Origin: a virus
Strand: one strand, 5' to 3'
IMG/VR virus record: IMGVR_UViG_3300042731_009617
Location: 1 to 35,919 of that record
Length of the DNA: 35,919 nucleotides
The position numbers and the translations under genes were made by a program. The notes beneath the pieces were generated by a model. The model made no database searches, had not been told where the DNA came from, and was given only the letters and a program-made list of their open reading frames with translations. The first letter of the stretch is position 1; the number at the start of each line of letters is the position of its first letter. Positions 1-35,919 of the stretch are shown here, piece by piece.

Positions 1-1
1 C

Positions 2-394
2 GCTGAGCCCGTCGGCGATGAGGCTCATCCACCAGTTGATGGAAATGACCCCAAGTGGCTCGGATCAGGGGAAAATTCTTCTGTTCCTTCGAGACCGTCA
101 TCTGCCTACGGGCTTAAGAAAATGTCCCTCTACCGATTCCTCTTCGGTCTGCCGGATCGAGCTCGCAAGGTCCGGGTGACGCGCTGCGGTACCGACGGCT
201 GGTTTCTCCGGGTCAGGTATTACGGAATCCTTGCCAGGCTTCGAGCGGTTTGCGAGGCGTCTGGTATCCGTCATGATACCCATTACAAGCTCAACTCTAC
301 CGAGTATCTCATCACCGTCGACCGTATCGGCATGGCCGTGGAGGTCCAGGAGCTCTTCGACGGCGCTGTGGTTGGGAGGTGGGTGAAACCATGA
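2..394 (+). CDS. Hypothetical phage protein, possibly cut by the window edge
   Basis: I do not recognise this protein. An ATG at 122 would give 90 residues, but it has no convincing Shine-Dalgarno site and the same frame is open to the first base of the window, so the gene may begin upstream. The part after 122 looks like a real small globular protein: a basic N-terminus, a central YYGILARLRAVCEASGI stretch, and a C-terminal strand-rich part. The stop overlaps the start of the ERF gene as ATGA, which suggests translational coupling in an early recombination/replication operon. A second frame, open from base 3 to about 179, could be the tail of a different upstream gene. The 5' boundary is therefore unsure. 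Confidence 0.5.
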   Translation, partial: AEPVGDEAHPPVDGNDPKWLGSGENSSVPSRPSSAYGLKKMSLYRFLFGLPDRARKVRVTRCGTDGWFLRVRYYGILARLRAVCEASGIRHDTHYKLNSTEYLITVDRIGMAVEVQELFDGAVVGRWVKP

Positions 395-1080
395 CGACCC
401 TTCATCAACGCCTGCTCGAGGTGAGAAAAAGCATCACCTCTATCCAGAAAGACGAGCGAAATCAATATCATAAGTTCAACTACGCCTCTTCGAGCGCTGT
501 GTTGAAGGCCCTCAGAGATGCCATGGACAGCAACGGCGTACTGCTGATTCCGAGCGTTACCGGCCGGGAAACGGGTGAGCTGACAACCCAAGACGGCAAG
601 AAGAACATCCTCACGCACCTCGATATCAGCTACCGTTGGGTCAACGTCGACAATCCAGAGGAGACAATAGAGTGCTCGTGGTACGCCCAGGGCATCGACG
701 CCGGCGAGCGCGGCGTCGGCAAAGCGCTCACGTACGCCGAGAAGTATTTTCTCCTCAGATTTTTCAATGTGCCAACAGATGATTTGGATCCGGATGCGGG
801 ACGCCGGGATCCCCATGGCGGCAGTGGTGGCAACAAAAACAATCGCCAGCAACAAACCAGAAACAATCCAAGCGGCCCCATGACAGCCGAACAACGGAAG
901 AGCATCTGGAGCCTTGCCAAAAAGCTTTGGGGAGAGAAAGGCGCGCTCAAAGGTCTCGGCGATCTCCTTCAGACGGACCGGCCGGATGAGGTGCTCAAAA
1001 AGATGAGCAGACAAGACGCGGCGTCTCAGATCCAGGTTCTCACGACCCTGGCGACGGGAGATCCAAGGACGAGCCAATGA
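391..1080 (+). CDS. erf: ERF-family single-strand annealing protein
   Basis: This is a single-strand DNA annealing recombinase of the ERF superfamily, which pairs complementary single strands during phage recombination and genome circularisation in the cytoplasm. At 229 residues it is a usual ERF length. The family core is visible in the first 140 residues: the YHKFNYASSSAVLKALRDAM segment, a central strand region with YRWVN, and the conserved GVGKALTYAEKYFLLRFF block followed by an acidic DDLDPD motif. Residues about 145-170 are a Gly/Asn/Gln-rich linker before a helical C-terminus. I chose the ATG at 391 over the GTG at 379 because GGAGG lies upstream at normal spacing and the ATG overlaps the previous stop. 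The stop in turn overlaps the next start. Confidence 0.9.
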   Translation: MTTLHQRLLEVRKSITSIQKDERNQYHKFNYASSSAVLKALRDAMDSNGVLLIPSVTGRETGELTTQDGKKNILTHLDISYRWVNVDNPEETIECSWYAQGIDAGERGVGKALTYAEKYFLLRFFNVPTDDLDPDAGRRDPHGGSGGNKNNRQQQTRNNPSGPMTAEQRKSIWSLAKKLWGEKGALKGLGDLLQTDRPDEVLKKMSRQDAASQIQVLTTLATGDPRTSQ

Positions 1081-1409
1081 ATCTCAACAGTGAGAGCATC
1101 ACCAGTCTGGGCAGCGTCCTGCAGCTCAAGTGCTTCCAGGGAAGCGACCAACTTGTTCGCGAGGTCTGGGCCGTCTTGGAGTACGGCAACAGAAAGCACT
1201 GCGACAGCGAACCGTCGGCCGCTCAGCACGTCGAAGCGGCGTTGAGACACCTTGGATGCCGTGGCGCCGATGAGGAGACAGGACAGTCCCACCGGGCACA
1301 CGCTTGTGCGCGGCTGCTCCTGGCGCTCCTCGAACTGACAAAGGGGACGGACAGGGAAGGACGGGCAACCATGAACGGCCAGAACCCATGGGTCGGCTGG
1401 AGGCGGTGA
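1077..1409 (+). CDS. Putative dATP/dGTP diphosphohydrolase-like protein
   Basis: A 110-residue protein whose middle resembles the N-terminal domain of phage dATP/dGTP diphosphohydrolases (all-helical, MazG-related fold). The resemblance is in the order of motifs: VWAVLEYGNRKH near residue 30, a helix with HVEAALRHLG, then ADEETGQSHRAHACARLLL, where a Glu and two His would bind metal. Such enzymes remove pyrophosphate from purine dNTPs and change nucleotide pools during replication. The last 15 residues are low-complexity. Start is the ATG overlapping the ERF stop (ATGA). The assignment rests on motif spacing read by eye; it could be an unrelated helical protein. Confidence 0.5.
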   Translation: MNLNSESITSLGSVLQLKCFQGSDQLVREVWAVLEYGNRKHCDSEPSAAQHVEAALRHLGCRGADEETGQSHRAHACARLLLALLELTKGTDREGRATMNGQNPWVGWRR

Positions 1410-1424
1410 ATGCGGAGCAACGGC

Positions 1425-1503
1425 AAAGGGCAGGCTTCCGGAGTACGTCGAGTTTGGTGTGCGTACGCCTATGATACGGCAACCGTGGGACTACCTGCCC
1501 TTT
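1425..1503 (+). ncRNA. Candidate structured RNA closed by a 10-bp perfect stem
   Basis: A perfect 10-bp inverted repeat (AAAGGGCAGG at 1425-1434 and CCTGCCCTTT at 1494-1503) encloses 59 bases. Inside are two smaller helices: GTACG 1443-1447 with CGTAC 1462-1466, and ACGG 1476-1479 with CCGT 1483-1486. The element ends in a T run directly against the 5' end of the tRNA gene. The span from 1428 to 1500 is tRNA-sized with a 7-bp outer stem, but no D-arm, anticodon arm or T-loop consensus can be drawn, so I do not call it a tRNA. It could be a small regulatory RNA, a tRNA leader, or a terminator-like processing signal. Confidence 0.35.
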
Positions 1504-1504
1504 T

Positions 1505-1577
1505 TGCGGGGTGGAGCAGCTGGAAGCTCGGGAGGCTCATAACCTCCAGGTCGCCGGTTCGAATCCGGCCCCCGCAA
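1505..1577 (+). tRNA. tRNA with CAT anticodon, initiator (fMet)-like
   Basis: A full cloverleaf folds without mismatch: acceptor TGCGGGG/CCCCGCA, D-stem GAGC/GCTC, anticodon stem GGAGG/CCTCC with loop CTCATAA, and T-arm GCCGG TTCGAAT CCGGC. The discriminator is A1577 and CCA is not encoded (CAA follows). The sequence is close to bacterial initiator tRNA: the D-stem has the initiator-type A11:U24 pair, and the D-arm flanks and 3' half are nearly the same as E. coli tRNA-fMet. It departs from a strict initiator in two ways: position 1 is T, giving U1:A72 in place of the C1xA72 mismatch, and the anticodon stem has two, not three, of the conserved G:C pairs. It could serve initiation, elongation, or isoleucine if lysidinylated. 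Confidence 0.93.
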
Positions 1578-1589
1578 CAACCCATATCA

Positions 1590-1910
1590 CGAGAGAAGAG
1601 CCGGGGGGTGGAGCCCCGGATAGGCGCCGGCAACGGTTTTGTCATGGCCGCCGGCGGCCGAAAGCACATGGCGACGCCGATGCACGCCTCTCGGCCGGGC
1701 CGCATCGGTGGGGTTATAGGCCGTGGCCCTCGCCGGTGTCGAAGCCGGCGGGGGCACAGGGGGTCTTTTGTGCGGTCAGACCTCCAGGCGCCATGCGTAC
1801 GCAAAAACCAACCGTACGGACGACACATGGGGTAGCCCTCTGGCTCGGTTCGATTCCGGAGTGTCGTCCCCTGGTGATGAGGAAGCCATGCCGCCCGGCC
1901 AGCTGGCGCA
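1590..1910 (+). ncRNA. GC-rich, highly structured region without a credible gene
   Basis: No reading frame here looks like protein; the frames are Arg/Pro/Gly-rich and several run through the tRNA. Several strong hairpins are visible: CCGGGG/CCCCGG near 1602-1620, CGCCGG/CCGGCG near 1733-1752 with an 8-base loop, and a CGTACG...CGTACG pairing around 1798-1818. At the 3' end a 9-bp helix (GGACGACAC 1818-1826 with GTGTCGTCC 1861-1869) encloses a GGG/CCC mini-hairpin and a textbook T-loop sequence (GG TTCGATT CC, 1847-1857), so this part looks like a tRNA fragment or tRNA-like element. The whole may be one long structured phage RNA; no known family could be confirmed by eye. Confidence 0.4.
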
Positions 1911-1922
1911 AAGGAGGGTGAA

Positions 1923-2237
1923 GTGAATCGCAACCAACGCAGAAATACCCGCCGACGGAACAGTAAGATCGCCAAGGCGAGGACAAGGACCGAGGGCCGC
2001 GCCGCCCACAAAATGCCCCGGAAACGACACCATGAAAACCGTTTTGGATCAAAAAAACGATCAATTTTGATTTTAAAGCGACGGATTGTGAACCTGGCGT
2101 TCAATTTGTGGGGACGATTTGGGTCACAGAATCTCCGACAAATGATCCCTCGCGAGCTCAGAGAGCTCGACTCGGTGCCGGTGTTGGAGGCTGCCTACGA
2201 AGAGCTGGTGGCGCTGGCGGCGAAACAGAACGGTTGA
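1923..2237 (+). CDS. Small, very basic hypothetical protein
   Basis: A 104-residue protein of unknown function. The first 50 residues are extremely rich in Arg, Lys and Asn, which suggests nucleic-acid binding. The C-terminal 50 residues look like two helices, ending with a Leu/Ala/Glu-rich segment. The GTG start is chosen because AAAGGAGG lies just upstream at good spacing. The middle of the gene (about 2040-2095) is AT-rich and contains a 7-bp inverted repeat (ATCAAAA/TTTTGAT). It stands between the structured RNA region and the replication gene and is probably co-transcribed with the latter, whose start is 4 bases after its stop. Confidence 0.65.
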   Translation: MNRNQRRNTRRRNSKIAKARTRTEGRAAHKMPRKRHHENRFGSKKRSILILKRRIVNLAFNLWGRFGSQNLRQMIPRELRELDSVPVLEAAYEELVALAAKQNG

Positions 2238-2241
2238 GGGA

Positions 2242-3354
2242 ATGTCGGCGACACGGAGAGTAAAAAACTGGAAGAGATTCCAACACTACAAAGACAGGAA
2301 GCCTCCGTGGATCAAGCTCTATCACGATCTGCTTGAAGACCCTGAATTTCTTAAAATATGCGGAAACAGCCCAGTAGGTTTTCTCGTGAGACTTTGGCTG
2401 ATTGCATCCGAGGATGACGAGCTGCGCGGGCGCCTCCCTGATAGCGAAGCGCTAGCAATACGCTTGCATATCGCCCGCCCTGACCGGGTCAGAAAACGCG
2501 ACATAGAACAGGTTGAAAAGATGCTCGGACGCCTGGCGCATTGGCTGGAAAACGATAGCGACATGCTAGCAGAGCGCAAGCAAGAGGCTAGCAAAGCGCA
2601 AGCATCGTGCAAGCAAAATGCTACCCCAGAGACAGAGACAGAGACAGAGGAGAAACACCTATATATTTTTCAAGAAGTCGAATCGGACAAGAAACAGTTG
2701 ACGGAGACAGCTTCGAAAAGACCAGACATCGAAGTTGAAACCGATCCCACGTTGAGAAAGATCCAAGGCGTCGTTCTCCGTGTCGCCGGCGACTACTGGG
2801 ATCCACTGATGGGGCCCGACCTCGTTCGACGTCTCCAGTCCGCGTACTGCGGCGAGGGTGTCGACCTGGACGCGGTCGTGAAACAGATCAGAAACGACCT
2901 CGAGATCCGGGGAGATGACATCCGCATCGGTTGCTGGATGGACGTCTCACGGTTTTTGAATGGAAAGTTCCGTGACTACTCCCGGCGATATCGGTCGGCG
3001 CCGCTGGCGACCACCGGACCGGACAAGGCGACAAAGGCCTACAGCTCGATGCGGATGCTTATGCAATGCATCGAGAGGGAGCTGCCTATCGAACCGGAGC
3101 GGCTGCTGTTCGCGTGGAATACCGCGGTTGAAGACAATCAGGAGATTCCTCTCATCGTACGGCATCTCGTTGATAAAGCCGCTGACGCGGGATGGGTGGA
3201 GCTCATCCCTGCAACGGGAAAGATCACAACCGCCGACCATTACCGAATGGCAGAGCCGCCGGAGACACTATCCACACCGCGTAGCGAGGCGAGCCGAGAA
3301 GAGATCTCGAGAATAATCGGAGAGTTCAAGAAAAAGGCGGGAAACAGTGAATGA
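2242..3354 (+). CDS. Phage replication initiation-type (replisome organiser-like) protein
   Basis: A 370-residue protein with the layout of phage replication initiators. The N-terminal domain (about residues 1-105) contains WIKLYHDLLEDPEF and a helix-rich winged-helix segment like those that open lambda O-type and DnaD-like proteins. A Glu/Thr/Lys-rich linker follows (about 110-175), encoded partly by tandem GAGACA units at 2632-2652. The C-terminal domain has GDYWDPLMGPDLVRRLQSAY. By analogy it would bind the phage origin and recruit helicase. The region between the domains is a good place to look for origin iterons, as in lambda O, though I see none beyond the GAGACA run. The stop overlaps the next start (ATGA). 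The exact family is not certain. Confidence 0.6.
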   Translation: MSATRRVKNWKRFQHYKDRKPPWIKLYHDLLEDPEFLKICGNSPVGFLVRLWLIASEDDELRGRLPDSEALAIRLHIARPDRVRKRDIEQVEKMLGRLAHWLENDSDMLAERKQEASKAQASCKQNATPETETETEEKHLYIFQEVESDKKQLTETASKRPDIEVETDPTLRKIQGVVLRVAGDYWDPLMGPDLVRRLQSAYCGEGVDLDAVVKQIRNDLEIRGDDIRIGCWMDVSRFLNGKFRDYSRRYRSAPLATTGPDKATKAYSSMRMLMQCIERELPIEPERLLFAWNTAVEDNQEIPLIVRHLVDKAADAGWVELIPATGKITTADHYRMAEPPETLSTPRSEASREEISRIIGEFKKKAGNSE

Positions 3355-3734
3355 CCGACAACGAGAAATACGCCCGATTCCTGATTCTGCGGATAGAGGA
3401 GTCGGCGAGGAAGCGAAGGGAGCTCCGGAGCAACCTCCGGAGATTGAATAAGAACATGGCGATAAACATGGAAGAAATCAGAAAGGTGAAAACACGAGGA
3501 CTCCCACCGCGCACGTCGCGGGTCATCGAGTGGTACAAAGGCACGCCCATAGCCCGGAGTCCACATTTGAAGTGTCGGTCGAAAGGATGTCGAGACGCCG
3601 AGCTCCGCGAGACACCGCACGGGATTTGGTGTTTCGACCACTACGTCGACGGGAAGATCTGTAAGGCCAACGGGTGTCACTACCCGGCAATCGAGCAGGG
3701 ATTGTGCGTCGAGTGTTTGAGGGGCGAGCGGTGA
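3351..3734 (+). CDS. Hypothetical protein with C-terminal zinc-binding cysteines
   Basis: 127 residues, function unknown. The N-terminal half is a charged helix rich in Arg, Glu and Asn, probably a coiled coil. The C-terminal half carries repeated Cys/His pairs: KCRSKGC, WCFDHY, KICKANGC and LCVEC, enough ligands for one or two zinc sites. It most resembles small zinc-ribbon or treble-clef phage proteins that bind nucleic acid. The ATG start overlaps the previous stop, and the stop overlaps the GTG start of the methyltransferase, so the three genes form one translation unit. Confidence 0.65.
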   Translation: MTDNEKYARFLILRIEESARKRRELRSNLRRLNKNMAINMEEIRKVKTRGLPPRTSRVIEWYKGTPIARSPHLKCRSKGCRDAELRETPHGIWCFDHYVDGKICKANGCHYPAIEQGLCVECLRGER

Positions 3735-4810
3735 CCTGGACGATCCACCAGGGCGACGCTCTCGAGGTGCTTCGGACATTGCCGGATCGCTCGGTCAACT
3801 GCTGCGTGACCAGCCCTCCTTATTGGCGCCTCCGGGATTATGGCGTCGCTGGCCAGATCGGTGACGAGCCGACGATCGAGGAGTATCTGGGAAAGCTTGT
3901 CGCCGTGTTCCGGGAGGTTCGGCGAGTGCTCCATGCCGACGGCGTGCTGTGGCTCAACATGGGGGATGGGTATGTCAGTGACGCCTGGGGTGGTGGAGGG
4001 ATAACAGAGGATGGCTGTTGGAGTGACGGGAGAAAGTCAGCGACATTCGCCGCCCGGATGGCCGCACGAAAGAAGATTCGAAAACCGACGGGACTGAAAC
4101 GCAAGGACATGATCGGCCTGCCGTGGCGGCTGGCGTTCGCCATGCAACAGGACGGTTGGTATCTGCGCAGTGATACAATATGGGCAAAAACCAATCCTCA
4201 CCCCGAGGCAGTCAAAGACCGCCCGACCAAGGCCCATGAGTATATCTTTCTCCTGTCGAAACGACGCCGCTACTACTACGACGCCGAGGCGATAAAGGAT
4301 CCGGTTACAGAGAACGCCCACCCTCGGGGCAACGGTGTCAATCCCAAAGCCAAGCGCGATGCCGAACGCGCATTCAATCGCCGGCGGAAGATGTCGCGAC
4401 AGAATCCGTCGTTTTCATCGGCTGTCACCGGACTGGTCGAGACCCGGAATGCGCGAACGGTATGGACATTCGCGACACAAGGCCGAGATGATGACCACTA
4501 CGCGACCTTTCCCGATGAGCTCCCGCGACGATGCATCCTGGCCGGCTGCCCGCCCGGGGGAACCGTGCTCGATCCGTTCGTCGGCCGCGGGACGACGGTG
4601 ATCGTGGCGTTGCGCAACCAACGTCACGGTATCGGCATCGACCTATCACCGGAATACTGCGAGATGGCGCGGGAAAATATCGTCGAAGACGCGCCGCTGC
4701 TCAATATCGAGCGTGCTGAAACGATACCGCCCTCCCCTGCTCCCGCAGTCATCAAAGAACGCAACAATGTGCCCCCTGACGGGGCGCCTAAAACGAAAGG
4801 AATAGTCTAA
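3731..4810 (+). CDS. DNA methyltransferase, TSPPY (beta-type) N4-cytosine or N6-adenine
   Basis: A 359-residue site-specific DNA methyltransferase. Residues 27-32 are the catalytic motif IV TSPPYW, and near residues 280-289 is the SAM-binding motif I, DPFVGRGTT, followed by GIDLSPEYCEMA. Catalytic motif before SAM motif is the beta-class order. The (T)SPPY form is most often seen in N4-cytosine enzymes but also in some N6-adenine ones. The target-recognition part lies between, about residues 90-230. I prefer the GTG at 3731, which overlaps the previous stop and has GAGGGG upstream, over the GTG at 3674, which would overlap the neighbour by 60 bases. No cognate restriction enzyme is adjacent, so it probably protects phage DNA or regulates its expression. 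Confidence 0.9.
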   Translation: MTWTIHQGDALEVLRTLPDRSVNCCVTSPPYWRLRDYGVAGQIGDEPTIEEYLGKLVAVFREVRRVLHADGVLWLNMGDGYVSDAWGGGGITEDGCWSDGRKSATFAARMAARKKIRKPTGLKRKDMIGLPWRLAFAMQQDGWYLRSDTIWAKTNPHPEAVKDRPTKAHEYIFLLSKRRRYYYDAEAIKDPVTENAHPRGNGVNPKAKRDAERAFNRRRKMSRQNPSFSSAVTGLVETRNARTVWTFATQGRDDDHYATFPDELPRRCILAGCPPGGTVLDPFVGRGTTVIVALRNQRHGIGIDLSPEYCEMARENIVEDAPLLNIERAETIPPSPAPAVIKERNNVPPDGAPKTKGIV

Positions 4811-4811
4811 G

Positions 4812-5159
4812 ATGTCAGAGTATCAACCATTCGAGGAAATCTGTCTGGCTGCTCTCGGCGTAAACCAAGCAGCGGTCAAACAGGTGGACCACGCACTCCG
4901 TGAGGTCGTCAAGAACATCAGCGACCCCAACACCGATTCTGAGTCAGTTCGATCCGTGACTCTGAAGATCAAGCTCAAACCGTCGAAGGATCGACGATCC
5001 GCCGAGATCACATTTCAGACCGATGCGAAGTTGGCGGGGGACATGCCGGGAAGCGACCATGTCGTGATTTCTCCAAACGGCAGAGGCGCCATCAGCATGG
5101 CCGAGCAACTGGATTTGATGAGCCCGTCACTGACGGCGAGAGATGGAGGTGAGTCATGA
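4812..5159 (+). CDS. Conserved phage protein (family sometimes called replication terminator protein)
   Basis: 115 residues. The pattern of an N-terminal helix, VVKNISDPNTDSESVRSVTLKI, a strand with KPSKDRRSAEITFQTDAKLA and a short C-terminal tail matches a small conserved family in Firmicutes and other phages that some databases label replication terminator protein. That label is not well founded, and the true function is not known to me. In those phages it is typically followed directly by the same partner as here (the next gene), so the pair is probably functional together. The start ATG lies 1 base after the methyltransferase stop; the next start overlaps its end. Confidence 0.65.
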   Translation: MSEYQPFEEICLAALGVNQAAVKQVDHALREVVKNISDPNTDSESVRSVTLKIKLKPSKDRRSAEITFQTDAKLAGDMPGSDHVVISPNGRGAISMAEQLDLMSPSLTARDGGES

Positions 5160-5899
5160 TGATCGTCAACGCAATCAACCGTATTCTGGACCTGGCCAAC
5201 GACAAACCGATTGAGGTCGAAGGCCGAAATTACTGGGAGAAGAGCGGGAGCGGCATCCGTCCGCCAACCGTCTCACCGGTCGCCGAGGTGAAGTCCCTCG
5301 ATGCCCTTTTGTCCGCGCTCGATGCGCCGGAGCTCAAGGCGTTGAGCGAGGATCTCCTCCGTTCGCTGCAGCTGGTCGTCGCGGGGCCGCGGGAGGTGTC
5401 GGTCGTCACCGCGCCGGAGAGCACCTGGAAGCAACGGCATCGATACATTGATGCGATCTGCAAGACAGACAGGTTCCCCTTCGATCGGTTCATGGAGATC
5501 GAGGAGTTCATCATCCGGGCGCAATGCCTCTTTGTCGACACGGACGTCAAGCAAAGCGTGATCGCTCATGTGTCATCGATCCGGGGTGAGGAAGTCATCT
5601 CGAATCTCGACGATGGGATTTCGCAGACGGTCGTTGTCGAGGACAAGCTCACCAACCGCAAGAACCGGTCGGAATTTACCCCGATCCTCGAGCTCCAACC
5701 CTATCGAACGTTTCCGGAGGTGGATCAGCCCGTGAGCCGGTTCCTGCTCCGGATGAAAAAGAACGGCGACAAGACGCCCCTCGTCGCCCTCTTCGAGGCG
5801 GACGGCGGGCTGTGGGTGTCCAAGGCGTGCGCGAACGTGGCGGCGTATCTCCGGAATGATGAGCGGGTCAAGAAGCTCGGGATCGCGGTTATCGGATGA
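5156..5899 (+). CDS. Conserved phage protein, partner of the preceding gene
   Basis: 247 residues. The sequence matches my memory of a conserved phage family of unknown function found beside the preceding family: a region with APESTWKQRHRYIDA, then FPFDRFMEIEEFIIRAQCLF, a strand block with NLDDGISQTVVVEDKL, LQPYRTFPEVDQPVSRFLLRM, and a C-terminal ALFEADGGLWVSKACANV. No catalytic motif is evident. It is encoded between methylation and sigma-like genes in the early operon. The ATG at 5156 overlaps the previous stop and follows a GGAGGTGAG. Its stop overlaps the next ATG. Confidence 0.7.
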   Translation: MMIVNAINRILDLANDKPIEVEGRNYWEKSGSGIRPPTVSPVAEVKSLDALLSALDAPELKALSEDLLRSLQLVVAGPREVSVVTAPESTWKQRHRYIDAICKTDRFPFDRFMEIEEFIIRAQCLFVDTDVKQSVIAHVSSIRGEEVISNLDDGISQTVVVEDKLTNRKNRSEFTPILELQPYRTFPEVDQPVSRFLLRMKKNGDKTPLVALFEADGGLWVSKACANVAAYLRNDERVKKLGIAVIG

Positions 5900-6459
5900 G
5901 CGTCAAGGTCCTATGCTTCGGGGGGGCCTCGTCGAGTTGCGGCGATAATCCGCTGGGAGACGTCGTGATGGACGTTACCAAGGGCCTGATGAATGTAATG
6001 GTCATCTCGCTTCCAATCGCGAGTGCCCGGCGGCTGAGGCGGAAATTCGACAGATTGACGAAATGTTCTCGTCCTGTCGTCTGCGTCGGCAAATCCCTCG
6101 GCGCCGTCCGTATGTTCCGTGTCCTCAACTCCGGCCGTCGATGGGAGCGGGTCTCCCGCGTCGTGTCCATCGATCCGACAGATGCTCTCCGCATGATATT
6201 CGGACACGACATCAGAGGCGGACGCGTTTCGCGCATCACGACCAATTACTACCAGAGCGACAGCTCTCCCCAAGGACAGACCGTGAACGGCGCTGCGAAC
6301 ATCCGCGTCATGGGGACCGACCACATGGGAATCATGCACTCGCTCACCGTGAGAGCTGGGATACGGACAGCGATTTGGGAGGCGGATGATCGCTATCGGG
6401 TTTGGGCAAAAGAGGTGGCGGGTGTTCGGAACGTCTATCCGTATTCCGAGCGGCGATGA
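5896..6459 (+). CDS. Alpha/beta-hydrolase-like protein
   Basis: 187 residues with an alpha/beta-hydrolase pattern. Residues about 75-79, GKSLG, form a nucleophile elbow (GxSxG) preceded by a hydrophobic strand (VVCV). VVSIDPTDAL supplies a possible acid, and DHMGIMHS near residue 143 supplies the His. The stretch NYYQSDSSPQGQTVNGAANI resembles the region before the catalytic His in small lipase and thioesterase-like hydrolases. The substrate is unknown. A hydrolase in the early region of a phage is unusual; it might act on a host metabolite or modified nucleotide. There is no signal peptide, so it is cytoplasmic. The start overlaps the previous stop (ATGA). Confidence 0.6.
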   Translation: MSVKVLCFGGASSSCGDNPLGDVVMDVTKGLMNVMVISLPIASARRLRRKFDRLTKCSRPVVCVGKSLGAVRMFRVLNSGRRWERVSRVVSIDPTDALRMIFGHDIRGGRVSRITTNYYQSDSSPQGQTVNGAANIRVMGTDHMGIMHSLTVRAGIRTAIWEADDRYRVWAKEVAGVRNVYPYSERR

Positions 6460-6478
6460 ATGACAATCTGGAGGTGAT

Positions 6479-6802
6479 GTGAGCTACCGGACTCCTGAGC
6501 AGAAGAGAATTGACCGCGAGGTCTCAGAGGCACAGCGTCTGGTCTCTGCGTCTGAGAGGAAGCGGGGACATGCCCTCCACATGCCGAAGGACGCCCGAGG
6601 CTTCAGAGCGTGCGCCAGGTGGTTGGAGCTCGAGGCCAGGCGAAAGTACCCATCGTACAAAGAGACCCTTGAGTATGCGCAAAACCAGCGGTGGTGCGCG
6701 GAAATGGTGAACCTACACGGATACGAGAAGGCCATGAAAATCTGTCGTGCCTATTTCGCGAAGAGATACGGCGGGAGAGGAACTGATAGAGCGGTCCGAT
6801 AG
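6479..6802 (+). CDS. Hypothetical protein, helical and basic
   Basis: 107 residues, not recognised. It is mostly helical and rich in Arg, Lys, Glu and aromatic residues (KYPSYKETLEYAQNQRWCAE), and looks like a small nucleic-acid or protein-binding phage factor. The GTG at 6479 is supported by GGAGG at 6470-6474, with close spacing of 4 bases. No membrane segment or metal-binding motif is visible. Confidence 0.5.
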   Translation: MSYRTPEQKRIDREVSEAQRLVSASERKRGHALHMPKDARGFRACARWLELEARRKYPSYKETLEYAQNQRWCAEMVNLHGYEKAMKICRAYFAKRYGGRGTDRAVR

Positions 6803-6851
6803 TGAAAAGTATCGGGCAGTGAAAAAAAAGACAACGAATAGGAGAGAGACC

Positions 6852-7121
6852 ATGAAGACATTCAAAGGGAAGTTTGGAAACGGTGACACCGTTCGTGACA
6901 CGATTACGGGGTTCGAAGGGGTCGTGATCGGGGTCCGAGTTACCTTCTGGCTCAACGGATGCCGGCGCTACGGCATTCAACCTCGAGAAATGAAGGACGG
7001 GAAACCGATTGACTCCGCATGGTTCGACGAAGAGCAGCTCGAGCTTGTTAGCGAAGCTGAACCGAAAGATGCAAAGCCGAGCGGGGGACCGATGCCAGAT
7101 CCGGTGGGTCCGGTTGGTTGA
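6852..7121 (+). CDS. Small beta-rich phage protein (KOW/SH3-like pattern)
   Basis: 89 residues from the ATG at 6852. Its pattern FGNGDTVRDTITGFEGVVIGV, then a strand with YGIQPREMKDGKPIDSAWFDEEQLELV, matches small phage proteins that predict as an SH3-like barrel. Their function is unknown; this shape is used for binding nucleic acid or partner proteins. The open frame extends upstream to 6747, but AGGAGAG in front of 6852 and the loss of family-like sequence before it favour the shorter start. The C-terminal 20 residues are Pro/Gly-rich. Confidence 0.65.
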   Translation: MKTFKGKFGNGDTVRDTITGFEGVVIGVRVTFWLNGCRRYGIQPREMKDGKPIDSAWFDEEQLELVSEAEPKDAKPSGGPMPDPVGPVG

Positions 7122-7138
7122 CGGTGTGAGGTAGCAGT

Positions 7139-7723
7139 GTGACCTACTTCTCTACAGAGCCAGACTACGACATCGAATGGTGCTACTCGCAGTGCCGGGC
7201 GATTGCGCGCGGCATCATTGCGAGCTGGCCCGACCTCGAGGCCGACGAGGAGGACCTCGTCCAGATAACGACGATTACGGCGACCAGGTGCGCTTCGAAG
7301 GGGCTGCGCATCACGCGGCGCTTTCTCAGGCGGCTGGCGTCCGCGAGTATCAGCAAGTTGCTTGGCGAGAAGCGCTACAACGGGCGCCGCACCGTGAGAG
7401 ACAACGAGGTGCCATGGGTCGAATGGAACGGAGCCAGCGTGCCGGCACAGCCCGAGCTCGGCCCCCTCGCCCTGTGGCGGCTGCAGCGAATCTACCCGAC
7501 GCTGTCAGAGATACAGAAGCGCGCTCTCGGGTGCTTGGTCACCGATGGCTCATGGATTGAGCTCGAACGCCAACATGGCACCACGGCCGCCAACCACCAG
7601 CGGGCGCTCTACGAGGTAGTCAAGAAGCTCAACGGCGAGAAGGCGTGCGGAAAGGGAAACGGCGCGTTCAGATTCGGCGGCAACGTCCTGTCAGGGAGGT
7701 CCACTCCAAGAGGAGAGCATTGA
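7139..7723 (+). CDS. Small sigma-70-like (ECF-type) protein
   Basis: 194 residues. The N-terminal 60 residues contain LEADEEDLVQITTITAT, a good match to the core-binding part of sigma region 2 (the DxEDLVQ motif). The C-terminal part, TLSEIQKRALGCLVTDGSWIELERQHGTTAANHQRALYEVV, has the layout of a region 4 helix-turn-helix. It would therefore be an ECF-like sigma factor or a sigma-fold regulator directing RNA polymerase to phage promoters. GTG start; the upstream GAGGTAG is only a fair ribosome site. It lies directly before a second, larger sigma gene. A short terminase-like or regulatory helix-turn-helix protein is an alternative. Confidence 0.55.
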   Translation: MTYFSTEPDYDIEWCYSQCRAIARGIIASWPDLEADEEDLVQITTITATRCASKGLRITRRFLRRLASASISKLLGEKRYNGRRTVRDNEVPWVEWNGASVPAQPELGPLALWRLQRIYPTLSEIQKRALGCLVTDGSWIELERQHGTTAANHQRALYEVVKKLNGEKACGKGNGAFRFGGNVLSGRSTPRGEH

Positions 7724-8559
7724 AGGGCGCCGTGCCAAAGACCGGGATCCGTTCTCGTCAACGCCGGCGCCGGGGCGGGCGCCGTCCCGCTGTCCGGAAT
7801 AACGCTGCCAGGGACCACCTGGTCGAGGAGAACCTGGGGCTCGTCTACAAAGTTGCCGAACGGTATCACAATTCGGACATCGACCGCGAGGATCTCATCC
7901 AGGAGGGGAACCTCGGTCTTATCCGGGCAGCTGAGCTGTTCGAGCCGAATCGCGGGTTGAAGTTCAGCACGTACGCGGTGTGGTGGATCCGTTGCTACAT
8001 GACCCGGGCCGTCAACGCCGATCGTCTGGTCAAGATACCGGAATGGGTGCTCACCAGGCGTGCTTTCATCTGGCGCGCAAGGGAAGTGAAGCGACTTCTC
8101 ACCGGTGAGTGGCCCGACTCGGAGGAGATGATCTCCGAGCTGAAATCGCAGTACTCCAACAAAACCGTCCGCCGAATTGCCGCACTGAGCCTCGCCGAGC
8201 AGTCCATGGATGTGGATTTGAACAACGACTGGGGGATTACCCTCCACGACCTCATGCCGGATGAGGGCGCCGGGAATCCGGAGGTGATTGCCGGGGCGCG
8301 GCTGCAGCTCGTCAGAATCGTGGAGGCCCTCGCGGAGCTCCCCAAGTGTCAGGGGTCCATCCTTTCGGACCGTTGGGGACTCAGCGACGGGAGCCCGAAA
8401 ACGCTGCAGGTGATTGGCGACTCGATCGGGTTGAGCCGGGAGCGCGTCAGACAGATAGAGAGCGCCGCAAAGGTGAATCTCCGGCGGATATGGGCCGGAA
8501 AGGAGACTTTCCCGATGCGAAAATACCGCCGGCGGAAAAGGAGAGTGAGGCAGAGATGA
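7720..8559 (+). CDS. Sigma-70 family RNA polymerase sigma factor
   Basis: 279 residues with the regions of a group 2/3 sigma factor. Region 2 spans about 27-100: a VEENLGLVYKVAERY helix, DREDLIQEGNLGLIRAAELF for core binding, then the promoter-melting segment KFSTYAVWWIRCYMTRAV. A divergent region 3 follows, and region 4 has GLSRERVRQIESAAKVNLR near residues 235-255 for the -35 contact. The basic tail is KYRRRKRRVRQR. It should direct host polymerase to phage middle or late promoters. Start choice is unsure: TTG at 7720 overlaps the previous stop and has AGGAG upstream; GTG at 7732 and GTG at 7645 are alternatives. Confidence 0.88.
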   Translation: MKGAVPKTGIRSRQRRRRGGRRPAVRNNAARDHLVEENLGLVYKVAERYHNSDIDREDLIQEGNLGLIRAAELFEPNRGLKFSTYAVWWIRCYMTRAVNADRLVKIPEWVLTRRAFIWRAREVKRLLTGEWPDSEEMISELKSQYSNKTVRRIAALSLAEQSMDVDLNNDWGITLHDLMPDEGAGNPEVIAGARLQLVRIVEALAELPKCQGSILSDRWGLSDGSPKTLQVIGDSIGLSRERVRQIESAAKVNLRRIWAGKETFPMRKYRRRKRRVRQR

Positions 8560-9275
8560 AAATCACAGATACATTGATGTCCCCGCCGATGGCGCGGGCC
8601 TGGGCCGAAGGACTGAAGACGCGGACGCGGCGGGTGATCAACAGACTCCGTGGATTCGGTCCAATTACTGAGTTTGGACCATCTGATACACGCGGGTACG
8701 ATTGGCAATTTCGCGACAAGCGTTTGCTGTGGAATGAGATTAGGAATAGGCGACTATTTGACGTCTGCCCCTACGGCGTCCCGGGAGACAGACTGCGGCT
8801 GCTCACCACGTGGGCTGTGTGGTCGCTTTATGACAATGTGAAGCCTTGTGATCTCCGGCAATACATGGAGGTGTGTCGCAGTTCGATTTGGACCTACTTC
8901 GACTCTGACACAAAACCAGACTGGTGCGGAAAGCTCCGCCCGGGCCGATTCATGCCGAAGTGGATGAGAGAGCTCATGCCACAACCGAAGATCCTCGGCA
9001 TCGAACCGGGGCGCCTGCAGGACATCTCCGAGGACGAGGCGAGAGAAGAAGGCATCCGAGAGGTCACAAAGGATGGCCAAGTAAAGAAATACTGCGTCTA
9101 TGACCTCGGCGATCACAGCTCGACCCCATGGCAAGACATGCCGCGCACCGCCGTGGATGCATTCCGAGGGCTATGGGATTCCCTCAACGCGAAGCGGGGC
9201 TATCCATGGGATGCCAATGACTGGGTATGGGACATTGAATTCGAAGGAAGTGAGGTGAGGCATGCAACCGACTAA
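8556..9275 (+). CDS. ASCH/PUA-like domain phage protein
   Basis: 239 residues. The C-terminal half carries a run of motifs seen in ASCH-type phage proteins: GRFMPKWMRELMPQPKILGI, RLQDISEDEAREEGI, FRGLWDSLNAKRGYPWDANDWVWDIEFE. The N-terminal part (KTRTRRVI, YGVPGDRLRL) also fits the family. ASCH domains have a PUA-like fold and are thought to bind RNA or modified nucleotides; some phage members are annotated only as morphogenesis or hypothetical proteins. The ATG at 8556 overlaps the sigma stop; the upstream in-frame extension to 8346 reads over the sigma gene and is not used. Confidence 0.75.
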   Translation: MKITDTLMSPPMARAWAEGLKTRTRRVINRLRGFGPITEFGPSDTRGYDWQFRDKRLLWNEIRNRRLFDVCPYGVPGDRLRLLTTWAVWSLYDNVKPCDLRQYMEVCRSSIWTYFDSDTKPDWCGKLRPGRFMPKWMRELMPQPKILGIEPGRLQDISEDEAREEGIREVTKDGQVKKYCVYDLGDHSSTPWQDMPRTAVDAFRGLWDSLNAKRGYPWDANDWVWDIEFEGSEVRHATD

Positions 9276-9765
9276 CATCAAGTTTGCGGGTGGAGACAGT
9301 TATAACGTTTCTCCATGCCCGTTCCCTTGCTGTGGGAGTGCTTCGGTAGACCTTCTGAAGGACCATTTGTGCAGATGGTATTACGTTGAATGTCAGACAT
9401 GTTTTGCAAGTGGTCCGACAGCTGAGATTAGAGGGTCTGGTGATGCAGCTGCTGAGAGAGATGCGAAGGATCGAGCTGTAGATAAATGGAATGAGCTCGG
9501 ACATGGTGGGAGGTCAATGACTAGGTCTGGGACGAGGTGGGGAATGCGAAAGACGATTGAGCTGACGCTGGAGTTTTCGGACTGGGCAGAGTGGGTCGCC
9601 GTTGATGAGGACGGGTCGGTATTTGAGTACGCAGAAGAACCGCACTGTGGCCAGCACCAATGGATTCCCGTAGGGGTTTTTAGCAGAAAGTTTCGCATAG
9701 ATGATTGCCTCCCAAAAGACTGGGACTGGCGCAATACCAAACGAAGACTGAAGGACTACAGGTGA
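9262..9765 (+). CDS. Lar-like zinc-ribbon protein with extra C-terminal domain
   Basis: 167 residues in two parts. Residues 16-80 follow the Lar family (restriction alleviation) pattern: CPFPCCG, YYVECQTCFASGP, then a helix ending in AVDKWNEL. Lar proteins weaken host type I restriction by stimulating modification. Residues 86-167 form an acidic/aromatic second part (IELTLEFSDWAEWVAVDEDGS) typical of separate small phage proteins. An in-frame ATG at 9517 with GGGAGGT just upstream could start this second part independently. The gene may be a fusion of two neighbours or may make two products. It overlaps the previous gene by 14 bases. Confidence 0.6.
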   Translation: MQPTNIKFAGGDSYNVSPCPFPCCGSASVDLLKDHLCRWYYVECQTCFASGPTAEIRGSGDAAAERDAKDRAVDKWNELGHGGRSMTRSGTRWGMRKTIELTLEFSDWAEWVAVDEDGSVFEYAEEPHCGQHQWIPVGVFSRKFRIDDCLPKDWDWRNTKRRLKDYR

Positions 9766-9769
9766 CACT

Positions 9770-10084
9770 ATGAACGAACTATCCGATATCGCCCATCAGA
9801 TAGAGGGACTCAAAGTGCAAGACCAACTCGAGCTCGTGAAACAGCTCCTCGACGCGGGGAAGTTCAAGCTCGCCTCGGCAATACTGGACCGGGTCAACTC
9901 CGAACTCTCGGTTTACGTCAAGCTCGGGAAGATCATGTCCGCCGGCCTCTTGAAAACCGTACAGGAGGAGAATCGGCGCGAGGGACCTGCTCAGGGCGCT
10001 GCCCGGCGGGCGAAAACACCACGTGAAAGAGATCGTGACAAAGAGAGAGTGAAGGGACTCTCACGGAGGTTGAGAAATGGTTGA
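9770..10084 (+). CDS. Hypothetical helical protein
   Basis: 104 residues, not recognised. Residues 1-65 are amphipathic helices with a heptad-like Leu/Ile pattern (IAHQIEGLKVQDQLELVKQLL), likely a coiled coil or helical bundle. The last 35 residues are strongly basic (Arg/Lys-rich), suggesting contact with nucleic acid. Start ATG lies 4 bases after the previous stop and the stop overlaps the next start by 8 bases. Confidence 0.55.
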   Translation: MNELSDIAHQIEGLKVQDQLELVKQLLDAGKFKLASAILDRVNSELSVYVKLGKIMSAGLLKTVQEENRREGPAQGAARRAKTPRERDRDKERVKGLSRRLRNG

Positions 10085-10412
10085 AATCAAACATGAGGAT
10101 TGGATCAAGGAAGCATTGGAGAGGTATCCAGACAAGAACATACGATTTGTATGCCCGTGTTGTGGATACGAACAGAGCGTATCCGACTACAAGAAGGCCG
10201 GGGCATCCGAAGGGGTGATGGGGTTTTCGTGCATCGGTCGATTAAAACCAGATGCCGATGAGGCGTTTGGAGGCTCGAAAAACGGAGGCCCGTGCAACTA
10301 TGCCGGAGGCGGGCTGATTGGGCTCAATCCCATCCGCGTCGTTTTTGACGATGGACACGCCCACGACTTCTTTGATTTTGCGGACCGGCCGCTGTCTGAA
10401 GGTGCGAAATGA
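10077..10412 (+). CDS. VVA0879-like zinc-binding protein
   Basis: 111 residues. FVCPCCGYEQSVSDYKKAGA followed by VMGFSCIGR is the signature of the small VVA0879 family: CPxCG, a helix, then a second Cys in SCIGR. A further Cys in GPCNYAGGGLIGLNPIRV could complete a zinc site. The family's function is unknown. It is common in phages and integrative elements. The ATG at 10077 overlaps the previous gene and its own stop overlaps the radical SAM start. Confidence 0.7.
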   Translation: MVEIKHEDWIKEALERYPDKNIRFVCPCCGYEQSVSDYKKAGASEGVMGFSCIGRLKPDADEAFGGSKNGGPCNYAGGGLIGLNPIRVVFDDGHAHDFFDFADRPLSEGAK

Positions 10413-11173
10413 GACTCGAGGCCATCTACCAACCCAAGGGCCGGGCTCGCGAATACGCCAACTATGCCCTCAACCTGTCCACGGGGTGCACCCACGGTTG
10501 TAAATACTGCTACGTCCCGGCAATGCTCAGGAAGACCCGCGAGGAGTTTCACGCCGCCGCGCCCCTGCGGGGGAACATCTTCGCCAAGCTCGAGCGTGAC
10601 CTGACAAAGATGCAGGCCGCGGGGATCCGCGACCATGTGGTGATGTCTTTCACGACAGACCCGTATTGCACCCCGGAGATGGCGGCGGCCACGCGGCGGG
10701 CGCTCCAGATGTTTCGTGCCTACGATGTCCCGTTCACGGTGCTCACAAAAGGCGGGATGCTCGCTATCAAGGACTTTGACCTCTACCGTGAATGCGATGC
10801 ATTTGGAACGACACTGACATTCGATGATCAAGATGATAGTGAGGCCATAGAACCTAATGCGGCACTTCCGGGAAAGCGATACGGAGCTATTCAGGAGGCC
10901 TCGGATCGAGGTATTTTCACTTGGGTATCATTTGAGCCTGTTCTCGACGTAGACCAGGTTGAGTATCTGTTTCGGAAAACCGTTCCATATGTCGACCTCT
11001 ACAAGATAGGTAAAACCAACCACGGATACCCTCATCGAGTGAAAGACTGGGGCGCGTTTGGCCGGCGCATGGTGGAGCTCTGCGAAGAATACGGAAAGCT
11101 CTGTTACATCAAACGGGATTTGGCGGAGGAGATGAACCCGCTCTCTCCCATGGAAGGAGCAACGCCATGGTAG
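10409..11173 (+). CDS. Radical SAM protein (SPL-like)
   Basis: 254 residues. Cys27, Cys31 and Cys34 in STGCTHGCKYCY form the CxxxCxxC site for the 4Fe-4S cluster that cleaves S-adenosylmethionine. Motifs further on (VVMSFTTDPYCTPEMA, FTVLTKGG, FGTTLTFDDQ, FTWVSFEPVLDVDQV) match the SPL-like (spore photoproduct lyase-related) branch of radical SAM proteins often found in phages. Members of this branch repair or modify nucleic acid, but this phage group has no settled substrate. No extra cluster domain is present. Overlaps on both sides place it in the early operon, so DNA or tRNA modification or repair is an inference from context only. Confidence 0.85.
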   Translation: MRLEAIYQPKGRAREYANYALNLSTGCTHGCKYCYVPAMLRKTREEFHAAAPLRGNIFAKLERDLTKMQAAGIRDHVVMSFTTDPYCTPEMAAATRRALQMFRAYDVPFTVLTKGGMLAIKDFDLYRECDAFGTTLTFDDQDDSEAIEPNAALPGKRYGAIQEASDRGIFTWVSFEPVLDVDQVEYLFRKTVPYVDLYKIGKTNHGYPHRVKDWGAFGRRMVELCEEYGKLCYIKRDLAEEMNPLSPMEGATPW

Positions 11174-11337
11174 TTGATTCAGTCATGTTCTCAACATTGG
11201 TTATCTTCCTCTCCTGTATTGTTGGGCTTATCGGGGGAGGTTTGGGACTATTCGTTTTCCTCGACCTTCGGCGGAAGCGATACTTTATCGAGTACCTCAA
11301 CCGCAAGATCTCAAACCAGGAAGGAAAAGACCGATGA
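11167..11337 (+). CDS. Small single-span membrane protein
   Basis: A 56-residue frame. Residues about 8-32 are strongly hydrophobic (VMFSTLVIFLSCIVGLIGGG) and are followed by a basic, positive-inside type tail (DLRRKRYFIEYLNRK). It starts at an ATG just before the radical SAM stop and ends in an ATGA overlap with the recombinase start. That tight fit on both sides is the best evidence it is real. It has one membrane span; it is not recognisable as a holin or spanin and its role is unknown. Confidence 0.6.
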   Translation: MVVDSVMFSTLVIFLSCIVGLIGGGLGLFVFLDLRRKRYFIEYLNRKISNQEGKDR

Positions 11338-12281
11338 CGGTGACGCTGACAGAGGCGCGCGCACTTTTTGGCGACTATCTCTCACACGAGAAAAGAGTCT
11401 CCGGCCATACCGTGGCGGCCTATGGACGGGATATCATCGAATTCGAGCGGTTTCTCGATAAGGCCGAGCTCCCGACGGCACCGGACAGAATCGAGGCCAC
11501 ATCAGTGAGGGCGTTTTTGACACATCTCTACGAGAAATGCTCGCCCGCCACCATCGGCCGGAAGCTCGCCTCTCTCCGGTCGTTCTTCCGATTCCTCGTC
11601 AACCGGGAATGGGTCCCTCACAATCCGGCGGCCGAGGTCCGGACCCCCAGGATCCCTGAAAAGCTGCCTGGTTTGGTCTCTATAGATGAGGCCGTCGCCG
11701 TGGCCGAAGCGGATGTTGGCGACCACCCTTCGGCGCTTCGGGACACCGCGATTGTCGAGGTGCTCTATGGAAGTGGACTGCGGGTGGGTGAGGTGAGTGG
11801 GCTGGATTTGGGTGCACTGGATTTGGCCCAAGGCACCGCTATCGTGCTGGGAAAAGGGAAGAAACAGCGGGTGGTGCCACTGGGCGGGAAAGCGATGCAG
11901 GCTCTTGAAGCTTATCTCGCGGTGCGAGAACAGGTCGTTCAGAGCGGAAGAATCGCAGACAAGCGGGCTCTATTCATCAACCGCGGAGGGACTCGCCTCG
12001 GTGTTCGATCCATCCAGAGAATGGTTCGAGAACGGGGGATTGCCGTCGGTACCCGGATCTCCCTTCATCCCCATGCCCTTCGCCATTCCTGCGCCACCCA
12101 CCTGCTCGAAGGGGGCGCGGATCTCCGGGTGATTCAGGATCTCCTCGGCCATACGAGTCTCTCCACTACGCAGCGCTACACCCACGTCAACATCGACAGT
12201 CTAATGGGGGTCTATGACGGCGCCCATCCCATGGCCCGCAAACCAAAGGAGAAAAGAGATGTTCACCATAGAATTCGATAA
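11334..12281 (+). CDS. Tyrosine recombinase, XerC/XerD type
   Basis: 315 residues with a complete site-specific recombinase. The N-terminal SAM-like core-binding domain covers about 1-95. The catalytic domain has Arg150 (GSGLRVGE), Lys174 (GKGKKQR), His247 and Arg250 (HPHALRHS), His273 (LLGHTSLSTTQ) and the nucleophile Tyr282 (RYTHV). Length and motifs are those of Xer chromosome-dimer resolvases rather than lambda-type integrases. It could integrate the phage (for example at a dif site), resolve genome multimers, or drive gene inversion. I found no dif-like core next to it. It overlaps the upstream small gene by 4 bases and the downstream gene by 23. Confidence 0.93.
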   Translation: MTVTLTEARALFGDYLSHEKRVSGHTVAAYGRDIIEFERFLDKAELPTAPDRIEATSVRAFLTHLYEKCSPATIGRKLASLRSFFRFLVNREWVPHNPAAEVRTPRIPEKLPGLVSIDEAVAVAEADVGDHPSALRDTAIVEVLYGSGLRVGEVSGLDLGALDLAQGTAIVLGKGKKQRVVPLGGKAMQALEAYLAVREQVVQSGRIADKRALFINRGGTRLGVRSIQRMVRERGIAVGTRISLHPHALRHSCATHLLEGGADLRVIQDLLGHTSLSTTQRYTHVNIDSLMGVYDGAHPMARKPKEKRDVHHRIR

Positions 12282-12999
12282 ACGCCCCTTGGAGCAGCTC
12301 GAGAACGACCTCGACAAGCTCGGAGAACGCGCCCTGCCCTACTCCGTACGAGACACGCTCAACACCGCAGCCTACAAGACGAGCGAGCTGGCGAAGAAGA
12401 ACGCCCGGAGGATCTTCACCATGCGAAACCAGTTCACCACCCGCTCCATCCAGTTCGAGAAGACGTTCGCCCGGCGGATAGACGACATGGAGAGCGCGGC
12501 CGGCTCGCTCCAGGAGTACATGCGGGAGCAGGCCGAGGGGTTCACCAGGCACAAGAAGGGCAAGCATGGAGTCCCTATCCCCACGTCGGCGGCCGCGGGA
12601 CAGGAGGGGGCGAGGCCTCGGACCAAGGTCATCCGGAGGACGAACTGGATCAACAAGCTCCGTGTGGCCCGGGCGAGGCGGAGGGCACGGGATCGGGGGC
12701 AAGAGATCGTGCTCGCCGTCCGTGAGGCCGTGGAGACGAAACAGCGGGTTGTCTTCCTGCGGCTTCGGAATCCGGGGCTGTATCGGGTGCTCGGGGGGCG
12801 CAAGGTCAAGCGGGGGTGGCCGACCGGGGCTCGACTTCAGATGCTGTACAGCTTGGAGAAGTCCTCGACGAGGACTCGAGAGCGGGACTGGCTTGGTCCG
12901 CCGTCCAGACTTGTTGGGGCGAAGATCGGCGACTACTACCGGGAAGCGCTCATCAGGCAGATTGAACGGCAACGGCTGTTCAGAAACAGGGGGAAGTGA
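12259..12999 (+). CDS. Minor tail/head-tail type virion protein
   Basis: 246 residues from the ATG at 12259 (AAAGGAG just upstream). The N-terminal part (ERALPYSVRDTLNTAAYKTS, FTMRNQFTTRSIQFEKT) and the middle (MESAAGSLQEYMREQAEGF, HGVPIPTSAA) match a phage tail-associated family with an early helical region and a glycine-rich middle. Such genes normally sit among head-tail connector or tail genes. Here it lies in the early region, 11 kb before the portal gene, next to the recombinase. It may be a displaced structural gene. The basic central part is rich in Arg. Role in the virion is inferred from family pattern only. Confidence 0.6.
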   Translation: MFTIEFDKRPLEQLENDLDKLGERALPYSVRDTLNTAAYKTSELAKKNARRIFTMRNQFTTRSIQFEKTFARRIDDMESAAGSLQEYMREQAEGFTRHKKGKHGVPIPTSAAAGQEGARPRTKVIRRTNWINKLRVARARRRARDRGQEIVLAVREAVETKQRVVFLRLRNPGLYRVLGGRKVKRGWPTGARLQMLYSLEKSSTRTRERDWLGPPSRLVGAKIGDYYREALIRQIERQRLFRNRGK

Positions 13000-13499
13000 T
13001 GGGGGGCGCATCCTATAACAGAGGAAGCAGCGATCAGGATATTGGAACCCCTCGCGATTTTCTTTATGCTGTTGAGAAGCGTTTTGGAAATATCGAGTTC
13101 GACCTCGCGGCCACATCTGAGAATGTTGTCATTCAAGATCAGGAACGAAAGAGCAGATTCTTCGGGCCTGGAAGCCCTTATTGCGAGAGCTCTTTATATG
13201 TGAATTGGGCAAATATGTCGGATTATCGAGTGTTATGGCTCAATCCTCCATTCGCTCGAATCGCTCCATTTGCCCAGAAATGCGCCGAACAAAGAAATCG
13301 CAAAGGATGGATACTGATGCTCGTGCCTGGCTCTATCGGGACCAATTGGTGGTGTGAATCGGTACGTGACAAGGCGATGATCTATGCTCTTCAGCCACGA
13401 ATCAAATTCGTTGGCGCCAAAGACGCCTACCCGAAGGATCTTGCCTTGTGTGCCTATGGATACGGTGTGCGAGGAGAAACAAGCTGGAGGTGGAAGTGA
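12999..13499 (+). CDS. Phage DNA N6-adenine methyltransferase (Dam type)
   Basis: 166 residues of the short phage Dam family. The N-terminus has the family opening IGTPRDFLYAVEKRFG and FDLAAT for SAM binding. The catalytic motif is LNPPFARI (NPPF, an N6-adenine type) near residues 82-89. The order fits single-domain phage enzymes that methylate adenine in short sites and help evade restriction. It is the second methyltransferase in the window. ATG at 12999 overlaps the previous stop (TGATG). Confidence 0.85.
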   Translation: MGGASYNRGSSDQDIGTPRDFLYAVEKRFGNIEFDLAATSENVVIQDQERKSRFFGPGSPYCESSLYVNWANMSDYRVLWLNPPFARIAPFAQKCAEQRNRKGWILMLVPGSIGTNWWCESVRDKAMIYALQPRIKFVGAKDAYPKDLALCAYGYGVRGETSWRWK

Positions 13500-13747
13500 T
13501 GATGAAGCCATGCGAGGCCAGAGTGGCCGCTCAGTTGTTCGCTCGACAGATCATCCACGATATACTCATCGATGACTCCGAGATCGATCTGTACACAGAA
13601 TTTCCGGACACGGAAGAACAGGCAATGATCCGTCACGAGCTCCAGCAGCTCGCCGAGGTCTTGAACGGAGGATTTAATCCGAGGGTAATTCTTGATCTGC
13701 GGTGCGGGATTGTCTGTCAGCCGATGAAATTACCAAGAGAGGAGTAA
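13499..13747 (+). CDS. Hypothetical small acidic protein
   Basis: 82 residues, not recognised. A helix-rich sequence with an acidic middle (DILIDDSEIDLYTEFPDTEEQ) and a C-terminal stretch DLRCGIVCQPM. The ATG at 13499 is favoured over the upstream frame because GGAGGTG lies 6 bases before it and it overlaps the previous stop. Confidence 0.55.
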   Translation: MMKPCEARVAAQLFARQIIHDILIDDSEIDLYTEFPDTEEQAMIRHELQQLAEVLNGGFNPRVILDLRCGIVCQPMKLPREE

Positions 13748-13749
13748 TA

Positions 13750-14148
13750 ATGATCACTGAAAAACTGCTTTTCGCGGTGCATAAAGGGACGGTCGCACGG
13801 GAGCCGGCCGGAATCATAGTGCGAGACACCTGCCTGCCGATAGCGTGCTCTCACAGCTCGTGGGAAGGCCATGGGGCGCCGATGGCGGAGGATGGATTCT
13901 ATTCGTTTTGGGAGGCCACTGCGGACGTTGAGGATTTCTTTGGGGCGCTCGGCATCAACCATATCAGACAAGTATCGGAAGAGAACCCGAGTGGGCTTTG
14001 GGTCTACGAGGTGAGCTACGATGACCCTGACGATACGAATATGGACGACACAGAGTGGCTTTGCGGTGGCAGCCTCCGGCGGCCTACCGTCGAGGAGTTG
14101 GAACCGCTCACCCGCGGCGAGGCTCCGTGGGGCGGGGTGGTACTGTGA
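13750..14148 (+). CDS. Hypothetical acidic protein
   Basis: 132 residues. Acidic, with many Trp and Asp (WEGHGAPMAEDGFYSFWEA, YDDPDDTNMDDTEWLC). I cannot place it in a family. AGAGGAG just before the ATG at 13750 makes that start clear. Two Cys-containing segments (DTCLPIACSHSSW and WLCGG) do not form an obvious metal site. Strong acidity and small size are features shared by DNA mimics and anti-restriction proteins, but that is only a suggestion. The stop overlaps the next GTG. Confidence 0.6.
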   Translation: MITEKLLFAVHKGTVAREPAGIIVRDTCLPIACSHSSWEGHGAPMAEDGFYSFWEATADVEDFFGALGINHIRQVSEENPSGLWVYEVSYDDPDDTNMDDTEWLCGGSLRRPTVEELEPLTRGEAPWGGVVL

Positions 14149-14330
14149 GCGGTGAAGTAAATAAAGAACTTCGAAAGCTGATTTCCCAGCGTCTGGATCT
14201 CCAAAAGTTTAGGGAGTTAGATGAGATCAGGCTTCAAGGCGTATACAGGGATTTTGAGATGCGCATCCTGTCCGACATCGCCAGGGTCAACGGGTTGGAG
14301 CTGTCGCAGGTGTCGAAGGCCAGGGGATAA
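14145..14330 (+). CDS. Small hypothetical protein
   Basis: 61 residues from the GTG that overlaps the preceding stop (GTGA). It is helical and highly charged (VNKELRKLISQRLDLQKFRELDEI), and the last part, FEMRILSDIARVNGLELSQVSKARG, could be a short helix-turn-helix. It is the last gene of the early operon before the accessory block. Confidence 0.5.
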   Translation: MSGEVNKELRKLISQRLDLQKFRELDEIRLQGVYRDFEMRILSDIARVNGLELSQVSKARG

Positions 14331-14455
14331 ATCTTCGGGGCTCGTTGGGGACCGCGTAAGAATTACGAATCTCTGATATAAGGAGACTATAAAAGGAATT
14401 TGTGATATAGTTTCTTTTTATTTTAATGAAAGCTAGGCCTTCGGGAGGAATAAGC
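14331..14455 (+). promoter_or_regulatory. AT-rich leader with candidate promoter for the nuclease gene
   Basis: A break in the otherwise gapless operon, clearly richer in A and T than its flanks. A possible promoter is TTACGA with a TATAAA 19 bases further on, near 14362-14393. A second TTGTGATATAG sequence follows near 14399-14410. Neither is a strong match. The ribosome site GGAGGAAT stands before the ATG at 14456. The island gene probably has its own transcription. Confidence 0.35.
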
Positions 14456-15733
14456 ATGAGTATTGTAAGCATCAAAGACGCTGCCGAAAATATTCTCAAC
14501 CGTATCGAGACCGTTAAGGGAAGAGGTGAGGAAGCCACAAAACAGGCAATGGTTCTTCCGATGCTTGATGCGCTTGGCTACGACATTTGGAATCCAGATG
14601 AAGTATGTCCAGAGTATGAGGCGGATGTTGCGGTAAAGAAAGGGGGGCAGAAGGAAAAGGTTGACTATGCTATACTCCTCGGAGGTGAACCTCGGATTTT
14701 TATTGAAGTAAAAAGCGCCGGAGAACCTCTCGACGGACATCAGGGACAACTGAAACGTTATTTTATGTCTACGTCCAGCGTTTCTCTCGGTATCCTTACA
14801 AACGGTGTTGAATACCGGTTTTTCACGGACACTGGCGAGCCCAATATTCAGGATGACGATCCTTTTCATATTGTGAGGCTTGAAGATGTTGATCAAGGTC
14901 TAGAAGTAATGGCTCGGTTTCAACGCGATGTTTTTTCTCCCGCTTCAATCAGAGAGTACGCTACAGAGCTCACGTATACGGCGAAGATAGTGAGATTTTT
15001 AAAAAGCGAATTGGATGTTCAGGATAAAGAATTGGGCGATGAATTTGTAGGCTGGATTTTGAGGAGTCCCGGGATGTACGAAGGTCGAGTCATGCAGAGC
15101 GTTATCGAGAGATTCAGGCCAATCGCGAAGACAGCTCTTCAACGCGTTCTAAGCAGCATCATCCGGCGTATCGTGACAGAAATCGACGCCAAGGTGGGCG
15201 CTGGAGGTAAAACCGAAGGTGAGCCTGAGAGTGTCGGCGAGAAGATAGAGACATCTGAATCGCTTACCGAACAGAATCTTGAGACCGATGACCAGGGACC
15301 GGCAAAATCGCCAGGCCGTGAGATTGTCACAACTGAGGAGGAGTTGGAGTGTTTCGCGATAGTGAAACGTATTTTTGATAACTCAATCTATTCTGAAAAA
15401 ACCATTTATAATCCGGCTCGAAAACAGGACTTGCCACTGGAAATTGGATACAAAGACACAACCGGATATTTCGGCATTTATTTCAACAAGCCATCTTGGT
15501 GGAACATGCGTATTTTCCTTGATGGAAAGACAAAATGGGTCGGTTTTGATATTGACCCAGAAGAGGGTGACAAGTTACTACCGGACGGCTTTACACGTCT
15601 ACCGCCATGCGCTTTTGCTGATTTCCGCGTACAGGTCAATTCTCCTCAAGACCTTCTCACGCTAAGCGAAATCGTCCACGCCTGCTTTGAGAAGACAATC
15701 CAGGACAGAGAAAAGCTCAGAGAAAAACAGTAA
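14456..15733 (+). CDS. Stand-alone type I restriction HsdR N-terminal nuclease-like protein
   Basis: 425 residues. Residues about 10-130 match the nuclease domain at the front of HsdR subunits (type I restriction, HSDR_N): QAMVLPMLDALGYDIWNPDEV, then Asp70 (KVDYAI), Glu84 and Lys86 (FIEVKSAG) as a PD-(D/E)xK active site, and GQLKRYF. There is no helicase motor, so it is a separate nuclease, followed by a helical region, a Glu/Thr-rich linker (about 255-300) and an unrecognised C-terminal domain (KIYNP, WWNMRIFL). No HsdM/HsdS is nearby. It may be a defence or superinfection-exclusion nuclease. The gene is more AT-rich than its neighbours and stands alone between operons. ATG at 14456 has GGAGGAAT before it. 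Confidence 0.8.
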   Translation: MSIVSIKDAAENILNRIETVKGRGEEATKQAMVLPMLDALGYDIWNPDEVCPEYEADVAVKKGGQKEKVDYAILLGGEPRIFIEVKSAGEPLDGHQGQLKRYFMSTSSVSLGILTNGVEYRFFTDTGEPNIQDDDPFHIVRLEDVDQGLEVMARFQRDVFSPASIREYATELTYTAKIVRFLKSELDVQDKELGDEFVGWILRSPGMYEGRVMQSVIERFRPIAKTALQRVLSSIIRRIVTEIDAKVGAGGKTEGEPESVGEKIETSESLTEQNLETDDQGPAKSPGREIVTTEEELECFAIVKRIFDNSIYSEKTIYNPARKQDLPLEIGYKDTTGYFGIYFNKPSWWNMRIFLDGKTKWVGFDIDPEEGDKLLPDGFTRLPPCAFADFRVQVNSPQDLLTLSEIVHACFEKTIQDREKLREKQ

Positions 15734-15804
15734 ATGCGACTTACTGGTCACTTGGACGGTGCTTTAATAGACAATTAGACGTCGTTGTAGGCAGTGTGGG
15801 AGGT

Positions 15805-15828
15805 GGCGCCGCCTCTCCTGGCGCCTTT
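15805..15828. terminator. GGCGCC hairpin between convergent genes
   Basis: GGCGCC at 15805-15810 pairs with GGCGCC at 15820-15825, followed by TTT on the plus strand. It sits between the stop of the nuclease gene and the convergent PIN gene, where a bidirectional terminator is expected. The T run is short, so termination would be weak. Confidence 0.4.
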
Positions 15829-16316
15829 CATCGTTGACGAAGGTCTCGAAGTTGCTGGTCGACTTCTTTCCATGGAAGCCTTCGATTTCTGTTCTTCATT
15901 TCCAGGTATGCTGTTTCGAGACGATCAATCGTGGTGATCTTCTCTAAAACAAGTCTCTCACAAAGCCAAAGAGTCCCCCTTACGTCAACTCCTTCGGCCT
16001 CGGCGGCCGTCCGTAGATCCTTGTCTCCGGTGAGAAGACGGCATCGCTCCTGTTCAGCGAGTGCCAAGGCGGCGAGATCGAGGCGGCTTGGTCTCCTGTA
16101 GACAGCAGCAAGCTCCGCTGTTCTTTGGATCCCTTGTGACGTCAGCTCCATCAGCAGAAGACCAAGGCGAAGTAGGCCTTCGTGTTGCTCCTGGAGCTCT
16201 TCTGCGTACAGAAGATCCGGAACCCCAATGGTATCTGGAAGAGAGAAGAGCTCATTGGTGAGCCCGCCTATCTCGAAATCGATGAAGATGTTGGCGTCAC
16301 TGATTAACAGCGACAT
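15828..16316 (-). CDS. PIN-domain toxin-like ribonuclease
   Basis: 162 residues with a PIN nuclease fold. Acidic metal-binding residues are Asp7 (LISDANIFIDF), Glu40 (LLYAEELQEQ), Asp80 (SRLDLAALALA) and Asp98 (LLTGDKDLRTAA). PIN toxins cut RNA, often tRNA or mRNA, with Mg2+ or Mn2+. Its start overlaps by 20 bases the end of the upstream XRE-ImmA/IrrE gene on the same strand, so the two form one operon. XRE-COG2856 with PIN is a recognised toxin-antitoxin arrangement. The target is unknown. Confidence 0.85.
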   Translation of the reverse strand: MSLLISDANIFIDFEIGGLTNELFSLPDTIGVPDLLYAEELQEQHEGLLRLGLLLMELTSQGIQRTAELAAVYRRPSRLDLAALALAEQERCRLLTGDKDLRTAAEAEGVDVRGTLWLCERLVLEKITTIDRLETAYLEMKNRNRRLPWKEVDQQLRDLRQR

Positions 16317-17364
16317 GATGACTCTCGATTGTGAGGCGTGCGCGGAATTCGCCGAGTGACAACGACATCAGCTCCGCGGCCTTCGACATCGATATCATCT
16401 CCTCGGCGAAGGCATGCATCACGAGCTGTTCGAAAAGGTGTGGGCATTCCGAGGGGAACGGATCGCCGGGTTCCTTTTTACGCCAGCCTTTGCTTGAAAA
16501 CATCCGTATCAAGATCTCGGCAGTATTCTGCGTAATCACTCCGACGTCCCGTGCGCGGTACACCCAAGCGAGCATACTGAGCCCGAATTCGTGTTTGAGC
16601 TGGTAGAGCTCGCGCCATTCGATATGGTTTCGACGATTTCCAAGCTCGTTGATCACGGCCCCTTTTGGAGCGAGAAATGCACCTGCAAAACGATTGCAGG
16701 CGACCTCGTTGTCAATGCCATCGGTGAGATGCTCTCCGAGGACAAGGTGACCGAGTTCGTGGGCAAGTGTGAAACGTTGACGGTCCCCGGGCCAGCCGGC
16801 GCCAACCACTATCAGGGGAAAGCCATTCACCCGGGCGGCGAGCCCGTCGAATTTGCTGTAACCATCCGCATCGGTCACGAGCACAAAGATGCCGCGCTCC
16901 TCAAGTAGGTCGGCGAGGTTGGGAATGGCATCGCGTCCGAGTTGCCAGGCATCGCGCACCTCGAGGGCCACCTGCTCCACCTGGTCCAGGGAAGCAATGG
17001 GCCCAGCCAAGTTCACCGGGTTTTCAAAAGCCGTCACAGGCGGTTTGGGAAAGAGCGAGAGGAGCTCTATGAAGCGTTCCACGTTATCGAGCACATCGGC
17101 CTTAATTCGTTCGAGCTGCTTTTTCCCGAGCGAAGATCGCTTGCGATATTCCAGTTCGCCAAGTGTTACAGTATCTGGTCGGAAGAAGAATTCTATAGGA
17201 GTGTTGAACGCTCGGGCCAACTGGATGAGCGACTTCGACGTGGGTGTCGCCTCTCCACGCTCGAACTTCGAGATAGCCATAGCACTCAGCTGGGCACGCT
17301 CCCCGGCGGCCCGTAGTGATAGCCCTGCAGCGGTTCGAGCTCGCTTTATTCGTTCGCCAATCAT
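16297..17364 (-). CDS. XRE-family regulator with ImmA/IrrE metallopeptidase domain
   Basis: 355 residues. The N-terminal XRE helix-turn-helix is at about 4-60 (ERIKRARTAAGLSLRAAGERA, ISKFERGEATPT). An ImmA/IrrE-type peptidase domain follows, with zinc ligands His202 and His206 in HELGH and likely Glu220 in DNEVACNRFAGAFL. It would act as the antitoxin and autorepressor of the PIN partner, and the protease part could cleave itself or a regulator on a signal. ImmA-like proteins also cleave phage and ICE repressors, so a role in lysogeny control is possible. An inverted repeat at its promoter supports autoregulation. Confidence 0.88.
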   Translation of the reverse strand: MIGERIKRARTAAGLSLRAAGERAQLSAMAISKFERGEATPTSKSLIQLARAFNTPIEFFFRPDTVTLGELEYRKRSSLGKKQLERIKADVLDNVERFIELLSLFPKPPVTAFENPVNLAGPIASLDQVEQVALEVRDAWQLGRDAIPNLADLLEERGIFVLVTDADGYSKFDGLAARVNGFPLIVVGAGWPGDRQRFTLAHELGHLVLGEHLTDGIDNEVACNRFAGAFLAPKGAVINELGNRRNHIEWRELYQLKHEFGLSMLAWVYRARDVGVITQNTAEILIRMFSSKGWRKKEPGDPFPSECPHLFEQLVMHAFAEEMISMSKAAELMSLSLGEFRARLTIESHHVAVNQ

Positions 17365-17374
17365 CGTCTCATTG

Positions 17375-17417
17375 ATGGTTTACAAAAACCGCCTTTCCTT
17401 TAATAAATGTAAACCAT
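17375..17417 (-). promoter_or_regulatory. Operator inverted repeat at the XRE-PIN promoter
   Basis: ATGGTTTACA at 17375-17384 and TGTAAACCAT at 17408-17417 form a perfect 10-bp inverted repeat with 23 bases between. The right half overlaps the candidate -10 of the minus-strand promoter (next entry). Such a site is expected for the XRE protein encoded just downstream, which would block its own transcription. Confidence 0.7.
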
Positions 17418-17435
17418 TGGCCGTGTCATAGTCAA
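17405..17435 (-). promoter_or_regulatory. Candidate sigma-70 promoter of the XRE-PIN operon
   Basis: Read on the minus strand: a -35 of TTGACT, an 18-base spacer and a -10 of TACATT, leaving a leader of about 40 bases before the ATG at 17364. The -10 overlaps one half of the operator inverted repeat, which suits repression by the XRE protein. Confidence 0.5.
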
Positions 17436-17860
17436 TAGCCAAGATGAAAAAGGTACTGTGGAGGGGGGGGTAGTAGGGCGCCATGTTTGACTGGGTACGG
17501 CCCGCCGCGCACTGTCAGAGGTTTTTTTTTCGATTAACCTGTTTTGACATTGAATATTTATACAAATGCATCGCTATCCTTTTAATATCACTTCACTTTA
17601 CGACCTTCCCGGTTTGAGGAGTTAACTCTCCGGTTAACCGTGGTTAACCAAGCTGGTGAGCCCGGGTTAATTTCTTGGTTAACCGGCGGCGAGCCCTACC
17701 TTACCCCGGCGATTGGCCCGGGCGGACCGGGATCCCGTCGGTGAGCTATCGTCCACCTCGGCGTCGGCCCGGGCAATCGGTTGGGGAAGAACGCCGGTGG
17801 GCGAACTCGACTACCCCGGCACTGCTAGCGGACCAAACAGACTAGGCCTGTCTGGGCCAC
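17436..17860. other. Gene-free regulatory region with repeated GTTAAC palindromes
   Basis: No credible gene. From 17619 to 17684 four palindromes share the GTTAAC core: GAGTTAACTC 17619-17628, CGGTTAACCG 17631-17640, TGGTTAACCA 17641-17650, and GGTTAACC 17677-17684, with a half-like GGGTTAAT at 17664-17671. Their centres are 12, 10, 23 and 12 bases apart, close to whole turns of the helix, as for a cooperative operator or iteron array. There is also G8 at 17463-17470 and T9 at 17522-17530. GCCCGGGC occurs twice (about 17718 and 17768) with flanking GATTG/AATC in opposite senses. A short hairpin, CAGAC/GTCTG near 17838-17854, could weakly end the SecB-like operon. Confidence 0.5.
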
Positions 17861-18328
17861 TCATTCTTCATTGGTTTTTTCCGACGGAAGAATCCAAGGC
17901 AGCGTGTATGGTTTCATGCAAAGGCGACTCATACCGTCAAGGACCTGCTGGCGAAAAATTGGCCACAATGTATGTACCAACTGTCTTTCTGAGAAGAAGC
18001 TTCGTGTTTCCTTATCTTTCCATAGTTCTCTGAATTCTTCAGCATCTTTCAAGCGAAACACGACGAGGAAAACCGTGGTCTGTGTAAACAAGTCTTCCTC
18101 TTCGAATTTTAGAGATAATTCGTATTTCGGCCGAAAAATAATAAAAGCATCGCCGTTCACAAACACAGGATCATCGTCAGCTATCGCTTTGATAAAAAAG
18201 ACGTTGATCTCCGTCTTTGGATCAGGGGCATCACCACGTTGTTCGGAAATCAATTTCGTCGGACGTATCTCCGCTAAGTCCATACATTGAAGCAGTCTCA
18301 TGTTATTATTTGTGATATTCTGGTTCAT
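17861..18328 (-). CDS. secB: SecB-like chaperone of a TAC module
   Basis: 155 residues of the SecB fold. The C-terminal helix and following segment LVHTLWPIFRQQVLDGMSR then YTLPWI correspond to the conserved SecB end (PxxR near the helix, then the Leu-Pro-rich tail), and the middle strands (INVFFIKAIADDDPVFVNG, FIIFRPKYELSLKFEEED) fit the beta-sheet. Its start overlaps the antitoxin stop as ATGA, on the same strand as MqsR and MqsA. In toxin-antitoxin-chaperone systems SecB-like proteins protect an unstable antitoxin from degradation and aggregation. The codon use is AT-rich compared with the phage backbone. The SecB call is by motif, not by alignment. Confidence 0.75.
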   Translation of the reverse strand: MNQNITNNNMRLLQCMDLAEIRPTKLISEQRGDAPDPKTEINVFFIKAIADDDPVFVNGDAFIIFRPKYELSLKFEEEDLFTQTTVFLVVFRLKDAEEFRELWKDKETRSFFSERQLVHTLWPIFRQQVLDGMSRLCMKPYTLPWILPSEKTNEE

Positions 18329-19044
18329 ATTGCGTGCAAATCTTTTTTGTTATCCAAGTTAAGTATGTGAGCGTTTTCCGTTAGGTTCCATTTGGCTTCT
18401 GCCACCAGATACGACGGAACCGGAGTACAACTGTCAAACACCGCCATGCGCATGCCTGACTCGTTGGAAGCTTGCGTTCCGTAGTGAACTTCTTTGGCAT
18501 CAACAGATTTTATTACGCATATGGTGACAGAGTCGGACTGGGAGCACGGGAATTGAAGTTTTTCCCATGTACTCTCACCTGCGACAAAGCTGTTCGAGCT
18601 CTCAACTTTTTTTCTCTGTCGAAGGCCGATTCGAGACTTGTTTTCGTTATATATCGCTTGAAAAACATAAGGGTTTTCAGCTATTTTCAGGAGCAAACGG
18701 TGTGTCGCGTCTGGGGTGGCACCCTGCTCGTACTTGTTCATGGTCAATTCGCCGAAGCCAAGAAGCAACCCAAACGCTTTCTGACTTGCATTATACTTTT
18801 TACGAAGTTTAACTAGATCATCCTTGGTTGGCGTCCGATATAGTTGGTCATACGCCTCTCGAGCTCGCTCCAAGTTGTGGTCAAGTGTCTCGGCGGTATC
18901 GAATTCCTCACCACAATGATTACAGCGATATGAATGGGATTGAAACCTGATCTCTTTCCCTTTCATTAGGATCTGTTTTTCTTGGCTCAGGATTTCCACT
19001 TTCCGTGTGGCTTCACACTTTGGGCATGACATCATCTCAGACAT
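18325..19044 (-). CDS. mqsA: MqsA-type antitoxin with long C-terminal extension
   Basis: 239 residues against about 131 for E. coli MqsA. The N-terminal zinc domain has Cys7 and Cys10 (SCPKCEA) and Cys41 and Cys44 (RCNHCGEEF). The DNA-binding helix-turn-helix spans about 75-125 (LRKKYNASQKAFGLLLGFGEL, NKYEQG). Residues about 135-239 are an extra domain with no match to classical MqsA. In chaperone-dependent antitoxins a C-terminal chaperone-addiction (ChAD) segment makes the protein need SecB; this extension is the natural candidate, although it is longer than usual. Its start overlaps the toxin stop by 13 bases, and its stop overlaps the chaperone start. Confidence 0.85.
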   Translation of the reverse strand: MSEMMSCPKCEATRKVEILSQEKQILMKGKEIRFQSHSYRCNHCGEEFDTAETLDHNLERAREAYDQLYRTPTKDDLVKLRKKYNASQKAFGLLLGFGELTMNKYEQGATPDATHRLLLKIAENPYVFQAIYNENKSRIGLRQRKKVESSNSFVAGESTWEKLQFPCSQSDSVTICVIKSVDAKEVHYGTQASNESGMRMAVFDSCTPVPSYLVAEAKWNLTENAHILNLDNKKDLHAI

Positions 19045-19388
19045 TGTGTTTTTCCTTCTTCATGAAAGGACATGACCGCGCCCTCTTCTCCGCTGTCTGG
19101 GTCTGTACAAATCTTCAGCTTGATATAAATATCAATTTTCAAATCTTGATGTGGATACTTAAATATCATCACTGTGCCCTCCGAACCGTTTCGATCTCTT
19201 TGAGGGCCACTATCGCAGTGCGTTTCTTCAAGTCGCTCTATCACGTCAAACGCGTCATCTGACGTCAAATCGTACTCGAGCAGAAACATCACCGTCTTGT
19301 TGTTTCTCGGTTTGAATTTGACCTTTTTTTGTTTTAAAAGCCTCCTCAGTCGAGACAAAAACAGTGAGATTCCAAACGAACCACTCAT
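19032..19388 (-). CDS. mqsR: MqsR-family mRNA interferase toxin
   Basis: 118 residues from the ATG at 19388 (a GTG at 19403 would add 5). The front helix (LSRLRRLLKQKKVKFKPRN) and the end of the protein, IDIYIKLKIC...AVMSFHEEGK, match the MqsR family pattern of a YIK strand followed by a SFxE strand. MqsR is a RelE-fold ribonuclease that cuts mRNA at specific codons. It is the first gene of the operon, before its antitoxin, as in E. coli. Neither start has a strong ribosome site; the -10 candidate is so close that a very short leader is possible. Members are usually near 98-110 residues. Confidence 0.82.
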   Translation of the reverse strand: MSGSFGISLFLSRLRRLLKQKKVKFKPRNNKTVMFLLEYDLTSDDAFDVIERLEETHCDSGPQRDRNGSEGTVMIFKYPHQDLKIDIYIKLKICTDPDSGEEGAVMSFHEEGKTQCLR

Positions 19389-19408
19389 TTTTATTATACC
19401 CACTAACT

Positions 19409-19424
19409 GGTATTGTACAATACC
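19409..19424 (-). promoter_or_regulatory. Perfect 16-bp palindrome at the TAC operon promoter
   Basis: GGTATTGTACAATACC reads the same on both strands and lies immediately before the MqsR gene. On the minus strand it contains TACAAT, a good -10 match, and a second TATAAT follows 14 bases before the ATG at 19388. Binding of the MqsA-type protein here would hide the promoter, as in other mqsRA operons, which are also controlled at palindromes. Confidence 0.75.
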
Positions 19425-19441
19425 GATTTAGAAAAAACCTG

Positions 19442-19470
19442 TTGATTTTAAAAAAACATGAGCGTATGAT
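19442..19470 (+). promoter_or_regulatory. Candidate promoter for the packaging genes
   Basis: TTGATT, a 17-base spacer and TATGAT (5 of 6 to the sigma-70 -10), pointing towards the terminase genes. It lies in an AT-rich gap between the divergent TAC operon and the small terminase gene, giving a leader of about 225 bases. The first late gene should need a promoter here, as the preceding genes are on the other strand. Phage sigma factors could use different elements not visible to me. Confidence 0.5.
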
Positions 19471-19700
19471 TAGTATCTTTTACAGCGATCCAATTCTCAG
19501 TATACAAATAATATAAATACTATTAAACGGGGGTGGGTAAAGTCAATTTATACTGCTGGACAACCACCCAAAACTTCCAGATAAGCTCGCCGCCGTACCG
19601 ACTGTTGAGAACTGGCGATGTGCCCTTAATCAATGAACGCCGGCGGCGGACTCCACGTCCATCCCTTGAAAGAATAGTTTGCCATCACTAAAGATCGACC
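19471..19700. other. Untranslated leader before the small terminase gene
   Basis: No gene seen. The first 70 bases are AT-rich with runs such as AATATAAATACTATTAAA. From about 19560 the base composition returns to that of the phage backbone. There is a GCCGGCGG stretch near 19633. Nothing that I can identify as a cos or pac site is present, although such sites often lie next to small terminase genes. Confidence 0.4.
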
Positions 19701-20363
19701 ATGAAGGCGCTGAGGATTGTCACACAGAAAGAATTCGCCGAGCTGGCCGGAGTATCCCGGCCGGCCATCTCGAAGCTCATCCGTAATGGTCGCCTCCCGG
19801 TGACCGACAACAGACGCATCGACCTCGAGGACGACACGGTAAAGAAATATCTTGAATCGCGATCGGCCGATGTAGCGAAAGAAAAACTGAAGCCGAAAGC
19901 AAAAGCAAAACCGAAATCGAAACCGAAAACGAAGGGAAAAACGAAACCGAAAACGAAGACGGCCCGGGATGACCCGGTCGAGGGCCAGGCCCCGAAAGAG
20001 ATTCCAGGAAAGCCGCCGGGGAGACGCCGGGGGAAGACGATCTCCGACGTCATGAGCCGGCGCGACCTGGAGATGAAAAAGCTCGCCGCCGATGCCCAGT
20101 ATCGCGAGCTCAAGAACGCGCAGATGGAGGGGCAGCTCGTCGCCCGGGAGGCGATGCTCCGGGGTGTGTGGGGGCCCCTCGAGACTTTTCTTGTCCGTCT
20201 GCTGTCCGACGGCGCCAAGACCATCGCGGCCCGGGTCTATCCCATCGGCCGAGCCGGGGGAACCATCGAGGACGCCGAGATTGAGGTCCGCCAGCAGCTC
20301 ACCTCCATGATCCGTCCGCTGAAAGACAAGATCCGCCGCGCGCTCAAGATTCAAGATGTGTGA
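19701..20363 (+). CDS. Terminase small subunit (Nu1-like)
   Basis: 220 residues. The N-terminal helix-turn-helix (TQKEFAELAGVSRPAISKLI, then RRIDLEDDTVKKYL) is the Nu1-type DNA-binding motif of small terminases. A Lys/Pro-rich tract of repeated KPK units follows (about 62-90). The C-terminal part (DVMSRRDLEMKKLAADAQYR, GVWGPLETFLVRLLSDGA) is helical and likely forms oligomers and contacts the large subunit. It should recognise the phage packaging site. The gene lies directly before the large subunit, overlapping it by 8 bases. The nucleotide repeat behind the KPK tract can vary in length easily. Confidence 0.78.
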   Translation: MKALRIVTQKEFAELAGVSRPAISKLIRNGRLPVTDNRRIDLEDDTVKKYLESRSADVAKEKLKPKAKAKPKSKPKTKGKTKPKTKTARDDPVEGQAPKEIPGKPPGRRRGKTISDVMSRRDLEMKKLAADAQYRELKNAQMEGQLVAREAMLRGVWGPLETFLVRLLSDGAKTIAARVYPIGRAGGTIEDAEIEVRQQLTSMIRPLKDKIRRALKIQDV

Positions 20364-22344
20364 CAATATCAACCATATCGGTACCGATTGGATACTCGAG
20401 CGGGCCGAGGCCCTCCCCGTCGAGATGGTTCAAACCTCCCCCGTGGAGTTCAACGAGAAACACCGATACCTCCCCGCCAGCGTGAGCCGGTTCCCGGGGT
20501 ACATCGACTACTCGGCGTTCCCCTACTGGCCGGAGATTGTCGACTCGATGGACGTCCGCTCCCCGGTTCGGGAGGGATACGTGATGAAGGGGGTACAGGT
20601 CGCTTTCACCACGGGGGTCGAGTCCGTCGTGCTCTACGCCGGGGCGCACGTTCGGACAGTGCCGGTGATGTACGTGACCGCCGACAAGGAGCTCGCCGGG
20701 AGCCGGATTGAGCACAACTTCATTCCGATGTTCCAGCAATCCGGGTTCGGCGACATCTTCCAGTCCGCCGATGAGGGGAACAGCCGGAAGACGGGCAAGA
20801 CGAGAAAGCATCTCCAGTGGATCGGCGGGGGGTACATGATCCCCCAGGGCGCCAAGAACGCGGACAAGATGCGGCAGGTATCGATCATGTTCCTCTTGCT
20901 CGATGAAGTCGACGCGTGGGCGGATCTGGCGAACGACGGCGATCCGATTCAGCTGTTGAAAGACCGAACCTCGGCGTTTGACCAAATCCGGAAGATCCTC
21001 ATCGGCTCCTCTCCGTTGCTCTCCGGGTCCAGCCGAATCCACAAGCTGTACCAGCGCGGAGATCAACGGGTCTACAAGCTCCGCTGCCTCAAATGCGGGT
21101 TCCCGCAGGCCCTCAGGTGGAGCGGGGAGAACAAGGAGACCGGGAAGAAGTACGGGTTCGCGTGGGACTTCACCGAAGAGGGGCCCCTCGACCTGGAGAG
21201 CTGCCGATACCACTGCCAAAACTGCCACCACGCCCACTTCGAGCACGACAAGCCGCGGCTCATCCACGCCGACAACGCGTTTTGGGAGCCGACCGCGGTC
21301 CCGGTAGAGCCCAACATCCGAAGCTGGCATATCCCGGCGATGCTCTCGCCATACGGGGTGCAACCCTGGTCGAAATGCGTCTCCCGCTGGCTCGACGCCG
21401 TGGACAAGGAGACCGGGAAGACCAAGAGCGTAAGCGCCCTCCAGGTGTTCTACAACAACATCCTCGGAGAACCCTTCGAGGTCTTCGGCGGCCGCGTCCG
21501 CTTCTCCGCGGTCTCCGCCCACCGGCGGCGCTGGTATCGCAAAGGGGAGATACCGAACACCGAGATCGCCGAGTACTGCGACTCCGAGGTCCTCTTCCTG
21601 ACCTGTACAGTGGATGTCCACCACGATGACCTGTTCGTGGCGATCTGGGGCTGGACCGCGGGGATGACGTGCTGGCTCATCGACTACCAACGCATCACCG
21701 ACGACTCCGAAGGAGGATGCGAGCTCATCGAGTCGCCGGCCTGGGCAGCCCTGCAGAAGATCATCGACGAGGGAGAATGGACGGCCGATGACGAAAAAAC
21801 CTACCGGCTCGCAATGACGTTCATCGACGCCAACTGGGGAGAATCCACCTCAACCGTGGTCGACTTCTGCGCCCAATACGAATCCGGCGTCTACCCGATC
21901 ATGGGCCGAAGGCGAACCGCGTCCGCATCGACGTTCAAGGAGTTCTCCGAGTTCACCACGCAGTCCGGGACAACCGGCTATCTCCTCTTGGTAGATCACT
22001 ACAAAGACAGGCTTGCCCCGGTGCTGCGGCGAACATGGAGGCCGGACGACGGAAAACAAGAGCAGTACACCTTCAATGCCCCATTGGATACTACAGACGA
22101 CGAGCTCCGCGAGCTCACCAAGGAATACCGTCGAGAAAAGAAACAGCCAAACGGGACCGTGACCTACGAATGGCACCGCCCCCACGGCGCCGCCAACGAG
22201 CTCTGGGACCTCATGGTTTACGGCCACGCGTCGGTTGAAATCCTGGCCTGGATGGTTTGCGTGAAGCATTTCGAGCTGGATTCGGTGGATTGGCGCCAGT
22301 TTTGGGACTATTGCCGGGGTGGAGTGTTCTTCGAAGCGGCCTAG
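20356..22344 (+). CDS. Terminase large subunit, GpA family
   Basis: 662 residues, a usual GpA length. The ATPase part carries a GpA-type P-loop variant, VMKGVQVAFTTG (family usually KxxQxGxTE), and the Walker B LLLDEVDAW near 180. A zinc ribbon lies at about 243-290 (LKCGFPQAL, then CRYHCQNCHH). The nuclease part has the VDVHHDDLFVAIWGW strand and the terminal HGAANELWDLMVYG. It moves DNA into the prohead and cuts it. The last part (FELDSVDWRQFWDYC, about 640-655) is present a second time, in decayed form, at 23966 on the far side of the inserted cassette. This suggests the 3' end was rebuilt or duplicated. Confidence 0.92.
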   Translation: MCDNINHIGTDWILERAEALPVEMVQTSPVEFNEKHRYLPASVSRFPGYIDYSAFPYWPEIVDSMDVRSPVREGYVMKGVQVAFTTGVESVVLYAGAHVRTVPVMYVTADKELAGSRIEHNFIPMFQQSGFGDIFQSADEGNSRKTGKTRKHLQWIGGGYMIPQGAKNADKMRQVSIMFLLLDEVDAWADLANDGDPIQLLKDRTSAFDQIRKILIGSSPLLSGSSRIHKLYQRGDQRVYKLRCLKCGFPQALRWSGENKETGKKYGFAWDFTEEGPLDLESCRYHCQNCHHAHFEHDKPRLIHADNAFWEPTAVPVEPNIRSWHIPAMLSPYGVQPWSKCVSRWLDAVDKETGKTKSVSALQVFYNNILGEPFEVFGGRVRFSAVSAHRRRWYRKGEIPNTEIAEYCDSEVLFLTCTVDVHHDDLFVAIWGWTAGMTCWLIDYQRITDDSEGGCELIESPAWAALQKIIDEGEWTADDEKTYRLAMTFIDANWGESTSTVVDFCAQYESGVYPIMGRRRTASASTFKEFSEFTTQSGTTGYLLLVDHYKDRLAPVLRRTWRPDDGKQEQYTFNAPLDTTDDELRELTKEYRREKKQPNGTVTYEWHRPHGAANELWDLMVYGHASVEILAWMVCVKHFELDSVDWRQFWDYCRGGVFFEAA

Positions 22345-22439
22345 TCGTAACGATTCTTGAAAACGTCCTTTTTTGTTAATATTGAGAATTGACAAGATCG
22401 CAGGTTATACGAACTACAATTTCCTTCATCGAAAGGAAA
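22345..22439. terminator. AT-rich gap with hairpin at the convergent end of the protease gene
   Basis: TTTCCTT (22420-22426) and AAGGAAA (22433-22439) form a perfect 7-bp stem with loop CATCGA, directly beyond the stop of the minus-strand protease gene. There is no strong U run on that strand, so it may be a weak terminator or an RNA stabiliser. The rest of the gap is AT-rich, with T6 near 22369. Confidence 0.45.
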
Positions 22440-23459
22440 CTACTTTCGTCTTCGGTGTTTTGGTTGCTTGGGTCTGGTCTTGATTTCTTGGGGTCGCTGT
22501 ATAGAAGCTGGCTGTGGTTTTGCTGCTAATGATTGGACAACATTTTTTACCCAGATTTTATCGTGGTTGGTTATAACAATCTTAGTAGTAGGTGATCTTT
22601 CAAACAAAATGGTCATCAAATGGTAGGATGTTAATACTTCATCTTGAAGATCCTGGCTGTCTTCCAAGTTTTCAATGTTTAGCTGCTGCTTAAGCGCTTC
22701 TTCCCGATCAATTCGATGCCCATGTATTTTATGTTCTTCTGTGTCGTTGAAGTACTTCGCTGTTTTTTCGGCAAGTTCTTCTGCATTATTTTGTCCTGCA
22801 AACATTCGGTCTTTGAGCCATTTTGTAACCATCTGTTCCCCATACTCAAGAACATTTTTTGATTCTTGAAGCAAAGATGGCCCCAGGGTTTGAAGTACTG
22901 GCGCCCAAAGATGGGCTTGTTTTATATCTTCAGAAAGTTCCTTACGAGCCCGCTCGAATTGTTGATGTATTGCCCCTGCTGGCACTGATCTTCCCCCTAA
23001 ACCAATTTGGGGATCGATTGGTCCTAACTGACTCTGTTTGCCCATGATGATTTTGTTTGCAGCCAGAGAAATCATAGTTCCAGCGGACATAGCATAGGTT
23101 GGTATTATTACTTCGATGTAATCAAATTTGCTATGCAAGTATTCAACAAGTGTCTCAGTGGCTGCAGCCTGTCCACCCGGAGTATGCAAAATTAACGTCA
23201 GTCCTTTGTCCCAATTCATCCCATGGAGAGCCGACATGAAACCGTTTATTTCTTCCAATGTTATCTGTATATCATAAGCTGGAACCATCGGTTTTTGCAG
23301 AAAAGAAGAAGCGTAGAAGATTACGTTGCTACCTTTTCGAAGGTTTGAAATATTGTTCAGAGTTTGTTGTTGTTTTTGGTTAAGCCAACTAGCTTTCTTT
23401 TCATCCGGCTGTTTGTCCATCTCTCGGATGAACTCATTCCACGCAGGTTTTTCTGGCAT
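22440..23459 (-). CDS. SDH-type (ClpP/SppA-like) serine protease
   Basis: 339 residues of the SDH proteinase family (serine dehydrogenase-like ClpP-fold proteases). Conserved parts are HTPGG (92-96), the nucleophile Ser125 in YAMSAGTMISLAA, and the LGPIDPQ block (145-151). The last 50 residues are Pro/Lys/Arg-rich and unstructured. No signal peptide or membrane span is seen, so it acts in the cytoplasm or at the membrane face. It starts 3 bases after the stop of a 60-residue gene on the same strand. The AT-rich composition and opposite strand, between terminase and portal, mark it as cargo. Anti-phage or superinfection-exclusion activity is an inference. Confidence 0.82.
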   Translation of the reverse strand: MPEKPAWNEFIREMDKQPDEKKASWLNQKQQQTLNNISNLRKGSNVIFYASSFLQKPMVPAYDIQITLEEINGFMSALHGMNWDKGLTLILHTPGGQAAATETLVEYLHSKFDYIEVIIPTYAMSAGTMISLAANKIIMGKQSQLGPIDPQIGLGGRSVPAGAIHQQFERARKELSEDIKQAHLWAPVLQTLGPSLLQESKNVLEYGEQMVTKWLKDRMFAGQNNAEELAEKTAKYFNDTEEHKIHGHRIDREEALKQQLNIENLEDSQDLQDEVLTSYHLMTILFERSPTTKIVITNHDKIWVKNVVQSLAAKPQPASIQRPQEIKTRPKQPKHRRRK

Positions 23460-23462
23460 GTT

Positions 23463-23645
23463 TTAACTCAGGATAACTGACAGGGGATGGTTAATATCTC
23501 TGTGGCCATTGTCTACTTCGCTGCTGTTACAGCTGACAGCCACATCTATAATTTCTTGCTGCTCTCGATATTGTTTATAGAGTTCGTCAGCTTTTTCCAA
23601 TGCTTCCAGCATCTCCGATTCAGTGATTTTTTTATATTCTTTCAT
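23463..23645 (-). CDS. 60-residue protein in operon with the SDH protease
   Basis: Small protein with an amphipathic, coiled-coil-like first half (TESEMLEALEKADELYKQYREQ) and a polar second half ending HPLSVILS. Not recognised. AAAAGGAG precedes its ATG. It is the first gene of the operon and ends 3 bases before the protease start, so it is likely a regulator, adaptor, inhibitor or substrate of the protease. It is short, but the strong ribosome site and the tight spacing support it. Confidence 0.6.
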   Translation of the reverse strand: MKEYKKITESEMLEALEKADELYKQYREQQEIIDVAVSCNSSEVDNGHRDINHPLSVILS

Positions 23646-23663
23646 GTGCTTCTCCTTTTAGTT

Positions 23664-23671
23664 GGTTAACC
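23664..23671. promoter_or_regulatory. GGTTAACC palindrome upstream of the protease operon
   Basis: The same GGTTAACC core occurs in the cluster at 17632-17684. Here it lies just ahead of the ribosome site of the 60-residue gene, with a related GTTAAT near 23695. It may be a shared operator used by the same regulator on both cargo islands. Confidence 0.4.
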
Positions 23672-23965
23672 TAAAGTTCTCATTTTTCAAATCGTTAATC
23701 CAAAGGGATCACATTGGGCCACATACAACGCAGTCGGCATATTGGACAACCTGCCACTCTACAGTCCTTCGCATATTTTATTTCCTCCACAAACAGGTGA
23801 ACCTGTCTATATTATAAATCCTAAATATTATCAACGCAATAAACGAACCGGTACCATCAAAATATATAACAATACTGTAGGATGAAAATTCCAAAAGGCT
23901 TACGCGTGCGAGGGGATTTCTGCGTACAGGGGCTGGTCATCAAGAACGATATGCTATCAACGGGG

Positions 23966-24040
23966 CTTGATTCGGTGAATCGCCACCAATTTTGGAAATA
24001 TTTTCGTAGATTTTTTCTATTCCATATCCTGCTGAAATAA
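23966..24040 (+). pseudogene. Decayed second copy of the terminase large subunit 3' end
   Basis: In one frame this reads LDSVNRHQFWKYFRR, to be compared with LDSVDWRQFWDYCRG at residues near the end of the intact terminase. The similarity is also at DNA level: about 30 of 43 bases agree by eye between 22276 and 23966 onward, including the shared runs GATTCGGTG and TTTTGG. The frame ends at TAA 24038-24040. Upstream of the match similarity fades. The copy lies on the far side of the 1.6-kb protease cassette from the intact end. Confidence 0.65.
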
Positions 24041-24139
24041 ATACAAAAAAACACCGTCGCACCCCTTTAATCCGTCTATACCCTCAAAAAAAATGCTCCT
24101 AACCCTTTACAGATTTTTCGCCTTAACTAAAGGCTTAAC

Positions 24140-24406
24140 ATGAGTTCAGTAGTCACAGCGGAATGGCTCCAATCCCGAATCACCGCTACCAAGGCGATGA
24201 TCGAGGAGTACGAGTCCGCTGTAATTGCCCTCTCCACCGGCACTGTAAAGAGCTACACCCTCAACACCGGGCAGACCACTCAAAGCGTGACCAAGAAGGA
24301 CGTTTCCCGCCTTCAGGCTGACATCGATTCGATGTACGGACGGCTCGACTACTGGGACATGCGCCTCAACGGCGGCGGCCCTTCGATCTACGTGAGGGGG
24401 GCATGA
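24140..24406 (+). CDS. Small head-tail connector (gpW-like) protein
   Basis: 88 residues. N-terminal helices, then TGTVKSYTLNTGQTTQSVTK as a hairpin, followed by a helix (DVSRLQADIDSMYGRLDYW). This is the shape of gpW-type and related small head-tail proteins normally found next to the portal gene. AAAGG precedes the ATG; the end overlaps the portal start. The family call is by shape and place. Confidence 0.6.
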   Translation: MSSVVTAEWLQSRITATKAMIEEYESAVIALSTGTVKSYTLNTGQTTQSVTKKDVSRLQADIDSMYGRLDYWDMRLNGGGPSIYVRGA

Positions 24407-26055
24407 TGAGCTGGGGTCCCGTTCCCGTTATTGAAGAGCAGGAGCTTCCGTGGGTGTGGCCCGAGTCTGCCGGTCCCCCTCCGGAGGCGGAGGCCTCCTC
24501 CGCGTTTCCCACCACCCCCTCCGGGGCGTACGACGGGAGTAACTTCCTCGAGGGCGTGGACGGGCTGATCGATCAGATCTCGACGCTCGACTACTGGACG
24601 TTGCGGGCCCGGTCCGCGGCGCTGTTCTACGGCAACTCGTACGGTCGGGGGATCGTCCGCCGGTTTGTGACGGACATCATCAACACCGGGCTGACTCCCG
24701 AGAGCATCCCCGAGGAATCCATCCTCGGCCTCCCCGATGACTCCCTCTCCGAGTGGTCGGAGATGCGCGAGAAGCGATTTCGCCTTTATGGGGAATCGAA
24801 AGAGATCATCGACGCCAAGGGATACCGCGAGGACGGGGTTCTCCAGGCCCAAATCTACCTCGAGGCGCTCGTGGCCGGGGATTGCCTGGTCATCTGCCGA
24901 CAGGACAAGGACACCGGGCTTCCTCAGCTTCAGATCGTCAACGGCGACCGGGTCCAGACCCCTCCGGACCGGTGGGACGAGGAGAACCTGGTCGACGGTG
25001 TCAAGCTCGACGACCGCGGCCGCCACCTCGGTTACTGGGTGTACCAGGGGACGAACGAGATTATGGATGACCGGTGGGCGTACATTCCCACCCACGGAGC
25101 GAGCACCGGCCGGCGGACGGCCTGGATGGTCTACGGCATCGACAAGCGCGAGGACGGCGTCCGCGGGGAACCCCTGCTCGCCATCGCCATCCAGCCCCTG
25201 AACGAGATCCTGAAATACCGGGGCGCGGCTCAATTGAAGGCGGCTATCAACTCGATGATCATCGGCTTTATCAAGCGCACCCAGGACAAGCCGGCTTCTT
25301 TGCCCGTGCAAGGGGGCGCGGTCAAGAAGACCACGGTCGCCAATACCAGTGGGACGACATCACCGGTCAATCTGACCCAGATCATGCCGGGGGTGTTCAT
25401 GGAGCGTTTGCAGCCGGGGGAGGAACCGGTACCGCACTCTGTCCACGGCACGGACGTGAACTTCGGGCAGTTCGAGGCGGCGGTGATGGTGGGGCTCTCC
25501 TGGGCTCTCCAGATCCCCCCCGAGATCCTCCTGATGAGCTTCAACAAGAACTACTCCGCGAGCCAGGCGGCGACCAACAAGTGGAAGACGCTCATCGCCA
25601 AGGAACGCCCCCGCTTTGCCGCGGCCCACCCCAAGAACCTGTGGGAGGAGTGGTTCATCGCCGAGCTGATGCTCGGGAAGTTCGAAGCCGCGGGCTTCTT
25701 CGAGGCTTTCCGGGATCCGAAGCGGTACGACGAGAAGCGCGCATGGCTGCAGACCGAGTGGTTCGGCCAGGTGGAGCCGTCGGTGGACATCGTCAAGCAG
25801 ACCACCGGTTACAAGGCGATGGTCAACGAGGGGTGGACGACCAACACGCGGACCGCCCGGGAGCTCAACGGCTCGAAGTGGAGCCACAACATCAAGCAGG
25901 TGGCCAAGGAGAACGCCGAGAAAGCCAAGGCGATGCGTCCCCTCCTCGATCTTCAGAAGGAATTCGGCAACGACGCGGTCGAGGCGGTGATGCGGATAGC
26001 CCCCGAGCTGCTGGCGATGGCCCAGGCCGGGGCGGAAAGCGGGATCGAATCATGA
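24403..26055 (+). CDS. Portal protein, lambda B-type
   Basis: 550 residues. The sequence contains the hallmarks of the lambda-type portal family: an N-terminal RSAALFYGNSYGRGIVRRFV block, DYW residues, DRVQTPPDRWDEENLVDGVKLDD in the wing/stem area, and a C-terminal helical and crown region. Twelve copies form the ring through which DNA enters and leaves the capsid. It follows the gpW-like gene by a 4-base overlap and its stop overlaps the S49 protease start, as in lambda B and C. A late antisense frame over it is an artefact of the GC-rich coding. Confidence 0.9.
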   Translation: MMSWGPVPVIEEQELPWVWPESAGPPPEAEASSAFPTTPSGAYDGSNFLEGVDGLIDQISTLDYWTLRARSAALFYGNSYGRGIVRRFVTDIINTGLTPESIPEESILGLPDDSLSEWSEMREKRFRLYGESKEIIDAKGYREDGVLQAQIYLEALVAGDCLVICRQDKDTGLPQLQIVNGDRVQTPPDRWDEENLVDGVKLDDRGRHLGYWVYQGTNEIMDDRWAYIPTHGASTGRRTAWMVYGIDKREDGVRGEPLLAIAIQPLNEILKYRGAAQLKAAINSMIIGFIKRTQDKPASLPVQGGAVKKTTVANTSGTTSPVNLTQIMPGVFMERLQPGEEPVPHSVHGTDVNFGQFEAAVMVGLSWALQIPPEILLMSFNKNYSASQAATNKWKTLIAKERPRFAAAHPKNLWEEWFIAELMLGKFEAAGFFEAFRDPKRYDEKRAWLQTEWFGQVEPSVDIVKQTTGYKAMVNEGWTTNTRTARELNGSKWSHNIKQVAKENAEKAKAMRPLLDLQKEFGNDAVEAVMRIAPELLAMAQAGAESGIES

Positions 26056-27188
26056 CGACATGGTTGATGGTACAGTCCGAGATTGACCGGATTGAAGCGC
26101 TCAGAGCTCAGGCCTCGCAACGGATCACTGCGCTGGACATCGAGCCCGATGTCGTGGACGTGGACGCCGCGGCCAAGGAGGAGGACGCTCTCGACATCGT
26201 CGACGGCGTGGCGCTCATCAAGATCGAGGGGATCCTGACGCCGAAGCGAATCCGGTGGCTCGACTGGTTCGACGAGAAGCAGGCGGTCTACAGCGAGATC
26301 GAAGCCAAGGTCAGAGAGGCCGAGGCGCGCGGGGCCCAGAAGATTGTCTTTTCTATCAACAGCCCGGGGGGTGACCTCGAGGGGCTGTACGACGCGATGG
26401 CCACCATCGCGTCCGCATCCATCCCCACGGAGACGGTGAGCGGATACCTGCTCGCGTCAGGGGCGTATATGCTGGCGTCCCAAACCGACAAGATCACGGC
26501 TCAGAACGACGTGTCCCTGGTGGGCAGCGTGGGGGTGGCCACCTCGCGCATGTCGTTGGAGTTCATCAAGGACATCGCCAACACGGACAGCCCCAAGAAG
26601 CGGCCGAATGTGTCGACCGAGGAGGGGGTCAAGGCCGTCCAGGAGGAGCTGGACGACATCTATCAGGTGCTGGCCGAGCAGATCGCCGAGGGTCGCAACA
26701 CCTCGGTGCGGACGGTCAAGAGAGACTACGGCGAGGGCGCGGTGATGACAGCGCGCACCGCCCTGCAACGCAAAATGATCGATGCCATCGGCATCGCGCA
26801 ACCAACCACCGCCAAAAAGGCGGCAACCACAGGAGTAAACATGGACGCGAAAACACTCAGAGGGGAGCACCGCGAGACCTTCGACGCCGTCTTCGAGATG
26901 GGACGGCGGGCCGAGCGGGAGCAGGTGTGCGCCCACTTGGTCCTCGCTGAGGGGAGCGGGGATTTCGAGGCGGCGCACCAGGCCATCAAGGAGGGCGAGG
27001 GGGTCACGCAGCTCGTGGTGGCGCACCATCAGTCCGCGGCGATGAGACGTCAACACATCCAGGCGCGGCAAGAGGACAACCCTCCCCCGGTCAACGCCGG
27101 CGGGGAGGCGCCGCCTACCGACGAGACGTCGAAGATCAAGGCGGAGATGGAGGCCGACTGCGAGGGTCTCGCCTGGGAGGAGGTGTGA
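26052..27188 (+). CDS. Capsid assembly protease (S49/lambda C) with scaffold domain
   Basis: 378 residues. The S49 (SppA-like) protease covers about 45-255, with INSPGG at 102-107 and the nucleophile Ser136 in YLLASGAYML, and the LVGSVGV block at 156-162. A C-terminal scaffold-like part (264-378) is helical and charged (EMGRRAEREQVCAHLVLAEG). The protease cuts the scaffold and portal during head maturation. The real start is the ATG at 26052; the long frame beginning at 25074 runs antiphase over the portal gene. An internal start makes the scaffold alone (next entry), as in lambda C/Nu3. Confidence 0.9.
   Translation: MTTWLMVQSEIDRIEALRAQASQRITALDIEPDVVDVDAAAKEEDALDIVDGVALIKIEGILTPKRIRWLDWFDEKQAVYSEIEAKVREAEARGAQKIVFSINSPGGDLEGLYDAMATIASASIPTETVSGYLLASGAYMLASQTDKITAQNDVSLVGSVGVATSRMSLEFIKDIANTDSPKKRPNVSTEEGVKAVQEELDDIYQVLAEQIAEGRNTSVRTVKRDYGEGAVMTARTALQRKMIDAIGIAQPTTAKKAATTGVNMDAKTLRGEHRETFDAVFEMGRRAEREQVCAHLVLAEGSGDFEAAHQAIKEGEGVTQLVVAHHQSAAMRRQHIQARQEDNPPPVNAGGEAPPTDETSKIKAEMEADCEGLAWEEV
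26841..27188 (+). CDS. Nested scaffold protein (Nu3-like), in frame in the protease gene
   Basis: The ATG at 26841 is in frame with the protease (codon 264) and has AGGAG at 26831-26835 at good spacing. It would give 115 residues covering the scaffold part only. Lambda uses exactly this scheme to make Nu3 in excess of C. This is a prediction from sequence. Confidence 0.75.
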   Translation: MDAKTLRGEHRETFDAVFEMGRRAEREQVCAHLVLAEGSGDFEAAHQAIKEGEGVTQLVVAHHQSAAMRRQHIQARQEDNPPPVNAGGEAPPTDETSKIKAEMEADCEGLAWEEV

Positions 27189-27189
27189 T

Positions 27190-27588
27190 ATGCCGCTGAT
27201 CGTCACGAAAAACGTCATCAACGACGGCGTCATCGCCGCCGGCGAGTTCGAGGACCAGGTGCTGACGAGCGCCGGCGCCGAGACCTATCTCGACAACACG
27301 CTCCTCGCCATGGACACGAGCACGTGGAAGCTCGTGCCCTACGTCAAGGGCGGGTCGACGAACGGAAACGGCGTGGTCTACGGGGTGCTCACGAAAGGGT
27401 TCTCCGCGGCCGGCGCCGGGGATACGCCGGTCCGTCCCATGCTCACCGGGAAGCTGGTCACCGGCAAGACGGTGATTCACGCGGACGGCGACGCGAGCAA
27501 TATCGACAACTCGGTCAAGATGCTCTGCAAGGATCAGGGCGTCTTGCTGCTGGATGCGGCCGATCTGTACGTCGCAGACAACCGTTAA
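27190..27588 (+). CDS. Head decoration protein (lambda D-like)
   Basis: 132 residues. Beta-rich, with TSAGAETYLDNTLLAMDTSTWKL and VYGVLTKGFSAAGAG then a C-terminal LLDAADLYVADNR, as in decoration proteins that cap the capsid trimers and brace the expanded head. Its place between protease/scaffold and major capsid gene is the lambda order. A few bases separate it from the preceding stop. Confidence 0.82.
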   Translation: MPLIVTKNVINDGVIAAGEFEDQVLTSAGAETYLDNTLLAMDTSTWKLVPYVKGGSTNGNGVVYGVLTKGFSAAGAGDTPVRPMLTGKLVTGKTVIHADGDASNIDNSVKMLCKDQGVLLLDAADLYVADNR

Positions 27589-27600
27589 AGGAGGGGACAG

Positions 27601-28689
27601 ATGACCGCAATCACCGTGAGACAACTCAAACCCTATTTCAACAACTCACCCGCTCCCACCTTCGTGGCGGGGCTCTTCCCGGTGGACGAGGATTCGTTCA
27701 AGAACTCCGAGAAGGTGGCCTGGGACGTGGAGCGTGAGGAGGAGGACGTCGCCGTGCCCTTGCCGAGTCCGGACTCCGGGTCACGGCACAACGAGACCGG
27801 CGACTACGATGACAAGGAAGTCATCCCGCCCAACTACTCGGAGAGCGGGTCCATCTCCGCATCGTCCCTCGGGAAGAGCCGGCAGATCGGCAAGACCGAG
27901 TACGACGATCCGGGGTTCCTGCGGGAGGCCGGGGAACGCGCCTCTCGTCTGGCGACGAAGCTCGAGAAGAAGCTTCGTCGCGGGATGGAGCTCCAAGGGA
28001 GCCAGATCCTCACCGATGTGAACGGGATCTCCCTCGTGGACGGTAACGGCGTTGTGATGTTCGCGCTGAACTACGAAGCCAAGGCCTCGCACTTCCCGAA
28101 TGCGGGCACGGCCTGGGGAGCCGCCACGCTGGTCCAGAAGCTCGGTGACGTCTCGGCGCTCTGCAATGAGGTCCGAAACGACGGCCTGGAGGATCCGAAA
28201 CGAATCCTCATCGGTGACGGTTCCTTCGAGAACCTGATCAACACGGACGGGTTCAAGGACCGGTTCGACGCGCGGCGGGCCGACTTCGGGGAGTTCAACA
28301 AGCTCAAGACCGGGGGAACCCGCGGGGCGCACTACCGGGGAACCCTCGATCTCGAGAGCTTCAAGGTCGACATGTGGACCTACTCCGGGCGCTACAAGCA
28401 TCCGGAGACCGGTTTGAAGACCAAGTTCATCGGCGACAGCAAGCTCGTGGTGCTGGCCGACGGGCGGTTCCAGACCGTGTTCGGCCGGGTGTTCAAGTTC
28501 AACAACGGTCAGGCGGTTCCGATCCCACAGCTCCGGCGCCGGGCGAAGATGCGCAAGCAGGGACTGGACATTTTCTTCAACAACTGGGTTGAGAAGAACG
28601 GATCCGCGGTCACCCTCGAGCTGAGCTCGCGGCCGCTGCTCATCCCGATAGCCATCGACACCTTCGGGTGCCTCGATACGGGGATCTGA
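27601..28689 (+). CDS. Major capsid protein, lambda E-type
   Basis: 362 residues, the usual length for the E family. Typical parts are the N-terminal arm (YFNNSPAPTFVAGLFP), a helix with RASRLATKLEKKLRRGMELQ, a strand domain with KRILIGDGSFENLIN, and the C-terminal axial domain (NGSAVTLELSSRPLLIPIA). GGAGGGG before the ATG gives strong translation. It assembles the HK97-fold shell. A good family marker for relating this phage to others. Confidence 0.92.
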   Translation: MTAITVRQLKPYFNNSPAPTFVAGLFPVDEDSFKNSEKVAWDVEREEEDVAVPLPSPDSGSRHNETGDYDDKEVIPPNYSESGSISASSLGKSRQIGKTEYDDPGFLREAGERASRLATKLEKKLRRGMELQGSQILTDVNGISLVDGNGVVMFALNYEAKASHFPNAGTAWGAATLVQKLGDVSALCNEVRNDGLEDPKRILIGDGSFENLINTDGFKDRFDARRADFGEFNKLKTGGTRGAHYRGTLDLESFKVDMWTYSGRYKHPETGLKTKFIGDSKLVVLADGRFQTVFGRVFKFNNGQAVPIPQLRRRAKMRKQGLDIFFNNWVEKNGSAVTLELSSRPLLIPIAIDTFGCLDTGI

Positions 28690-28691
28690 CC

Positions 28692-28949
28692 ATGAGCAAG
28701 AAAGACAAGAATCAGACACCGCCGAACCAACCCGGGACGCCGAAGGAGGAGCTGCCCAAGGGCGGAGCTCCCAAGGACGAGCCGCCGAAATACCTCTTGG
28801 CCAAGAAGAGGAGCAGCATCACGACCAAGGCGGGCATCCTCGATGACGTCAAGGTGAAGAAGCTGGGCGGCATCGACGCGTCGTACTTCGTGGGCGGCCA
28901 GGACATCATCGATGATCTGGTCGAGAGGGGGCTCCTGAAAGCGAAATGA
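28692..28949 (+). CDS. Small Pro/Lys-rich structural protein
   Basis: 85 residues. The first half is disordered and rich in Pro, Lys and Gly; the second half (TKAGILDDVKVKKLGGIDASYFVG, then IIDDLVERGLL) is a small folded piece. Position right after the major capsid gene suggests a head-completion or connector role. ATG at 28692 lies 2 bases after the capsid stop; its stop overlaps the next start. Confidence 0.6.
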   Translation: MSKKDKNQTPPNQPGTPKEELPKGGAPKDEPPKYLLAKKRSSITTKAGILDDVKVKKLGGIDASYFVGGQDIIDDLVERGLLKAK

Positions 28950-29323
28950 GCCTCCGAGACACAGCGCACGCGGATCTCATCGAGATCTTCTCCGACCCGG
29001 AGAACGTGGATACCTGCACGATCACCTCTCCGGCCGGTGCGTTCGAGAACTTCCGAGTCCTCTCGAACGATATCCATCTGTCCATCGACCCGGGGACCGG
29101 CGAGACCGTCACGGGGCGCCAGTGTTCCATGGCGGTGCTCATCTCCGAGCTCATGGCGGCGGGATTCGATGAGATCCACGGCGTGGCCGAGTCCGACTCG
29201 AAACCCTGGGTCGTTGACGCCATCGACGTCAACGGCATCCCCGACAAGTTCAAGGTGATGGAGACCTACCCCGACCGCGGGGCGGGGCTCATCATCCTGA
29301 TTTTGGAGCTGTACAAGCAATGA
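28946..29323 (+). CDS. Head-tail joining protein
   Basis: 125 residues, mixed beta with FRVLSNDIHLSIDPGTGETVTG and a C-terminal hydrophobic LIILILELYK strand. This layout and its place between the head-completion gene and the neck gene fit head-tail joining proteins. I cannot assign the exact family. Start and stop both overlap neighbours by ATGA. Confidence 0.6.
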   Translation: MSLRDTAHADLIEIFSDPENVDTCTITSPAGAFENFRVLSNDIHLSIDPGTGETVTGRQCSMAVLISELMAAGFDEIHGVAESDSKPWVVDAIDVNGIPDKFKVMETYPDRGAGLIILILELYKQ

Positions 29324-29988
29324 CCGAGTCCATCCCATTGATCGACAAGAGCGACCTGTTCGAACAGATCCGCGACCGGATCTCCGAGATACTGGCGGCG
29401 GAGATCGCCGCGCAGCAGGCCCTGGCGTCGGGCGCCGGCAAGGACCCGGAGCTATACACAATCCGGGTCTACGCCGAGCGGATCAACCCGTGGGAGGCGT
29501 TTGGAGACGACAAGACCCCGCTGGCCAACGTCTGGTACGACAGCTCGAGATACGACCCGTCGAGATCCAACTCCCAGACCCGGCAGGTCTCGGACCCGAG
29601 CCGGTACCATATTGACGTCTACTCATACGCGGAGTCCGAGGATGTGGCCGGCGGCGGACACCGGCCGGGCGACGAGCTCGGCGCGAAGCGCGGGCAGCAC
29701 GCGGCGAAGCTGGTCCGCAATCTCCTGATGCACGACAAATGGCGCAAGCTCGGGCTCGGCAACGATATCTGGGATCGCTGGATCGCCTCCATCGAGATGT
29801 TTCAGCCGGTCTCGGGCAAGCAGGCGGTTCAGCATGTGGTGGGGTGCCGCGTCACCCTCGAGGTCAAGCACAACGAGACAATCGAGCTCGAGGAACACGA
29901 GATCCTCGAGCTCATCAACGTGAAATTCCATCACGAGCCCGACGGGCAGGTGATAGCGGAATTGAATTACGGCGAAGAGACGCCGTGA
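29320..29988 (+). CDS. Neck/tail-completion protein
   Basis: 222 residues. The N-terminal helices are followed by IRVYAERINPWEAFGDDK and YHIDVYSYAESEDVAGGGHRP, then a C-terminal beta part (VTLEVKHNETIELEEHEILEL). This resembles phage tail terminator/neck proteins seen directly before the sheath gene in Mu-like tails. No enzymatic motif. Confidence 0.6.
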   Translation: MTESIPLIDKSDLFEQIRDRISEILAAEIAAQQALASGAGKDPELYTIRVYAERINPWEAFGDDKTPLANVWYDSSRYDPSRSNSQTRQVSDPSRYHIDVYSYAESEDVAGGGHRPGDELGAKRGQHAAKLVRNLLMHDKWRKLGLGNDIWDRWIASIEMFQPVSGKQAVQHVVGCRVTLEVKHNETIELEEHEILELINVKFHHEPDGQVIAELNYGEETP

Positions 29989-30001
29989 GGAGATAGGGAA
30001 C

Positions 30002-31489
30002 ATGGCTATTTCGACAGCATACCCGCAAAGCCGCACGGCTCGCGGACGGGCCGTTAAGGTCATCTACGAGAACAAAGGCGCGGCCGGGACAAAATTCTTG
30101 CCGTCACGGGTGGTCATCGTGGGCCAGGGCGCCGTGGCCAAGGGGGCGTATTCGACCACGAAGGAGCGGATCTTCTCCGCCGCCTATGCGGGCAACAAAT
30201 GGGGGTACGACTCCCATATCTACCAGGCGGCCCTGTCGGTGCTCCCGCCGAACGGCGACGGGGTGGGCGACATTCCGGTGACGGTCTATCCCTTGGCGCA
30301 GCCGACCACAGGAGGCGTTCAGGCCATCGGCGACATCACGCCGAGCGGTACGCAGACCAAGCAACAGACGTACAACGTCAAGGTCAGCAACATGGTGTCC
30401 GTCGACATCGTGATGGCTGCCGGAGAAGGGTTGTCAGAGTTTATCGAAAAGGCGATCCCGGCCGTCAACGGCGTGCTCGGGATGCCGGGGACCGCGTCCG
30501 ACGGGAGCACCAAGCTCAACTTCACGGTGGGCTGGGAGGGCGAAAGCGGCAACGATGTCCACCTCGAGGTGGTCGCCCCGGACGACGCGGAGATGACGTT
30601 CGTCGTCACGCAACCCACCGGCGGCGCCGGGACGGTGAGCATCACGGACGCCCTCGCCCAGATCGGAAACATCTGGGAGACGCATGTCATCAACTGCCTC
30701 CAGTACACGGACAGCGCCATCCTGAACGAGTACGCCACCTTCAACGAGGGACGCTGGCACCCCGAGGTCAAGAAGCCGCTGCGCGTCTACACCGGGACGG
30801 CCGAGGCGTCGCTCACGACGGTCACCGCGGTCACGGACGCCCGGAAGACGGACCGGACGAACATCATCCTGCCCAATCCGGGATCCAATGATCTGCCGTG
30901 CGTCATCGCGGCCGACATGGTGCGCCGCATCGCCAAGCTCGCCAACGAGAACCCGCCACACGACTACGGGAAGCTGGACTGCCCGCGGCTGACGCCGGGG
31001 CCCGACGGCGTGCAGTGGGACAGCACTATGCGCCAGGCGGCCTTCTCGGCCGGATGCTCCAGCGTGGAGGTGGTCGACGAGGTGGTGACGATCTCCGACG
31101 TGATCACGTGTTATCACCCCACCGGCGAGGACCCGCCGGCATATCAATACGATGTGGATCTGGCGAAGATCTTCACGATGATCCACAACACAAACCTCGC
31201 CATGGCGCCGTACGACTCCGGCCCTCCCCTGGTGCCGGACGGCCAGGCGACCAAGAACCCGGCGGCCAAGAAACCGAAGATGGTGAAAGGACGGCTTTTC
31301 AAGCTGATTGATAACGCGGCCACGGACGTCATCATATCCGATCCGGATTATGCAAAGAAGAACACACAAGTCGGGATCGGCACAACAAACTCCAAGAGAC
31401 TGGATGTCAAGCTGGTCTTCTTGGTGGGGGGGAACTCGAACGTGATCAGCATCGATCTCGTTTTTGGTTTCTACTACGGAAAGGGGTAG
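30002..31489 (+). CDS. Contractile tail sheath protein (Mu gpL-like)
   Basis: 495 residues, the size of Mu-like sheath proteins. It contains the typical start PSRVVIVGQGA, a variable outer domain in the middle (about 120-240), a central YTGTAEASLTTVTAVTDA block, and the C-terminal KNTQVGIGTTNSKRLDVKLVF strand that links neighbours. AGGAG precedes the ATG. This gene makes the phage a contractile-tail (myovirus) type. Confidence 0.9.
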   Translation: MAISTAYPQSRTARGRAVKVIYENKGAAGTKFLPSRVVIVGQGAVAKGAYSTTKERIFSAAYAGNKWGYDSHIYQAALSVLPPNGDGVGDIPVTVYPLAQPTTGGVQAIGDITPSGTQTKQQTYNVKVSNMVSVDIVMAAGEGLSEFIEKAIPAVNGVLGMPGTASDGSTKLNFTVGWEGESGNDVHLEVVAPDDAEMTFVVTQPTGGAGTVSITDALAQIGNIWETHVINCLQYTDSAILNEYATFNEGRWHPEVKKPLRVYTGTAEASLTTVTAVTDARKTDRTNIILPNPGSNDLPCVIAADMVRRIAKLANENPPHDYGKLDCPRLTPGPDGVQWDSTMRQAAFSAGCSSVEVVDEVVTISDVITCYHPTGEDPPAYQYDVDLAKIFTMIHNTNLAMAPYDSGPPLVPDGQATKNPAAKKPKMVKGRLFKLIDNAATDVIISDPDYAKKNTQVGIGTTNSKRLDVKLVFLVGGNSNVISIDLVFGFYYGKG

Positions 31490-31492
31490 TCA

Positions 31493-31876
31493 ATGGGTGC
31501 TTCCGGAGGACCATACAAGACCATATCCATCGCCGGCCGTGAATTCCGCTGCACCGGCGAATGCAAAATCGATTTCAAGGGAGGCGGCTTCTCGACCGAG
31601 CGCCGTTCGAACGGCGACAAATCGTCCCGCACGATTCTCACGCCAGAGCTGTGGATGGCGACGGGGTGCGTGATCGAGATAGACGAGGACAACGAGGACT
31701 GGGAATTCCTCATGGATGTCAAGAACAGCGGAGAGGATGTCGATATTGTCCTGACCTCTTGCGACGATATTTCCCATCAAGGTGACGGCGGGTTCGAGGG
31801 GGACGTCACCAAGGTCAAAGCAGACGCGGCGGCCAAGTTCGATCTCTCCGGTCCGGGAGAGCTCGATCGGCTTTAG
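31493..31876 (+). CDS. Tail tube protein
   Basis: 127 residues directly after the sheath gene. Beta-strand pattern ISIAGREFRCTGECKIDFKGG, EFLMDVKNSGEDVDIVLTSC and a short tail, as in Mu-type tube proteins that stack into the inner tube. Only 3 bases separate it from the sheath stop. A strong terminator follows, as is common after these abundant products. Confidence 0.82.
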   Translation: MGASGGPYKTISIAGREFRCTGECKIDFKGGGFSTERRSNGDKSSRTILTPELWMATGCVIEIDEDNEDWEFLMDVKNSGEDVDIVLTSCDDISHQGDGGFEGDVTKVKADAAAKFDLSGPGELDRL

Positions 31877-31893
31877 ATGCAAAGGCGAAACAA

Positions 31894-31947
31894 GCGCCGC
31901 CCCGGGAGTCGCCTTTCCTCCCGCGCAGGCGGGGCGGCGCGTTTTTT
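31894..31947 (+). terminator. Strong intrinsic terminator after the tail tube gene
   Basis: GCGCCGCCCCG at 31894-31904 pairs perfectly with CGGGGCGGCGC at 31930-31940, followed by G and T6 (31942-31947). The loop is 25 bases. Partial readthrough would lower expression of the chaperones and tape measure compared with sheath and tube. Confidence 0.92.
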
Positions 31948-31961
31948 GAAAGGCATAGACA

Positions 31962-32408
31962 ATGGATACTCACGACCCGACAAGCGCTTCCACTTCCGGA
32001 ACGCATCAGAAGATCCCAAGGGATGTCGCCAAGGACGACTTCGATCGCTTCGCAGAGTTCGCCCGGCTCAAGATGGACAGCTACAGGAGCGAAGTGGCCC
32101 AGGAGAAGGTCAACACCTGCAGGGAGCACTTCATTGAAAACGTCATGTGCGGCCGCATCACGGTGGACGAGGACGGACAAGCGACGATCTTGACGGAGAG
32201 CGAGGTTGTTCCCTCTGTCCGGTTCGGGAGGCGTCCGAACGGCTTCGACGACAAGCAGATGGACAAGTGCAAGATATACGCCATCGAGGCGAAGGAGGAC
32301 GCGCGCGTCGCGTCCGTCCTCGGGGTTGCGCCGGCGTTGTTCAACAAGCTCGAGCATCACGACCGCAGGCTGATAAAGGAGGTGTTCCACCTTTTTCTGG
32401 ATGAGTGA
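31962..32408 (+). CDS. Tail assembly chaperone, first frame
   Basis: 148 residues. Position between tube and tape measure, with an overlapping partial frame after it, is that of gpG-type chaperones. The sequence is helical with FDRFAEFARLKMDSYRSEV and an Ala/Glu-rich C-terminal part. Near its end the gene has AAAGGAGGTG (32375-32384) followed by a T5 run (32392-32396), see next entries. Similarity to a named family was not recognised; context carries the call. Confidence 0.7.
   Translation: MDTHDPTSASTSGTHQKIPRDVAKDDFDRFAEFARLKMDSYRSEVAQEKVNTCREHFIENVMCGRITVDEDGQATILTESEVVPSVRFGRRPNGFDDKQMDKCKIYAIEAKEDARVASVLGVAPALFNKLEHHDRRLIKEVFHLFLDE
32374..32399 (+). other. Candidate programmed frameshift signal (-2 or +1)
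   Basis: The second chaperone frame is +1 (equivalent to -2) relative to the first. Near the end of the first, an SD-like AAAGGAGGTG at 32375-32384 precedes CAC CTT TTT CTG. A tRNA-Phe on TTT at 32394-32396 could slip back two bases to TTT at 32392-32394 and continue TTC TGG ATG in the second frame. The SD-like run can also pair with CACCTTTTT as a hairpin. Mu uses a -2 shift at this gene pair. Confidence 0.5.
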
Positions 32409-32634
32409 GATCTCAGCGCCGTTGCTGGTCAGGCGCGGCGAGAATGTATCGCTGGGATACGACAGGGACGGGAACCCGCTGCATACGAGGTTGATTGTGA
32501 CTCAAAACATGATCTTGGACATCTGCATGACCTATTCCGGTCTCCCGGATGTCCGGACAATGGACTTGGACGAGATCGAGTTCTTCTATGAGGGGCTCCG
32601 TCCCAAGCTGCTTGCCGAGACGAAACCGCAATGA
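32401..32634 (+). CDS. Tail assembly chaperone, second frame
   Basis: 77 residues from ATG 32401, or fused to the first chaperone through a frameshift. The sequence TQNMILDICMTYSGLPDVRTMDLDEIEFFYEGLRPKL is helical and acidic, as in the T-part of gpGT-type chaperones that load on the tape measure. If translated from ATG 32401, the nearest strong SD-like run lies 17 bases away, too far for normal initiation. Overlaps the tape measure start (ATGA). Confidence 0.7.
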   Translation: MSEISAPLLVRRGENVSLGYDRDGNPLHTRLIVTQNMILDICMTYSGLPDVRTMDLDEIEFFYEGLRPKLLAETKPQ

Positions 32635-34352
32635 CCAAGAATTTCGAAATCAAGACGACCTTCAGCGCCGCGGACAAGGCGTCCAGGGTCATCGGTGGAA
32701 TCCAGGCGAAGGTCGCGAAGTTCTCGGCCAAGGCCTCGATGCATCTCAGGAAAGTGGATCGATTCACCAGAAAGCTCTCTTCCACTCTGACGTCAGTGTT
32801 GAAGGTGGGCGCCGTGGCGGGCGCCGGCGCGCTCGGCCTGGTATTTCATGCGGTCAATCGCACCGCTGAATCGATGGACGCGCTCGCCAAGAAGACGCGG
32901 GCGATGAGCTTCCCCATCGAGACTTATCAGGAATATCGTTTTGCGGCCGAGCAATCCGGTGTGTCGACAGAGATGTTCGACAAGTCCCTTCAGAAGTTCA
33001 CCAAGACCGTGGGCGAGCTCAAGGGCGGGTACGGTGCCATGTACACGGCGTTGAAAAAAACGAACCCAGCGCTATTGAAGCAACTCAAGAATACCGACAA
33101 TGTCGGGGTCGCCTTCTACAAGTATCTTCAGGCCATAGAGAAGACACCGGGCGCCATGGACAAGGCAGCCCTGGCAACCGCCGGATTCGGACGCTCCGGG
33201 ATGGACATGATCAACCTTGCCGACGCCGGCGCCGAGGAGATCGAAAAGCTCCGGAAACAGATGCGTGAAAACGGCATTGTCACCGCCGAGCAAGCCGCCA
33301 AGGCCGAAGCGTACAACGACATGATGAACCGCGTGAAGCTGACCGTATCGGGGTTCATGGTTGATGTGCTCACGCCGCTCATGCCGAAACTGACGAGCGT
33401 CGCGGATGCGACGCGAAAGTGGATGGTTGAAAACAGGGGGCTCATCAAATCGAAAGTATCGGCGTTTTTCGAGAAGCTACCGTCGATGTTCAAGCAGTTC
33501 TCGGACTCGATGAGGGGCGTGGTGCCGTTGCTGTCCAAAGCGGTTGCACAGATAAAATCCTTGGCCGTATGGATCGCAAAGGTGGATTGGGGGAAATGGC
33601 TGCCCATCATCACCAAGGCCATCGCGTTGTTCTACGGGATGAGAATCGCGGTGAAGACCGCCACCGTCTCAATGAACCTGTTCAACGCGGCGATGAACCT
33701 GAACCTCGGCCCGGCCAGGAAAGCATCGGCGTTCTTTGCCAAGGAGATGCCCGCGGCCATGGGCAAGAGCATCGGCGCCGCCGGAAAGCTCCAATCAACG
33801 CTTGGCGTGTTGAGCGCCGCGGTGGCGGGATGGGGAATCGGTACTGTCCTCTACGAGAAGCTCGTTGACCCTTTGATCGAGGCCCAGGCGCGTCTCCAGG
33901 AATACATCAATGATGTGTCCGACACCATGGGCCGCGATGTATCGAAGCGTTCACCCGCGCAGCTGAGAAAGGATATCGCCGCGGTCGACAAGACCAACAG
34001 GGCTTTGAAAAATGACGCTGTCCTGAACTACCTCCCCGGCATGGGCTTTTTCCAGGACATGGGCAAGCTCGGGCTGCAAAAAGAGAGGGAACGCCTCATG
34101 GGCGCCCTGAACACCGCCGAGAACAAGCGCAAGTACGCCGTGAACCAGACCTTCGGAGACGTCGCCCCGTGGGAAGCGCCGCTCCCGACCTCGGCCGCGC
34201 CCGCGGTAACCACGTCGACTCATGAGAGCGTCTCGAAGTCCCAGGTCGAGGTCACGATCAAGGATGAGACCGGCCGGGCCAGGGTGACAAAGGACCGTCG
34301 CCGGGGCAGCGGAGCGGGACTGAAGCTCGTTCATACGGGGACAGTAAAATGA
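32631..34352 (+). CDS. Tail tape measure protein
   Basis: 573 residues, alpha-helical, with phage TMP features: an N-terminal helical tail-fold part (FSAADKASRVIGGIQAKVAK), a hydrophobic GAVAGAGALGLVF segment, TMP-repeat-like helices and a Gly/Ala-rich hydrophobic segment in the middle-late region, then a basic end. Length predicts a tail of roughly 85 nm at 1.5 angstrom per residue. The protein is short for a TMP, as in Mu-like phages. The start overlaps the chaperone stop. Confidence 0.85.
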   Translation: MTKNFEIKTTFSAADKASRVIGGIQAKVAKFSAKASMHLRKVDRFTRKLSSTLTSVLKVGAVAGAGALGLVFHAVNRTAESMDALAKKTRAMSFPIETYQEYRFAAEQSGVSTEMFDKSLQKFTKTVGELKGGYGAMYTALKKTNPALLKQLKNTDNVGVAFYKYLQAIEKTPGAMDKAALATAGFGRSGMDMINLADAGAEEIEKLRKQMRENGIVTAEQAAKAEAYNDMMNRVKLTVSGFMVDVLTPLMPKLTSVADATRKWMVENRGLIKSKVSAFFEKLPSMFKQFSDSMRGVVPLLSKAVAQIKSLAVWIAKVDWGKWLPIITKAIALFYGMRIAVKTATVSMNLFNAAMNLNLGPARKASAFFAKEMPAAMGKSIGAAGKLQSTLGVLSAAVAGWGIGTVLYEKLVDPLIEAQARLQEYINDVSDTMGRDVSKRSPAQLRKDIAAVDKTNRALKNDAVLNYLPGMGFFQDMGKLGLQKERERLMGALNTAENKRKYAVNQTFGDVAPWEAPLPTSAAPAVTTSTHESVSKSQVEVTIKDETGRARVTKDRRRGSGAGLKLVHTGTVK

Positions 34353-35662
34353 GCCCGTCGCCGCTTACGTTCTTCTCTGATTTGTTCGCCGGGCCGAAGC
34401 AGTTCGAGGGAACGCCCTACACCACTCCCGGCAAAGCCATCTATCAGAGCCCGAGCGGCGCCAAGATCCCGTTCGACTACGAGGACATCACGAGCTCGGT
34501 GGCCACCAAGTCCGCCGTGTTCGAGCTCGCCGCGGGGGACGGGACCTATGTCCAGCCGGGCCGGCGGACCGGCGGGCGGTTCCCCATGATGGTCTTTTTC
34601 TCCGGAAAGGACCGCATGAAAAAGGCGTCCGCCTTTCTTAAGGCGCTCCTGGAGCCCGGCCAGGGCGTGCTGACACATCCGGTCTACGGCGACGTGGCCG
34701 TGATCCCCGTGGGGGACATTGGGCGCTCCGACCCGTTTGTCAGCGCCGGCAATCAGGTCGTGTTCACGGTCGATTTCTACGAGACCACCGGCCTGCAGAT
34801 CGGACAGGAGAGCAACCGCAAGTCGATGTTCGACAGCCTCATGGACGCATCCGCCGTGGATTTTTCCGAGAAGGTGGCGCTCGGCGACGTGGTCGACGCG
34901 GCAAGCTTCAAGAACAAGGTCACCGCCGTCACAAAATCGATCAAGGCGGCGTTGAAGCGGGCGTCACAGGGCGTGGGCGCGATAACCCAGAAGATCGAGG
35001 ACGCCGGCGATTCGATCGACCGCGGTATTGACCTGCTGGTCGGCCAGCCGCTCGCTTTGGCGCGCCAGACCCAGATCCTCATCGGAGAGCCTCGGCGCCA
35101 GGTGTCGGGCGCGAGGGCAAAGCTCGCCGCCTACAAGGACCTTGCCGGGAGCATCTTCTCAGGGACCACCGCCGAGCTGTCGAGCTACACCAAGGACTAC
35201 GTCAATTCGTTTCATCAGGACAAGATGGTGGCCTCGGCAATCGTGGCGAATTCCGCGATGCTCGCCGCCGACACGGACGACTTCTTCACGCGGCTCGACT
35301 ATATCAACGCGGCGGATGACCTCGAGGCGCTCCTGGACGACTATCAGGGGTGGCATGACCAGAACTACGCGGCCATCGAGAGCAGCGACATCGACGGGGC
35401 CACCGTGGACACCGGGGATGGGCTGTCAGAGCTCAGGGAGCTCGCGGCGGCTTCGATATCCGACCTGATCACCCGGTCGCTGCAGGCAAAGACGCAGTTC
35501 AAAACCGCCATCACGTCGGACAGGACACCGATTGATTTGTGCTTCGAGCTCTATGGAACAACCAAGCACGACACCATGGATCTGTTTCTGTACACGAACC
35601 AGGTAGCCGGGGATGAACACTTCCTGATACCAAAGGGGCGAGAGATTGTCTGGTACGTATAG
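34349..35662 (+). CDS. DNA circularisation/tail protein (Mu gpN-like)
   Basis: 437 residues. The N-terminus matches the DNA-circularisation domain family of Mu-like phages: FEGTPYTTPGKAIYQSPSG, KIPFDYEDITSS, YVQPGRRTGGRFPMMVFFSGKD, GRSDPFVSAGNQVVFTVDFYETT. The rest is mostly helical. In Mu this is a tail/baseplate protein that helps circularise injected DNA. ATG overlaps the tape measure stop. Confidence 0.88.
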   Translation: MSPSPLTFFSDLFAGPKQFEGTPYTTPGKAIYQSPSGAKIPFDYEDITSSVATKSAVFELAAGDGTYVQPGRRTGGRFPMMVFFSGKDRMKKASAFLKALLEPGQGVLTHPVYGDVAVIPVGDIGRSDPFVSAGNQVVFTVDFYETTGLQIGQESNRKSMFDSLMDASAVDFSEKVALGDVVDAASFKNKVTAVTKSIKAALKRASQGVGAITQKIEDAGDSIDRGIDLLVGQPLALARQTQILIGEPRRQVSGARAKLAAYKDLAGSIFSGTTAELSSYTKDYVNSFHQDKMVASAIVANSAMLAADTDDFFTRLDYINAADDLEALLDDYQGWHDQNYAAIESSDIDGATVDTGDGLSELRELAAASISDLITRSLQAKTQFKTAITSDRTPIDLCFELYGTTKHDTMDLFLYTNQVAGDEHFLIPKGREIVWYV

Positions 35663-35919
35663 AGCGAAGGGTGGAGAGACCTGGAACCTGGTTGCCAGGG
35701 TGGCGACCGGTGACGATATCAACGCGGCGAAGATCCAGCGGGCAAACCCCGGGGTGCCGTCGCCGATTCCGGCCGGGACGCTGCTGCAGATTCCCTCCGA
35801 CGACATCGAGCCGAGCTTTGAGCTCCTGGACGACATCAGGATTACGGTCGACGGCCAGCAGGTAGGCACCTTCAACGAGCTCGAGGTGGGGCTCTCGGTC
35901 GACGCCATCACCAAGGCGG
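35646..35919 (+). CDS. LysM-bearing baseplate/tail protein, cut by the window end
   Basis: The frame is open to the end of the window. The likely start is TTG at 35646 (AAAGGGGCGAG upstream), overlapping the previous gene by 17 bases. It begins with a LysM-like motif: YRAKGGETWNLVARVATGDD, IQRANPGV, PAGTLLQIPSDD, then a strand domain (ITVDGQQVGTFNELEVGLSVDAI). LysM with a following tail domain fits the Mu gp44/45-type baseplate hub proteins. Start codon and full length remain unsure. Confidence 0.75.
   Translation, partial: MSGTYRAKGGETWNLVARVATGDDINAAKIQRANPGVPSPIPAGTLLQIPSDDIEPSFELLDDIRITVDGQQVGTFNELEVGLSVDAITKA

What the first reader, a model, noticed from the sequence alone, without database searches (positions are those of the whole stretch)
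17861..19424. Phage-borne MqsR-MqsA-SecB toxin-antitoxin-chaperone module
Three overlapping minus-strand genes read as an MqsR-family toxin, an MqsA-type antitoxin of 239 residues (about 100 longer than the classical one) and a SecB-like protein. Overlaps are 13 and 4 bases. Known: TAC systems couple a SecB-like chaperone to an antitoxin that needs it through a C-terminal ChAD segment. Inferred: the extra C-terminal domain here is a ChAD, and the phage uses the module as addiction or superinfection defence. Finding it inside a phage between early genes and terminase is unusual.
Basis: partly seen in the sequence, partly recalled or inferred. Interest (0 to 1): 0.85.

Follow-up and report, generated by a model that had tools for sequence, protein, structure and literature searches.

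The report
Phage-borne toxin-antitoxin-chaperone operon
A virus that infects bacteria carries a complete three-gene 'sleeper' operon (an RNA-cutting toxin, its antitoxin, and a SecB-like chaperone the antitoxin is predicted to depend on) of a kind already known from bacteria, where it can shut a cell down when another virus attacks.

Summary
Three overlapping minus-strand genes encode an MqsR-fold toxin (AlphaFold model; only convincing PDB match is E. coli MqsR, TM 0.63/0.78, E 4e-3), an MqsA-family antitoxin with a ~90-residue extension, and a SecB-fold protein that no SecB sequence model finds but whose best structural match is the M. tuberculosis TAC chaperone Rv1957. The same trio occurs at six bacterial loci (five genomes) sampled from the Spirochaetota, all sharing a palindromic operator GGTATT-N4-(A/G)ATACC 18-20 nt before the toxin start (ATG 19388, not GTG 19403). 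More distant chaperone relatives sit behind HigBA-like pairs (four loci) and a HicAB-like pair (one). The extension is highly variable but keeps an invariant tryptophan (W160, W-x-x-L), as expected of a chaperone-addiction segment. So it is an MqsR-MqsA-SecB TAC, a kind already described and tested (V. cholerae RC385; E. coli C496_10 MqsRAC blocks T2). New points: its carrier, a temperate sheath-bearing phage; a chaperone subfamily missed by Pfam; and an antitoxin ending in -HAI where all complete bacterial relatives examined end in A or S. Superinfection defence is likely but untested.

The parts
19409..19424 (.). Palindromic operator GGTATTGTACAATACC, immediately upstream of the toxin start
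   Evidence: 0.04 expected at up to 3 mismatches; motif GGTATT-N4-(A/G)ATACC 18-20 nt before the toxin start in all six bacterial trios, and upstream of the L010 antitoxin
19394..19399 (-). TATAAT -10-like hexamer a few bases before the toxin ATG; mRNA would be leaderless or nearly so (inferred)
   Evidence: sequence; TATATT or TATGGT at the same place in L153-L156. Not reported by the consensus scan, as the -35 match is poor
19032..19388 (-). MqsR-fold toxin, 118 aa from ATG 19388 (reader: GTG 19403)
   Evidence: Pfam MqsR_toxin matched by 8 of 8 relatives, best E 4.3e-4, window copy below the cut-off; AF2 pLDDT 86, only convincing PDB match 3hi2 MqsR
18325..19044 (-). MqsA-family antitoxin, 239 aa: zinc ribbon (C7, C10, C41, C44) + HTH in residues 1-~148
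   Evidence: NCBIfam TIGR03830 82.3 bits (cut-off 61.8), Pfam MqsA 30.5 (cut-off 30); PDB MqsA 3gn5 by profile E 4.4e-7
18325..18600 (-). C-terminal extension of the antitoxin (residues ~149-239), putative chaperone-addiction segment containing W160; ends -HAI
   Evidence: 11-22% identity over 82 aligned columns against 47-54% in residues 1-148 of the full-length relatives; W160 invariant; no known domain
17861..18328 (-). SecB-fold TAC chaperone, 155 aa
   Evidence: AF2 pLDDT 75 (best of five, others 36-48); Foldseek top 19 hits all SecB, best 5mtw Rv1957 E 2e-7; hhalign to SecB P 5e-4, better than all 60 shuffled controls

Best explanation
It is an MqsR-MqsA-SecB type toxin-antitoxin-chaperone (TAC) operon carried as an opposite-strand accessory module of a temperate sheathed-tail phage. 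Shown by sequence or model: gene identities, shared operator, conserved trio. Inferred from characterised TACs: the antitoxin (alone or with toxin) represses the operon at the palindrome; the SecB-like chaperone binds the antitoxin extension around W160, keeping the antitoxin folded and stable; when newly made structural protein of an infecting phage competes for the chaperone, the antitoxin is degraded, the MqsR-like RNase cuts mRNA, and the cell stops supporting the infection. The module has its own promoter on the strand opposite the late genes, so it can work in a lysogen as superinfection defence, with prophage maintenance as a by-product.
For: Toxin fold MqsR; MqsA-family antitoxin; SecB fold closest to a TAC chaperone; complete trio at six spirochaete loci, and the chaperone subfamily behind HigBA-like (L160-L163) and HicAB-like (L187) pairs; hypervariable extension with invariant W160, cf. 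Mtb ChAD 104-EVPTWHRLSSYRG-116 with W108 buried in the chaperone (PMC6377645); conserved operator; AT-rich block (44% GC against 57-59%) beside other accessory genes of the phage; E. coli MqsRAC blocks T2 and CmdTAC senses phage capsid protein (PMC9519451, PMC10783111, PMC11618068).
Against: No experiment. The toxin's family match is below Pfam's cut-off, and the conserved Tyr of its relatives' Y-x-x-GP motif is Cys here. The antitoxin lacks the A/S-ending tail. Similarity of the extension to relatives is near chance apart from two W motifs. The chaperone model rests on a 2-sequence alignment, and four of the five models were poor. The trigger and the host are unknown.
Confidence: 0.75

Rival explanations
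1. Addiction only: the TAC works as a TA, but its benefit is post-segregational maintenance of the (pro)phage, not sensing of other phages.
For: TA modules are commonly reported in prophages (PMC12619734); integrase present; own promoter and operator.
Against: CmdTAC, MqsRAC and HigBAC, tested against phages, were antiviral (PMC9519451, PMC11618068, PMC11980606); the chaperone adds a sensor that plain addiction does not need (inference).
Confidence: 0.2
2. Counter-defence: the phage uses its antitoxin and chaperone to neutralise or saturate a similar TAC of the host, and the toxin gene is a passenger.
For: Extra chaperone abolishes defence by CmdTAC and MqsRAC (PMC9519451); the L010 locus keeps operator, antitoxin and chaperone with no toxin ORF; the window antitoxin lacks the usual A/S-ending tail and so might be longer-lived.
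Against: The phage copy keeps an intact toxin with all five invariant residues of the wider family; the phage's nearest named terminase relatives are from gammaproteobacterial phages, while the TAC relatives found are spirochaetal (no proteobacterial genomes could be searched).
Confidence: 0.12
3. Decaying cargo: a recently acquired bacterial TAC drifting towards loss in the phage.
For: AT-rich against the phage; C for a conserved Y in the toxin; -HAI end; divergent extension.
Against: All three frames intact with tight overlaps; operator perfect; invariant toxin and antitoxin residues kept.
Confidence: 0.08
4. Chimeric assembly, or host DNA misassigned to the virus record.
For: The record is a virus contig of unknown completeness classed as linear; composition of the block differs.
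Against: The terminase genes begin about 280 bp away on one side and a minor tail gene lies 4.9 kb away on the other, in one contig; two related phages also have opposite-strand genes just upstream of the terminase.
Confidence: 0.05

Closest known systems
MqsR-MqsA-SecB TAC (V. cholerae RC385 Vcho-TAC, PMC5105189; E. coli C496_10 MqsRAC, PMC9519451, PMC10783111)
   Same: Gene set toxin-antitoxin-SecB-like chaperone; MqsR-type toxin; MqsA-family antitoxin with a variable C-terminal extension
   Different: In a phage; extension about 90 residues (Vcho ChAD tested as residues 136-176); chaperone not recognised by Pfam SecB.
M. tuberculosis HigB1-HigA1-Rv1957 TAC (5mtw, PMC6377645)
   Same: Chaperone fold, best structural match; W-x-x-L motif in the extension; a second W-containing segment (AEAKW here, 137-WARHISVR in Mtb)
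   Different: HigBA rather than MqsRA toxin and antitoxin; about 20% identity in the chaperone
CmdTAC (PMC11618068)
   Same: Three-gene TAC architecture with a SecB-like chaperone as third gene
   Different: ADP-ribosyltransferase toxin, small unrelated antitoxin
MqsR-like toxin with ZnR-HTH-Panacea (SocA/DUF4065) antitoxin (PanAT, PMC8832971; here L011, L009)
   Same: Same toxin family and antitoxin N-terminal domain (34-35% identity to L011); L011 has a similar palindrome at its toxin start
   Different: Panacea domain in place of the ChAD-like extension, and no chaperone gene seen

Membership tests
[quoted passage not shown]
   SecB fold, best match Rv1957 E 2e-7, TM 0.69/0.77; 4-base overlap with the antitoxin gene
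MqsRA-type TAC | Antitoxin has a C-terminal extension beyond the classical antitoxin | tested here: met
   239 aa against 131-133 for E. coli MqsA chains; the matching region ends at about residue 126
MqsRA-type TAC | The extension binds the chaperone and makes the antitoxin depend on it (ChAD) | tested here: inconclusive
   Invariant W160 in W-x-x-L and hypervariability fit; binding and dependence cannot be tested by sequence
MqsRA-type TAC | Toxin is neutralised only when antitoxin and chaperone are both present | not testable with these tools
   needs expression in a laboratory strain
MqsR toxin (PF15723) | Score above Pfam's cut-off | tested here: not met
   13.6-13.8 bits against 26.2; 8 of 8 relatives match, best E 4.3e-4. 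So it is filed as a divergent relative by fold, not as a curated PF15723 member
MqsR toxin (PF15723) | MqsR fold | tested here: met
   pLDDT 86; 3hi2_B MqsR prob 1.00, TM 0.63/0.78, E 4.2e-3, next hit prob 0.20
MqsA antitoxin | Zinc ribbon with two Cys pairs + HTH, above curated cut-offs | tested here: met
   TIGR03830 82.3 against 61.8 bits; PF15731 30.5 against 30
SecB (PF02556) | Score in the Pfam SecB model | tested here: not met
   no SecB hit for any of 11 members; relation shown by structure and profile-profile comparison only
PanAT (Panacea) TA | Panacea/DUF4065 domain in the antitoxin | tested here: not met
   no such hit
CmdTAC | ADP-ribosyltransferase toxin | tested here: not met
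   toxin has the MqsR fold

The most novel reading that the evidence does not exclude
A phage-tuned TAC: the phage copy has replaced the A/S-ending antitoxin tail and most of the addiction segment, so that the trigger is rewired and the phage's own structural proteins, made during its lytic cycle, do not set off the toxin while those of competing phages do.
Probability: 0.12. Interest if true: 0.65.

Novelty: new member of a known kind. Interest (0 to 1): 0.45.

Why it matters
TACs sense phage structural proteins through their chaperone. A TAC inside a phage raises a sharp, testable question: how does the phage induce and build its own particles without triggering its own sensor? The set of relatives gathered here (MqsRA, HigBA-like and HicAB-like TACs sharing one chaperone subfamily that Pfam SecB misses) also suggests that TACs are under-counted by standard annotation.

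Tried and rejected
Direct family searches of the 155-aa protein (Pfam, NCBIfam, PDB by sequence) found nothing, so its SecB identity rests on relatives and fold. Single-sequence scans of viral and genome contigs with the antitoxin or chaperone found no relatives. Scanning viral contigs for the operator gave 36 sites, about as many as chance would give by my estimate; the chaperone profile matched none of those loci. CmdTAC, PanAT and plain two-gene MqsRA were considered and rejected (membership test). A compensated frameshift in the antitoxin extension was looked for by eye; no other frame resembled the relatives. A spirochaete host was tested by the terminase: best spirochaete match 35% identity against 55% for a Shewanella phage, so the host is not shown to be a spirochaete. 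Chaperone relatives searched in other phyla: 0 of 297 (phylum of a Flavobacterium), 2 of 300 weak (phylum of a Halanaerobium), 3 of 133 weak (phylum of a Zixibacteriota genome), 0 of 297 (phylum of an actinomycete); proteobacteria could not be reached. The L153-L163 sequences were not used in structure prediction, because that tool's stated list of accepted sources does not name them.

Full report
OBSERVATION. The toxin most likely starts at ATG 19388 (118 aa), because the relatives' first residues align there.

IDENTITY OF THE TOXIN. The Pfam MqsR match is weak in the window (E 0.095), but all eight aligned relatives match the same model, best E 4.3e-4; the window copy is below the curated cut-off. 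An AlphaFold model from 46 sequences (pLDDT 86, pTM 0.78) has one convincing match in the PDB, E. coli MqsR in 3hi2 (prob 1.00, TM 0.63/0.78, E 4.2e-3); every other hit is far weaker. Residues invariant across the 46-member family (F81, Y93, K95, S112, H114 in the 123-aa numbering) are kept.

IDENTITY OF THE ANTITOXIN. Residues 1-~148 are an MqsA-type zinc ribbon plus HTH, over the curated cut-offs of Pfam MqsA and NCBIfam TIGR03830. In the full-length relatives 47-54% of these residues are identical to the window, against 11-22% in the aligned extension. The only invariant columns of the extension are S150 and W160; W160 lies in a W-x-x-L motif. The Mtb ChAD peptide is EVPTWHRLSSYRG, its W108 buried in the chaperone (PMC6377645). 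The resemblance is short and suggestive, not statistical proof: pairwise scores of the extensions are near shuffled controls. A second segment, AEAKW, matches AEARW, VEARW and IEARW in three relatives.

IDENTITY OF THE CHAPERONE. No Pfam, NCBIfam or PDB sequence search of the window protein finds SecB. The model (pLDDT 75; only two sequences in the alignment, and the other four models scored 36-48) has the SecB order of elements, and the 19 Foldseek hits with E below 0.001 are all SecB, led by Rv1957 with bound ChAD peptide.

RELATIVES. A genome scan found antitoxin relatives; the nearest, L010 (Spirochaetales MAG), is 53% identical over residues 1-163 and is followed by a chaperone relative. 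A profile search of 393 genomes of that phylum found chaperones in 11. Six loci in five genomes carry the full trio with antitoxins of 234-235 aa (L153-L156, L158, L159). Four loci (L160-L163) have a HigBA-like pair instead, and L187 (from the phylum of a Zixibacteriota genome) a HicAB-like pair; these pairs were recognised from their sequences and gene order by eye, not by a family search. L010 has antitoxin and chaperone but no toxin ORF; L157 showed no partner ORF of 60 aa or more upstream.

OPERATOR. GGTATT-N4-(A/G)ATACC lies 18-20 nt before the toxin start in the window and all six trios, and upstream of the L010 antitoxin; outside TAC loci (and outside loci fetched by that very pattern) only L011, a related TA, has it. 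This suggests that the operon moved with its promoter and argues for autoregulation; binding is not shown.

TAIL OF THE ANTITOXIN. Every complete bacterial antitoxin of this chaperone family examined here ends in A or S (-GAA, -VAS, -GVA, -LAS, -LAA, -IAA, -LCA, -NAA); the window antitoxin ends -HAI, and the shorter L010 antitoxin -TTG. CmdA's terminal LAA is a ClpXP signal, said to be shared with other TAC antitoxins (PMC11618068). What the phage ending does is unknown.

SETTING. The operon lies on the opposite strand just upstream of the terminase genes, in an AT-rich block (44% GC). Beside it are an XRE-ImmA/IrrE gene with a PIN-like partner and an HsdR-N-like gene. Two related phages also have opposite-strand genes of unknown function just upstream of the terminase, so this may be an accessory slot (inference).

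MECHANISM AND NOVELTY. In characterised TACs the chaperone protects the antitoxin, and phage structural proteins compete for it: T4 capsid protein for CmdTAC (PMC11618068), the lambda major tail protein for HigBAC (PMC11980606, PMC12593503). MqsRAC of E. coli C496_10 blocks T2 (PMC9519451, PMC10783111). The window module is therefore a new member of a known kind. Its phage location, its chaperone subfamily and its antitoxin tail are the new points. Function in the phage is inferred.

Noticed in passing
window 15828-17364 (-): PIN-like gene (sub-cutoff) overlapping an XRE-ImmA/IrrE gene that matches PADLOC RmrA models (E 1.3e-50): a second likely toxin-antitoxin or defence pair beside the TAC.
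   Followed up: no
window 14426-15733 (+): 435-aa protein with an HsdR N-terminal (restriction endonuclease-like) domain, AT-rich; possible restriction or defence gene.
   Followed up: no
window 22440-23459 (-): ClpP-like SDH-type serine protease on the opposite strand between terminase and portal, in an AT-rich patch.
   Followed up: no
window ~17600-17700: Several GTTAAC-type repeats between the XRE-ImmA gene and the TAC; possible operators of the XRE-ImmA regulator.
   Followed up: no
L010 ~917-970 and ~2246-2301: Direct repeats of about 55 bp flank an operator-antitoxin-chaperone unit without a toxin ORF; could be a mobile cassette or a solitary antitoxin-chaperone pair.
   Followed up: partly
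L173 2236-3420 (IMG/VR 3300001919_000054): HEPN-like protein (sub-cutoff Pfam E 0.002), small protein ending LAA, and a PF02556 SecB: a TAC-like trio with a possibly new toxin type in another viral contig.
   Followed up: partly
L166, L167, L172: CmdTAC-like trios in Spirochaetota genomes: PARP-like toxin (sub-cutoff in L166 and L167), small protein ending in -AA, PF02556 SecB.
   Followed up: partly
L160-L163, L187: Chaperones of the window's subfamily behind HigBA-like pairs and one HicAB-like pair, antitoxins ending in A or S.
   Followed up: partly
L183 236-1078; L184 9315-11040: Shewanella phage SppYZU01 and Acinetobacter phage Scuro carry opposite-strand genes of unknown function just upstream of their terminase genes, the slot that holds the TAC here.
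   Followed up: partly
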